Below the pieces are notes generated by a model. That model worked only from the letters and a program-made list of their open reading frames with translations. It did no database searches and had not been told where the DNA came from. From NCBI GenBank assembly GCA_902518965.1, contig CABYIQ010000001.1:124001-188000 (forward strand): 64,000 nt of DNA, given 5' to 3'. The position numbers were made by a program, and so were the translations under genes. Shown here one piece after another: positions 1-64,000 of the stretch. This DNA is from an uncultured SAR116 cluster alpha proteobacterium (GTDB lineage Bacteria; Pseudomonadota; Alphaproteobacteria; Puniceispirillales; Puniceispirillaceae). Numbering within the stretch: position 1 is the first letter of the stretch; each line of letters opens with the position of its first letter.

Positions 1-488
1 TCGCCAGTGGACATATCTGCCCAGGCAATTGCTAGTTCAGCTGACACCCGGCCAATCGCAGCCAGAAAATTATGCTGCTGTGCCCGCAGCAACTCATCTT
101 CCTGCAGCGTGCCCGGTGTGACCACCCGGACAACATCACGCGGCAAAGGCCCTTTTCCGCCTCTCTTCTTGAAAGTTTCAGGGGTTTCAGATTGCTCACA
201 AATGGCTACCTTGTGACCCTTTTGAATTAATCTGGCCAGATACCCGTCCAGTGCATGAACCGGCACACCACACATAGCAATATCACGACCCTCTATTTTC
301 CCTCTGTGGGTCAGCGCAATTCCAAGGGCTTCAGCAGCTATTTCCGCATCATGAAAAAACATTTCATAAAAATCGCCCATTCTGTAAAACAACAGCACCT
401 CCTGATACTGTTCTTTCACAGAGATGTACTGAGCCATCATTGGGGTAAGTCTGGCCTGTTTTGCAGTTGTTATATCAAGCGCGGTCAT
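1..488 (-). CDS. mutS: DNA mismatch repair protein MutS, N-terminal part (gene runs off the left edge)
   Basis: Reverse-strand translation from the CAT at 486-488 gives [64 protein letters not shown]...[30 protein letters not shown], the MutS domain I signature. Absent from the supplied ORF track because it has no stop inside the window. Confidence 0.96.
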
Positions 489-580
489 CGTGATTCATCT
501 AGACTTGAATATCTCCGTCAAAGCATTACGCTGTATCTTATCATTTTACCCGTCTCTTTTAACTTCTGTAGCGGATTCCC

Positions 581-2845
581 ATGAAAAAGTCACTCAAACA
601 GGACGCCTTAAATTTTCACGCAACAGGCCGTCCAGGCAAGCTTGAAATTACACCCACAAAGCCGCTGACAACTCAGCGGGACTTATCACTTGCCTACTCA
701 CCTGGCGTTGCTGAGCCCTGCCTTGCAATTAAGACGTCACCGGATAAAGCTTATGACTATACTGCTAAAGGCAACCTAGTTGCTGTAATTTCCAATGGCA
801 CAGCTGTTCTGGGTTTAGGCAATATCGGTGCGGGTGCCTCAAAGCCTGTGATGGAAGGCAAGGCTGTCCTGTTTAAGAAATTTGCTGACATTGATGGCGT
901 TGATCTTGAACTGGATACTGAAGACGTTGACCGGTTTGTTGATGCGGTGAGCCTGCTTGGGCCATCATTTGGCGGTATAAATCTGGAGGATATAAAGTCA
1001 CCTCAATGCTTCATTATTGAGCAGCGCTTACGTGAGGTGATGGACATTCCAGTGTTTCATGATGACCAGCACGGCACAGCAATTATTGCGGCTGCAGGGC
1101 TGATCAATGCGCTCCATCTGACCGGGCGTGATATCCGCGATATCAAAGTTGTTTCAAACGGAGCAGGAGCGGCGTCTATCGCCTGCGTTGAGCTAATAAA
1201 AGCAATGGGGGTGAAACATGAGAATGTGCTAATGTGTGACCGGTCAGGCGTGGTTTATCAAGGCCGCGAAGTTGGTATGAACCAATGGAAGTCCGCGCAT
1301 GCAGTGAAAACAGATGCACGCACTCTAGCTGATGCTTTGGAAGGTGCAGATGTATTCTTAGGCCTATCAGCTGCGAAAATAATGAGCACAGATATGCTAA
1401 AATCCATGGCAGATAGGCCAATTGTGTTCGCTATGGCAAATCCTGAACCTGAGATCATGCCAAATACAGCCAAAAAAGCCCGTCCAGATGCCATTATAGC
1501 TACAGGTAGGTCTGATTATCCTAATCAGGTCAATAATGTGCTTGGCTTCCCTTATATCTTTAGAGGCGCCCTTGATGTCCGAGCAACAGCCATTAATGAA
1601 GAAATGAAGATCGCCGCAGCACACGCCATCGCAATGCTGGCCAGAGAAGATGTTCCAGATGAAGTCACAGACGCATATGCGGGAGAAAGCATGCGCTATG
1701 GTGAAGATTATATTATCCCTGCCCCTTTCGATCCGCGCCTCATTTCAGCTGTGTCATCAGCAGTTGCTCAAGCTGCAATGACATCTGGTGTTGCCAAGAA
1801 GCCCATTGATGACCTCGAATCATACCGAAGGGACCTGTCAGCCCGTCTTGACCCTACCGCTTCATTTTTGCAAGAAGTCTTTGAACGCATCGCGCCTGAA
1901 AATAAGCGTGTTGTATTCACGGAAGGCGAAGAGGAAGTATCTATCAGGGCAGCACTTGCCTTCAGTAATTCAGGTTATGGTCACCCAGTTCTACTGGGCC
2001 GTGAAGTGCGCATCAAACAGATAATTGCTGATATGGGGCTTGACGGAGCGAGTGACCTTGAAGTTATCAATGCAAAAATTTCTGATCATAATAAGGATTA
2101 CATAGGCTTCTTGTATAAAAAGTTGAGACGCCGTGGTGTTCTACAACGTGACTGCCAGCGCATGGTAAATCATGACAGAAACGTGTTTGCGGCATGTATG
2201 GTGGCCAACGGTCATGCAGATGCGCTTGTGACTGGAATGACACGTTCTTTCCAAGCTAGTTTTGAATATGTCACACAGGTAATTGGACCAAAAAAAGGCA
2301 AAGAATTTGTAACTACATCCATGCTTATCTCCCGTGGTCGAACCGTGTTTATGGGCGACACGTCAATACATGAACGGCCATCAGGTGAACAAATGGCTGA
2401 TATTGCTGAGGTAATTGCTGAAAAGGCACGCTCAATGGGCCATATTCCACGGGTAGCTATTCTTTCTTTTTCAAATTTCGGCAGCCCCGAAAGCGAAATT
2501 ACAGAAACAGCTAAAGATGCTGTTGCAGTTCTAGATAAACGCAAAGTGAAATTTGAGTACGAAGGTGAAATGACCGCTGATATTGCACTTGATTACGACC
2601 TAATGCAGAGCCGTTATCCCTTTTCGCGCCTGACTGGGCCAGCCAATATTCTTGTAATGCCCGGTCTGCACTCAGCAAATATCTCCTTTAAATTAATGCA
2701 GCAGCTTGGTGGCGGTTCTGTTATTGGTCCGATGATTTTAAATGGTGAATATCCCTTCCAAATCATTCCCATGAGCGCGTCTGTGAGTGACCTTGTTAAT
2801 GCAGCTGCGCTAGCAGCTTATGAATCGTTAACACCGCAGGAGTAA
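581..2845 (+). CDS. maeB: NADP-dependent malic enzyme with C-terminal phosphotransacetylase-like domain
   Basis: 754 aa; [48 protein letters not shown]-like C-terminus. Confidence 0.95.
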
Positions 2846-3004
2846 TTTCTTAAGAAAAAGATGCGCTGAATTTATCTGCGAAGAATTACTAGATAAAGCA
2901 CTGTTCTTCTATCCTCTGTACAAGCAAGACTATTTAAGCCCTTCACTTTCTGAAACAAATCACGATAATAACGGTATTTATTTTGGAAAATCAGGGCAAA
3001 AGAC

Positions 3005-3634
3005 ATGTCACTTATAAATGCCGATTTCCGCATTCCATTTTGTTTGTCCCTGACAAGCCTTTTTGCACTAATTTTTCTTACAGCCTGCCAACCACTTATT
3101 CAGGCTCAAACCGGCGCGCAAACAAAAATTCCTGTCATTTCACCCAGCGAGGATAAAGCCACCACACCTGCTGAACAGAACCAGCCCATAGCGCCTGCAT
3201 CCACCGCCCTCACAGCAGAGGATATTGCAGCTTCGCCATTACATGCAGATACCAGTTCAGGAGAACAACCTGTGAAAAAGACTGACACTAATGAGCCTGA
3301 ACAGCCTACTGTTGAACCAATCCGTCCTATAGAGCCAGAAAAACCATATGTGAAGCCCACGTTTAATCCAGCAGATCTTGTTGGGCATTCTCATTCTTAT
3401 GTAAGCGCTCAATTTGGAAAAGCTGATTTCAACAGGACAGAGGGCGTTATACACATATTGCAATATCGTCAGGCTGATTGTGTGATTGACCTCTTTATCA
3501 AGATAGTCGGCACAACTGATGAAATTCTCCCTCCAAGTGCCAAAATTTTGGGCTGGGCCATGCGTGAGCGCACAATCAATAAGCCGCTCGATCAAACCTT
3601 ATGTCAGCAACAATTCTATGAACGAAAATTATAA
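3005..3634 (+). CDS. Putative lipoprotein, uncharacterised
   Basis: N-terminal signal with lipobox LTAC, Pro/Glu/Thr-rich linker, small C-terminal domain with two Cys. Confidence 0.7.
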   Translation: MSLINADFRIPFCLSLTSLFALIFLTACQPLIQAQTGAQTKIPVISPSEDKATTPAEQNQPIAPASTALTAEDIAASPLHADTSSGEQPVKKTDTNEPEQPTVEPIRPIEPEKPYVKPTFNPADLVGHSHSYVSAQFGKADFNRTEGVIHILQYRQADCVIDLFIKIVGTTDEILPPSAKILGWAMRERTINKPLDQTLCQQQFYERKL

Positions 3635-3650
3635 TTTAGCACCAGTCTGT

Positions 3651-4295
3651 TCAGCTTGTTTTCTGCTCAAATAAACAAAACTGTTCGATAGAACACGATG
3701 CACAGTCCGGCTTACGGGCCTTGCAGATATAGCGTCCATGTAAAATCAGCCAGTAATGTGCTCCTTTTTTATAGCGTTCAGGCACACGGCGAAGCAATTG
3801 CTGTTCAACAGCATCCGGTGTTTTTCCAGGAGCGAGGCCTGTTCTGTTACTAACTCTGAAAATATGTGTGTCAACGGCAATCGTCGGCTTTCCAAAGGCT
3901 TCGTTTAAAACCACATTTGCCGTTTTGCGCCCTACGCCTGGCAGAGCTTCTAGTGCCTCTCTGTCCTCTGGAACACCCCCACCATGCTGATCAATCAGAA
4001 TTTTTGACAAGGCCAACACGTTTTTAGCCTTAATGTTAAACAATCCGATTGTTTTTATGTAACTGCGGACCTGCTCCAGACCCAACGCAACCATAGCCTC
4101 AGGTGTGGCAGCCTCGGCAAATAGCCTCTTGGTTGCTTTATTGACGCCTACGTCAGTTGCCTGCGCAGATAAAACAACTGCAACGAGCAACGTGTAGGGG
4201 TTTTGAAACATCAATTCGGTTTGAGGGTCAGGATTGTTCTGACTGAGCGAAGCAAACATTAGATTGATATCTGACAGGCGCATCTTGCGCGGCAT
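3651..4295 (-). CDS. nth: Endonuclease III
   Basis: HhH motif LPGVGRKTANVVLNEAFGKPTIAVDTHIFRVSNRTGLA and Fe-S cluster Cys set CKARKPDCASCSIEQFC; start placed at MPRKMRLSD. Confidence 0.95.
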   Translation of the reverse strand: MPRKMRLSDINLMFASLSQNNPDPQTELMFQNPYTLLVAVVLSAQATDVGVNKATKRLFAEAATPEAMVALGLEQVRSYIKTIGLFNIKAKNVLALSKILIDQHGGGVPEDREALEALPGVGRKTANVVLNEAFGKPTIAVDTHIFRVSNRTGLAPGKTPDAVEQQLLRRVPERYKKGAHYWLILHGRYICKARKPDCASCSIEQFCLFEQKTS

Positions 4296-4403
4296 TTTGA
4301 GCTCTTTCCATTTCTTAAGCGTAATTTTATAAATAGATAAACGGATAGGTTTGTCCATATAAGTGACTAACTTTCAATGAATTCAGCACCGTAGTAAGAC
4401 AAA

Positions 4404-4949
4404 ATGAACCGAAGCAAACCGAAATTCCATGACACGCCTGCAATACAGCGATGGTTTCATGATAAATCACCGGAAAATGGGGAGACAATTGTAATTACGC
4501 TCTGGCCATACCGCTCTTTATCTCTAAGGGGCTTTCGTATTCTCATGGCTGTGTTGGCCAGTCTAATGAGCCTAATAGGGCTAGGTTTTTATCTAATTGG
4601 AGCATGGCCCGTTGTGGGATTTCTGGGTCTGGAGATTTTTATTGTCTGGTATGCCTTTAAATGGAACTACAGATCGGGACAGCTTGTGGAAACAGTTGCA
4701 ATTACGCCACAACAGGTAGATATCATAAGAACAGACTGGCGAGGCCGCTCAAAAACCATTTGCCTGAACGGAGTCTGGATAAAAGCTGAGTTGGACACAA
4801 AAGAAAAAAAGAAGTGCCGTCTGTACCTGCGGCATCATGCAAATAAGCTGGAGATTGGGGCATTCATGCCTCCTGCAGAAAAGCCCTCTTTAGCGGTTGC
4901 CCTGAATGAGGCCTTTGCGCGTTTGCGTTATGATTCAAAAATTGTATAA
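4404..4949 (+). CDS. DUF2244-type two-TM integral membrane protein
   Basis: TLWPYRSLSLRGFRILMAVLASLMSLIGLGFYLIGAWPVVGFLGLEIFIVWYAFKWNYRSG pattern, adjacent to nth as is common in alphaproteobacteria. Confidence 0.8.
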   Translation: MNRSKPKFHDTPAIQRWFHDKSPENGETIVITLWPYRSLSLRGFRILMAVLASLMSLIGLGFYLIGAWPVVGFLGLEIFIVWYAFKWNYRSGQLVETVAITPQQVDIIRTDWRGRSKTICLNGVWIKAELDTKEKKKCRLYLRHHANKLEIGAFMPPAEKPSLAVALNEAFARLRYDSKIV

Positions 4950-4962
4950 ACCTGAAGAAAGC

Positions 4963-5751
4963 TCAGGCAAGCACATCCTCCATACTGTAAAGACCGGGGG
5001 GATTTACAGAGGCAAATGCAGCAGCATTTAGTGCCCCACGGGCAAAAATAGTCCGGCTTCCTGCCCGATGTGTCAGCTCTATGCGCTCTTGCTGACCAAA
5101 AAAAGTAACTGTATGTTCCCCGGCAACATCACCACCTCGCATCACCGCAAAACCAATATCCCCTTGTCTTCGCTGACCTGTTACCCCGTCACGGCCGCTG
5201 TCCCGCAGCTCATCAAGGTTCGCATTCCGCCCGTCAGCCGCTGCCCGACCAAGAGCAAGTGCAGTTCCTGATGGCGCATCAATTTTCTGATTGTGATGCG
5301 TCTCAACAATTTCAACATCCCAGTCTTGCCCCAGTTGACCAGCAACCTGACGCACAATTTGAGCCAAAAGCGTTACACCAATAGAGGTGTTCGCACAATA
5401 TACAATAGGAGTGTCAGCTGCAGCCCGGGACAGCGCCTTTTCCTGTTCTTTTGTGAAGCCAGTTGTGCCGATGACCATCGCCGTTCTGGTTTTTCGGGCA
5501 ATTTCAATATGCGTCAAGGTTGCTTCCGGATGGGTAAAATCAACAATTACTCCCCCTTTTCCGAGTCCAAGTACATCTGCATCAGCGCTCAAGAAGACCC
5601 CGTCTGTAGTAGAGCCCACAAGCGGATGATCTTTATGTTCTGTTAAAGCTGAGATTTCGAATTCAGCCTTTTCGGCGACAAGGTCCCTGATCATCTTCCC
5701 CATTCTGCCTGCTGCGCCAGGAAGGGCAATTCTGGTGATTTCTCCTGCCAT
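4963..5751 (-). CDS. dapB: 4-hydroxy-tetrahydrodipicolinate reductase
   Basis: GAAGRMGKMI, VIVDFTHPEATL, VIGTTGFT, ETHHNQKIDAPSGTAL. Confidence 0.96.
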   Translation of the reverse strand: MAGEITRIALPGAAGRMGKMIRDLVAEKAEFEISALTEHKDHPLVGSTTDGVFLSADADVLGLGKGGVIVDFTHPEATLTHIEIARKTRTAMVIGTTGFTKEQEKALSRAAADTPIVYCANTSIGVTLLAQIVRQVAGQLGQDWDVEIVETHHNQKIDAPSGTALALGRAAADGRNANLDELRDSGRDGVTGQRRQGDIGFAVMRGGDVAGEHTVTFFGQQERIELTHRAGSRTIFARGALNAAAFASVNPPGLYSMEDVLA

Positions 5752-5874
5752 CTTTTCTGTTCCTTATGCTTGGCGGGTACAGTCTAGGCTCCAAACCATC
5801 ATAAACAACCACACTGTATCAATCTACACCCTTAAAAGCCAGACAGATGCGAGGAGTCAAACAGGCAAGCCAGA

Positions 5875-6984
5875 TCAGGACCACAATTTTTTCACCCGGT
5901 TAAGGAAACTGGTGGTCTGAGGACTAGCATCACCCGCCTGTTCAAATTCAGCCAGTAATTCAGTTTGCCTCTTTGTCAAATTGGTCGGAGTTTCAACCTG
6001 AATTTCAACAATTTGATCCCCTTGCCCCGATCCACGCAGGGCGGGCATGCCTTTTCCGCGCATGCGGAATTTCCGCCCAGTTTGTGTTCCTTTTTCAATC
6101 TGCAAACGGGCCATGCGCCCAGCCAGTGTTGGCACTTCAATTGAGCCGCCAAGAGCAGCTGTCGACATGGGCACAGGCACACGCAAAAATAAGTGAGTGC
6201 CCTCACGCTCAAAAATCGAATGTGTTCTCACATTCACAAAAATATAAAGGTCGCCGGCGGGCGCGCCACGTAACCCTGCTTCTCCTTTGCCAGACAAACG
6301 AATCCTTGTCCCAGAATCAACCCCTGCAGGAATATTCACAGACAGATTTTCAGACTTTTCAACCCGGCCCTGTCCCCGGCAGGCCTGGCAGGGATCAGAA
6401 ATCATCTCACCCGCGCCCTGACAGGACGGACAGGTCCGCTCAACAGTGAAAAAACCTTGCTGAGCGCGCACCTTACCGCGTCCACCGCACCCAGAACAGG
6501 TAACAGGCTGGCTACCTTTTTCCGCACCGCTTCCAGTGCAAAGCTCACAAGTAGCAGAAATATCAGCAACGATGTCCTTAGTACATCCTAAAAACGCTTC
6601 ATCTAGGTCGATATCCAAATCATAGCGCAAATCCGCACCATGACGAGACTGACCACCTCTGGACTGGCCACCAGAAAACTCAGAGAACATTTGCTCAAAA
6701 ATATCTGAAAAACCGCCACCAAAGCCGCTAAACCCCGCACCACCTCCACCAGCTGTCTGTTCAAAAGCCGCATGACCAAGTTGGTCATAAGCGGCTCGCT
6801 TCTGACTATCTTTTAGCACTTCGTAAGCCTCACTGGCCTCGCGGAAACGCTCTGCTGCCGCGTCATCATCTGGGTTCCGGTCAGGATGATTAGCCATTGC
6901 GAGCTTCCGGTAAGCTGACTTAATGGTTTTATCATCTGCGTCCCGGTTGACGCCCAGAACCTCATAAAAATCACGTTTCGACAT
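5875..6984 (-). CDS. dnaJ: Chaperone DnaJ
   Basis: [38 protein letters not shown] (J domain), G/F region, CxxCxGxG zinc repeats. Confidence 0.98.
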
Positions 6985-7062
6985 TAATCGGTTCCGTCCT
7001 GCATTTTCAGACTATTGACGAATGTTTTGGTGTTGCTTCAGCTATTTTACATCAGGATGAGA

Positions 7063-8979
7063 TCAGGCTTTCTTAGCGTCTTTGTCATCATCAACCTCTT
7101 CAAACTCGGCATCCACCACATCATCATTATCTTGGCTCGTGTTCGTATCATCAGCTTGCGCACCAGCCATATCCTGTTCACCCTGGTAGGCCGCTTCACC
7201 CAGTTTCATTAATATAGCTGACAACGCTTCAGATTTTTCAGAAATCTGCTGATTATCTTCCCCTTCCAGGACTGTCTTAAGCTCAGTGATTGCAGCTTCC
7301 ACATCAGCCTTAATTGCCGAGTCAGCCTTATCACCCAAATCATCTAGGGATTTCTGTGCGCCATGCACCAAGGCTTCGGCCTGGTTGCGGGCCTCAACCT
7401 TTTCCCTGCGTTCTTTATCCTGTTCAGCATAAGTTTCGGCATCCTGAACCATCTGTTCAATCTCGTTATCATCAAGTCCACCAGATGCCTTAATGCTAAT
7501 TGCCTGTTCTTTTCCTGTTGCCTTATCTTTAGCGCTGACTTTGACAATGCCATTTGCATCAATGTCAAAGGTTACTTCAATTTGTGGGACTCCACGAGCC
7601 GCCGAAGGTATACCCTCTAGATTAAACTGCCCGAGAAGCTTATTATCAGATGCCATTTCACGTTCGCCCTGATAAACAGAAATCGTCACGGCTGACTGAT
7701 TGTCATCAGCTGTTGAAAAAACTTGACTTTTCTTTGTTGGAATTGTGGTGTTGCGATCGATTAAACGCGTAAACACACCACCAAGCGTTTCAATTCCCAA
7801 TGATAAGGGTGTCACATCCAAAAGCAAGACGTCTTTCACATCACCTGTCAGCACCCCTGCCTGTATAGCCGCCCCGCTGGCAACAACTTCATCAGGATTT
7901 ACACCTCGATGTGGCTCCTTGCCGAAAAATTTCTCTACGGTTTCGATAATTTTTGGCATTCTTGTCATGCCACCAACTAGAATCACCTCGTCGATTTCGC
8001 TAGTTGAAACGCCAGCATCCTTTAACGCCTTCTTGCATGGCTCAAGAGAACGCTTGACGAGCTTGTCGACAAGCTGTTCAAGCTTTGAGCGGCTCATCTT
8101 CACATTCAAATGCTTAGGCCCTGTTTGGTCGGCAGTGATGAAAGGTAGATTGACTTCTGTTTGTGTTGTGCTGGATAGCTCAATCTTTGCTTTTTCAGCA
8201 GCTTCTTTGAGGCGCTGCAGAGCCATCCTATCAGAGCGTAAATCGATACCTTGTTCAGCCTTGAACTCATCTGCTAAAAAATCTATTACAAGCTGATCGA
8301 AATCTTCGCCGCCAAGGAAAGTGTCACCGTTTGTTGATTTTACCTCAAATACGCCATCACCTATCTCAAGAATGGACACGTCGAACGTGCCACCCCCAAG
8401 GTCAAACACTGCAATAGTGCCGGTTTCCTTTTTATCCAACCCGTAAGCAAGGGCCGCCGCTGTCGGCTCATTGATGATCCGCAGCACCTCAAGGCCGGCA
8501 ATTTTACCAGCATCCTTTGTGGCCTGTCGTTGCGCATCATTAAAATAAGCCGGTACTGTAATCACAGCTTGATCAACAGTTTCGCCCAAGAAGGCCTCAG
8601 CATCCTCTTTAAGTTTCCTTAAAATGAAGCTCGACATTTGAGACGGTGAATATTCTTCGCCATCTACCTCAATCCATGCATCACCATTTTTTGCCGGCTT
8701 GACCTCGTAAGGCACCAATTCAGAAAATTCTTTAATTGCTGGCTCATCCGCACGGCGTCCGATTAATCTCTTGACAGCAAAAATTGTTTTCTCTGGATTG
8801 GTCACTGCCTGACGTTTAGCAGGCTGCCCAACGAGGCGCTCCCCATCTTCCGCAAAACCGATCATTGATGGAGTAGTGCGCGACCCTTCAGCATTCTCAA
8901 TAACGCGCGTATCCTTCCCGTCCATGACCGCAACACAGGAGTTAGTTGTTCCCAGATCAATACCTATCACTCTTCCCAT
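7063..8979 (-). CDS. dnaK: Chaperone DnaK (Hsp70)
   Basis: [45 protein letters not shown]. Confidence 0.99.
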
Positions 8980-9052
8980 TTTCTGATGTCCTTCTTAAGT
9001 TCTGGTTCCAGAAATTTTCATTTAGAGCCGCACAAAAATAAATGCACGGTCT

Positions 9053-9080
9053 ATATAAGAACTGTTTTCACCGATGCAAG
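9053..9080 (-). promoter_or_regulatory. Putative RpoH (sigma-32)-type heat-shock promoter of dnaK
   Basis: Minus strand reads CTTG-N17-CTTATAT (CTTG at 9080-9077, CTTATAT at 9059-9053), matching the alphaproteobacterial sigma-32 consensus CTTG-N17/18-CYTATNT; about 75 bp upstream of the dnaK ATG. Confidence 0.72.
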
Positions 9081-9126
9081 AGGCAGGCAAACTCTAACAA
9101 AAGCCCAAAGGTTACAAACAACCATG

Positions 9127-9798
9127 TCAATCTTCAGTAGATGCAGGCATTTCAGGCTCTACCGCTTTGGATACACCAACCATGGCTGGACGTATCAACC
9201 TATCATGCAGCAGATAGCCTAGCTGTACGACCTGAACAACTGTTCCTGGCTCCGCTTCATTTGTTGGCACCTCAAACATTGCCTGATGCAAATTGTAATC
9301 AAATTTTTCGCCGTCAGGATTGATTTTACTGATCCCATGCCGCTCTAGAACAGACGCAACTTCACGACCAGTCATGTCAACACCAATGAAAATGTTTTTT
9401 AACGTTTCATCCATCTCGTCTTTATTTTCAGGGATTAAGGAAATTGCTTTTTCCAAATTATCTAGAGAAGCAAGCAAGTCGCGAACAAAAGAAAACGGCC
9501 CATATTTTTTTGCTGCTGCCACCTCTCGTTCTGTTCGTTTCCTTAAATTCTCATTATCTGCCATCGCCCGAAGAAGCTGATTTCTTAGGTCCTCTTCTTC
9601 AGGCTCCAGATCAGCGCCATCGTCTGGATCTACTAAGGACTCCAGTGTTTCCTCGTTTTCAATAGGATGGGTCTTGGGTGTGTTGCTATCTGAAGCGTGA
9701 CTTTCCTTAGACTGGTCAGCCTGACTGAAATTGTCGTGTGCTGATTCAGGCTTCGTTGGCTCAGCTTTTTCAGTGCTACTTGTCATATCGACCCTCAT
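9127..9798 (-). CDS. grpE: Nucleotide exchange factor GrpE
   Basis: ADNENLRKRTEREVAAAKKYGPFSFVRDLLASLDNLEKAI; GTVVQVVQLGYLLHDRLIRPAMVGVSK. Confidence 0.95.
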   Translation of the reverse strand: MRVDMTSSTEKAEPTKPESAHDNFSQADQSKESHASDSNTPKTHPIENEETLESLVDPDDGADLEPEEEDLRNQLLRAMADNENLRKRTEREVAAAKKYGPFSFVRDLLASLDNLEKAISLIPENKDEMDETLKNIFIGVDMTGREVASVLERHGISKINPDGEKFDYNLHQAMFEVPTNEAEPGTVVQVVQLGYLLHDRLIRPAMVGVSKAVEPEMPASTED

Positions 9799-9986
9799 TC
9801 TTTAACGCCATTTCACTTTCAAAACGGAACCTGCCTGACAGCAGGTCAATCCTAGATGCACTAGTTAATTTTCATTAGCGATCCAAGATGTGGGGACAAA
9901 ACCCCCAGATGCCAAGTAGAGGTTGGACATTTTTTATGTTTTTTTTTAAACTGGTGCCTGAAAAGGAATTCAGAAAAGACTGTTTT

Positions 9987-10661
9987 ATGAAGCAAAAACC
10001 TACCAATGATAATCTTGTTATGGCGTCGATAGAAAGTCTATATGAGCAAGCCAGCCACACAGTTCGTCCAAATACAGATGGCTTGCGGCGTCACAATCTC
10101 AGAGACCTTCCTATTATCGGAAGCTTACCTGTTCAAATAGGACAACAGGAGGGAACAAGTGAGTATGATGATATTGTGCTGACAGGGCGTTTGCGTGCTG
10201 CTTTTGTGGATGATAACCGCGCCAAAATTGCTGCAAAAACAGATTCAGATAAAGAGCAGGAAGCCAATCCATTTCTGGAGATCAGACAGGCCGTTATCGC
10301 TGCTGGTAACAATAATAGTCAGAAGCTTGAGCGGCCTGAAACCTCGGCACAGGAAAAGTCAGACCCTGATACAGCTAGCACAAGAATGCCCACCTCAGTG
10401 CTTCCAGATGAACTAGAGGTTAAATCTACAGAGCAAACGTTTGCCAAACGTCTAGCTAATTTGATCGATGCTGAAATTGAAAGGCGCATGGCAGTTCGAA
10501 TGCAAGCTATAGAAAAACCCTCAAACAAAACCACATCTGCTAAAAAAACAAGCCCAAAGCAAAGAAAAATATCAAAAAAATCGAAAAGAACTAAAGAAAA
10601 AGCTGCCCGCAAACCCGCATCAAAAAGACCGTCTACCGCAAAACGGACTAAATCAAAATGA
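9987..10661 (+). CDS. Uncharacterised protein with very basic Lys/Ser/Thr/Ala C-terminal tail (histone H1-like composition)
   Basis: In-frame ATG at 9987 (MKQKPTNDNLVMASIESLYEQ...); C-terminus KPSNKTTSAKKTSPKQRKISKKSKRTKEKAARKPASKRPSTAKRTKSK; ATGA overlap with next gene. Confidence 0.7.
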   Translation: MKQKPTNDNLVMASIESLYEQASHTVRPNTDGLRRHNLRDLPIIGSLPVQIGQQEGTSEYDDIVLTGRLRAAFVDDNRAKIAAKTDSDKEQEANPFLEIRQAVIAAGNNNSQKLERPETSAQEKSDPDTASTRMPTSVLPDELEVKSTEQTFAKRLANLIDAEIERRMAVRMQAIEKPSNKTTSAKKTSPKQRKISKKSKRTKEKAARKPASKRPSTAKRTKSK

Positions 10662-11170
10662 ATATTAAAGTTGCCTGTCCTCATTGTCAGGTCGTTGGTG
10701 TACTTCCTGAGAATTTAAAATATGCCAGTGACTGGCCAGTCGCCTGTCATCACTGCCATCAACATTATTATGTGCCTGTTGTGGCCTCGCCAGCACCCCT
10801 ATCCCGACAAATTGAGCTGCGTTGTTCAGATTGCGGGCGCGAGACTTCATTTGATAAGAACATCCACAAATCAACTGTCGAGGGCAAATTTCCGCTGTTT
10901 TGCCCAGATTGCCACGCCCCACTCCCTCAGCTGCAAAATGAAATTATTGAGCTTGATCAGGTAGAGGCAGGCAATTTTAATGCTAGACAGGCTATTGGGA
11001 TGCGAATGGGTGTCACTTTCGTATTTTTAGGTTTTTTTATCGTCAGTGTGTCGGTCATGGCGGCACATGAGGGCTTGATTAGCCGGGAATGGCTTGATGC
11101 AATTTTTCTGCATATTCCAGACTACGCCATTGTTTCGAGCTATTTAACGTCTATGTTGGCGCCTAGCTGA
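10658..11170 (+). CDS. Uncharacterised zinc-ribbon membrane protein
   Basis: Two zinc-ribbon-like units: CPHC...CHHC and CSDC...CPDC, then one predicted TM helix (MGVTFVFLGFFIVSVSVMAA). Confidence 0.75.
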   Translation: MNIKVACPHCQVVGVLPENLKYASDWPVACHHCHQHYYVPVVASPAPLSRQIELRCSDCGRETSFDKNIHKSTVEGKFPLFCPDCHAPLPQLQNEIIELDQVEAGNFNARQAIGMRMGVTFVFLGFFIVSVSVMAAHEGLISREWLDAIFLHIPDYAIVSSYLTSMLAPS

Positions 11171-12218
11171 GGAAACGGGCAATAGCCTTGCTTGTGTAAT
11201 CCACCATCGGAATGATGCGCGCATAATTCATGTGACGCGGTCCAATGACGCCAACCGCACCAATAATTTTTCTATCGGCGTTCCGGTAAGGCGACAGGAC
11301 AACCGAACAGCCTGTTTCAGAGAATAAATCATGTTCAGAGCCAATAAATATCTGCAGGCCATCTGCCGAAATGACTGACTGCATCAGCTGAGTCGCATGG
11401 CTTCGCATCTCCAACTTATCAAACAACATGCGGACCCGCGCTAAATCTTCTACAACTTTGACATCTTGAAGCAAATTTGCCTGCCCATTCAGGATCAATG
11501 AGGCCTCATCACTTGCGTCTTCGTCAGACCAGCTGGCCAGACCCCGCCCGATTAAATCACTCGTTAAAAGGTCAAGTTCTGCCTTATGTTGCAACCGATC
11601 CTGGTCAGCCAGTTGGACGATTGATGAAAGAGGTTTACCCTTGTAATGGCCATTCATGTAGTTAGACGCTTCAACAAGACAATGAGGAGGAATACCAGCG
11701 GGCATTTCAATCAGCCGGTTTTCAACATGCCCATTCGAAAATATGAGAATCACCAGAATTTTCCTGTCTTGAACAGGCACAAATTCAATATGATTTACAG
11801 ATAAATCGACACTTGGAGCCATCACAAGGGCTGCACATTTGGACAAACCAGACAGAGCAAGGCTTGCTTTATCTAACGCCTGATTCACAGACAGCCCGTC
11901 ACCTACAGCCAACGGTTCATATTTTGCCGCACTGTCTATCGAAAGAGTGTTCCTCAATTCCATCAACCCATCAACAAATAGGCGCAAACCAGCGTGTGTA
12001 GGTAGCCTGCCTGATGATGTATGAGGTGAAAATAACAATCCCGCACCTTCAAGCTCTGCCATAATGGCCCGAACAGACGCCGATGATAACCCAATTTCTG
12101 GGTGAGATGAAATCACACCCGATCCGACAGGCGTTCCTGTCTCAAGGTAGTTATTGACAATGATGTTGAAAATTTCCTGACTTCGCTTGGTTATTTCCAA
12201 AACAGGAAGTGAGGTCAT
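11163..12218 (-). CDS. hrcA: Heat-inducible transcription repressor HrcA
   Basis: RSQEIFNIIVNNYLETGTPVGSGVIS, SSASVRAIMAELEGAGLLFSPHTSSGRLPTHAGLRLFVDGLM. Confidence 0.96.
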   Translation of the reverse strand: MTSLPVLEITKRSQEIFNIIVNNYLETGTPVGSGVISSHPEIGLSSASVRAIMAELEGAGLLFSPHTSSGRLPTHAGLRLFVDGLMELRNTLSIDSAAKYEPLAVGDGLSVNQALDKASLALSGLSKCAALVMAPSVDLSVNHIEFVPVQDRKILVILIFSNGHVENRLIEMPAGIPPHCLVEASNYMNGHYKGKPLSSIVQLADQDRLQHKAELDLLTSDLIGRGLASWSDEDASDEASLILNGQANLLQDVKVVEDLARVRMLFDKLEMRSHATQLMQSVISADGLQIFIGSEHDLFSETGCSVVLSPYRNADRKIIGAVGVIGPRHMNYARIIPMVDYTSKAIARFLS

Positions 12219-12333
12219 GGGGATACCCTATTTTCTGCAGCTATGTTATGACATTTAAAAGTTAACATAACCGTGTTTTGTTCTGCTGCAAAATTTTTCT
12301 GCAGACAGCACGTAGAAAAGGCAGCAGCATAAA

Positions 12334-13071
12334 ATGACTTCTCTCCGTCCTTCGGGCCGTACAGCAGATCAGATGCGGTCAGTAAGTATTGAGCCTCATT
12401 TTTCACCTTATGCGGAAGGATCCTGTCTGATCAGGTTTGGCCAAACACATGTGATTTGCACAGCATCTGTTGACGAACGCGTACCCTCTTTTCTGCGGGG
12501 AACAGGGCAAGGCTGGGTAACAGCTGAATATGGTATGCTTCCACGGGCAACACATTCACGCATGGAACGCGAAGCTGCGAGAGGCAAACAGTCTGGCCGA
12601 ACACAGGAAATTCAGCGTCTGATCGGAAGATCTTTGCGGGCTGTCACAGATCTAGGCGCTCTTGGTGAACGCCAGATTAAAATTGACTGTGATGTTATTC
12701 AGGCTGATGGCGGAACCCGAACGGCTTCGATCACAGGTGCTTGGATAGCGTTGTCACTTGCCTGTGAGCTGCTGCTCCAAAAAGGGGCGGCTTCCAGCTT
12801 TCTGCTGCGCGATCAAGTTGCCGCCGTGTCCTGCGGGATAACAGAAGCAGGACCTGTTCTGGATTTGGATTATGATGAAGACAGCAGTGCCCATACAGAT
12901 GCGAATTTCGTTTTGACAGCAACCGGTGGAATTGTTGAAATTCAAGGCACAGCTGAACATACACCTTTCACACCAGAACAGTTCAGCCAGATGCTCCGTC
13001 TTGCCCAAAACGGCTGCGCTGCGTTATTTTCGCTGCAGCTGAACACATCGCGCCAACTGCGACCAGCCTGA
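12334..13071 (+). CDS. rph: Ribonuclease PH
   Basis: [81 protein letters not shown]. Confidence 0.97.
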
Positions 13072-13113
13072 GCAGCTAAACTGAATTTTTTTACAGCAGG
13101 ACTGGATTGAAAG

Positions 13114-13722
13114 ATGAGCCGAGTTTTGAATCATAAGGATAGACTAGTGATTGCCAGTCACAATCAGGGCAAAGTTGTTGAAATTGCTGATTTGCTGCGC
13201 CCGCTGGAGATTGATATTGTTGGAGCGCGCGAGCTGGGACTAGATGAGCCAGAGGAAACTGGCCAAACTTTTATCGAAAATGCTGTCTTAAAAGCAGAGC
13301 TTGCTGCGAAAGCAGCACAATTGCCTGCATTAGCAGATGATTCAGGTCTTGTCGTAAATGCTCTTGGCGGTGCCCCGGGCATCTATTCCGCTCGCTGGGC
13401 AGGTCCTGAAAAGGATTTTGACCATGCTATGCGCCGTGTGAGTGAAGCCCTACTTCTTGGGAGCAATCCAGATAGAAGCTGTTCATTTGTTTGCGCATTG
13501 GCGCTGGCCTGGCCTGATGGTCATACAGAAAGTTTTGAAGGAAGGGTCAATGGCAGTGTCACCTGGCCCGCAAGAGGTCAAAATGGCTTTGGATATGATG
13601 CAATTTTTACGCCACTTGGCCGCCTGCAGACATTTGGCGAAATGGACCCATCGGATAAACATGCGATGAGCCATCGTGCGAACGCCTTTGCCCAACTCCT
13701 CAGCGCATGCCTGCAAAACTGA
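13114..13722 (+). CDS. rdgB: XTP/dITP diphosphatase (Ham1/RdgB family)
   Basis: [57 protein letters not shown]. Confidence 0.96.
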
Positions 13723-14930
13723 ACTTGAAAAATTATCCACTCAGTCTCTATGTGCATTGGCCATTTTGTCTGGCAAAATGCCCTTATTGTGACTTCAATT
13801 CTCATGTGGCAGAGACAATTGACACCGCCGCTTGGAAATGGGCGCTCCTAACAGAACTAGACTTTAGAGCAAGACAAGTTGCTGAGGTGTTTTCAGTCGA
13901 TCACAGAAATATCGAATTGAAAAGTCTTTTTTTTGGGGGCGGGACACCCTCATTAATGCCTCCCCAGATTACAGCTGACATCATAGATTGTGCAGCAGGG
14001 CTATTCAAAATAGCAGATAATATCGAAATTACGGCAGAAATGAATCCAACTTCTGTTGAGACAGAAAAATTAAGCGCCTTTGCGCATGCCGGCATAAACC
14101 GTGTGTCTGTTGGGATACAGTCACTTGATGAAACTGGGCTAAAATTTCTGGGTAGAGAACATGATACAAAAGAGGCCCTGTCTGCTATTGCTGCTGCCAA
14201 AAAACATTTCCCTTCTGTATCCGCTGATCTGATTTATGGCTTACCAGAACAGACAACTGCAAATTGGACAGAACAGCTTAACAGTCTTCTAAGCTTTGAG
14301 CTGGGGCACATATCCTGCTATCAACTAACTATTGAAACAGGGACCATATTTCATACCCGAGCCAGGCAAGGCCATGTTTTGACCGCAGATAATGATGCCA
14401 TTGCCCATTTGTATGTGGTGACAGAAGAAGTGTTGGGCAAAGCTGGCCTTCATGCTTATGAGGTCTCAAATTATGCTAAACTTGGGCAAGCTTCTGCGCA
14501 TAATGTGAATTATTGGAAAGCGGGTGACTGGCTGGCAATCGGACCAGGCGCGCATGGACGAATAACAACAGCTAACGGACGCTTCCATATGGCAAATAGA
14601 AAAAGCCCTGATGGCTGGCTTTCAAATGTTACGAAAAAGGGTCATGGCTGTGAGACACAAGTTATAGAGACCATGTATCAGAGCTTTGACGAATATTGGA
14701 TGATGGGCCTGCGCTTATGTGAAGGCAGGCCTATGACCCCACCACCAGCATTTGGCGGTTCAGATTTTGTCCTTCATCAGGACTGGCTGAATATTTTTAT
14801 CCAAGAAGGGTGGCTGGAAATAAATAACGGCACTGTGCGAACGACTCTGCAGGGGCGGTTGCGGCTAAACACTATCCTGTCCCGGCTGTTGGATGTGCCA
14901 GAAAATGAGCTCAGGGCTGAAATGAGTTGA
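13707..14930 (+). CDS. hemW: Radical SAM HemW (coproporphyrinogen III oxidase-like)
   Basis: [20 protein letters not shown] radical SAM CxxxCxx[11 protein letters not shown]; overlaps rdgB by 16 bp. Confidence 0.94.
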
Positions 14931-16371
14931 TTTTATTATTGCTGATCTGAAACAGTTTATATTCACGTTGGTTACGTCCATCAGGCAATAAATTGAACTG
15001 ACCACTAAATCCTTGAAAGCCTTGCCTGCGAATCAAGCTAGCACGCCAATCTATATCTTCAGGCCGTATTTCTGTTGAGGTTGCTTTTTGAGTCATCTCT
15101 TGTTTGGTCAAAGCAATTAACGCAAAGGCGTCAAAACCAAGGCGCACGAGAGTATTCGAGGGCTTATTGAACACAGACTGCCAATGCTTTTCAAACCCAC
15201 CTGACGGCGGCAGACTTGCTTGGGTGATGATGCTGCCTTGCAATGACGGTTCACTGACAAGATCCGTCCTCGTCCATAAATCCGTTCCTAGATAAGTCAC
15301 TCTTTCAGGGTCAAGATCATAAAAAGCTAATACAGGAGCTGTGCGTAATATAAAATCAGGCTGCCCCGCTAAAATCAGCACATCATATGCTGGTTCAGGC
15401 AAAGGGTCCCCGTCTGTTTCTGGCTTTCTGTAACGGCTAAAGATTTTTATAGCTTCTTTTAAACTGTCATCATCAGCCAGAACGGCTGGAGTGAGCACCG
15501 TGGTCTGCACAGGCCGCAAACCAAAATGGGAAAGTCGTTTAACAGCATGCCCAAGAATTTGTCTCCCAAAGGGATCTTCTGATGCCAATATAGCAATTCT
15601 TGTCTTGTTCTCACCAACAGCAAAACCCAATAAATGGTCAATCTGTTGTTCAGGCAGATAGCCTAACACCCAGTTCCCTGGCGAGGCTGACTTGACATTA
15701 TTTGAGAGTGCAAGAACCGGAATAGATGAAGCAGCCAATATTGGACGTGCTTTTTGAACAGCTGATGTGAACAAGGGACCAACAACAATATCCACATCTG
15801 AGGCAACAGCCTGACGCGCAGACTGTTCTGCCCGTGGGCCACCTTTTGTATCAAAAAAAACAATGTCAATTTCAGGATCCTGTATCTGAAATAACGCCAT
15901 TTCAGCACCACCGGCTATATCTCTGCCCAGGGCTTCGAAATTACCTGAGAAGGGCAGTAAAAACCCTATTCGCAACTTAGTAACAGTTTTTTGAGGCAAA
16001 CTAAAAGGTTGAGCTGGCAACAAATCTCTTGGCTGTTTCGTCTTTAACAGGCCAAGTGCCGCATCCAATGCCTCTTCAGCAAGGCGGCTGCGTACATTGT
16101 CAACAGGCAAAGAGGCGGCAGGCCTGTTTGCAACCAAAGCAACTTCCTCAATTTGAGTGATTTGCTCTTCTTCAACTTGATCAATAAGGTCCCCAACAAT
16201 ATCAGGCACATCTGCCTGCCTGAGTTGGGGGATGGACCTATCCTGCAAAGGTGCTCTATTAGCTGTCGTCTGAACGGAAGTCGTGGATGGCTGACAGGAA
16301 GCCAATAATATTAAGAAAACCACACCCACTACGAAATCGAAGATTTTCGTTTTTCTATTGCTTTTAAACAT
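14911..16371 (-). CDS. Penicillin-binding protein activator / LpoA-like periplasmic-binding lipoprotein
   Basis: Lipobox LLASC; LRIGFLLPFSGNFEALGRDIAGGAEMALFQ; adjacent and divergent to rsmI. Confidence 0.85.
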   Translation of the reverse strand: MFKSNRKTKIFDFVVGVVFLILLASCQPSTTSVQTTANRAPLQDRSIPQLRQADVPDIVGDLIDQVEEEQITQIEEVALVANRPAASLPVDNVRSRLAEEALDAALGLLKTKQPRDLLPAQPFSLPQKTVTKLRIGFLLPFSGNFEALGRDIAGGAEMALFQIQDPEIDIVFFDTKGGPRAEQSARQAVASDVDIVVGPLFTSAVQKARPILAASSIPVLALSNNVKSASPGNWVLGYLPEQQIDHLLGFAVGENKTRIAILASEDPFGRQILGHAVKRLSHFGLRPVQTTVLTPAVLADDDSLKEAIKIFSRYRKPETDGDPLPEPAYDVLILAGQPDFILRTAPVLAFYDLDPERVTYLGTDLWTRTDLVSEPSLQGSIITQASLPPSGGFEKHWQSVFNKPSNTLVRLGFDAFALIALTKQEMTQKATSTEIRPEDIDWRASLIRRQGFQGFSGQFNLLPDGRNQREYKLFQISNNKINSFQP

Positions 16372-16505
16372 AAACGAAAAATATCCTGTTGACAGCCTAA
16401 CTTTCGTGTTTGTCTATACTGCCGCTATGTCACAATTGTGGCAAAGAGAAAATAAAAACAGTTAATGAAGGATTTAGACAGGGCTCTAAGACAAAGTGGA
16501 AACCA

Positions 16506-17342
16506 ATGCTGATAATTATATCAACACCAATAGGTAATTTAGGAGATATCACACAGCGCGCAGCACACTTGCTGGCGCAGGCAGATATTATCGCTTGTGA
16601 GGATACGCGCCAAACGCGCAAGCTGCTCAGTCTACTGAGCATTTCGTCTTCAGCAGAATTATGGGCCTATCATGATCACAATGGGGCCAAGGTGCGACCG
16701 AAGCTGATTAATGTCATGAAAGCAGGCCAACAAGTTGCCTTAGCCAGCGATGCAGGAACTCCGTTGATTTCAGACCCAGGATACAAGCTAGTCACAGCAT
16801 GCCTAGAAAATGATATCCCTGTAACAGCTGCGCCAGGTCCGACAGCCGCTATTGTAGCCCTTACCCTTTCTGGGCTGCCTAGCGATAGATTTTTATTCCA
16901 GGGTTTTGTTCCTCAAAAGAAAAAAGCAGTCAGAGATGCACTGGAGGAAAGTCGCCTTTTAACAATGACGCAGATTTGGTTCGAAACCCCAAAAAGGCTT
17001 GCCACAACACTCGCAATGATGGCTGGAATCTATGGCAGCAGATATTGTGTTATCGCGCGTGAGCTTACGAAGCTGCACGAAACACTTTATCGGGGCATGC
17101 TAGCCGATCTAGCTAAACAGTTTGAGAGTGGCCCTATTTTAAAGGGTGAGTTGGTTTTAGTGGTGGAAGGTGCAGATAAAAGCGCCACTCGGATAAGTAT
17201 TGAAAAAATAAGCGAACTGCTTCGCGCACGCATGCACACGATGAGCTTGCGCGATGCAGTAAAGGAAGTAGAAGATTTGTCCGGGCTGCCACGCAAGAAG
17301 ATATATCAGCTCGCTTTGTCAGTAAGTCAAAACGAAAGATAA
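16506..17342 (+). CDS. rsmI: 16S rRNA (cytidine1402-2'-O)-methyltransferase
   Basis: LIIISTPIGNLGDITQRAAHLLAQADIIACEDTRQTRKLL; ASDAGTPLISDPGYKLV; ATG at 16506 preferred over the track start at 16410. Confidence 0.95.
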   Translation: MLIIISTPIGNLGDITQRAAHLLAQADIIACEDTRQTRKLLSLLSISSSAELWAYHDHNGAKVRPKLINVMKAGQQVALASDAGTPLISDPGYKLVTACLENDIPVTAAPGPTAAIVALTLSGLPSDRFLFQGFVPQKKKAVRDALEESRLLTMTQIWFETPKRLATTLAMMAGIYGSRYCVIARELTKLHETLYRGMLADLAKQFESGPILKGELVLVVEGADKSATRISIEKISELLRARMHTMSLRDAVKEVEDLSGLPRKKIYQLALSVSQNER

Positions 17343-17479
17343 AGGCTGTGTATATCCAAAATGTAAAATGAACAGTAAAGTATGAATTGCACTATGACAT
17401 AGATTGTAATGACCACATAAGCCCAATAAATACAGACGCTGCATAAATAGAGATTGGACAGAGTTTGAGTGCCCCATCT

Positions 17480-17586
17480 CTCGGAGCCCTGTTCTAAAAG
17501 ACTATGGCTAAATGCGCTGGCGTAATAAAATACCTTTGGGTGAAATTGAACTCTTAATGAAGAAACACAGGATTCTGATTTCATAG
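17480..17586 (+). pseudogene. Probable decayed remnant of yraN (UPF0102 endonuclease-like)
   Basis: Frame of 17512 reads ...VLKDYG*MRWRNKIPLGEIELLMKKHRILIS*, resembling the YraN core (G-Y-x-I-L..R-x-R-x-P-x-GEIDLI...LVFV); lies where yraN is expected after rsmI; stops and frame breaks on both sides. Confidence 0.55.
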
Positions 17587-17929
17587 ATTAATTTTTTCTA
17601 CATAAAGAGCACTCAACACAATGGCCCCAGCTTGAGAACTCCATTTTCAGCCCATACAGGAGACCAAAAAATAACTCATACCCCGGTTTTGCCATAAAGC
17701 ACTACACAAATGAAATCAGCAAGCAGTATTTGGAGAAGGTGGTTTATATTTCACCAAATATGAGATCTAACAAAAAATTCATATCCAAGATATAGTTTCG
17801 AGACCGCTTGGAGCTTGGCAACGCCACAGAGTTGCTGTAAATAATTAGGAATTATATTCTGCAACGCAAACCGGGTGAGCATGGCCAGATAACTAAGGCT
17901 AACGCTATCCTCAGAAAGACTTAACACCT

Positions 17930-18523
17930 ATGTTTCGACAGTTTTTGATCCCCAGCTTCATGCTACTTTTGTCATCATTTGCCCTGACAAGCTGTATTGA
18001 GACTGCGGTCGGTCTCGGCACCGCCGCCGTGGCTGCTTCTACTACAGAAAAAGGATTTTCAACGTCTGTTTCAGATACGGTGATTGAAGCCAAACTGACA
18101 GATAAATTCATTAAGAACGATGCGTCTCTTTTTACAAGAGTTGAGAGCTCTGTGAGCAATGGTGCTGTTTTAATAACAGGCAAGCTAGACACCCAAGATC
18201 AAAAGATTTTGGCAACGCGTCTAGCTTGGGAAATCAAGGGCGTAAAAGAAGTGATAAATGAGATCCAGGTTGTTAGCGAGAAATCTATAAAAACCACAGC
18301 AAAAGATTTGGCGGCCAGCGCGCAATTACGTGCTGCTCTCATTGGTGATCAAGAAGTTTCTTCATTGAATTATTCAATTGATGTTGTAAACGGCATTGTC
18401 TATCTGTCTGGTGTTGCGGAAAATGAAAAAGAGCGTGAGCGTGTGATAACCCATGCTCAAACACTCCGTTTTGCTAAAAAGGTGGTCAACTACATTATTT
18501 TGTCAACTGACAAACGAGACTGA
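17930..18523 (+). CDS. BON-domain lipoprotein
   Basis: Lipobox LTSC; two BON-like repeats (DTVIEAKLTDKFIKNDASLFTRVESSVSNGAVLITGKLD...; AQLRAALIGDQEVSSLNYSIDVVNGIVYLSGVAENEKER). Confidence 0.88.
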   Translation: MFRQFLIPSFMLLLSSFALTSCIETAVGLGTAAVAASTTEKGFSTSVSDTVIEAKLTDKFIKNDASLFTRVESSVSNGAVLITGKLDTQDQKILATRLAWEIKGVKEVINEIQVVSEKSIKTTAKDLAASAQLRAALIGDQEVSSLNYSIDVVNGIVYLSGVAENEKERERVITHAQTLRFAKKVVNYIILSTDKRD

Positions 18524-18529
18524 AATCAA

Positions 18530-19474
18530 ATGCCTTTACATGTGGCCATTCAGATGGATCCGATCGAAAAACTGGATATCATAGGTGATACAAGTTTTGC
18601 GCTCGGGCTGGAGGCCCAGGCAAGAGGTCATCATTTATGGTATTATACTCCTGACCAGCTGAGCTATGAGGAGGGGAAAATATCTGCCTGCGGGCGAGCC
18701 CTGACATTATTTGATAATTCTGATACGTTCTTTCAGACAGGGGCGCTGGAAAAACGGCAACTACTTGACATGGATGTAGTCTTGATGCGTCAAGATCCAC
18801 CCTTTGATATGGCGTATATCACCGCAACACATCTATTGGAAATGTTGCCCGAAAAAACCTTAGTGGTAAATAAACCATCCGAGGTGAGAAATGCACCAGA
18901 GAAACTTCTCGTAACCCGATTTGCCGACCTGATGCCACCCACTGTGATCAGCCGTGATTTGAATGTAATTCGCGCATTCAGAATAAAATACAAGGACATA
19001 ATTATAAAGCCTCTTTATGGAAATGGTGGTGCGGGAGTTTTCCGACTTCAGCCTAATGATCAAAATTTAAATTCCTTGCTTGAAATGTTTTTCTCACAAA
19101 ACCGCGAACCCATAATGGCTCAGGCTTTTCTTCCAGAAGTCAGAGAGGGAGATAAGAGAATAATTTTGGTAGATGGCCAGCCAGTGGGCGCTATCAACCG
19201 TATCCCACAAGATGGTGAAGCACGATCAAACCTGCATGTTGGGGGTACTGCGTGTCATGTTGAACTTTCTGAACGCGATTACCACATCTGCGATCGAATT
19301 GGTCCTGAATTGAGACAGAGGGGATTACTTTTTGTGGGGATCGATGTTATCGGCGATTATTTGACAGAAATAAATGTCACATCACCAACAGGCATACGTG
19401 AAATACATCGTTTCACGGGCATAAATTGTGCGACTCAACTTTGGGAAGTTGTTGAAAAAAATCTAACCAAATAA
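18530..19474 (+). CDS. gshB: Glutathione synthetase
   Basis: VAIQMDPIEKLDIIGDTSFALGLEAQARGH; RQDPPFDMAYITATHLLE; KPLYGNGGAGVFRL; EINVTSPTGIREI. Confidence 0.96.
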   Translation: MPLHVAIQMDPIEKLDIIGDTSFALGLEAQARGHHLWYYTPDQLSYEEGKISACGRALTLFDNSDTFFQTGALEKRQLLDMDVVLMRQDPPFDMAYITATHLLEMLPEKTLVVNKPSEVRNAPEKLLVTRFADLMPPTVISRDLNVIRAFRIKYKDIIIKPLYGNGGAGVFRLQPNDQNLNSLLEMFFSQNREPIMAQAFLPEVREGDKRIILVDGQPVGAINRIPQDGEARSNLHVGGTACHVELSERDYHICDRIGPELRQRGLLFVGIDVIGDYLTEINVTSPTGIREIHRFTGINCATQLWEVVEKNLTK

Positions 19475-19672
19475 TTATGCAGATGGCTCAGTGAAACCAG
19501 ACACCAAGCATAATTACTGACCAAACATCACTAAATCATCTTAAATTATATTGAACCACAGGTGAGTGAGTTGTAATTGTCAATCGCCAGAAAAAGCCTG
19601 CCGTTCCACCTCTAAAGCAATGTCTTTCTTAGTTTCAGGTCAATTAATTTAATATGGGATTGTGTTGCAGAA

Positions 19673-20047
19673 TCAGCTAGGGCGTGGGCACATCGGTCCA
19701 AGGGGCTCACCGCCAAGAATATGCATGTGCAGATGAGGGACCTCCTGATGACCGTTCTGTCCTGTATTGGCAATCAGCCGAAATCCTGATTCTGCAACGC
19801 CTACCTGGTGGGCCACGCGACCCAGCGCCGCTACAAATGCAGCCTGTTCCTCTGCTGGAGCGTGTGCTGCAAAATCAGCCATGTCTACATAGGAACCTTT
19901 TGGTATTACCAGAATATGAACAGAGGCTTGTGGTTGAATATCTGAAAAACTAAGTGTGTGTGGGCATTCATCGACCTTATTGCAGGGGATTTCACCGCGC
20001 AGAATGCGAGCAAATATATTTTGATCATCATAGGCAGGTCGGCTCAT
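19673..20047 (-). CDS. HIT-family protein (Hint-like)
   Basis: DDQNIFARILRGEIPCNKVDE; EVPHLHMHILGGEPLGPM; start placed at MSRPAYDD. Confidence 0.93.
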   Translation of the reverse strand: MSRPAYDDQNIFARILRGEIPCNKVDECPHTLSFSDIQPQASVHILVIPKGSYVDMADFAAHAPAEEQAAFVAALGRVAHQVGVAESGFRLIANTGQNGHQEVPHLHMHILGGEPLGPMCPRPS

Positions 20048-20081
20048 ATTTGTCTCCTTAAGACTGGAAATTTTTTGTTTA

Positions 20082-20438
20082 TTAAAGCTTACGGCTTTGT
20101 TTTTCAACAAGGCCAGAGGTACCCTGTCTACGATCAAGCTCCTGCCAAACATCCTGTGGATCAATATCAGCTGCCGCCCATACCACTAGGAGATGATATA
20201 ACAAATCAGCTGATTCAGCGGTTAATTTGACCTTGTTATGATTCAATGCTTCAATTAGGATTTCTGTAGCTTCTTCACATAATTTACGAGCTGGATTTTC
20301 AGGTGCATTTACAAACAGCTGGGCCGTATAACTATCTTCAGGTGACTCATCTTTGCGACTTACAATAACGTCATAAAGCCTGTCAAGGCTATGTCTGAGA
20401 TCAACTTTGTTACTCTGAAATGCCATCTGTCTTTTCAC
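20082..20438 (-). CDS. hisE: Phosphoribosyl-ATP diphosphatase
   Basis: [53 protein letters not shown]. Confidence 0.94.
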
Positions 20439-21217
20439 CTCTCAGCCTCATCAGAAATCAAGCGGCGCACAGGTACGCCAGCTTCCTGCATTGCTGATTT
20501 TGCCTCATCAATTGTAAATTGTCCAAAATGGAACACAGATGCAGCCAAAACAGCACTGGCATGTCCTTCCAGCACAGCTTGTGCGAAGTGCTTGGGCTGG
20601 CCAGCTCCACCTGATGCGATTACAGGTATATTAATTGCATCACTGACCGCTCGTGTGAGTGGCAGATCAAAACCTTCCTGAGTGCCATCACCGCGCATTG
20701 AAGTCAGCAAAATTTCACCAGCACCCAAGTTGGCGGCTTGCTCAGCCCAAATAACCGCGTCAATGCCGGTAGGCTGCCGCCCGCCATGTGTAGTAACTTC
20801 AAACATACCAGCCTCATTTAACCGCGCATCAATTGCTAGAACAACGCACTGACTACCAAATTTGTCTGCAGCACGCGCAATCAGGCCGGGGTCTTTAACA
20901 GCCGCAGAATTGATAGAGACTTTATCAGCACCACATAGAAGCAATTTGCGAAAATCACTGACCTTACGTACACCTCCGCCAACGGTAAGTGGCATGAAAC
21001 ATTGATCCGCTGTCCGTGAAATCACCTCATAAATTGTCTCACGACCCTCATGGGTTGCTGTGATATCCAAAAAGCATAACTCGTCGGCACCAGAGGCATC
21101 ATAAATACGTGCCTGTTCAACGGGATCACCTGCATCAACTAAATTAACAAAATTCACGCCTTTAACTACACGACCTTCATGCACATCAAGACAAGGTATA
21201 ACACGCGCGCTTAACAT
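20435..21217 (-). CDS. hisF: Imidazole glycerol phosphate synthase, cyclase subunit
   Basis: [54 protein letters not shown]. Confidence 0.98.
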
Positions 21218-21945
21218 AACTCTCCTTTGGCCGCTGCAAGCGCCTGTTTCAAATCAATACGCCCATCATAAAGGGCCCGTCCTGTGATCACTCCTTCAAG
21301 ACCTTTATGCGCTAATGCTGCGCAGGCAGAGATATCTTCAAGCCCACGCACACCTCCAGATGCAATAACGGGGATAGACACAGCAGACGCCAGCTCTGAT
21401 GTCGCTTGCGCATTCACACCAGTCAATGCGCCATCGCGCGTTATGTCTGTAAAAATAACTGCTGCCACGCCACAATCTTCAAACCGGCGAACAAGATCAA
21501 CAGTCTTGACCTGACTTGTTTCAAGCCAACCTTCAGCCGCAACCATTCCCTCACGTGCATCTGCACCAACCGCAATCTGCCCTGGAAAAGACGATGCCGC
21601 TTCTTTCACCAGCTCGGGGTCCTTCAAGGCCGCTGTGCCCAGAACGACACGACTAATTCCTATAGACAGCAATGTCTCGATGTTCTTCATTGTCCGGATG
21701 CCACCTCCCAGCTGCACCTTCAAACCAGTTTTTAGGATATCTTTCACAGCGACATTGTTTCTGCTTTCACCAGCCACAGCACCGTCGAGGTCTACCACAT
21801 GGATCCATTCACACCCTGAATCACCAAATTTTTTGGCTTGTGCGCCTGGGTCTGGAGCATAAACTGTAAGCTTATCAAAATCGCCTTGAAACAGGCGGAC
21901 AGCCTGACCTTCTTTCAAATCGATGGCTGGATAAAGAGTTATCAT
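21211..21945 (-). CDS. hisA: Phosphoribosylformimino-5-aminoimidazole carboxamide ribotide isomerase
   Basis: [53 protein letters not shown]; start moved downstream of track start. Confidence 0.97.
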
Positions 21946-21979
21946 ATGATGAATATGCTTTCTGTCAAGAAAACAGACG

Positions 21980-22528
21980 TTATCGCGTCTGCAAAAGTTT
22001 ACTGAAGTACAGGCCAGGAATAAATTCATCACCAACATAAGCATAAAACGGATTTGTGCCAAATTGCTGGTATCCACGTAGACGGAAGGCCCGGATAGCC
22101 CTGTCCTGTGTTGCCCGAACATCGAGATTCAAAATCTTAAACCCTTCTGACAGAGCGAAGTCCTCTGCCTCAGCAACCAGCTTTCCAGCAAGGCCGTGGC
22201 CTCGTGCCCAAGGGGCCAAAAAAAACGTCCTCAGCTGGCATGCAAATGCCTGCGCCTCATTATTACGGGATGGGCTAACAATCTGGCATGAGCCAGCAAT
22301 TACATGATCCAACTTTCCCAGAAACAAGGTCACATCAGGAATGAGTAGCGCGCCGCGCCAATAATCTTCCAGAACTGTGCGTGGGGGAGGTGCCAGCCAG
22401 CCAAAGCCACCACCAGCATCAATCGCTTCTTCTGTTGCGTCACAAAGTTCAGAAATGTCATAGGCATTAAGTTCTGTGACCATTTCAACAGTTACGAGAG
22501 GCTGTCTGCCCTCGGGGGGGTGAGTCAT
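21980..22528 (-). CDS. GNAT-family N-acetyltransferase
   Basis: LRTFFLAPWARGHGLAGKLVAEAEDFALSEGFKILNLDVRATQDRAIRAFRLRGYQQFG; start MTHPPEG chosen to avoid overlap with hisH. Confidence 0.82.
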   Translation of the reverse strand: MTHPPEGRQPLVTVEMVTELNAYDISELCDATEEAIDAGGGFGWLAPPPRTVLEDYWRGALLIPDVTLFLGKLDHVIAGSCQIVSPSRNNEAQAFACQLRTFFLAPWARGHGLAGKLVAEAEDFALSEGFKILNLDVRATQDRAIRAFRLRGYQQFGTNPFYAYVGDEFIPGLYFSKLLQTR

Positions 22529-22559
22529 TTGTGCCACCACTTTGTCGACTGTTTCATTA

Positions 22560-23222
22560 TCAAGGCTGCCATTTGAGAAACTCCTGCAAAAAACACTGAC
22601 CAGCTTGCTGGCTTTTTTCAGGGTGAAATTGCGTAGCAATTACATTTTCGTGCCCAATCACAGCTGCCACATCCACACCATATGCAGCTGTGGCCAGACA
22701 ATGCGATGGTTGGGCCAGCTGAAATATATAGCTATGTACAAAATAAACCTGCATCTGAGTTCGCATTTGCGCCAAAACAGGATGATTAGGCTGATGAAGC
22801 TGCAAGTGGTTCCAGCCCATATGCGGAATTTTCAAAGTGGACAGGCTCTGTTTGTCCATCTTCTCGCCAAGATGGATCACATCACCCGGAATCCAGCCCA
22901 AGCCAGGAACAGCTGTGCCGCCCTCGTTGCCCAAATCAGCGAGAAGCTGCATGCCGACACATATGCCAAGAAATGGTCGTGCCTGCGCCTTAACGAGATC
23001 ATTCAAAGTGTCGATCATGTCCTCTATTGCAGACAAGCCAGCATAACAGTCAGCAAAATGGCCAACACCTGGTAAGATGATCCGGTCGCAACTTTTTAAA
23101 TCGTGTGCTGTGGTAATTCGTTCAGTTTCATCACCGGGGCAGGCAACTGAGGCTGCCTGACGAATAGCATTCTGGACAGAATGTAGATTACCTGACCCAT
23201 AATCTATGATTCCAATTTTCAT
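22560..23222 (-). CDS. hisH: Imidazole glycerol phosphate synthase, glutamine amidotransferase subunit
   Basis: MKIGIIDYGSGNLHSVQNA; FLGICVGMQLLAD; ATQFHPEKSQQAG. Confidence 0.97.
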   Translation of the reverse strand: MKIGIIDYGSGNLHSVQNAIRQAASVACPGDETERITTAHDLKSCDRIILPGVGHFADCYAGLSAIEDMIDTLNDLVKAQARPFLGICVGMQLLADLGNEGGTAVPGLGWIPGDVIHLGEKMDKQSLSTLKIPHMGWNHLQLHQPNHPVLAQMRTQMQVYFVHSYIFQLAQPSHCLATAAYGVDVAAVIGHENVIATQFHPEKSQQAGQCFLQEFLKWQP

Positions 23223-23234
23223 CTAACGCCTATT

Positions 23235-23837
23235 TTATAAAGATCCGCCGAGCACGCCTTTTGTTGACGGTATGCGCCCGTCACCACGGGGGTCCATTTC
23301 AGTGGCTTGGCGCAAAGCTCGGGCCAGAGCCTTGAAACAGCTTTCAACAATATGGTGTGTATTTTCGCCATATTCATTTTTTACATGCAAGGTCAACCCA
23401 GCACTCATTGCGAAGGCCTGAAACCATTCTCGAAATAATTCGGTTTCCATAGTACCAAGTTTTTCCGCTGGTAAATCAACCTGCCAAATCAAAAATGGTC
23501 GGCCGGATACATCCAAAACTACTCGGCTGAGACATTCATCCATAGGCACATAGCTGTTCGCATAGCGGTTAATTCCCGCACGCTCGTCAAGAGCCTTGTC
23601 TAAGGCTGCACCGATCGCCCATCCTGTATCTTCAGTAGTGTGGTGATCATCGATATGTAGATCACCCTTTGCTTTAAGAGTGATATCCATGAAGCTATGT
23701 CGGGCGAGTTGTTCCAGCATGTGGTCAAGAAACCCAATGCCTGTATTGATATCAGCCTGACCGGTACCGTCAATATTCAGAGTGACAGATATCTGTGTTT
23801 CTTTAGTTTTTCTTTCAATTTGCGCATTACGTGACAT
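23235..23837 (-). CDS. hisB: Imidazoleglycerol-phosphate dehydratase
   Basis: [51 protein letters not shown]. Confidence 0.98.
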
Positions 23838-23921
23838 GGCGGACCGCCTTACTCTGTTGTGAACCTGTTCACTATTCGAGTGTCGTGATAACAGCTTTCC
23901 ATTAAAAATGCCAGATGAAGC

Positions 23922-24353
23922 TCACGCCTTATCAGAGGACGCTTCGGCCACACTAGATGAAATATAAGCAGATAATTTACTTGTTCCTAACTGGCTGCTC
24001 AGGACTTCATTTAAGTCTGAACACTGCACGTCAGACAGTCGGTCAATGTTCTGTGCTAGCAGATTAGCCAAAAATGTCGCTTCAGCTGAAAGGCCGCCTG
24101 TCTTAATTGTTGGCTTTGGGTGCGACATCTGTGCTAAATATTTCAGTTGCTCAGCATCATCCCATATCAATCCAAACCAGACACATATCTGGTCAACAAA
24201 AGCCGGTGAGGGCTTGCCCCTTTGACCGTGTTCAAGTCCTGAAATATAGGCAGCTGATACGCCCAACACTTTTGCCTGTTCTTGCAAAGTCACGCCTTTC
24301 TGACGGCGTAATTGTCTCGATTTAAGGCCAAAGGGTGTCATTTTTCTCTTCAC
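23922..24353 (-). CDS. XRE-type helix-turn-helix protein
   Basis: LKSRQLRRQKGVTLQEQAKVLGVSAAYISGLEHGQRGKPSPAFVDQIC. Confidence 0.88.
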   Translation of the reverse strand: MKRKMTPFGLKSRQLRRQKGVTLQEQAKVLGVSAAYISGLEHGQRGKPSPAFVDQICVWFGLIWDDAEQLKYLAQMSHPKPTIKTGGLSAEATFLANLLAQNIDRLSDVQCSDLNEVLSSQLGTSKLSAYISSSVAEASSDKA

Positions 24354-24933
24354 GCTGACGTTTCAGACGGATGTATAATGCACCCTTTCCCCCATCTTTT
24401 GGCTGGGCATAAGAGATAGCATTTAAATGGTGGCACAGCGGCGCATCTTTCAACCATTCCGGGACCTTCTCACGCAGAATGCCGTTTCCGTCACGGCCCT
24501 TTCCAGTGATAATCAACACATGCCGAAAGTTATTGCGCACAGCAGCGCCAATGAAGACTTTAACTTCTTTTTGCGCTTGTTCTTGCGACAGACCATGTAA
24601 ATCTAATCTATCTTCTATAGGCACCTGACCACGCTGCATCCGACGAGCTGATGTCCTGTCTATACCAGACGTTTCACCCAGCCGAATGTCCGCTGGCATT
24701 GTTTTATCAGATGATGTTTTAGCTTTTCCTTGGCTTATTTGAACGGACTGGGAGCGATCAGTCCAACTTGTTTTTAGTGGCCATGTCTTGGGGCTCTCTC
24801 TCTGCTTCGGTGTTTGAAAAGCTGACTGCGGGTTCATTCTCCTGACGCTTTGGGTCACTTGTTCCCAAAGTAACTTATCATCATCATGCCGTCCTGTAGG
24901 ATCTAGCGGAATGTCTTTGCCGTTGTGTCCCAT
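24322..24933 (-). CDS. Smr-domain protein
   Basis: RLDLHGLSQEQAQKEVKVFIGAAVRNNFRHVLIITGKGRDGNGILREKVPEWL; start taken at MGHNGKD. Confidence 0.92.
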   Translation of the reverse strand: MGHNGKDIPLDPTGRHDDDKLLWEQVTQSVRRMNPQSAFQTPKQRESPKTWPLKTSWTDRSQSVQISQGKAKTSSDKTMPADIRLGETSGIDRTSARRMQRGQVPIEDRLDLHGLSQEQAQKEVKVFIGAAVRNNFRHVLIITGKGRDGNGILREKVPEWLKDAPLCHHLNAISYAQPKDGGKGALYIRLKRQREEKNDTLWP

Positions 24934-24987
24934 AAATACCTTTTTTGGGTTAATTCTATATCTTATGCAAATGCTTTTTAGGTCCAA

Positions 24988-25659
24988 TCAGCTGTCAACC
25001 TCATTTTGTGTGTCAACCAGCTTCCAATTCGGGTCGTCCAATTGCGTATCACGTTCAAAAATCCAGATATCAGTAATAACGGCCTGTTCTTCTGATTCAT
25101 CCTCGACTATATCTCCAGCATTGTTTGTAACTGTACGACTTTGTTCACTGACAAACGTAACAGTTACAGATGCAATGAAATCTTTCACCGATCCATCTGT
25201 AAGCTGAACATCATTAATCGCATGAACAATGATCGTAAGCTGATCGCCTTCTTTGTTTCGGGCATGTATGCTTTGTGCAAACTCCTCATAGAGTTCAAAA
25301 GCCAACAGTCGCCGCAAAGTGGACAGATCCCCATCGGCGAATGCCTGCAAAACCATGCTGAACGCACTGGCAGCGCCTTGCATAAACTCATTATCTTTGA
25401 ATAGAGGGTCTGCCTGTCGGACAGCTTCGAGGCCTTGTCCATTTGCGGTTTCTGAGGCAGCCTTTTTAGTTCGCAAAGGAACAATCTTTTTTGGAACATT
25501 GTCATTGTCCGTTTTAGCAGACCCATCAAAAGCGGATTGTTCGGGGCGCTTTTGTTCGAAGCCGTCACGACTGCCCAGAATGGATCTTAAGCGGAAAATT
25601 AAAAACAAGGCAATGGCTGCAAAAATAAGAATATCAATAAAAGGCATGGTCCACGTCAC
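24988..25659 (-). CDS. Tim44-like domain membrane-anchored protein
   Basis: FIDILIFAAIALFLIFRLRSILGSRDG N-terminal anchor; Tim44-like C-terminus VTFVSEQSRTVTN...WIFERD...PNWKLVDTQ. Confidence 0.9.
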   Translation of the reverse strand: MTWTMPFIDILIFAAIALFLIFRLRSILGSRDGFEQKRPEQSAFDGSAKTDNDNVPKKIVPLRTKKAASETANGQGLEAVRQADPLFKDNEFMQGAASAFSMVLQAFADGDLSTLRRLLAFELYEEFAQSIHARNKEGDQLTIIVHAINDVQLTDGSVKDFIASVTVTFVSEQSRTVTNNAGDIVEDESEEQAVITDIWIFERDTQLDDPNWKLVDTQNEVDS

Positions 25660-25798
25660 AAATAGCCAGAGAGTTAATCAGTTTCCTAAATACGGCAAGA
25701 AGGGTAACAGATTGTATCTCAACAATCACTACCCATATTTACCTTATAACTAGTAGACATAAGCTTTACTGGGCCAAGTTACAAGCAAAGGGATAAAA

Positions 25799-26335
25799 AT
25801 GCCTCTTCTTCTTCTCATTTTTTTTGGGATTTATGGCTGGATTGAATTCGAAATGTTCATTGCAATCGGCAATGCTGTTGGTGGATTGGTTACTTTTCTG
25901 GGCATTTTTGTCACCGCTTTTATTGGAGTTGCGCTGATGAAACGTCAGGGTACATGGGTTTTAAAACAATGGCAAAGCAGAATTAGAGAAGGAGAGATGG
26001 ATACATCAACACTAGCCAGTGGGGTGTCTCTAGTATTGGGTGCAGTTTTGATGTTACTGCCAGGGTATGTAACAGATTTCCTTGGTCTTCTTTGCTTTAT
26101 ACCGGTTCTGCGGGTGCTGATTGGCCAATCCCTGCTCCGCCGGTTAGGTGGCTCTATTTATTCAGCAAATGTCTCCACAAATTTTTCCTCGCAATTTAGA
26201 TCAAAAGACAGTTTTTCCCCCTACAGCTCTGAAGATACAAAACAAAAAAGACCCTCATTTTACGCTCATCAAAAACCACTGAAGGGCGAACTTATAGAAG
26301 GTCAATACGAAACAAAAGACGATCCGCAAAAATAA
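25799..26335 (+). CDS. fxsA: FxsA-family membrane protein
   Basis: EFEMFIAIGNAVGGLVTFLGIFVTAFIGVALMKRQG; LMLLPGYVTDFLGLLCFIPVLR; precedes secB. Confidence 0.9.
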   Translation: MPLLLLIFFGIYGWIEFEMFIAIGNAVGGLVTFLGIFVTAFIGVALMKRQGTWVLKQWQSRIREGEMDTSTLASGVSLVLGAVLMLLPGYVTDFLGLLCFIPVLRVLIGQSLLRRLGGSIYSANVSTNFSSQFRSKDSFSPYSSEDTKQKRPSFYAHQKPLKGELIEGQYETKDDPQK

Positions 26336-26440
26336 CCACGAACTTTTTGGAAAGCTTGAGAGTAAACCCATGGACTGATAGATACAAAAAACCGATCCTC
26401 GTTGTCTGAATTCACCCCTCATAGAGAGTAAACAGAAAAA

Positions 26441-26926
26441 ATGGCAGTAAAACATTCATCATCTGACCCCCAACAGCAAATCAGCGTGCACGCACAATAT
26501 GTCAAAGATTTATCCTTTGAAAGCCCAGCCGCACCAGATTGTTTTGTAAAAACTCTCGGTCAGCCGGATGTGCAAATTGGAGTAAATGTTACCGCAAAGC
26601 GCATTAATGAAACCTTGTTTGAAGTTGAATTGATATTGACGGCGACTGCAAAGGTTAAAGAGAAAATACTCTTTGTAACTGAACTTGCTTATGCTGGTTT
26701 GATGTCTGCAACAAATATTAGCGACGACAATATTCAGCCACTGATGATGACCGAAGGGCCACGCTTACTATTTCCATTTGCACGCGCCATCATGTCTGAC
26801 ACAACTCGTGATGGTGGTTTTTTGCCGCTTAACCTTAATCCAATAGATTTTATTGCTTTATATCGAAATAATGTTGCAGACTCTGAGGGGGAACATAAAA
26901 AAGAATCTAATTCACCCTCTAAATAA
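26441..26926 (+). CDS. secB: Protein-export chaperone SecB
   Basis: SVHAQYVKDLSFESPAAPDCF; FELILTATAKV-type core; LLFPFARAIMSDTTRDGGFLPLNLNPIDF. Confidence 0.96.
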   Translation: MAVKHSSSDPQQQISVHAQYVKDLSFESPAAPDCFVKTLGQPDVQIGVNVTAKRINETLFEVELILTATAKVKEKILFVTELAYAGLMSATNISDDNIQPLMMTEGPRLLFPFARAIMSDTTRDGGFLPLNLNPIDFIALYRNNVADSEGEHKKESNSPSK

Positions 26927-26942
26927 TCGTTTTCAGAGACAC

Positions 26943-27653
26943 TCAACGCAGCCAAATCGGGTTATTCATCTTCGCTAACAAGTCCTTATGTGCAGCACTT
27001 TCAATACCAGATATTGCGAATGTGCGTGCAGGCCTCACGGAACGTTCGCTCAGAATAAACCCAGAAAGATTTGTACCCTCACCAGATATCTTATTATTTG
27101 ATGGTTTGTCTTCTGTTCCATCCTCCAATTTCAGACCCGGTTGGCGACCACCTTTCAATTCCACAAATACAGAGGCTAGAAGATCTGCATCAATCAGAGC
27201 ACCATGCAAATCACGGTGCGAATTATCAACACCAAATCGTCTGCATAGCGCGTCCAAACTGGCTTGAGCTCCTGGGTATTTCTGGCGGGCTAATGGTAAC
27301 GTGTCGATCACACGTTCCATAGACAAAGGCGGATGACCACAACGTGAAAACTCAGCATTCAAAAACCCTATATCAAAGGGCGCGTTATGAATCACCAAGA
27401 AATCATCTTTAATAAAGTCTGTAAATTCAGTCAAAATATCAGAAAATATCGGCTTATCTGCTAGAAATTCAGAAGATAACCCATGTATATCTTGTGCACC
27501 AACATCTATGTCACGTTCCGGATTTATATACAGATGAAGCGAGCGACCAGTAACAGAAAGATTTAACATTTCTACAGCGCCAATTTCAATGATACGATGA
27601 CCATCCTTTGCTGATAATCCAGTTGTTTCGGTATCGAGAACCAAATGACGCAT
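26943..27653 (-). CDS. dnaQ: DNA polymerase III epsilon subunit
   Basis: MRHLVLDTETTGLSAKDGHRIIEIGAVEM exonuclease motif I; VIHNAPFDIGFLNAEF. Confidence 0.96.
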   Translation of the reverse strand: MRHLVLDTETTGLSAKDGHRIIEIGAVEMLNLSVTGRSLHLYINPERDIDVGAQDIHGLSSEFLADKPIFSDILTEFTDFIKDDFLVIHNAPFDIGFLNAEFSRCGHPPLSMERVIDTLPLARQKYPGAQASLDALCRRFGVDNSHRDLHGALIDADLLASVFVELKGGRQPGLKLEDGTEDKPSNNKISGEGTNLSGFILSERSVRPARTFAISGIESAAHKDLLAKMNNPIWLR

Positions 27654-27673
27654 GTGCTTAGCTGACACCTTCT

Positions 27674-28270
27674 TTAAATAAGTTTTTCTGTTCTTAACCA
27701 TCTCTTCAGACGCCTGAATGTTTCAGCCTGACCTAAGGACGATGGAAGTGCAAGGTTAGATGATTGACATTTTTTTAACTGTGGCCATTGTGCGTTTACA
27801 ATAGATGAGAGTTTTTCTTCTGTCATACCCCGCCGCCGCAGAGCACGCGCAGTTTGCAGGAATTCTGGACACCACACAGTGATCACACGGTCACAATCAC
27901 GGTCACCACCTGTCTCAAATAACAAAGGCACATCCAAAAACACCGCTTTTCTGCGCTGAAGTCTGTTATGCTGAATAAATCTCTGTTTTTGTTCACGAAT
28001 AAGCGGGTGCAGGATCTGTTCAAGCAGAACTTTTTTGTCCGGATCGGCAAACACGATATCACCTAAACGGATGCGATTTACACCTGACGCCATATTAACC
28101 ACTTCAGAGCCAAACAAAGATATGATATCATCAACTGCGCGACCGCCTGGACCCATAAGCTGATGCGCAGCTTTGTCGGAATCATGAACTTGAAAATTTA
28201 AACGGCGAAGCATAGCCGCGGCTGCTGTTTTTCCTGTCGCTATAGACCCTGTTAAACCAACTATAAGCAT
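27674..28270 (-). CDS. coaE: Dephospho-CoA kinase
   Basis: MLIVGLTGSIATGKTAAAAMLRRLNFQVHDSDKAAHQLM; AVFLDVPLLFETG. Confidence 0.96.
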   Translation of the reverse strand: MLIVGLTGSIATGKTAAAAMLRRLNFQVHDSDKAAHQLMGPGGRAVDDIISLFGSEVVNMASGVNRIRLGDIVFADPDKKVLLEQILHPLIREQKQRFIQHNRLQRRKAVFLDVPLLFETGGDRDCDRVITVWCPEFLQTARALRRRGMTEEKLSSIVNAQWPQLKKCQSSNLALPSSLGQAETFRRLKRWLRTEKLI

Positions 28271-28273
28271 TTT

Positions 28274-28897
28274 TCAGCCTGTTTTTCCAGCTGAGAGGCC
28301 ACGTTCACGCAAAAACGCCAATAAAGGCAGCATGGGCAGCCCCAATATATCATAATTTGACCCAGCAATGTCAGTAAAAAGATGCGCACCTCCCGTTTCA
28401 ACCTGATAAGCACCGGGCGTAGACATACAAGCTTCCGGAAAACCAGCAATATAATTGTCAATCTCAGCTTCGGATAGAGTTCGCATCAACAGGGTTGATG
28501 TTGAAAGATGATGCCATATCCGCTTTTGATCATGAAACAGAACACAAGCTGTAATCAACACATGCTTCCGGCCCTGCAAACCCAAAAGATGTGCCCTTGC
28601 CTCAACCAAGGTTTTAGGTTTGCTGAGCAGCTTTTCAGCACAAACCAAAATTTGATCGCACCCTAAAACATAACCAATGTGTTGTTGACTGACCGCCTCA
28701 GCTTTAAGTTCAGCCAACAATATCACAAGGTCTTCAAAAGAAAACCCATCTTGCAACGCACTATCTTTGATGGCCTCTTCATCAATATCTGCTGGGGAGA
28801 TCTTAAACAGAAGCTTCGCTGCATCTAACATTCTAGCACGTGTCGGGCTTGCTGAAGCAAGGATTAGAGGCTGGCCAGATAAAGACCATTTAATCAT
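28274..28897 (-). CDS. Maf-family nucleotide pyrophosphatase
   Basis: LILASASPTRARMLDAAKL; VLGCDQILVC; GFPEACMSTPGAYQVETGGAHLF. Confidence 0.92.
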   Translation of the reverse strand: MIKWSLSGQPLILASASPTRARMLDAAKLLFKISPADIDEEAIKDSALQDGFSFEDLVILLAELKAEAVSQQHIGYVLGCDQILVCAEKLLSKPKTLVEARAHLLGLQGRKHVLITACVLFHDQKRIWHHLSTSTLLMRTLSEAEIDNYIAGFPEACMSTPGAYQVETGGAHLFTDIAGSNYDILGLPMLPLLAFLRERGLSAGKTG

Positions 28898-29751
28898 GGA
28901 GCTGTCTCGTCAGAAATTTCTGCGTTTAATTTCTCTTCACGCTTATTCACATATAAATGAAGAATAGCAGCCGCTGTTTCCTCAATAGACCGGCGTGATA
29001 CATCCAAAACTGGCCAATTTTGTCCAGAAAATAACAGACGCGCTGACTTCAACTCATCATTTATATTGTCGAGATCTGCATAAGTGTCATTCTGGGTGTC
29101 GGACATATGTTGCAAGCGGTTCCGTCTGACCATGGATAATCTTTTTGCATCTGTTGTCAGGCCAACAATAAATATGTCAGGGGCGTTTTCAAGCAAATGC
29201 AAAGGAAAATCTACGTTTGGTACTAGAGCATAATTGGCGACGCGATAACCACGGTTGGCCAAATACATTGATGTCGGTGTCTTCGAGGTGCGTGATACAC
29301 CAACCAACAAAATTTGTGCATCCTTTAACCTGTCCATGTTTAACCCATCATCATGATTCACGGCAAAATCAACTGCTGCCATCCTATCAAAATAGGCTTT
29401 ATCCAGTTTGTGTTGGCCACCAGGCTGGGTGTTTTGCTGATATCCAAGGACAGAGCTAAGCATATCCATCAACGGGTCAAGAACTGACAGGCTGGGAATG
29501 TTGCTTTCTGAGCAAAGCCGTTCGATCAATCTCCTGATTTCAGGATCTACAACTGAATACAGAAGAATCCCAGGATTGCGCGTTAAAGCTGATGAAATTG
29601 TTTCAACGTGAGCAGGTGTACGAACCAAGGTCCAAATATGCTCAAGTATCTGCACATCAGGAAATTGGGCCAGCGCAGCACGCGCAACTTGATGGACAGT
29701 TTCGCCTGTGGAATCAGAAACCAAATGAATGTGTAATGATGAATGAGCCAT
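28894..29751 (-). CDS. ppsR: Pyruvate, phosphate dikinase regulatory protein (DUF299 kinase/phosphorylase)
   Basis: HLVSDSTGETVHQVARAALAQFP; LVGVSRTSKTPTSMYLANRGYRVANYALVP. Confidence 0.92.
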   Translation of the reverse strand: MAHSSLHIHLVSDSTGETVHQVARAALAQFPDVQILEHIWTLVRTPAHVETISSALTRNPGILLYSVVDPEIRRLIERLCSESNIPSLSVLDPLMDMLSSVLGYQQNTQPGGQHKLDKAYFDRMAAVDFAVNHDDGLNMDRLKDAQILLVGVSRTSKTPTSMYLANRGYRVANYALVPNVDFPLHLLENAPDIFIVGLTTDAKRLSMVRRNRLQHMSDTQNDTYADLDNINDELKSARLLFSGQNWPVLDVSRRSIEETAAAILHLYVNKREEKLNAEISDETAP

Positions 29752-30117
29752 GGTTTTGGTTGTTATATATCCAATGCGTGTTCGTTATTTGTTACAAATA
29801 GCCTCAGCATACATATCTTTGATGTTGAAAACATCCGTCCCAGGGGACAGTTTCAAAAATTGTGCAGAATTATCCTTTTTATGAACATTTTATTAAATTT
29901 ATAGCTTCAACTGAAAAACATAAATTATCTAGGTTGACAATGTGGGGATAAAATTACCAAACAAACAACATTATTGATTTATCTTGATCAAATTTTATTT
30001 CTTCAAGCGTGGTTAGTGGATAACTTTGTGGTTAAAATTCTTGAATACTGTATTTCAAGTTTCCACAGGAACTGCAAAACCATCAATTTTTATAGTTTAA
30101 ATATAGAAGTATGAAAT
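29752..30117. other. Probable chromosomal replication origin (oriC)
   Basis: 366 bp AT-rich non-coding gap between divergent ppsR and hemE; near-consensus DnaA boxes TGGGGATAA (29943-29951), AGTGGATAA (30015-30023), GTTTCCACA (30059-30067); genes to the left mostly minus strand, to the right mostly plus; hemE-adjacent position as in Caulobacter and Rickettsia; parS cluster 3-7 kb away. Confidence 0.75.
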
Positions 30118-31146
30118 ATGAAATTAATTGAAACCTTGTCTGGAAAACGCTCAAATCCACCTCCTATTTGGATTATGCGCCAAGCTGGACGCTACCTTCC
30201 TGAATATAGGGCAGTCAGACAGACGGAACCTGACTTTATCTCCTTTTGTTTAAATCCAAAAAAGGCCTGTAAAGTAACAGTCCAACCAATAAAACGCTAC
30301 CAATTTGACGCGTCCATAATATTCTCAGATATACTTCTAATACCATGGGCAATGAACAGAAATGTTCGTTTTATAGGTGGTATAGGGCCTAAGTTAGACG
30401 TTTTAACTTCTTTAAAAGATATTGAGATTTATGCTAATAAAGACCTTTCAAGTAAATATGAAGCTGTTGGAAAAGCTGTAAAATTGACCAGACAGACTTT
30501 ACCAAATAAAACGGCTCTTATCGGATTTTCAGGTGCCCCTTGGACGTTGATGACCTATTTACTTGAGGGAGGCAGCTCGCGCGATTTTGAAAACACAAAA
30601 TCATTTTTGTGGCAAAAACCTAATGAAGCAATTGAGATTATCAGAATTTTGACTGAGAAAATAGCTGAATTCCTAATTGTTCAAGCAAATCAAGGTGTAA
30701 ACGTTTTGATGTTGTTTGACAGTTGGGCAAGCGCTGTTCCCGCTAGCTGGCGCAATGAAATAATTTACAAACCACATCAAAATATATTAGAGATTTTACG
30801 GAAAAACGAAGTTTACCTCCCCTTTATTGGCTTTCCAAAAGGTATTGGTGAGGGGCTAATTAACTATGCAAACGAAGTTGAGACTAATTGCATTGCTCTT
30901 GATCAAAATACCGACCCTTTTTGGGCAAACCGAGTGCTACCTTCAAATATAGCTATCCAGGGAAATTTAGATCCTTTATGTCTTGTAACAGGGGGTCAGC
31001 AAATGAAGGATCAAATTAGCAGAATAATAGATTGTTTTGCAGACAGACCACACATATTTAACTTAGGACATGGTGTTGTGCCACAGACACCACCGGAACA
31101 TATCCAAGACCTTGTTGATTTCATCAGAATTAAAACAGGTGAATAA
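30118..31146 (+). CDS. hemE: Uroporphyrinogen decarboxylase
   Basis: PPIWIMRQAGRYLPEYRAVR; IIFSDILLIPWAM; GFSGAPWTLMTYLLEGGSSRDF; FNLGHGVVPQTPPEHI. Confidence 0.98.
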   Translation: MKLIETLSGKRSNPPPIWIMRQAGRYLPEYRAVRQTEPDFISFCLNPKKACKVTVQPIKRYQFDASIIFSDILLIPWAMNRNVRFIGGIGPKLDVLTSLKDIEIYANKDLSSKYEAVGKAVKLTRQTLPNKTALIGFSGAPWTLMTYLLEGGSSRDFENTKSFLWQKPNEAIEIIRILTEKIAEFLIVQANQGVNVLMLFDSWASAVPASWRNEIIYKPHQNILEILRKNEVYLPFIGFPKGIGEGLINYANEVETNCIALDQNTDPFWANRVLPSNIAIQGNLDPLCLVTGGQQMKDQISRIIDCFADRPHIFNLGHGVVPQTPPEHIQDLVDFIRIKTGE

Positions 31147-31148
31147 CG

Positions 31149-31574
31149 ATGGATTATTTATGGATAAAAGCGTTACATTTAATTGCCGTTATGTCATGGA
31201 TGGCTGGTTTGTTATATCTGCCGCGTTTGTTTGTCTATCATGCGCTGGTTGAAGCTGAATCTTTAAGGGCGCAAACATTTAAACTAATGGAGCGCAGACT
31301 CCTTAAAGCTATAATGAATCCAGCAATGGTCGTGTCCTGGGCATTGGGATTATGGCTTTTACACCAGAACCCTGAACTATTAATAATGCCTTGGATGTGG
31401 GTAAAAATTGCTTGTGTTGTCGTGATGACCGCAGTGCATATGGCTTTTGCACGAATGCGTCGGCAGCTAGAACAAGATATCGCTTTAAGCGAGAAAGTAT
31501 ATCGATGGTGGAATGAAGTGCCCACAGTTTTGATGATAATTATTGTAATTATGGCAGTCGTTGAACCATTTTAA
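31149..31574 (+). CDS. hemJ: Protoporphyrinogen oxidase HemJ
   Basis: WIKALHLIAVMSWMAGLLYLPRLFVYHA; multi-TM small protein; follows hemE. Confidence 0.92.
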   Translation: MDYLWIKALHLIAVMSWMAGLLYLPRLFVYHALVEAESLRAQTFKLMERRLLKAIMNPAMVVSWALGLWLLHQNPELLIMPWMWVKIACVVVMTAVHMAFARMRRQLEQDIALSEKVYRWWNEVPTVLMIIIVIMAVVEPF

Positions 31575-31746
31575 TCATCTCGGCGTGGTTGTTTAAGGCC
31601 ACAATATTTGACAGGATCAAGTTATTTATGGCATGAATAGTGCCGATATTTACACATAGATCAAAAATCCTCCTCAAAACTATGTGGCGGGCTCCACTTC
31701 CTGCAAAATTCCTCTTTTCATACATCTTTGTTCCAAGGTCAAAGAG

Positions 31747-33006
31747 ATGCATTTACAAGAATTAAAATCTAAAAGCGCAGCAGAGTTACTTGCTTACGCC
31801 GAAGAGCTAGAAATAGAAAACGCATCAACCTTGCGAACGCAGGATATGATGTTCGCAATTCTTAAACAGTTAGCTGAGAATGATGTTGTCATTCGTGGTA
31901 CAGGTGTCTTAGAGGTTTTGTCCGACGGTTTTGGGTTTCTGCGCGCTCCAGAATCAAATTATCTTCCAGGTCCAGATGATATTTATATTTCACCGAGCCA
32001 AGTGAGGCGGTTTGGTTTACGGACAGGCGATACCGTTGAGGGTGAGATTAGAGCCCCCAAGGATGGCGAGCGTTACTTTGCTTTGTTAAAAGTCGAATCT
32101 ATCAATTTTGAAAACCCTGACTCTGTACGCCACCGGATCAATTTCGATAATTTGACGCCTTTATATCCGGACTCAAAATTAACTATGGAATTACCCTTTG
32201 ATCCTGATAGAAAAGACAACACTCCGCGTGTCATGGATCTGATTTCACCTATAGGCAAAGGACAGCGCGGGTTAATCGTTGCTCCGCCACGTACTGGTAA
32301 AACCATGATGTTGCAAAGTATTGCACACGCAATTTCCGTGAACCATCCGGAAGTTTATCTGATCGTTTTGCTTATTGATGAGCGCCCAGAAGAAGTTACA
32401 GATATGCAACGGTCTGTAAATGGAGAAGTGATATCTTCAACTTTTGATGAGCCAGCATTACGCCATGTTCAGGTAACAGATATGGTCATCGAAAAAGCAA
32501 AAAGATTGGTTGAACATAAACGTGATGTTGTAATTCTGCTCGATTCAATTACTCGCTTGGCTCGTGCGTATAACACTGTTGTTCCATCCTCAGGAAAGGT
32601 ATTGACCGGTGGTGTTGATGCAAACGCGCTGCAGCGGCCTAAACGTTTTTTTGGTGCGGCTCGAAATGTTGAACAAGGCGGTTCATTGACGATTATTGCC
32701 ACCGCGTTGATTGAAACCGGGTCACGAATGGACGAGGTGATCTTTGAAGAGTTTAAAGGAACCGGGAATAGTGAGGTGGTTCTTGATCGTAAATTGTCTG
32801 ATAAACGTGTCTTCCCCGCAATTGATGTAACAAAATCTGGTACACGTAAAGAAGAATTGCTAGTTGATAAACAAACCTTGTCAAAAATGTGGGTGCTGCG
32901 CCGTATTCTGATGCAGATGGGACCAGTTGACGCGATGGAATTCCTAGCTGATAAAATGCGGCATTCAAAGACAAATAATGATTTCTTTGAGCAAATGAAT
33001 AGTTAG
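31747..33006 (+). CDS. rho: Transcription termination factor Rho
   Basis: [66 protein letters not shown]. Confidence 0.99.
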
Positions 33007-33010
33007 ACAG

Positions 33011-33511
33011 TCATATTTGTTTCGATTCTAAATCAATAAGCCATTGTTTTCTCTTAATATTATTCGGATCTCTTGGGTTCGTCTTGTTTCCGCCACTGTA
33101 GTTGTCAAATTTGCCGTCAGCTTGTACTATCCGGTGGCATGGGAGAATAATTGGCAATGGGTTACGCTTGCAGGCCTGACCAGCTGCTCTGGCCGCTTTA
33201 ATATTACCCCATCTTTGTGCAAATTCTTTATAGGTTATTACATCACCGAATGGCACCGTGGCTAACACAGACAACCATTTCACAAGAGCGGGGCTGTAAC
33301 TAGATAGATCAAGCGGAACTGTAAAATCTGCTAACTGGCTGCCCAAGTAGCACTTAATCTGTTTAACTGTTTCACGTGAAATCTCATTTTCCCGATCGGC
33401 CCTTAGGAAGGGTTTTTGTTGCCAATCAAGTCTAAATAGGCCGATGTCATTTGAACCGGCGCGCATGTAACCAAGTGGAGAGTGAAATGAACTTGTATAC
33501 ATGGTGTCCAC
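33011..33511 (-). CDS. ogt: Methylated-DNA--[protein]-cysteine S-methyltransferase
   Basis: PFGDVITYKEFAQRWGNIKAARAAGQACKRNPLPIILPCHRIVQADG (PCHR active site). Confidence 0.94.
   Translation of the reverse strand: MDTMYTSSFHSPLGYMRAGSNDIGLFRLDWQQKPFLRADRENEISRETVKQIKCYLGSQLADFTVPLDLSSYSPALVKWLSVLATVPFGDVITYKEFAQRWGNIKAARAAGQACKRNPLPIILPCHRIVQADGKFDNYSGGNKTNPRDPNNIKRKQWLIDLESKQI
33368..33383. promoter_or_regulatory. parS-like site (TGTTTCACGTGAAATC)
   Basis: Core TGTTTCACGTGAAA matches the conserved parS consensus; lies inside ogt. Confidence 0.8.
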
Positions 33512-33562
33512 CAGTTTGAAGTTGTAGGGCGGGGCCGGTTTGTATATTTAACCTTAACACAT

Positions 33563-34954
33563 ATGACACTTTTGACCATCATGATGAAAATACCTTCCTT
33601 CACAGACACAATTTTCGCGTTAGCAACACCACCCGGCCGCTCAGCTCTGGCCGTTATCCGTGTTTCAGGTCCACAAGCCGCTGGTGTGCCAGAGTTGTTT
33701 GGGGCGACATCACTACTACCTCGGCAGGCACAAAGGCGATGGCTGAAAGATAAGGAAGGAAATCTCATCGATGATGTTATGATGATTGCATTTGTTGGCC
33801 CCCGTTCGGCAACAGGAGAGGATGTAACAGAGATTCATTGCCATGGTTCACCAGCTGTGGTTGAAGATATCCTTAATCATCTTGCGGCTGTGTCAGGTTT
33901 TCGCTTGGCCGAGGCGGGTGAATTCACTCGTCGCTCTCTTGATAATAATAAAACGGATATCACAGCGGCTGAAGGGCTTGCTGATCTGATTGACGCCAAT
34001 ACATCTCTGCAGCGTGTTCAGGCTGCCGCGCAGATGGCAGGCAGTCTGCGCCGGCCTATTGAAAATTGGCGGACGGAAATAATTTCCTGCCTGTCCGAGT
34101 TAGAGGCCTCAATAGACTTCGCCGACGAAGACCTCCCTACAACATTAGAAACGCAGATTAGAAACCGAATTCAAACAATTCACGATGACATGAAAGCAGG
34201 TTTGGCTGATTTTCACAAAGGCCAGATCATCAGAACGGGACTTTCTATTGTGTTGGCGGGCCCAGTAAATGCTGGTAAATCGACTTTGTTGAATTTGTTG
34301 GCGAGACGTCCAGCTGCGATTGTGTCGACTATGCCAGGCACTACAAGGGATACTATAGAGGTTGGTCTTGAAATAGCGGGCGTTTCAGTGGCGGTAAAAG
34401 ATACAGCAGGATGGCGCCAGACAGATGATCCTGTAGAAAAAGAAGGCATTAAGCGGGCTAAACAGGCAGCGGCAGACGCAGATATTCTCGTTGTTGTTGT
34501 TGATGGCAGTCAGCCTGGCTGGTCTGAAGATATGGATGAAATCATCACTTGGGGGCCACAAACACCCCTCATTTTGCTGAACAAAAGTGATGTGGGTTTA
34601 GTGACTGATGACAAACGGCACGCAGCAGACTGCGCCTCTGAAGAAACCGTTCTATCCATAAGCGCAAAAGACGGATCAGGGCTGAGTGAATTCGAGACGC
34701 GGCTAGGGGAGATTATCCAGAATCTGAACCGCACTTCATCATCCATTACACTAACACGTGTGCGCCATCAGCAGGCAGTTCGCCAGGCTGTGGAGCATTT
34801 AGGGGCGAGCCTACATTTATCTGTAGCTAACCACACAGAATTGGTGGCTGAGGAGTTCAGGTCAGCTACACTAGCGCTGTCCCGTATTCTTGGGCATGTT
34901 GACATTGAGGATGTTCTTGATCATATTTTTTCAAACTTTTGCATAGGCAAATAA
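33563..34954 (+). CDS. mnmE: tRNA modification GTPase MnmE
   Basis: DTIFALATPPGRSALAVIRVSGP; AGPVNAGKSTLLNLLARRPAAIVSTMPGTTRD; C-terminal FSNFCIGK. Confidence 0.98.
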   Translation: MTLLTIMMKIPSFTDTIFALATPPGRSALAVIRVSGPQAAGVPELFGATSLLPRQAQRRWLKDKEGNLIDDVMMIAFVGPRSATGEDVTEIHCHGSPAVVEDILNHLAAVSGFRLAEAGEFTRRSLDNNKTDITAAEGLADLIDANTSLQRVQAAAQMAGSLRRPIENWRTEIISCLSELEASIDFADEDLPTTLETQIRNRIQTIHDDMKAGLADFHKGQIIRTGLSIVLAGPVNAGKSTLLNLLARRPAAIVSTMPGTTRDTIEVGLEIAGVSVAVKDTAGWRQTDDPVEKEGIKRAKQAAADADILVVVVDGSQPGWSEDMDEIITWGPQTPLILLNKSDVGLVTDDKRHAADCASEETVLSISAKDGSGLSEFETRLGEIIQNLNRTSSSITLTRVRHQQAVRQAVEHLGASLHLSVANHTELVAEEFRSATLALSRILGHVDIEDVLDHIFSNFCIGK

Positions 34955-35000
34955 AGCATAAACAATCCATCACAGCCTTCTGGCCGGTGCTGAAGATTGA

Positions 35001-35016
35001 TGTTTCACGTGAAACA
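35001..35016. promoter_or_regulatory. parS site (TGTTTCACGTGAAACA)
   Basis: Perfect 16 bp palindrome in the mnmE-mnmG intergenic region. Confidence 0.95.
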
Positions 35017-35107
35017 GCGTAGATTACCGGAAATACAAGCAGCTAGGGCAAATTAGTAGTTTTAGTTGAAAAGTTTATATTTTTGGCTAAATGTGCGGAT
35101 TAAAAAA

Positions 35108-37018
35108 ATGACACTCAGAAAATTTGATGTTGTGGTAATTGGTGGCGGCCACGCTGGGACAGAAGCAGCAGCGGCAGCAGCACGCATGGGTGTAAAGACC
35201 GCTCTTGTCACTATGAAAGCCGACAAAATTGGTGAAATGTCATGTAATCCGGCGATTGGCGGCCTTGGTAAGGGTCAGCTTGTATGCGAGATAGATGCGC
35301 TTGATGGGCTAATGGGGCGGGCAATTGATAAAGCCGGTATTCAGTTTAGAATGTTGAACAGGTCGCGTGGTCCAGCTGTTCACGGCCCACGTGCACAAGC
35401 TGATCGTAAACTCTACCGACAGGCGATACAGGCTTTTTTGGCTCACCAGAAGAATTTGACAATTCTTGAGGGCGCCGTTGCCGATATTGAAATAAATCAG
35501 GGTCGTGTCTCGGGGATCCTAACTGAAAATGGCGAGATGATCAAATCAGATGCTGTGGTTCTGACAACAGGTACATTTTTAGGTGGTTTAATTCATCTTG
35601 GTTCAGAGCGGACCCCAGCTGGGCGTGTTGGCGAGGCCCCATCACTCGCCTTGGCAAAGCGGTTGCGAGAGATGAAGCTACCAGTTGGTCGATTGAAAAC
35701 AGGTACGCCCGCCCGACTTGACGGACGCACAATTGATTGGTCGCGGTTGACTATGCAGCCCGCTGACCGTGACCCTGTTCCCTTTTCTACGTTGACAGAC
35801 CAGATAGATGTCCCGCAAATCGATTGTGCTATAACCCGTACCAATTCAAAAACCCACAAGATTATTTCACAGTCCCTTCATTTGTCTGCTGTCTATTCAG
35901 GCCAGATTGAAGGGCAAGGCCCACGTTATTGCCCATCTATTGAGGATAAGGTGCATAGGTTTGCGGACAGGGATTCACATCAGATTTTTTTGGAGCCTGA
36001 GGGCCTTGATGACCATACAGTCTATCCCAACGGGATATCTACGAGCCTGCCACGCGAAGTACAAGCCGCTCTGGTTGCATCAATTGAGGGTCTTGAGACG
36101 GCTAAGATTTTACAATTTGGCTATGCGATTGAATATGATTTTATTGACCCACGGGCATTATTATCTTCTCTCGAGCTGAAAGCTTTACCCGGTTTGTTTC
36201 TAGCTGGACAGATAAACGGAACGACGGGATATGAAGAGGCGGCTGCACAAGGTCTCATTGCGGGCGTAAACGCTGCCCTCAGCCTTTCTTCATCATCAAA
36301 ACAAAAACAGAATTTTGTCCTTGACCGAGCAGATGCTTATATCGGTGTCATGATAGATGATCTGGTTACAAAAGGAGCGCCAGAACCTTATCGAATGTTC
36401 ACATCACGTGCTGAATACAGATTATTCTTGCGTGCTGATAATGCTGACCAGCGTTTAACTGATAAGGGCATAGAAATTGGATGTGTCGGGCTAGAACGGC
36501 GCCGTCACTGGTCGTCAAAAAAGCAAGATTTGTCGATGGCACAGGCGCTTTTAAACACAAATCCAAAACGGCCGAAAGAACTTTTTGCAAAAGGTCTGCC
36601 TGTTTCACGTGATGGTGGTGCCAAAACACCTGCGGAATTGCTGGCTTTAGAAGGAGTTCGCCTTATTGACTGTAAGCGGTTATGGCCTGAATTGGGGGAC
36701 ATCGACTCCAAATTGCACGGTCAACTTGAGACAGATTGCCGCTATTCTGGTTATCTCGCGCGTCAGCAGGCAGATATTGAGGCCATGCGGCGTGATGATG
36801 CATTGAGAATACCTCCGCAAACTTCATTTCTCTCGATCGGCGGGCTGTCTGCTGAATCCTGTGATTTGCTCCAGCGCTACCAGCCTGAGACAATTGGACA
36901 GGCTAGCCGTATTCCGGGAATGACGCCAGCAGCTCTGGTTGCTGTTCTGCGGTATCTTAAAAAAGAACGTACAGTCACATCGTCTCAGGCTGAGCAGGTG
37001 CAAGCGACAGAGCTGTAG
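35108..37018 (+). CDS. mnmG: tRNA uridine-5-carboxymethylaminomethyl synthesis enzyme MnmG
   Basis: [64 protein letters not shown]. Confidence 0.99.
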
Positions 37019-37026
37019 AGCATATA

Positions 37027-37650
37027 TTGACTTTCAATCATATTTTTCCATCTGAAAGCACCCAGCAAGAGGTATGTGCTTATCTCAATGTTTCACGTGA
37101 AACAGAAGCAAAACTTGAGACTTTTGTCAGTTTGCTGAAAAAATGGCAACAGCGCATTAACCTTGTATCTTCAAAAACCCTGCCTTATGTCTGGCAACGC
37201 CATATTTTGGATTGTGCGCAATTGATCACTCATTTGCCTGTTAGACCGGGACGGATCATGGACATTGGGTCTGGGGCAGGGTTGCCAGGCTTGATCCTTG
37301 CTATATTGACAGAATTTGAAGTGCATTTGGTCGAATCAGATACGAAAAAAGTAGCGTTTATGCGAACGGCCCTGGCTAAACTTGATGTGCATGCAACTAT
37401 TCATCACGCCCGTATTGAAGAGTTGCCGTTTTTAGATATTGATATCATTACAGCGCGTGCGCTTGCACCACTCTCAAAATTAATTCAGCTGACACAGAAA
37501 CAGGATCATCCTAGACTTTCCTATCTGTTTTTGAAAGGAAGGGGGGTAAATGAGGAATTGACCGAACTGCCGACATCGTCAACACTAACAGTAATATCCT
37601 ATCCCAGTATAACTGATCAGGATTCTTCAATCATATATCTAAAAAGATAA
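37027..37650 (+). CDS. rsmG: 16S rRNA (guanine527-N7)-methyltransferase
   Basis: LLKKWQQRINLVS; RHILDCAQL; IMDIGSGAGLPGLILAI; apparent TTG start. Confidence 0.96.
   Translation: MTFNHIFPSESTQQEVCAYLNVSRETEAKLETFVSLLKKWQQRINLVSSKTLPYVWQRHILDCAQLITHLPVRPGRIMDIGSGAGLPGLILAILTEFEVHLVESDTKKVAFMRTALAKLDVHATIHHARIEELPFLDIDIITARALAPLSKLIQLTQKQDHPRLSYLFLKGRGVNEELTELPTSSTLTVISYPSITDQDSSIIYLKR
37089..37104. promoter_or_regulatory. parS site (TGTTTCACGTGAAACA)
   Basis: Perfect palindrome embedded in the rsmG coding sequence (NVSRETEA). Confidence 0.95.
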
Positions 37651-37682
37651 AAATGTCTATTAATCAGAAGGTTAATTGTTTT

Positions 37683-38459
37683 ATGTCTGCTAAAATTATA
37701 GCTGTGGCGAACCAAAAAGGAGGCGTTGGCAAGACAACGACCGCTGTGAACCTGTCCACAGCTTTGGCGGCCTGTGGTATGGGTGTTTTGCTGGTTGACT
37801 TTGATCCGCAAGGTAATGCCAGCACAGGGTTAGGGGTAGATCCTCAAGCACGTGAGATGAACAGCTATCGGCTGGTTACTGGGGAATGCAGCGTAACTGA
37901 TGCGATTGTCAAGACAGAAGTTCCCGGTCTGTCTCTTATAACCGCAACAATGGATTTGTCTGCCGCTGAAGTCGAATTGAGCTCTTTGGACAGACGCGAA
38001 TATCGGTTGGCAGATCAGCTTTCTGCTCTTCAAGCTGATTTTAATTACATTCTTATAGATTGTCCGCCGTCGCTCGGTTTACTGACAGTAAATGCACTTT
38101 GTTCCGCGCATACTGTAATTGTGCCGCTTCAATGTGAATTTTACGCTCTCGAGGGTCTAGCACAGCTGACACAGACTATTACAACTGTACAGTCTAGTTT
38201 GAACCAGGAACTTGTGCTGCAGGGTATAGTTCTGACTATGTATGACACACGTAACAAACTGTCTGAGATGGTCGAGGCTGATGTGCGTGCCCATTTTGGT
38301 GCTACCGTTTATCAAACCGTTATACCGCGCAATGTACGCATTTCTGAGGCCCCATCATTTGGCCAGCCTATATTGGTGTATGATTTAAAATGTGCTGGCT
38401 CACAGGCTTATGCTGCCTTGGCAGCTGAACTTCTTAAACAGGAACAAAAAGTCGCATGA
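37683..38459 (+). CDS. parA: Chromosome partitioning ATPase ParA
   Basis: KIIAVANQKGGVGKTTTAVNLSTALAACGMGVLLVDFDPQGNASTGLG; ATG at 37683 (MSAKI) preferred, track start at 37653. Confidence 0.98.
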   Translation: MSAKIIAVANQKGGVGKTTTAVNLSTALAACGMGVLLVDFDPQGNASTGLGVDPQAREMNSYRLVTGECSVTDAIVKTEVPGLSLITATMDLSAAEVELSSLDRREYRLADQLSALQADFNYILIDCPPSLGLLTVNALCSAHTVIVPLQCEFYALEGLAQLTQTITTVQSSLNQELVLQGIVLTMYDTRNKLSEMVEADVRAHFGATVYQTVIPRNVRISEAPSFGQPILVYDLKCAGSQAYAALAAELLKQEQKVA

Positions 38460-39406
38460 CAGACAGAATACTACCAGGAAAATCCTCGAGAAAACAAGAT
38501 GCACAACGCCTTGGCCGTGGTTTGTCAAGCTTGTTAGGTGATTCGCCTATTCAGGCTGCCACTAAAGGGTCAGCACACACTGCTAATGCTATTCGTCAAG
38601 ATGCTGACAATGCTGGGCGTGATATCAAGGCTTTACCTATAGAATGGATTGTGCCTGGGCCATGGCAACCGCGGCGCATTTTTGATTCTGATGAGCTAAA
38701 AGAGTTGGCAATTTCCATAAAAAGCCGTGGCTTGTTGCAGCCTGTGATTGTCCGACCTCATCCAAACCGCAACTCCCAGTTTCAACTGATCGCGGGCGAG
38801 CGGCGTTGGCGCGCTTCACAAATGGCTGCTTTGCACGAGATTCCGGCAATAATTTCAAATTTTGAGGATAAAGAAGCGACTGAATTATCGCTCATTGAGA
38901 ACATTCAGCGTCGTGATTTGTCTGTTATTGAGGAAGCTGAGGGTTATCAGGTTCTGTTGGAAAAACACGGATACTCACAGCAAGAACTTGCGGATATTGT
39001 GGGTAAATCAAGATCACACATAGCAAATATTGGACGGCTTTTATCATTGCCGCAGGGAATAAGGGACAAGATTATCAAACGCATTTTAACGATGGGTCAA
39101 GTCCGCCCTTTGATTGGCCGTGAGGATGCTGAGCAATTAGCGGAAAAGATCATCAGCGACAATCTGTCTGCCCGCGATGTTGAGGCGTTGATCAAATCAC
39201 AAAGCAGATCCAAAACAGCGTCACCACAGCAGGAAAAATCGTCTGACATCAAGGCCTTGGAGATTCGTGCCCGCACCGAACTTGGCTTATTAATGCGTTT
39301 GGACTGGGATGAAAAGAATGACAGAGGCCAAGTGGCATTAAAGGTAACCTCGCTTGAGCAGCTTGAGGATCTTTTGTCCAAAATCGGCCTGAGGCAGGCA
39401 AAATAG
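38456..39406 (+). CDS. parB: Chromosome partitioning protein ParB
   Basis: RLGRGLSSLLGD; PWQPRRIFDSDELKELAISIKSRGLLQPVIVRP; IAGERRWRASQMA; LIENIQRRDLS. Confidence 0.98.
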   Translation: MTDRILPGKSSRKQDAQRLGRGLSSLLGDSPIQAATKGSAHTANAIRQDADNAGRDIKALPIEWIVPGPWQPRRIFDSDELKELAISIKSRGLLQPVIVRPHPNRNSQFQLIAGERRWRASQMAALHEIPAIISNFEDKEATELSLIENIQRRDLSVIEEAEGYQVLLEKHGYSQQELADIVGKSRSHIANIGRLLSLPQGIRDKIIKRILTMGQVRPLIGREDAEQLAEKIISDNLSARDVEALIKSQSRSKTASPQQEKSSDIKALEIRARTELGLLMRLDWDEKNDRGQVALKVTSLEQLEDLLSKIGLRQAK

Positions 39407-39411
39407 ATTTG

Positions 39412-40443
39412 TCACTGGTTTAGGTTGCGGCTTCGTAACACGATCCCAAGTAAAGTCTGTCCGGTGAGTGTTGATGGATTGACTGTGCTTTTGGTTTTCA
39501 TATCAATTTCCGTAGCAATCAAGCGGCCAATCATCTCAGTTAATTGATCTGATGTCCATTTGGAAAGTTGCGCTGTGACCACAGGTTTGATTTTATAATG
39601 AATAGGTGGCTTGAGGCTGGAAATAGCGGCTGTGCTTGTTTTTCCCGTTTCCATGGTCAGCCGAGCTGAGAGCATATTTCTGAATAACGATAATATTTGT
39701 CTGAGTAGACTTATTGGAGGCTGACCATCTTGTTGTGAGCGGGAATAAATCTGTTTAAACTGTGTTACATTCCCGTTTAGGATAGCGATTGTGATTTGAT
39801 CTCCTATCACAGCGCCGCTGTCACCAAGTGCATCATGAATATCTTCTTCTGTCAGTTTGCCATTAGACCCGGCAAATAATGCCATTTTTTCGATTTCCTG
39901 GCGAGAAACGGCTCTGTCACTGCCCAGCTGGGAAACTAGTAGGGAAAGCGTATCTCTGCTGATCTGTATATTCTCACGCTTGAAAACTTGCTGGGCTAAA
40001 TCGCTCAATGAACGGTTATCATCCTGGTAACAGCCAACAGATGCACAAGAAACATGCTGGTCACAGAATTTTACCAAGGCGTGTCTTGTATTGACGTCAC
40101 GTGCCTCGATCACTAGCCTCGCCATGCCATGCAAAGAGTTGAAGCCAATTTTCACAGCCTCTGTCATTTCTGTGCCCATGCCAGATAGCATAACAAGGCG
40201 CACTCCGCCAAAAGCAGGTAGTTCGTTCAAGCTGTCCGGTAGGAGCGTTCTATCTTTTGCTACATCCAGACCGGAGAGTCGAGAAACAGAAAAAGGGTCA
40301 TCAATTTGATCTGTAAAATGGAGCGCAATTTTTCTGGCGCGCTCCCTGACCAGTCCGTCATCATGGCCATAGAATAGGTAAGCAAGATAGTTTGGATTTG
40401 GCTTTGATATCAGTCCGAGAATATCTCGGGTAGCAATTTTCAT
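39412..40443 (-). CDS. holA: DNA polymerase III delta subunit
   Basis: FYGHDDGLVRERARKI; HolA-like fold; adjacent to lptE-leuS. Confidence 0.88.
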   Translation of the reverse strand: MKIATRDILGLISKPNPNYLAYLFYGHDDGLVRERARKIALHFTDQIDDPFSVSRLSGLDVAKDRTLLPDSLNELPAFGGVRLVMLSGMGTEMTEAVKIGFNSLHGMARLVIEARDVNTRHALVKFCDQHVSCASVGCYQDDNRSLSDLAQQVFKRENIQISRDTLSLLVSQLGSDRAVSRQEIEKMALFAGSNGKLTEEDIHDALGDSGAVIGDQITIAILNGNVTQFKQIYSRSQQDGQPPISLLRQILSLFRNMLSARLTMETGKTSTAAISSLKPPIHYKIKPVVTAQLSKWTSDQLTEMIGRLIATEIDMKTKSTVNPSTLTGQTLLGIVLRSRNLNQ

Positions 40444-40965
40444 TTAGTTCTCAGCAGATAAGAAATGAAGCTGAAGCTTTTGATACACGCGTTCAGCTAG
40501 AAGTTGAACCAGACGCTCGGATGCAAATTGCGCCGAGACACTTTGACCATAGTAAGATGTGATGGTACCTGAGGTGGCTGTGGCGGAAACCACGCCACTA
40601 GTCAATTCATTTCCAGTCTCATTATCTTTTAAGCTGTAATTAACCGACATCTTGGTGTTATTAAGCGTTGATGAGCTTCCTGAGGCAGATAGAGTAGACC
40701 GACTTGCTCCAGTCAGGCTATAACTGAGGTTATATCGTGTATCTGTATGAGCTGAGCCAATCTGGCGCTCCAATGTTTGTCTTAAAAGCTGTTCATTGCG
40801 GGACTGCGCTTCGGATAGTTCAATTTTGCGCAGATGGCTCTCTGTTAACTTTTTAACCTCGCCGATGGTATGTAGTGAACAAGCAGAAAAGAACAAATAT
40901 ATTGTTGCTAGAATAATAATGGGCGCGATTTTTTCCACCAATTTTTTAACAAACGACATTGACAA
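40444..40965 (-). CDS. lptE: LPS-assembly lipoprotein LptE
   Basis: Lipobox FSACS; Ser/Thr-rich beta domain ([19 protein letters not shown]); syntenic between leuS and holA. Confidence 0.85.
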
Positions 40966-43504
40966 TCCTATTCGGTACTACGATTACCCGTTTTGGTGAC
41001 TGATTATTCAGATATTTCTTAACTGCATCAAGGCTGAGCGCGTCTTCCTCTACTTTCTGTTTGTCACAATCCACAGGCAATAATAATGTCGCCCGCACTT
41101 TTCCATTAACCTGAACGGCGATCTCAACGTTGTCTGATATAAGCCATTTTTTATCTGTCTGTGGCCAGGCAGCCTGGCTAACCAGACCATCTGCGTGGGT
41201 GATTTGCCAGATTTCCTCAGCAATATGTGGTGAAAATGGAGACAAAAGTATAGCCAAATGGCGCATAGCATAGCTGCGGATAGCCTTATTATGCTGTTTA
41301 TCGTCCTTATAATCTGAAATGGCGTTAACCAATACGTGAAGATGGGCAACACATCTGTTAAAGGCAAACCGATCGATATCTGTCTCAATAGATTGAATGG
41401 CCGCATGCAAAGCGCGCAACAAAGCATCATCCTGATCTGATAATTTGACTCTGTCAGGGTTGAAATCACGTCCTGACGTATCTGTTTTCTGTGCTAGTTT
41501 CCAGATTTTCTGCATAAACCGGAAGGCGCCTTCAATGCCTGCTTCGGTCCACTCCAGATCGCGTTCTGGTGGCGAATCAGAAAGCATAAATAGCCGTGCT
41601 GTGTCTGCTCCATATGTTGCTAGAATATGCTCAGGATCAATGACATTTCGCTTGGACTTACTCATCTTTTCTACTCGACCTGCCTGAACCGGCTCTTTCG
41701 TCTGCTTATGCAGCCAGCTATCACCCTTTTTTTCCACCTCGTTAGGGAACAACCATTGTCCATCGACTGTCTTGTAGCTTTGGTGGCAAACCATGCCCTG
41801 TGTCATCATCCCGGCGAAAGGCTCATCCAAATCGATATAGCCCACCGTCGACAACGCACGGGTGAAAAAACGGGAATAGAGAAGATGAAGGACGGCATGT
41901 TCTACACCGCCAATATATTGGTCAACCGGCATCCAATAAGAGGCGGCATTCCTTGAAAAAGCTACATCTGCATTGGGATCTGCATAGCGTAGAAAATACC
42001 AGGAGCTCTCAAAAAATGTATCGAAAGTGTCTGTCTCGCGCCGAGCTCTTTTCCCGCATTTTGGACAAACTGCATCTGCCCAATTGGGGTGCCGATCAAG
42101 CGGGTTGCCTGGTGTATCAAACTCGACATCTTCAGGTAGAGTCACAGGCAGCTGTTCCTCTGGAACTGGCACAGGTCCACAGGTTGGGCAGTGAATTATT
42201 GGGATTGGGCAGCCCCAGTAACGCTGGCGAGATACCCCCCAGTCACGCAAGCGATAGATGATTTTCTGAGTGCCAGAATTTGAAGTCTCCAGCGCATTAA
42301 TCGCTGCTTTTTTACCCGCTTCAATATCTAATCCCGTCCAAGGTCCTGAATTTATAAGATGCCCAGGTCCTGAATAAGCTGTATTAGTAATCTCGATCAT
42401 TTCATCTGTATGGGTGGGTTGAACGACAGGCAAAACCGGCAAATTATAGGCATTTGCAAAATCAAGATCTCGCTGATCATGAGCCGGGCACCCAAAAATA
42501 GCTCCTGTGCCGTAATCCATAAGAACGAAATTGGCGATATACACAGGTAGCGTTTCACCCTCAATCAGTGGATGATTGGCATAATGGCCAGTGAAAAAAC
42601 CTTTTTTTTCTGCTTTTTCAATTGCTGCCTCAGATGTGCCAAGACGGGCACATTCCGCAATAAAGTTCTGCAGCTCAGAGTTGTCTGACTGCCAGGATGT
42701 GGTGAGCGGGTGTTGCGTGGATAAGGCAATGAAGGAGGCGCCATACAATGTATCAGGCCGTGTAGTAAACACTTCGATTTTCTGGCCTGTTTTTTCTAAG
42801 TCAAAGTGAACTGTTGCGCCTTCTGATCGCCCAATCCAGTTATGCTGCATCAAGCGGACGCGGTCTGGCCATTTATCAAGCTTTTCGATAGCAGCCAGCA
42901 GGTCTTCTGCATAATCCGATATGGACAAAAACCATTGTGAAAGCTGGCGGCGTTCAACAGGGGCACCTGACCGCCAACCTTTGCCATCTACAACCTGTTC
43001 ATTTGCCAAGACAGTATGTTCAACTGGGTCCCAATTGACCCAGCTTTCCTTGCGGTAAGCAAGCCCTGCCTCTAGAAAGTCTAAAAACATTTTTTGTTCA
43101 TGCTTATAATAATCAGGTGAACAAGTTGTTACTTCTCTGTCCCAGTCATAGGAGAGACCCATGGTTTTTAGCTGGGCTCGCATGGCAGCAATATTTTCAA
43201 TTGTCCATTTGCCTGGATGAATATTGCGCTCAATTGCTGCATTTTCCGCTGGAAGGCCAAAAGCGTCCCATCCCATAGGGTGAAGAACATTAAAACCTTT
43301 TGCCCGCTTAAACCTTGCAACTACATCTCCAAGCGCGTAATTACGGACATGTCCCATGTGTATTCGCCCTGATGGATAGGGAAACATTTCAAGGACGTAA
43401 TATTTTTCACGGCCAACATCTATATTTGTTTTGAAACACTGTTCTTTATCCCATATGGCTTGCCATTTGGCTTCAAGAACAGAGGGCGAAAATGGGACCA
43501 TCAT
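40946..43504 (-). CDS. leuS: Leucyl-tRNA synthetase
   Basis: [65 protein letters not shown]. Confidence 0.99.
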
Positions 43505-43553
43505 AAATTCACCATTGAGAGGGAAAAACCACTACCGGTTTTGGGGAAAGGGT

Positions 43554-44090
43554 TTAATTTGTCGTTTCAACATAGCCTGATGCACGAATTTCTCGTGCTC
43601 GTGTTAAAATAAGCTCTTCCATCTGTTTACCCATCTCACGGTCTGTGCCGCTGTCTTGCCAGCTGTTTCCGGCCCGCTTTTGAACGTAAACAACGACACG
43701 GATACCATCCGCGCGCAGTTCCCGGTCAAGAACGAACGCTGTCATTTTTATACGTTCATCGGATGTTTTATTTAACTGATACCATTCGGTTACAATCGTG
43801 CCACCAAATGTGTCTACATCATCTAAAGGAATAGTTGACATAACATCCAGAGAAGCGCGCCACAATAATGCGTTTATTGGCAGGCCAACGCCGTTGGAGT
43901 TATTGCCCATTCCGGCAATGTCTTTGAGACTTATGCCCTGTTCAGCTCGGCCTGTAAGAATTGAACCTGGTCCTTTTTCTGAAGTGGTAGTCGTGCCAGA
44001 ACATGCGTTCAAACCGAAGAATACGGATAGAATCAGAAAAAGGCGCATATTATAATTCCTGTTAAAAAAAAAGAGAGGCTTGGAAGCCAA
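43554..44090 (-). CDS. DUF3576-type lipoprotein
   Basis: Lipobox LNACSG; LPINALLWRASLDVMSTIPLDDVDTFGGTIVTEWY; next to leuS as common in alphaproteobacteria. Confidence 0.85.
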   Translation of the reverse strand: MASKPLFFFNRNYNMRLFLILSVFFGLNACSGTTTTSEKGPGSILTGRAEQGISLKDIAGMGNNSNGVGLPINALLWRASLDVMSTIPLDDVDTFGGTIVTEWYQLNKTSDERIKMTAFVLDRELRADGIRVVVYVQKRAGNSWQDSGTDREMGKQMEELILTRAREIRASGYVETTN

Positions 44091-44101
44091 GCCTCTCTCT
44101 T
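44063..44101 (-). terminator. Rho-independent terminator of the porin gene
   Basis: Inverted repeat GAGAGGCTTGG..CCAAGCCTCTC, followed on the minus strand by a run of T residues. Confidence 0.9.
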
Positions 44102-44120
44102 ATACATCATTACAAGTAAC

Positions 44121-45062
44121 TTAGAAAGATACGTGTAAGCCGATGCTTGTAAATGTGTGGCTCTGTTCAGTACCAGCAGCATCTGCTGAATCTGTATCAG
44201 CTGATGTTAACGAAGCAGACAAACCTGGTGCGATAACATATGTTGCACCAATAGCAGTCATACTGTAATCCTGAGCTGCAGTTCCGTTTTCACCTTTATC
44301 CAATTCTAAACCAAGTGTAATGGCGTCGTCCAATGCGTAAGTAACACCTACAAGTGTTGCAGAATTATCTACGCCAGTTTCGTTGTTGGAGTTTTGCGCC
44401 ATCATAATTGTCGCTGCACCGAGTGGGATAGTAACGCCAAGGTGAGTATCAGTTTGGACATGCCCTCTTACTTCACCATAAACAACGTTTGCTACGCCTG
44501 CGTCGTAAGCAATTCTGTAAGCAGAAGCTTCACCTGTAGTTGCATCAGCCACAGCATGTGTGCCTGTAGCAGCGGTGTTGCCAAGTGAACCAGAAATTGA
44601 CAGACCGTCTATCAATGACGGTAATGTAACCGTTACATGGTCATTACCAATTCCAGGAAGGGCACCTGTGTAGGTGTTTGCATGCATATCAGCAGCGGCA
44701 GGACCTGCTTCTTCGGCAGTACCTGAGGCTTCAACATCGCCAGCGGTAAGTGCATGGTCGTCACCAGCATTCGTGTAGCTGATTGTGAGACCAGCAATGC
44801 CTGAGACTGAAACGATCATATCATCGTTAGCCCCACCCTCATCAATACCATAATTCAATGAGGTTGTGATACCGGAATCTGAGGTGTTAGAGAAACGGAT
44901 GTTGACGTCTGTTTCACTTGCTAGTGCTGAGTCATCCTCATTAGCTGCATTACCCATGTCAAGAACCATCTCCGATGAACCAGAGATGGAAATGTCAGCT
45001 GCCATTGCTGAGACTGAACCCAGAGCAACTAGAGCTGTAGATGCGAGAAGTATCTTACGCAT
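44121..45062 (-). CDS. Outer-membrane porin
   Basis: Signal peptide MRKILLASTALVALGSVSAMA, then DISISGSSEMVLDMGN...; beta-barrel alternation, C-terminal Phe (SIGLHVSF). Confidence 0.88.
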   Translation of the reverse strand: MRKILLASTALVALGSVSAMAADISISGSSEMVLDMGNAANEDDSALASETDVNIRFSNTSDSGITTSLNYGIDEGGANDDMIVSVSGIAGLTISYTNAGDDHALTAGDVEASGTAEEAGPAAADMHANTYTGALPGIGNDHVTVTLPSLIDGLSISGSLGNTAATGTHAVADATTGEASAYRIAYDAGVANVVYGEVRGHVQTDTHLGVTIPLGAATIMMAQNSNNETGVDNSATLVGVTYALDDAITLGLELDKGENGTAAQDYSMTAIGATYVIAPGLSASLTSADTDSADAAGTEQSHTFTSIGLHVSF

Positions 45063-45298
45063 AATTTTTCTCCCAAAAAGGTTAATTTTCATCATAATTG
45101 ACAATGTTTTTACAATACTTAAATTTACCAAATCAGCAATTATTACATTGCGATAGGTTTATCATTTGTTCAAATGCTGTGTCATTTTTGCAACAACTGA
45201 AATACTGAAGAATGTTAACAAACGCAGTGATTGGGCCTAAGGCTTGCATTTTATTACTTTAAAGCCCTAAAAGTTAATGAAATACGCGTGGATAGAAG

Positions 45299-45985
45299 AT
45301 GAAGGTGAAGGCAATGGAACTTTCAGATATTTCAAAAGCTTTTACTCAAGTTAGAACGAAAATTGACAGGGTGGCACGTAGCTGCAACAGACCGACGGAG
45401 CAAATTACTCTGATTGCTGTGTCCAAACAACAACAGAAAGACCGTATAGATGCCAGTTTGGCTGCGGGCCATCGCGTTTTCGGCGAAAATCGGGTTCAAG
45501 AGGCAAAAAAACGCTGGGCGAACCGTAAATATCAGTATTCCGAATTGCGTCTGCATCTTATCGGGCCCCTGCAGTCAAACAAAGCAGCTGATGCGGTGCG
45601 GCTATTTGACGTTATTCACACAATTGACAGGCCAAAGATCGCCATTGCTATAGCAAAGGAAGCAGCTCAGCAAAACAAAAACATTCAATGTTTCATCCAA
45701 GTTAACACAGGAGACGAGCCCCAGAAATCAGGCATTTCTCCTCGTGATTTATCTAGTTTTGTTGATTTCTGTCGGGAAGAGGTCGGCTTGCCCATTGCAG
45801 GTTTGATGTGTATTCCGCCTGTTGATGAAGAGGCAGCCATTCATTTTGGTTTTCTGAATACCCTGGCATCCCGAAATAATTTAACAGGCCTGTCTATGGG
45901 CATGAGCGGTGATTATGAAGAAGCAATAAGATTTGGAGCAACACATATTCGTGTTGGCTCTGCTCTGTTTGGTTCTAGAGAATAG
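45299..45985 (+). CDS. YggS-family pyridoxal-phosphate homeostasis protein
   Basis: ITLIAVSKQQ; VFGENRVQEAKKRW; LRLHLIGPLQSNKAADAVRLFDVIHTIDRPKIA; GLSMGMSGDYEEAIRFGATHIRVGSALFG. Confidence 0.95.
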   Translation: MKVKAMELSDISKAFTQVRTKIDRVARSCNRPTEQITLIAVSKQQQKDRIDASLAAGHRVFGENRVQEAKKRWANRKYQYSELRLHLIGPLQSNKAADAVRLFDVIHTIDRPKIAIAIAKEAAQQNKNIQCFIQVNTGDEPQKSGISPRDLSSFVDFCREEVGLPIAGLMCIPPVDEEAAIHFGFLNTLASRNNLTGLSMGMSGDYEEAIRFGATHIRVGSALFGSRE

Positions 45986-45999
45986 AAAAGCAACCTGTT

Positions 46000-47115
46000 T
46001 TACTCTGACTCAATCAGATGCCCGGTGCGTAGCTTTTTTGTTTTCAGATAGTCATGATTATGGGGGTTTGCGGGCAGACTCAGGCTAATTCGCTGGTTAA
46101 TAGTGATGCCATATTTTCCCAGTTGGCCCAGCTTATCTGGATTGTTAGTCATCAGCTTGATGGTTGTTACCCCTAACGCCTTCAGCATAGCTGCTGCAGG
46201 GCTGAATTCGCGCTCATCTGTCTCAAACCCTAGTCGGTGATTTGCATCGACTGTGTCTAATCCAGCATCTTGCAAAGCATAGGCCCTGATTTTATTCAGC
46301 AAGCCGATATCCCGGCCTTCTTGCGCAAGATAGAGCAAGATACCGCCACCAGCATTCGTCATTTGTTTTAATGCAGCCTGAAGTTGCAGACCACAGTCAC
46401 ATTTCAGACTGCCCAAAATATCACCTGTCACACATTGTGAGTGCAGTCGCACGAGAGGGGGCGTTTGGGGGCTGATCTTACCAACGAGAATTGCAAAATG
46501 TTCTTCTCTGTTGGCAGGTTGTCGAAACATTACAATCTTTGCATCAGCTGCGGCTGCAAGAGGCAACGTGGCGGTAATGCTGATACTCATTTCAGGTTCT
46601 TTATCCTCTGTGAGTTTTGTCAGCTCGTGCAGATCAAGAACAGGGACGTGAAAGCCCTCAGCTAGGCGAGCTTGTTGGCTTTGATTACGCGCAGAAATAC
46701 GGCTAAGCAGTGCTGCTGGTATCAGCTTTACGGCCCGCAGCAGCCGGCATGCCATATCAGGCAGGCTGTCCACATGCTCTCCCAGGATATTTGCATTTGC
46801 AGGTAGAAGCGTTCCATCTCCTAAGATAAGAGCTGTAATCTGACCATCATCAAAAGTTTCAGCTGGCACGGTAAAGCAACTCACCTTATCCGGAACTGTC
46901 CGGCCGAATGATGTCATGTGCCGCTTGGTAAGACAGAGTGTTTCTGAGCTTATTGCTATATCTTCAGGGCGCTCAGGTGCAATATCTGAAAATTCAGCAG
47001 CCCTCACTAATGCTGCCTGGCCCTTGCCATCCCGGATCATGACAGCTCCACCTCGGCGCAGGGTCATTGAAATGCGGTCAAATTTCAAATCAATTTGTGA
47101 TGCTGAATATTGCAT
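46000..47115 (-). CDS. ribA: GTP cyclohydrolase II with extended N-terminal domain
   Basis: LVRLHSQCVTGDILGSLKCDCGLQLQAAL; LYLAQEGRDIGLLNKIRAYALQDAGLDTVDANHRLGFETDEREF. Confidence 0.96.
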   Translation of the reverse strand: MQYSASQIDLKFDRISMTLRRGGAVMIRDGKGQAALVRAAEFSDIAPERPEDIAISSETLCLTKRHMTSFGRTVPDKVSCFTVPAETFDDGQITALILGDGTLLPANANILGEHVDSLPDMACRLLRAVKLIPAALLSRISARNQSQQARLAEGFHVPVLDLHELTKLTEDKEPEMSISITATLPLAAAADAKIVMFRQPANREEHFAILVGKISPQTPPLVRLHSQCVTGDILGSLKCDCGLQLQAALKQMTNAGGGILLYLAQEGRDIGLLNKIRAYALQDAGLDTVDANHRLGFETDEREFSPAAAMLKALGVTTIKLMTNNPDKLGQLGKYGITINQRISLSLPANPHNHDYLKTKKLRTGHLIESE

Positions 47116-47254
47116 TGTTTGATGACTTCATTATTGATTCGTAGTTCTGAACGACAAACCTAGCTTTTACGTCGTTTTCTGGCATTATGCAAATTTATAT
47201 TCACTTTTTCACAAAGCTAAACTTGAAGTAAGGTCGGTTTTTGGAGTTGATATC

Positions 47255-47983
47255 ATGGATACCGAAAATTTGCCGCTCTTGACACGGATTCTCTTGGTTG
47301 ATGATGATTATTATCTGCGGAGTGTTCTGTCTAGCCAACTGCGCAGTAAAGGTGTCATGGCCTTTGCAGAAGCATCCAGGGCAAGTGAGGCATTTGATCA
47401 AATTGACACATTTAAACCTGATTTAATCTTGTTGGATATGGAACTTCCTGACGGAAATGGTTTAGATATCTGTCAACGTCTGCGTGCACATGGATTTCAA
47501 AAACCAATTATCATGCTTACAGGCCAAATGGATGAAGAAGATATTGTCAAAGGCCTTGATAAAGGGGCAAGTGATTATATTGCTAAACCTATGCGGTTCA
47601 GTGAATTATTCTCGCTGGTCTGCGCACATCTGCGCCAAGATAAAGCATCGGATGATGTAAGATTCGCGACGCAGAGGTTTGAGTTTCAGCCTAACAAGAA
47701 GACACTCACCTGTTTGGACACACATCGCGTTATTTTTTTGACAGCAAAGGAAACTATGATGCTCAAAAAGCTTTTCCAGAGTTGGCCAGATACCATTTCA
47801 AAAGAGGTCCTTTTATCTGAAGTTTGGGGTTATCAGAATATGCTTGCAACCCATACGTTGGAAACGCATATCTATCGTCTGAGAAAGAAAATAGCCCGTT
47901 TCACAAAAGCCCCACTCGTTGAAACAACACAGGGTGGTTACAGACTGGTAAAAGGGAAAGTTTCGTTAGACCCTGGAAACTAA
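47255..47983 (+). CDS. Response regulator, receiver plus winged-helix DNA-binding domain
   Basis: RILLVDDDYYLRSVL; LILLDMELPDGNGLDIC; SKEVLLSEVWGYQNMLATHTLETHIYRLRKKI. Confidence 0.94.
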   Translation: MDTENLPLLTRILLVDDDYYLRSVLSSQLRSKGVMAFAEASRASEAFDQIDTFKPDLILLDMELPDGNGLDICQRLRAHGFQKPIIMLTGQMDEEDIVKGLDKGASDYIAKPMRFSELFSLVCAHLRQDKASDDVRFATQRFEFQPNKKTLTCLDTHRVIFLTAKETMMLKKLFQSWPDTISKEVLLSEVWGYQNMLATHTLETHIYRLRKKIARFTKAPLVETTQGGYRLVKGKVSLDPGN

Positions 47984-47986
47984 CAT

Positions 47987-48061
47987 TGGCTGGGGCGGTA
48001 GGATTCGAACCTACGATACACGATACCAAAAACCGATGCCTTACCACTTGGCTACGCCCCA
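47987..48061 (-). tRNA. tRNA-Gln (anticodon TTG)
   Basis: Minus strand TGGGGCGTAGCCAAGTGGTAAGGCATCGGTTTTTGGTATCGTGTATCGTAGGTTCGAATCCTACCGCCCCAGCCA; cloverleaf with encoded CCA. Confidence 0.95.
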
Positions 48062-48247
48062 TCATGAACCTTTGGCCTCGTTCTGACAAAGTGAGTACCT
48101 CATGCCAAAATCGCCAGACTGAACTGAGTACCAATCGGTTATTGTTCGCGAGAATATACTCACTAAGTCTATGGCGATCAATGAAAAAATCAGCTAAAAG
48201 CAATCTGAATTAGAGTGTTTCGTAGCAATTGATTTTCCTGCCCCTAC

Positions 48248-49114
48248 TCATGTGATCAAGCTTGTAGCCACTGCCCAGAATCCAAATGCGTTCAGCTCTT
48301 CACAAAGTTGACTAACGATATTCTTAGAGGTACTTAGCGCGAAACAACTTGCGCCGCTGCCTGACATTCCTACCCCTAACAAGTCATCGGCCACTGATGA
48401 ATTTTTCATCCGATGAATCAAAGTGGCGATCTGCGGACAGATGCGTATTGCTGGATTGTACAAATCATTACCAAGTGCGAGTACATCTTTGAGCTGGAGC
48501 ATATCATGTTCTGCAAAAGGAATTAAATTTGAGCTATAATTCTCCGGATGTAGTGCGCTAAATATTGTAGCCGTCAACATTGGGTGTCCAGGATTGGCGA
48601 TAGCGCAGTGAAGGTCTCCTTCTTTAAGTTTGACTGGACGAACATCTGTTCCATCCCCCTGCATAATCTGGTAACCGGGGCGAAGACAAACAGGCACATC
48701 TGCGCCAATGTCACTTGCCAGACAGAATAAGCGCTGTTTTTCAGATAGGCTTAACTCCATCATATCTGCAAGACAGCGAAGATAAGCGGCAACATCACTT
48801 GATCCGCCGCCAAGGCCGCTACTTACTGGAATGTATTTTTCGAGATGGATGTGGTGGGGTTGTGGCTTGAATCCAGCTGCTAAGACAGCGTTTCTTGTTT
48901 TATTGATAAGATTATCCTGAAGATTTTTTTGAAGTTCAGTTGCGAATGGCCCGCCGATGGTCAGGCCGGTAGGTCTGTTGTTTGATATAATCAGCTGATC
49001 TGCATAAGAAGTGAAAGCAGCGAATGAGATGAGTTCATGATATCCATCCGCTCTACGGCCTGTTATATTTAGGCTCAGATTTACTTTTGCTGGGGCGAGG
49101 CTATTCCAGTCCAT
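48248..49114 (-). CDS. ispE: 4-diphosphocytidyl-2-C-methyl-D-erythritol kinase
   Basis: APAKVNLSLNITGRRADGYHELIS; IPVSSGLGGGSSDVAAYLR; GVGMSGSGASCFAL. Confidence 0.95.
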   Translation of the reverse strand: MDWNSLAPAKVNLSLNITGRRADGYHELISFAAFTSYADQLIISNNRPTGLTIGGPFATELQKNLQDNLINKTRNAVLAAGFKPQPHHIHLEKYIPVSSGLGGGSSDVAAYLRCLADMMELSLSEKQRLFCLASDIGADVPVCLRPGYQIMQGDGTDVRPVKLKEGDLHCAIANPGHPMLTATIFSALHPENYSSNLIPFAEHDMLQLKDVLALGNDLYNPAIRICPQIATLIHRMKNSSVADDLLGVGMSGSGASCFALSTSKNIVSQLCEELNAFGFWAVATSLIT

Positions 49115-50891
49115 CTGCCATTTTTTCCGCAATTATAGTAGCGTATTTGTCTTCAATCCCCATATCCAAAGCCTGTCGCCATTTGTAACGTGCTTCAAGG
49201 AAGCGCCCGACCTTCCAATATGCATCACCAAGATGATCTACAATCACGGGATCTGTAGGGGCCAGCTGTATAGCTTTTTCTAACCACAGCACAGCTGAAT
49301 CAAAATTACTTTGTCGGAAATAGGCCCAGCCAAGGGAATCAGCAAAATAACCGGATGTTGGCTGCAAATTAACAGCCCTTTTTATCAATTCAAAAGCTTC
49401 TTCGATACGCCTGTTTTCATCAACCCACCAATAGCCGATATAATTTAATGTAAGTGAATCATCAGGGTTGAGTTGAAGTGCTTTTTGAAGGGCATTTTCT
49501 GCCAGTTCAACTTGGCCAGTACGCTCATAACTTATGCCGAGATTTCGATAGTTAAAGTTAGTTTGTCTACCTAAAGCCAACACTTGTTCAAAATAGTCGA
49601 TAGCGTGGTGATATAACTCTTCTCGTCTTGCAATTGTTCCTGCATGTTGCAAAATCAGCGCTTTTTCATGAGCAAACATCGCCTCTGTGCCGAAATCAGT
49701 TAATTCGGCAAGAGCATTTTCTGCGACGATGAAAGCTGAGTGTGCATTCCCTGTTTGCCGCGCAATTTCCATTTTTAGCATTATGGCTTGATTGAAATAG
49801 GGGCTGGTACCGGTAACCTGATTTAGATAGTCGACAGCTCTCTCATAGTCCGACTGATCAAAATAGGTTTGCGCTAAAATCAGTTGGCCAAGATCAAGTT
49901 CAGGCCAAATGGATAAAGCTAAATGTATGCGAGGCAGGATCAGGGATTGGCCATAAGGCGCACTGCCAAACCAGTTGAACTCAAAAATAAACTGAGCAAA
50001 GAGCTGGCGTACGTTTAGCTGTCGAAGCAGTTTTGTTTGGCGGGTTTTGTATAGATGAAGCAGCCACTCAGAAGCTAATTCCCCTCCCTGATATTTGCGG
50101 AGCATAGCTTTTGCATTGTCATGTGCGCCAAGTCGCCATAGGCCGGCAGTGGTAGCAATTAGAGTATAGCTGGCTGTTTTATTGCGCAGGCTTATGGATT
50201 TATAAAGAGAAATTGCTTCTGCAGTATTACCTGTAATCTCCGCAAAATAGGCTTGATGAAGCGTCAGAATTTCATGTGGAATATCTATTTTTGTGTTAAT
50301 TATGAAATCTATCATGCGCTGTTGTTCCCGCAGCGCGGTCTCTGGTTCGCCAAGACCAATAAGGGCAAGGCTTCGCAACCCAGCAGCAAACATATAACCA
50401 TGGTCTGTCAGGCTAATTTTATCACTGAGCGCAATAACAGCTTCCCAATCACCACTGTTCACTGCAGCGCTTAAGGCAGGCTCAGAGGACAGACTGAATT
50501 CGCTACCTAAATGCTCTAGTTCAGCAGCTATTTCTGCTGCTCTTTTTAGGTTTCCACTTTGATAATTACTCAGAAAACTCTGTTCCCACAGCATTAAATT
50601 ATCACTACCTTCAGATAAAGTTCGGTCAAAATAAAATCCAGCCGCAACATTATCCCCGTTGAATAGAGCTTGCCGCGCCGCAAGAAATTGTCCTGATTTT
50701 GAGGGAGGTAAATTTGGGGCTATTCTATTATCCTGTTGATTTAGAGGTTCATTTCTGTCTTCGGATATAGAAATGGACTGGCAAGACACGAAGAAGCAAG
50801 AACTTATAATCAAAAAGGCAGCTATAATCTTCCGCATTGACTGTTTGCCCTGTTTCCACTGCACATCTGACTGAGCGTTATGACGGAACAA
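49101..50891 (-). CDS. TPR-repeat lipoprotein
   Basis: Lipobox FVSC; multiple TPR motifs (NYRNLGISYERTGQVELAENALQKALQLNPDDSLTLNYIGYW...). Confidence 0.88.
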   Translation of the reverse strand: MFRHNAQSDVQWKQGKQSMRKIIAAFLIISSCFFVSCQSISISEDRNEPLNQQDNRIAPNLPPSKSGQFLAARQALFNGDNVAAGFYFDRTLSEGSDNLMLWEQSFLSNYQSGNLKRAAEIAAELEHLGSEFSLSSEPALSAAVNSGDWEAVIALSDKISLTDHGYMFAAGLRSLALIGLGEPETALREQQRMIDFIINTKIDIPHEILTLHQAYFAEITGNTAEAISLYKSISLRNKTASYTLIATTAGLWRLGAHDNAKAMLRKYQGGELASEWLLHLYKTRQTKLLRQLNVRQLFAQFIFEFNWFGSAPYGQSLILPRIHLALSIWPELDLGQLILAQTYFDQSDYERAVDYLNQVTGTSPYFNQAIMLKMEIARQTGNAHSAFIVAENALAELTDFGTEAMFAHEKALILQHAGTIARREELYHHAIDYFEQVLALGRQTNFNYRNLGISYERTGQVELAENALQKALQLNPDDSLTLNYIGYWWVDENRRIEEAFELIKRAVNLQPTSGYFADSLGWAYFRQSNFDSAVLWLEKAIQLAPTDPVIVDHLGDAYWKVGRFLEARYKWRQALDMGIEDKYATIIAEKMADGLE

Positions 50892-50898
50892 ACCCTAT

Positions 50899-52551
50899 TT
50901 ACATATTGGGATAATTTGGACCGCCGCCCCCTTCCGGGGTAACCCATCTGATATTTTGGCTTGGATCTTTGATATCACATGTTTTGCAATGAACACAATT
51001 TTGCGCATTAATTTGTAATTTGGGGTTAGAGCCATCTTCATTACGCACAATTTCATAAACTCCGGCCGGACAATAACGTTGCTCGGGGCTGTCATACAAG
51101 GCCAGATTGTGTTCAATCGGCACAGCGTCATCTTTTAAGGTCAAATGAACAGGTTGATTTTCTTCATGATTTGTCCCAGACAGATACACAGATGAATTTC
51201 TGTCAAAACTTACCTTATTGTCAGGTTTGGGGTAATTGATTTGAACAGCTTCTGCTGCAGGCTTCAAATAGGTGTGATCGGCATGATGGTGAAATGTCCA
51301 GGGAGCTTTTCCACGGAAAATATAGGTATCAAGCGCAGCATAGCTCATACCGGCCCATAACCCTTTTGTAAAGGCAGGGCGGATATTTCGCACTTTATAC
51401 AATTCAAACCACAGCCATGAAGATTCTATTTTCTCAGCATAGCTAGCAGGTTCTTTACCAGTCGCGTCACCAGCCATAAGGTCAAAGACAGCCTCAGCGG
51501 CAAGCATGCCTGACTTCATGGCGGTGTGTGTGCCTTTGATTTTTGGCACATTCAAGAACCCAGCTGTGCAACCAACAAGGCAACCTCCAGGAAAGGTTAG
51601 TTTTGGAATCGACTGGAACCCGCCTTCATTCAGAGCACGCGCTCCATAAGATACGCGCCGCCCACCCTCAAAAATGGACCGGACCTTCGGGTGTGTCTTA
51701 AAGCGCTGAAATTCCTCAAAGGGCGATAAATAGGGGTTGCTATAATCAAGACCCACTACATAACCAACAGCTACCTGATTTCCGTTCAAATGATACAGAA
51801 ATGAACCACCATATGTATCCGCTGAAAGTGGCCAGCCAACAGAATGCCATACAGTGCCAGGCTTTGATTTTTCAGGGGCGATATCCCACAGCTCTTTAAT
51901 GCCAATGGCAAATGTCTGCGGGTCTTTGCCTTCTCTTAGCTCATAAGTTTCGAACAGACCTTTGGTTAAATGACCCCTGCAGCCTTCAGCAAAAATCGTT
52001 TGTTTTGCTAGCAAGTCCATTCCGGGCATATAGCCATCGGTTTTCTCACCATTTTTACTGATTCCCATATCGCCAACAGCAACACCTTTTACGCTGCCAT
52101 CATCAGAAAACAGAACTTGTGCGGCAGCAAAACCAGGGTACACCTCTACGCCTAACTGTTCAGCTTGATCGCTAAGCCAGCGGCAGAAGTTACCGAGTGA
52201 AATAATATAGTTACCATGGTTGTTCATCTGTGGCGGTGTGGGCAACCGAATCGAACCTGTTTGGGTTAAAAACATGAATTTGTCACTAGATACAGCTGTT
52301 TCAAGAGGCGCATTTTTATCTGCCCAATCTGAAATCAACTCGTTAAGGGCGCGAGGCTCAAGAACAGCGCCGGATAAAATATGTGCCCCAATCTCACTGC
52401 CTTTATCGATTAGGCAGACAGATAAGTCCTGGCCCTTTTCATCAGCTAGCTGTTTCAGTCTGATGGCAGCTGACAGGCCTGATGGTCCTCCACCAACAAT
52501 CAGCACATCGAATTCCATTGTTTCACGTTCCATGTTTTCTACCCTCGTCAC
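50899..52551 (-). CDS. Electron transfer flavoprotein-ubiquinone oxidoreductase
   Basis: [22 protein letters not shown]-terminal Fe-S ferredoxin-like CPAGVYE...[30 protein letters not shown]. Confidence 0.97.
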
Positions 52552-52725
52552 AGTCTGCGAATTATACTCAGTCCTATGCGTTTCATTTCTCGCAGTCCAG
52601 TGTTTCTAGTATTGTTTCTTGACCTGCAGAATATCACCGTGTCAATGGCACAAGAAAGCATACTTGTTCAATCTGATATGTCATTATATTCTGGCGGTAA
52701 TTTTTTGTTCTGGACACAAAATGCA

Positions 52726-53550
52726 ATGACAACGTCGTATGTTACACATTCTGAGCTTGCAGCTGCCCTGCATTGGCAGATGGAGATGGGGGTTGACGTA
52801 GCTCTTGTTGATAGCCCGGCGCCGCGGGCAGAGCTGCAACCAACGTCACTTGAAGCAGGTGTTCAGCGGCAAAAAAAGCTTCCAGCAGCAGGCTCACTGT
52901 CTGCCGCAGCGGCGGCATTGGACGATATAGTGCCTGTTTTGTTTTCATCCCAGACGCCCGGTTATGATCTGGCTGCTGTAAAGACTTTGGACGTGTTACG
53001 GATCTCTATGGAGGGTTTTGATGGTTGTGCATTGAAAAAGACAGCCAGCAATTTTGTCTTTGCAGATGGCAATCCAAAAGCGAAAATCATGATAATTGGT
53101 GAAGCTCCGGGCGGAGATGAAGACAGGATGGGTCTGCCTTTCGTAGGGGCAGCTGGTCAGCTTCTTGATAAAATGCTGGCTGCAATTGGATTGGACCGTC
53201 AGCATGTCTATATAACAAATATCCTGCCTTGGCGTCCCCCAGGAAATAGAACTCCCACATCTGAAGAAGTGGCTTTGATGTGGCCCTTTTTGCGTCGCCA
53301 TATTCAGCTGAAAGCTCCGAAGGTGATTTTTGCGCTCGGGGGCAGTTCAGCAAAACTGTTGTTGAACACTACAACTGGTATATTAAAACTCAGGGGTCAG
53401 GTTCAGGAGATTGATTTTAGTGATACAGGACAGGCGAATGTGATTCCTGTTCTGCCTAGTTTGCATCCAGCATATTTATTACGGGCCCCAAAGATGAAAC
53501 AACAGGCTTTTCATGATCTTTTAGTTCTGAAATCCATGTGCAGAGAATAG
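52726..53550 (+). CDS. Uracil-DNA glycosylase, family 4-like
   Basis: IMIIGEAPGGDEDRMGLPFVGAAGQLLDKMLAAIGLDRQHVYITNILPWRPPGNRTPT; LPSLHPAYLLRAP; start within 52576-52726 uncertain. Confidence 0.93.
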   Translation: MTTSYVTHSELAAALHWQMEMGVDVALVDSPAPRAELQPTSLEAGVQRQKKLPAAGSLSAAAAALDDIVPVLFSSQTPGYDLAAVKTLDVLRISMEGFDGCALKKTASNFVFADGNPKAKIMIIGEAPGGDEDRMGLPFVGAAGQLLDKMLAAIGLDRQHVYITNILPWRPPGNRTPTSEEVALMWPFLRRHIQLKAPKVIFALGGSSAKLLLNTTTGILKLRGQVQEIDFSDTGQANVIPVLPSLHPAYLLRAPKMKQQAFHDLLVLKSMCRE

Positions 53551-53553
53551 TCA

Positions 53554-55296
53554 ATGCGGAACAGATTTAGTTTGAAGATGAAAATGTTGTGGATTGTTTT
53601 GACCTTGTCTGCAGCGGTTGGACCTACGCCGGTTGGCGCCGCGGATAAGCTGCCACAGTTTTTGTCCTCCAAAGATGCGGACACATACCGTCAGATTTTT
53701 GCTTTACAGGAAGATGGTGAGATTAAAGCAGCTGCAATGCTGATCAAGACATTGGACAGCGATCTTCTTATGGGACATGTGCTTTCGCAGAAATATCTGC
53801 ACCCTACCGCCTGGCGGTCAAGTTTCAAAGACCTATCAGTCTGGTTGTCGCGTTATAATGACCACCCCTCTGCTAGCCGCATCAAATGGTTGTCTGATAA
53901 GAGAAAGCCAAAAGGTGCAAAGTCAGCCAAAGCCCCGAAACAGGGCTACCTGAACGGTGTTGGCCTGTCGAGGCCGCAAAGTTTTCGGGCGACCATCCCG
54001 GAATCATGGAAAGGTAGGTCTGCTCCACGCCGCACAGCAAGCATAGCTAGGGAAATAAGGCGAGCGATCCGGAGAGGACATCCTTCAGGCGCCCTGGATA
54101 TAATCAACAATAAATCGAATTTGCGTTATTTGACCGCTTCTGAAGAAGCACATTTGCGTGGTGAAATTGCACATGCTTATTTTATTTTTGGTGTTGATGA
54201 CAAAGCCGTAAGGGCAGCCCGACAGGCAATTGCCAAGGACACCGAACAGGCCTTTATGGGGTATTGGGCTGGCGGTCTAGCCTCTTGGCGTGCAGAGCGG
54301 TTTGAGCTTGCGGGCAGTTTTTTCAAGACATTAGCCGAAATGGAAAATGCGCCTGATGTTTTGCGTGCGGGTGCCGCCTTTTGGGCACATCGGGTCGCAA
54401 TGCGTTTTGGCCAGCCATTACAAGCGGACAGCTATATGAATATTGCCGCAACATATCCGGAAACATTTTATGGCGTTATGGCTGTGCAGGCTGCTGGCCA
54501 GCGTTATGAGATTGACTTTTCTTTACCTGCTATTACAGATGATTTCAGGGCCTGGCTTGCCGCGCAAAGAGGTGGCCAGCGTGCGCTGGCCTTGTTGCAG
54601 GTTGGCAACTGGACAAGGGCTGCGCGTGAATTGCGGTATCTTGTTGAGGAAATGCCACCTGCTTTTCAGCGTGATCTGATCGCTTTCGCGACACGCAATC
54701 ATATGCCCGGTCTGGCCTTTAGGCTCGCTGATCTGCATCAACGCGATACGGGTGAACAAATTTATGCTGCGCTCTATCCTTTGTTGTCAGAGAAGACAGG
54801 TTTTGTTGCGGATGAAGCTCTTGTTTTGGCTATTATCCGAAAGGAATCAGGCTTTTATCCACTAGCGCGCAGCCGCGCACGGGCAGCTGGCCTGATGCAG
54901 CTCATGCCGGCCACCGCAGCGTTCATTGCTCAAGACAGGCGTTATCGGCGCACTCATAAGCATAAGCTCCATGATCCTACACTGAATTTGCATCTGGGAC
55001 AAAAATACATCGGCCATTTGTTAGCTGAGCCGCATATAAATGGGGACTTGGTGCGTATGCTGGCAGCGTATAATGGCGGGCCTGGGAATCTGAATAAATG
55101 GTTGCGCAAACTTGACCACAAAGATGACAGTTTTCTTTTGATTGAATCAATTCCGGCGCGCGAAACACGAAATTATATCAAAGGCGTGCTTAGCTATCTA
55201 TTTATTTACCGCAACCAGCTGGGTCAGCCCATGCCGTCACTTCTTGATTTGGTTGCCGGCCAAAAAGCAGACAGACGGCTGGCATCATCTCAGTGA
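53554..55296 (+). CDS. Soluble lytic murein transglycosylase
   Basis: AIIRKESGFYPLARSRARAAGLMQLMPATAAFIA; MLAAYNGGPGNLNKW. Confidence 0.94.
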   Translation: MRNRFSLKMKMLWIVLTLSAAVGPTPVGAADKLPQFLSSKDADTYRQIFALQEDGEIKAAAMLIKTLDSDLLMGHVLSQKYLHPTAWRSSFKDLSVWLSRYNDHPSASRIKWLSDKRKPKGAKSAKAPKQGYLNGVGLSRPQSFRATIPESWKGRSAPRRTASIAREIRRAIRRGHPSGALDIINNKSNLRYLTASEEAHLRGEIAHAYFIFGVDDKAVRAARQAIAKDTEQAFMGYWAGGLASWRAERFELAGSFFKTLAEMENAPDVLRAGAAFWAHRVAMRFGQPLQADSYMNIAATYPETFYGVMAVQAAGQRYEIDFSLPAITDDFRAWLAAQRGGQRALALLQVGNWTRAARELRYLVEEMPPAFQRDLIAFATRNHMPGLAFRLADLHQRDTGEQIYAALYPLLSEKTGFVADEALVLAIIRKESGFYPLARSRARAAGLMQLMPATAAFIAQDRRYRRTHKHKLHDPTLNLHLGQKYIGHLLAEPHINGDLVRMLAAYNGGPGNLNKWLRKLDHKDDSFLLIESIPARETRNYIKGVLSYLFIYRNQLGQPMPSLLDLVAGQKADRRLASSQ

Positions 55297-55326
55297 TGGG
55301 TTTCTGCAACATTTTAGGAAAAAGAC

Positions 55327-55884
55327 ATGTCAAGAATTGATGAAACAAGGCCCTTTATCGCTGTTCGGATTGCAGTCCTCACTGTCTCTGATACACGCAG
55401 TCTGGCCGAAGATAAATCAGGAGACCTTCTGGCCAGCAGATTGATTGAAGCGGGTCACACACTTGCCGCTCGTGAAATTTGCACGGACGATGTTAACGCA
55501 ATTACCGCAGAGGTGAACAGATTTATCTCTGATACTGAAATTGACTGTGTCATTTCCACTGGCGGCACTGGCGTTACCGGACGTGATGTGACCCCTGAAG
55601 CGTTCAGATCTTTATTTGAAAAAGAAATTGAAGGCTTTGGCGAAATGTTCAGATTCCTGTCATTTCAGAAAATTGGTACTTCTACCTTGCAAAGTCGTGC
55701 GGTCGCAGGAGTTGCTGGCGGCACCTATCTGTTTGCCCTACCCGGCTCGCCCTCTGCCTGCCGAGATGCCTGGGATGATTTACTGGCGCATCAGCTGGAT
55801 TACCGGCACAGGCCTTGTAATTTTGTTGAAATTATGCCGCGACTGCGTGAAACGGGTCTTGCGGGTCGGTCATCTGGCAAATGA
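55327..55884 (+). CDS. moaB: Molybdenum cofactor biosynthesis protein MoaB-like
   Basis: IAVLTVSDTRSLAEDKSGDLLASRLIEAGH; DCVISTGGTGVTGRDVTPEAFRSLFEKEIEGFGEMFR; FALPGSPSACRDAWD. Confidence 0.92.
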   Translation: MSRIDETRPFIAVRIAVLTVSDTRSLAEDKSGDLLASRLIEAGHTLAAREICTDDVNAITAEVNRFISDTEIDCVISTGGTGVTGRDVTPEAFRSLFEKEIEGFGEMFRFLSFQKIGTSTLQSRAVAGVAGGTYLFALPGSPSACRDAWDDLLAHQLDYRHRPCNFVEIMPRLRETGLAGRSSGK

Positions 55885-55915
55885 AGGGTAATTTTTTAGG
55901 TAAACAGCCTTTGAT

Positions 55916-56596
55916 ATGGTCAGATATGTGACAGCCGCACCAGATAAGCCGGATTACACTTTGGAACAGCCCTTTTGCAGACAAGGCGCCGTCATTGGCG
56001 TTGATGAGGCCGGACGCGGACCATGGGCTGGCCCGGTAACAGCGACTGCTTTCTGGATTAATCCTCAAAGAAAAGACAAGCTGCCGAAAACTTTAACTGA
56101 CTCAAAAAAATTATCGGCATTGAAAAGAGAACAAATCCGACAGGAACTTTGCGCTCCAGATAACGGTCATCTATGGGCAATCAGACACACTTCAGTTGTT
56201 GAAATAGATAGGGCCGGTATTTTATCAGCGACATTTTCAGCGATGGCAGATGCCGTATATTCTCTTGCAGACTTGCTGGCACAACGGCACAATATCCAGC
56301 TTTCTATGGTTTTAATTGATGGCAATCTCCTACCGCCTCTTGATGTGCCTGGTCAGGCAGTGATTAGAGGTGACAGCCGTTCTTTATCTATTGCGGCGGC
56401 CTCTGTTCTAGCAAAAGTGGCCCGTGATGAGGTGATGTGCGACCTTGCTAACGCCTATCCTGATTATGGGTGGCAAACAAATGCAGGATATGGAACAAAA
56501 AGCCATCTGAATGCTCTTCAGGAATTTGGGGTAACCCCGCATCACCGTAAAAGTTTTGCACCAATAAAGAACAGACTGAAAAAAGGGTCCCGCTAG
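55916..56596 (+). CDS. rnhB: Ribonuclease HII
   Basis: GVDEAGRGPWAGPVTATAFW; LTDSKKLSALKREQI; IRGDSRSLSIAAASVLAKVARDEVM. Confidence 0.95.
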   Translation: MVRYVTAAPDKPDYTLEQPFCRQGAVIGVDEAGRGPWAGPVTATAFWINPQRKDKLPKTLTDSKKLSALKREQIRQELCAPDNGHLWAIRHTSVVEIDRAGILSATFSAMADAVYSLADLLAQRHNIQLSMVLIDGNLLPPLDVPGQAVIRGDSRSLSIAAASVLAKVARDEVMCDLANAYPDYGWQTNAGYGTKSHLNALQEFGVTPHHRKSFAPIKNRLKKGSR

Positions 56597-56700
56597 GGAC
56601 GCTGTATCAGCGCTTGAATGTTTTGCCGAAACAACTTAGCTGACTATCCGCGGTAATGTCCGGCATTTTCTGATTACATTACTAGATTTCGTTGGTGTAG

Positions 56701-57894
<1,194 letters not shown>

Positions 57895-59145
57895 TCAGCT
57901 GGCTTCATTATGCCGTGGCGGCAGAATAAAATAACCTAATAATAATAAGATGATCACTATAGCCATCCCGCTGCGTTCATGGCCTGTAAAGACGACTAGC
58001 CAGCCATAAAGCAAAGGACCGATAAAGCTCGTTACTTTGCCTGAGAAGGCAAATAGGCCAAACATACTAGCTGTATGTTCTGCTGGCACACGCTTGGCCA
58101 TCCAGACCCTTGCTGCCGACTGGCAGGGGCCAATAAACAGACCCAAAATAAGGCTGGCTGCCCAGAAGACAGATTTGTCCGCTGCCATTATTGCAATGAT
58201 ACCCAGCCCAGTCAAACTGAGCAGAGATACACGCATCACAAGGGATGGACCAAAACTGTCTGTCAGTTTGCCAGACAGCATCGCCCCTAGCCCTGCTGTG
58301 ACGTTCAACGCAATTGCAAAAATCAGGATTTCCGTTTGGCTGAAGAAAAAAACCTTCGCGGCAAATATTCCTCCAAAGGCAAACAATGTCACAAGACCAT
58401 CTGTGAACATCATTCTAGCTATCAGAAACCGTTTCATACCAGGAATGCATCCAGCCTGTCTTAAGCTTGCGATCATTTGTGTTGTGAAATTGCCTTCCAG
58501 CGGACGGGCAGCCGGCTTTGGTCCCAATATAAATAAGGGTAGCGCAAATATAATTAGCCATGCGCCTGCAAACAGCATGGTAAGCCGCACAGATAGACCT
58601 TTATCACCATTAAATCCGAAAAGGGGTGGGTCAGGCAGGATAAGGATAAACAAAACCAGAAGCAGTGCCACAATTGCTCCAATATAACCGCTGCCCCACC
58701 CTAAGCCAGACAGTTGGCCATATTCTGACTTGCTGCCAATTAGCGGCAACAGCCCATTATAAAACAAAAACGCTGCTTCACTGAAGAAAATGGATAGGCC
58801 GGACAAAATCAATGCCAACAGAATAAAATCAGATGAAGGCTGAATAACCCATAAAGCAGCTGTCACAGCTGCTGCAATGACAGAACTGACAATGAAGCCC
58901 TGTTTGATTAGTCCTTTACTGTCTGCATATCGCCCGATTATTGGGGCTGCAAACGCCAAGAGGAAGGCCGATAGGGCTGTCATTTGCGCCCAGTAAAAAC
59001 TTCCTTTTTCTGGAGCAATTACAGTGGTGAAATAGACAGCAAAAACGAAAGTCGCATGCAAGGTCGGCAGAGGTGACGATGCCCAGTCATACAAAATCCA
59101 GCTTATCCGCGCGGCCTGTCCTGGTTTTGACTGCGCTGGGTTCAT
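57895..59145 (-). CDS. MFS transporter, UMF1/Atg22-like
   Basis: WILYDWASSPLPTLHATFVFAVYFT; 12-TM pattern. Confidence 0.87.
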   Translation of the reverse strand: MNPAQSKPGQAARISWILYDWASSPLPTLHATFVFAVYFTTVIAPEKGSFYWAQMTALSAFLLAFAAPIIGRYADSKGLIKQGFIVSSVIAAAVTAALWVIQPSSDFILLALILSGLSIFFSEAAFLFYNGLLPLIGSKSEYGQLSGLGWGSGYIGAIVALLLVLFILILPDPPLFGFNGDKGLSVRLTMLFAGAWLIIFALPLFILGPKPAARPLEGNFTTQMIASLRQAGCIPGMKRFLIARMMFTDGLVTLFAFGGIFAAKVFFFSQTEILIFAIALNVTAGLGAMLSGKLTDSFGPSLVMRVSLLSLTGLGIIAIMAADKSVFWAASLILGLFIGPCQSAARVWMAKRVPAEHTASMFGLFAFSGKVTSFIGPLLYGWLVVFTGHERSGMAIVIILLLLGYFILPPRHNEAS

Positions 59146-59672
59146 CAGAATTCGTAATGTTGAAGAGCAACAACATCACAAGGCAATTTCTCGCGGCCAT
59201 TTAGCCCGGTCAGTTCAATAACGCACACTGCACCTGAGAGGGTGCCGCCAGCTCGGCTGATTAGTTTTGCTGCAGCCGCTAATGTGCCACCGGTTGCCAG
59301 CAAATCATCACAAAGAACCACCCGCTTTCCAGTGAGTGCACGTGACGACTGTAAAGACAGACGTGCCGTTCCATATTCCAAGGCATAGGATTCTTCCAGA
59401 ACTTTTCCTGGTAGCTTGCCTGCTTTTCTGATCATCACTGTCCCGCAATTCAAGTCCAACGCCAGAGGCATCGCAAATAAAAACCCCCGTGCATCAATCC
59501 CTGCAATGATATCTGGTTCAAATCTGCGGGCAACTTCTGCCATGCGGCTTATCAGTTGGCGCAGAACAACAGCGTTTTCCAAAGCGGGACTGATGTCATA
59601 AAAGGTGATCCCCTCTTTTGGAAAACCAGGCGTCTTTGAAATATGTGGGTCAAGGGAGAAAACCGTTGTCAT
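59145..59672 (-). CDS. apt: Adenine phosphoribosyltransferase
   Basis: [56 protein letters not shown]. Confidence 0.96.
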
Positions 59673-61834
59673 AATGATCTATTTCGAGCTTTTTTCTCAA
59701 GCCGTTTCTGGTGCAGAATTGGCTCTGTATAGCCAGACGGCTGAACACGACCCTCAAAAACTAGGTCACAGGCAGCCTTAAAGGCAACTGAGCTACCAAA
59801 ATCTGCGGACATCGGCTCATAATATGGATCATCTTTGTTCTGCGCATCAACTTTTGTGGCCATTTTCTTCATAACGGTCATAACCTGATCTTCAGAGCAG
59901 ATATTGTGATGCAGCCAGTTTGCGATATGTTGTGAGGAAATGCGCAAGGTGGCCCTGTCTTCCATCAAGCCAATATCATTGATATCCGGTACTTTTGAGC
60001 AGCCCACACCATGGTCAACCCAACGCACAACATAGCCCAAAATGCCTTGCGCATTATTTTCTAACTCAGCTGTGATATTGGCATCTGACCAGTTCGGCCG
60101 CTGGGCAACAGGAATGGTTAAGATGTCACCAAGCTTTGCCCGTGCCTGTCCTGTCAGGTCAGCCTGACGAGCAAACACATTAACTTGATGGTAATGCAAG
60201 GCGTGCAGCGTAGCGGCTGTGGGTGAGGGTACCCATGCGCAATTTGCTCCTGACTGTGGATGGCCAATTTTTTGTGTCATCATCTCGGCCATCATATCTG
60301 GCATGGCCCACATGCCTTTACCAATTTGCGCAACGCCGGAAAAACCACAGCGCAACCCGACATCCACGTTCCAGTTTTCATAAGCTGAAATCCAAGCAGC
60401 CTCCTTCATATCTGCTTTGCGGATCATTGGTCCTGCTTCCATTGAAGTATGTATTTCATCTCCTGTGCGATCCAGAAAACCAGTATTGATGAAAACAACT
60501 CTGCTAGCTGCTGCTCTGATACATTCTTTCAGATTGACTGTTGTGCGTCGCTCTTCATCCATAATGCCAATTTTGACTGTGTTTTCTGGCAGTCCCAAGA
60601 GGCCTTCAACAGCATTGAAAATATCACAGGCAAAAGACACTTCTTCTGGCCCATGCATTTTTGGTTTCACAATATAAACAGAACCAGTGCGTGAATTCCC
60701 TTTGCGCTCAAGGTCGGGCAATGCGCCAAGCACAGTCATGAAGGCATCTAAAATACCCTCCGGTATTTCGCTTCCGTCTTTCAGCAGAATTGCGGGGTTT
60801 GTCATCAGGTGACCTACATTGCGCACAAGCATCAGTGACCGACCATGTAAACAAAGTGCGGTTCCATCTGGTGCCGTATATTCCCGATCACTATTCAATG
60901 ACCGGGTGAAGGTCTTTCCGCCTTTTTGCATTTCAACAGAAAGACTGCCTGTCATCAGTCCCAGCCAATTTTTGTATGCTAAAACTTTATCTTCACCATC
61001 GACAGCAGCGACTGAATCTTCACAATCCATAATCGTAGACAGAGCTGATTCCAGCACAATATCGTTAATGCCAGCTTGATCAGTTTTACCAATTTGGCCG
61101 CCAGGATTTATCTGCAAATCAATATGCAGTCCATTCTTTTTCAAAAGAACAGATGTAGGGTTTTCTGGTTTTCCACCATAGCCTGCAAACTGTTCAGATG
61201 TTTGCAGCGTAGTTTCAACATTGGGCGTCATAATTTTCAACACACCATCTACGCAACTCAGGCTGGTAATATCCGTCCATGATCCGCTTGTTAGCGGAAC
61301 TCGCTCGTCCAGTAGGGCTCTAGCTTTGGCAATTACCGCTGCGCCGCGTGCTGGATTATATCCCGTCCCTTTTTCAAGGCCATTTTCTTCTGCGATGACA
61401 TCTGTGCCGTAAAGCGCGTCATAAAGGCTGCCCCATCTGGCATTGGCGGCATTCAGGGCATAACGAGCGTTCATGACGGGCACAACTAGCTGTGGGCCTG
61501 CTATAGTTGCAATCTCTGCATCAACATGTTCTGTGGAAATAACAAAATCATCACCTTCATCCACGATATAACCAATCTCGCGTAAAAAGTTTGTGTATGC
61601 AGCCTCATCAAAGCCCTTTTCACGGCGTTTCTTCAACCAGTTGTCAAGTTTGCTCTGAAGTGTTTCACGGCGATCGAGAATTTCAGCATTGCGCGGTGCA
61701 AGCTGATGGACAACTTCATCAAATCCAGTCCAGAATGAAGCCTCATCCTTACCTGATTCTGGCAGCAATGTGTCGTTAATGAAGGTAAGAAGCGCGGAGT
61801 CTACAGACAGGTTTCCGTGTGCGATGTAGCCCAT
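59669..61834 (-). CDS. glcB: Malate synthase G
   Basis: 721 aa; [62 protein letters not shown]. Confidence 0.98.
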
Positions 61835-62035
61835 AATATTTGTCTCCAGTAAATAGGAATTGTCTGTCGGCAGGACAGGGTGAAATCATTCATCTGGCAA
61901 ATCTGATATGATACAAAGATTTCGTGGTACCGTTTTCACCATTGATTGGATACGCCATTTCGGCCGTAAGTATAATCAATCTTTTCGGATCATGAAATGG
62001 TGTTTAGATTTGTGAGTAAGTGAGTTCAGGATAGG

Positions 62036-63427
62036 CTATGGACCGTCCCATGAAATGCCTGCCGCTCTCAGTTGTTTGCGCAGAAACTCAATCATTTCGT
62101 CTAAGGCAGTTTCATTTTCACCTTGTGCACGGGCAACAAGTGCTGGTTCAGTATTTGAAGCCCGGATCAGACACCAGCCAGAAGCGGTGGTCAGCCGCAC
62201 TCCATCGATCAGATTTATCTGCTCGGCCGCCATCACAGCACTTATCTGCTGCGACAGCCGTTCAACAACGGTAAATTTTTCATTGTCTGGGCAATGGATA
62301 TGACATTCAGGCGTAGTAAAACTTGGGGGCAGTCGGTCAAGAAAATCTGTAAGGCTTTCATTTCCTTTCTGCTTCATATGGGTAAGCCGGGACAGAAACC
62401 TGCAGGCCACATATAAGGCATCGTCAAAACCATAAAAATCATCAGCAATGAAAATATGACCTGACATTTCGCCAGCTAAGGGCGCCCCCAGTTCTTTTAA
62501 GCGTTTTTTCATGTGGCTGTGGCCGGTTCGCCAAAGAAGAGGCTTGCCGCCAGCTTGGCGGACAATATCAAGTGCTGTTGAACTTGATTTCACGTCAAAC
62601 AGGATCTCTGCGCCCTTGTGCCGGTCCAGAATATCAAGGCTAAGAAAAGCTGTTAGCAGATCGCCACTAACCTGTCTGCCAGTCTTATCAATCACACCAA
62701 TGCGATCGCCATCACCATCAAATCCAATGCCGCATTCTGCACCCGCTGATTGAACCTGTTCGTTCAGGAGTTTCAGCGTATCGGGGTCAACTGGGTTAGG
62801 GTGATGATTGGGAAACCGGCCATCTATATCTGTGAATAGGGTTTTGTGTGTTCCGGAAATACCTGTAACGAGAGCATCAACCGCCGGACCGGCAGCTCCG
62901 TTTCCAGTGTCCCAGACAACAGAAAAACCACCAAAATCAATATTCTTGCGCAAACGGTCAATATAGCTGTCAAACACAGAAACCTGTTCAGACGTGCCAG
63001 CGCCCGCCAATGACAGCCCAAGGGCACAGGATTCACCCAGATTCTGAATATCCTCGCCAAAATAGCTCTGATGATCGCGCACAATTTTAAAACCGTTATA
63101 ATCAGGTGGATTATGACTACCCGTTACCTGAATGGCCCCGTCACAATTTAAATGTCTGTCTGCAAAATAAAGCATGGGTGTTGGCCCGATGCCGATATCA
63201 TAAACATGGCAGCCTGCACGTTTCAGGCCGTCTATCAGAGCAGCTGCCAGAACAGGAGATGAAAGGCGTCCGTCCCGTCCAACGGCAATATGTCCCGCCG
63301 AAGACTTTTTTATTTGATCGCCAAAGCCAGCCCCGATGGCAAAGGCGTCGTCTGTGTTAAGGGTCTTCCCAAATTGGCCACGAATATCGTAGCTTCTCAA
63401 AATCGTGGGATCAAATTTATGTTTCAT
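62036..63427 (-). CDS. Phosphomannomutase/phosphoglucomutase
   Basis: TILRSYDIRGQFGKTL; IQVTGSHNPPDYNGFKIV; CGIGFDGDGDRIGVID; ATG overlaps the next gene's stop. Confidence 0.95.
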   Translation of the reverse strand: MKHKFDPTILRSYDIRGQFGKTLNTDDAFAIGAGFGDQIKKSSAGHIAVGRDGRLSSPVLAAALIDGLKRAGCHVYDIGIGPTPMLYFADRHLNCDGAIQVTGSHNPPDYNGFKIVRDHQSYFGEDIQNLGESCALGLSLAGAGTSEQVSVFDSYIDRLRKNIDFGGFSVVWDTGNGAAGPAVDALVTGISGTHKTLFTDIDGRFPNHHPNPVDPDTLKLLNEQVQSAGAECGIGFDGDGDRIGVIDKTGRQVSGDLLTAFLSLDILDRHKGAEILFDVKSSSTALDIVRQAGGKPLLWRTGHSHMKKRLKELGAPLAGEMSGHIFIADDFYGFDDALYVACRFLSRLTHMKQKGNESLTDFLDRLPPSFTTPECHIHCPDNEKFTVVERLSQQISAVMAAEQINLIDGVRLTTASGWCLIRASNTEPALVARAQGENETALDEMIEFLRKQLRAAGISWDGP

Positions 63428-64000
63428 GAGGAGATTTGTTCTGCTAGCCATTTATGGAGCTCTGCGCGTAGCTCAGGGCGTTGGAGCGCAAAAGCCATGT
63501 TCGCTTTGATAAAGCCGATTTTTGAGCCACAGTCATATCGCTGTCCGGAAAACTTCAGACCAGCAAAGGCCGCTTTGCCAATTCGTGAAGCTAATGCATC
63601 TGTCAGTTGAATCTCGCCTCCTGCACCCTTATGACCCTCAGCTAAATTGGTGAATACACCAGGCTCAATAATATAACGGCCGACAACAGCTAGGTTTGAT
63701 GGTGCCTTCTCAGGAGCTGGTTTTTCAATTAGGCCCTTCACCGTTATCAGGGGACCCTTTTCATGGTCAGGTGTGATGATACCATAGGAACTGGTCTCCT
63801 CGGGTGAAACTTCCATAACAGCCACCATATTGCCGTCTCGATAGGCATCTACCATCTCCTGTAAAGCTGGTGTCCCCAAAATCAGGTCATCAGCAAGTAA
63901 AACAGCAACAGGCTCACTTCCGACCTGATTGCGCGCGCACCAAACAGCATGACCTAGCCCAGCAGGCTCCTGTTGACGCACATAAGATACTGAACCAGGC
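63424..64000 (-). CDS. galU: UTP--glucose-1-phosphate uridylyltransferase, C-terminal part (runs off the right edge)
   Basis: PGSVSYVRQQEPAGLGHAVWCARNQVGSEPVAVLLADDLIL; frame stays open to 64000, so the track start at 63981 is not the true start. Confidence 0.95.
   Translation of the reverse strand, partial: PGSVSYVRQQEPAGLGHAVWCARNQVGSEPVAVLLADDLILGTPALQEMVDAYRDGNMVAVMEVSPEETSSYGIITPDHEKGPLITVKGLIEKPAPEKAPSNLAVVGRYIIEPGVFTNLAEGHKGAGGEIQLTDALASRIGKAAFAGLKFSGQRYDCGSKIGFIKANMAFALQRPELRAELHKWLAEQISS

Follow-up and report, generated by a model that had tools for sequence, protein, structure and literature searches.

A very probable replication origin between ppsR and hemE

The AT-rich gap between the divergent genes ppsR and hemE is, judged from its sequence and that of its relatives, almost certainly the chromosomal origin of replication (oriC) of this bacterium. 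It carries an enriched cluster of DnaA boxes, lies at a GC-skew minimum a few kilobases from parS, and ends next to hemE in a box followed by a phased triplet array. The window, by which we mean the whole stretch of 64,000 nucleotides analysed, corresponds to C1:124001-188000, contig C1 being 189,055 bp long. It belongs to a MAG (G000) of 1.94 Mb in 70 contigs, rated 76% complete; a complete relative from the same family measures 2,753,527 bp.

The putative oriC occupies exactly positions 29752-30117, 366 bp, and is bounded on the left by ppsR (28894-29751, minus strand; Kinase-PPPase PF03618, COG1806/DUF299) and on the right by hemE (30118-31146, plus strand). An earlier note on this DNA had described a 366-bp AT-rich gap between divergent genes, and both its extent and its composition were borne out. 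GC content was 29.5% in the gap versus 46.7% for the contig, and only 0.03% of 366-bp segments were as AT-rich. Rfam and tRNA scans of the gap gave no match. The same note had described transcription as mostly pointing away from the gap on both sides, which held only in part. It was true of the left side, where 74% of ORF length over 154 kb lay on the minus strand (falling to 59% within the nearest 30 kb), and of the first ~9 kb to the right, but not of the whole right-hand 35 kb, across which the plus strand accounted for only 47% of ORF length.

Origins bounded by hemE and COG1806 have been described for Caulobacter crescentus (Cori) and Rickettsia prowazekii (Brassinga et al. 2002, as cited in PMC1914354). 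As those origins are presented there, the gap resembles them in its boundary genes, similar length, AT richness and DnaA boxes. It differs from them, on the same account, in having no TTAA-N7-TTAA, no consensus IHF site and no GANTC, and in belonging to a MAG in which CtrA was not detected. Of the features that mark a hemE/COG1806 oriC, the boundary genes, a box cluster, above-average AT content and a GC-skew shift were found at the gap. Its assignment as an ordinary alphaproteobacterial hemE/COG1806 oriC, at a location already known for the class, is well supported. A literature search on SAR116 or Puniceispirillum origins found nothing relevant. With the origin fixed for an uncultured lineage, growth rates derived from peak-to-trough coverage can be anchored.

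The gene arrangement was examined in a sample of 61 genomes of the order, G000 included, in 57 of which hemE was found. The divergent ppsR-hemE pair was present at 39 of 52 order loci, with a gap of 250-560 bp. Five of the other 13 loci were cut by contig ends, and eight belonged to family f4, in which ppsR is not beside hemE. Class-wide, the pair was found at 40 of 80 loci. At the f4 loci (L131-L138) ppsR is not a neighbour of hemE, yet a box and phased triplet array beside hemE are kept, so that the origin element appears separable from the ppsR neighbourhood.

DnaA boxes in the gap

Three boxes on the minus strand each have one mismatch to TTATCCACA: TTATCCCCA at 29943-29951 (named in the earlier note as TGGGGATAA), TTATCCACT at 30015-30023 (named there as AGTGGATAA) and TTAACCACA, also written TGTGGTTAA, at 30027-30035. 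The hemE-proximal box, GTTTCCACA at 30059-30067, is on the plus strand, has two mismatches, and points to the predicted unwinding region. The three near-consensus boxes that the earlier note had listed (29943-29951, 30015-30023 and 30059-30067) are all present. A fourth, the 30027-30035 box, was missing from its list; it stands in tandem with the 30015 box at 12-bp spacing. The gap contains no perfect DnaA box.

The number of boxes with at most one mismatch in the window gap, three, compares with 0.19 expected from shuffles (P about 0.0005). The scan for box clusters with mismatches allowed covered contig C1, and across its 189 kb a density of at least three boxes (at most one mismatch) per 366 bp was reached in the ppsR-hemE gap only. 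Outside the gap, the two strong boxes nearest to each other, at G000:C12:2747-3008, were considered as a second origin and rejected, as they lie inside an IspD/IspF-type ORF (named by eye).

Enrichment was also found order-wide. The 47 gaps analysed held 154 boxes with at most one mismatch versus 8.2 expected in shuffles, an approximately 19-fold excess. The commonest were TTATCCACA, with 39 occurrences versus 0.2 expected, and TTATCCCCA, with 25 versus 0.2; the latter variant was 119-fold enriched over shuffles in the order's gaps. Because TTATCCCCA is enriched across these gaps, TGGGGATAA is a recurrent box variant. In the place of AGTGGATAA/TTATCCACT (30015-30023), relatives G004 and G006 have an exact TTATCCACA. 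The DnaA of the window genome is intact, with N-terminal, ATPase and DNA-binding domains encoded.

A trio-like array beside the hemE-proximal box

Downstream of the hemE-proximal box the window reads GTTTCCACA-GGAA-CTG-CAA-AAC-CAT-CAA, followed by TTTTTATAGTTTAAATATAG. The trio-like array (CTG CAA AAC CAT CAA, 30072-30086, plus strand) contains four phased C, at positions 5, 8, 14 and 17 after the box, in the register seen across the order; the strand bound by DnaA would be its complement. The AT-rich stretch that follows, 30087-30117, reaches to the hemE start codon and is the likely DNA unwinding element.

The array is a property of the order. A plus-strand box was present in the last 100 bp before hemE in 29 of 50 gaps, versus 7.8 in shuffles, and alignment of these 29 gaps on the box gave the consensus box-RGCA-CTA-CWA-AAA-CWW-CWA-CC-AT-rich. 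Within the order's array, C stood at 59% in phase versus 11% off phase and G at 1%, neither of which was seen in reverse-strand controls. Runs of at least four C[AT][AT] triplets occurred in 15 of 50 gaps on the forward strand versus one on the reverse, mostly 42-65 bp before hemE. In class-wide gaps G was depleted (9% versus 34% C) and the phase was hardly present. The order offers some 30 natural origins in which a triplet array is clearly anchored on a box.

This succession of box, spacer, periodic strand-asymmetric array and AT-rich DNA is like that of the DnaA box and DnaA-trio system (Richardson 2016; Pelliciari 2021, PMC8287927), where DnaA, once loaded on the box, takes hold of the complementary strand. 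The likeness extends to the box-proximal triplet, which in the order is mostly CTA (3'-GAT-5'). The search used in PMC8287927 demands adenine in the middle of the trio, whereas many trios of the order lack it: further from the box, CAA or CAT (3'-GTT-5' or 3'-GTA-5') is frequent. An exact search for CTA-only trios yielded stretches of at least three in just four genomes. Deviant DnaA-trios lacking the middle adenine were suspected by the authors of PMC8287927, and the order supplies a concrete candidate set for them.

Under the published strict rule, a DnaA box with no more than two mismatches must have three or more 3'-NAN-5' trios no further than 16 bp from it. No such arrangement was found in the G000 gap in either orientation. 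In the order, the rule picked out 29 of 50 gaps in the forward and 38 in the reverse orientation, and is unspecific in AT-rich gaps; the strict BUS rule was dropped as evidence, since the reverse strand matches more often than the forward. Because the window genome falls short of a rule that is itself unspecific, the array is not filed as a proven member of the trio module. It is nevertheless likely to work like the box and DnaA-trio module, as a variant of it.

Taken together with the hemE-proximal box, the array makes a trio-like opening step at this place probable. It could instead be that the origin opens without trio-like unwinding at this box and that the array reflects some other constraint, for example a hemE leader or promoter. 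The weakness of the window box (two mismatches), the failed strict rule and the A, not T, that many order members have in the middle of the top-strand triplet all fit such a reading, and it retains an appreciable, though minor, probability. However, the array is 3-periodic, strand-specific and held in fixed register to the plus box throughout the order, and it persists in f4, where ppsR is not next door. The orientation from box through spacer and trios to AT-rich DNA also matches the module of PMC8287927.

With a trio-like opening step, initiation may proceed as follows. DnaA would bind the minus-strand boxes (29943, 30015, 30027) and the plus-strand hemE-proximal box (30059-30067), and from the latter an oligomer would grow towards hemE, onto the complement of 30072-30086 (3'-GWW-5'). 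By stretching the triplet strand, the oligomer would open the AT-rich DNA at about 30087-30117, both the direction of unwinding and these boundaries being predictions. The opened DNA would then permit helicase loading, and two forks would depart in opposite directions. ParB on parS 5-7 kb away, together with ParA, would segregate the new origins.

GC skew and parS

Cumulative GC skew, which the earlier note had proposed as a check, agreed with an origin at the gap. As the MAG is incomplete and in 70 contigs, skew for the window genome was taken from the single contig; for complete relatives it was computed from sampled stretches. For the 189,055-bp contig, the minimum was at position 29404 of the window, a distance of 348 bp from the gap. 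In G013, skew changed from minus to plus at the gap, the switch falling in the interval 1.77-1.85 Mb; a local minimum stood at 1,808,564, and hemE starts at 1,808,903. In G020 the sign changed from minus to plus at the gap too; a local minimum was found at 1,491,844, and hemE occupies 1,490,358-1,491,365 on the minus strand. In each of these genomes the reverse switch lay roughly half a chromosome off. G037 showed a sign change near the gap, in only rough agreement. Skew in G007 was noisier: regionally it was lowest at 708,512 and not at hemE, and 771,036 was a local minimum only.

Two perfect parS sites (TGTTTCACGTGAAACA), at 35001-35016 and 37089-37104 (both plus strand), are the only ones in the G000 assembly. 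They lie 5-7 kb from the gap, beside parA (37653-38459, plus strand) and parB (38456-39406, plus strand). All perfect parS sites of G007, G020, G037 and G043, and 8 of the 18 in G013, were likewise 3-11 kb from the ppsR-hemE gap. This clustering is independent evidence for the location of the origin. A third parS-like site in the window, at 33368-33383, has two mismatches (TGTTTCACGTGAAATC) and is nearer to the origin than both perfect sites. The ten other perfect sites of G013 (contig C1) are scattered around the chromosome; the relatives have two to four in all.

The placement of the origin between ppsR and hemE, as the earlier note had it, is thus upheld by the contig skew minimum, the skew of relatives, parS at 3-11 kb and the conserved boxes. 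Could the gap merely serve ppsR and hemE as a bidirectional promoter region, with chance look-alikes of DnaA boxes and the origin elsewhere? Both genes must indeed have their promoters there, counts of strict motifs can be misleading in AT-rich DNA, and one promoter-like site was found in the gap, on the minus strand, which is fewer than the 2.2 in shuffles. Chance look-alikes would not explain the order-wide box enrichment, nor the coincidence of the skew minimum and parS with the gap, and the contig has no second cluster of at least three boxes. We consider a promoter-only gap very improbable. Least probable of all is an origin nearby but outside the gap, for instance at parAB/parS or near dnaA. 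In its favour, dnaA is on the same contig (C1:81972), parS is only 5-7 kb off and skew resolves the switch to kilobases at best. Against it, the skew minimum is 72 kb from dnaA, no box with at most one mismatch occurs upstream of dnaA (C1 82.9-84.5 kb), the contig has no other box cluster, and in studied bacteria parS flanks the origin and does not form it.

CtrA, IHF and GANTC

The gap that we take as oriC contains no full TTAA-N7-TTAA, as the earlier note had observed in reporting no clear CtrA site. Its conclusion that a Caulobacter-style CtrA block is unsupported gained from the finding that no CtrA orthologue was detected in the MAG (76% complete). Loose sites of the form TTWW-N7-TTWW (four, overlapping, versus 1.6 in shuffles) were set aside as uninformative in AT-rich DNA. 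A CtrA model search at E<=1e-60 gave no match in G000 or in G004, G005 and G006, which are closely related to it, these four genomes being 64-77% complete, and matched 29 of 61 genomes, all below the model's own cut-off. A match was absent in families f3 and f4 too, and present in most other f1 and f2 genomes. The absences in G000, G004, G005, G006, f3 and f4 could reflect loss or incompleteness. For f4, loss or strong divergence of CtrA is likely, because its genomes are 88-100% complete.

No IHF site (WATCARNNNNTTR or WATCAN5WTR) was matched in the window gap; the loose form was found in 16 of 50 order gaps. An IHF site is among the origin criteria of PMC1914354, by which some elements may be absent from a given genome.

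GANTC is also absent from the window gap, which is not unusual by itself for a single gap. Across the gaps of f1 and f2, however, it was depleted (11 versus 34.4 expected), whereas in other alphaproteobacterial ppsR-hemE gaps (loci from L145-L224) it was enriched (173 versus 76.6 expected). Regions upstream of hemE without ppsR were likewise depleted (47 versus 104 expected), which indicates that, for GANTC, the order's gaps resemble ordinary DNA and lack origin-type enrichment. The depletion provides a natural contrast to the methylation-linked cell-cycle control of Caulobacter. The CcrM RAMA domain was found in 57 of 61 genomes and GcrA in 54 of 61, with both present in G000.

It is conceivable, though we advance it with some doubt, that the origins of the order open at variant 3'-GWW-5' trios, often with T for the middle A, and have in addition lost GANTC though CcrM and GcrA were kept, initiation being uncoupled from CtrA and CcrM. 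The variant trio array and the lack of GANTC enrichment merit further attention. In the window, a 397-aa open frame for a CcrM-type methyltransferase has its RAMA domain at 57595-57885 (plus strand), which is ~27 kb from the origin; in G007, G008, G013, G020, G037 and G043 this domain lies ~27-33 kb from hemE.
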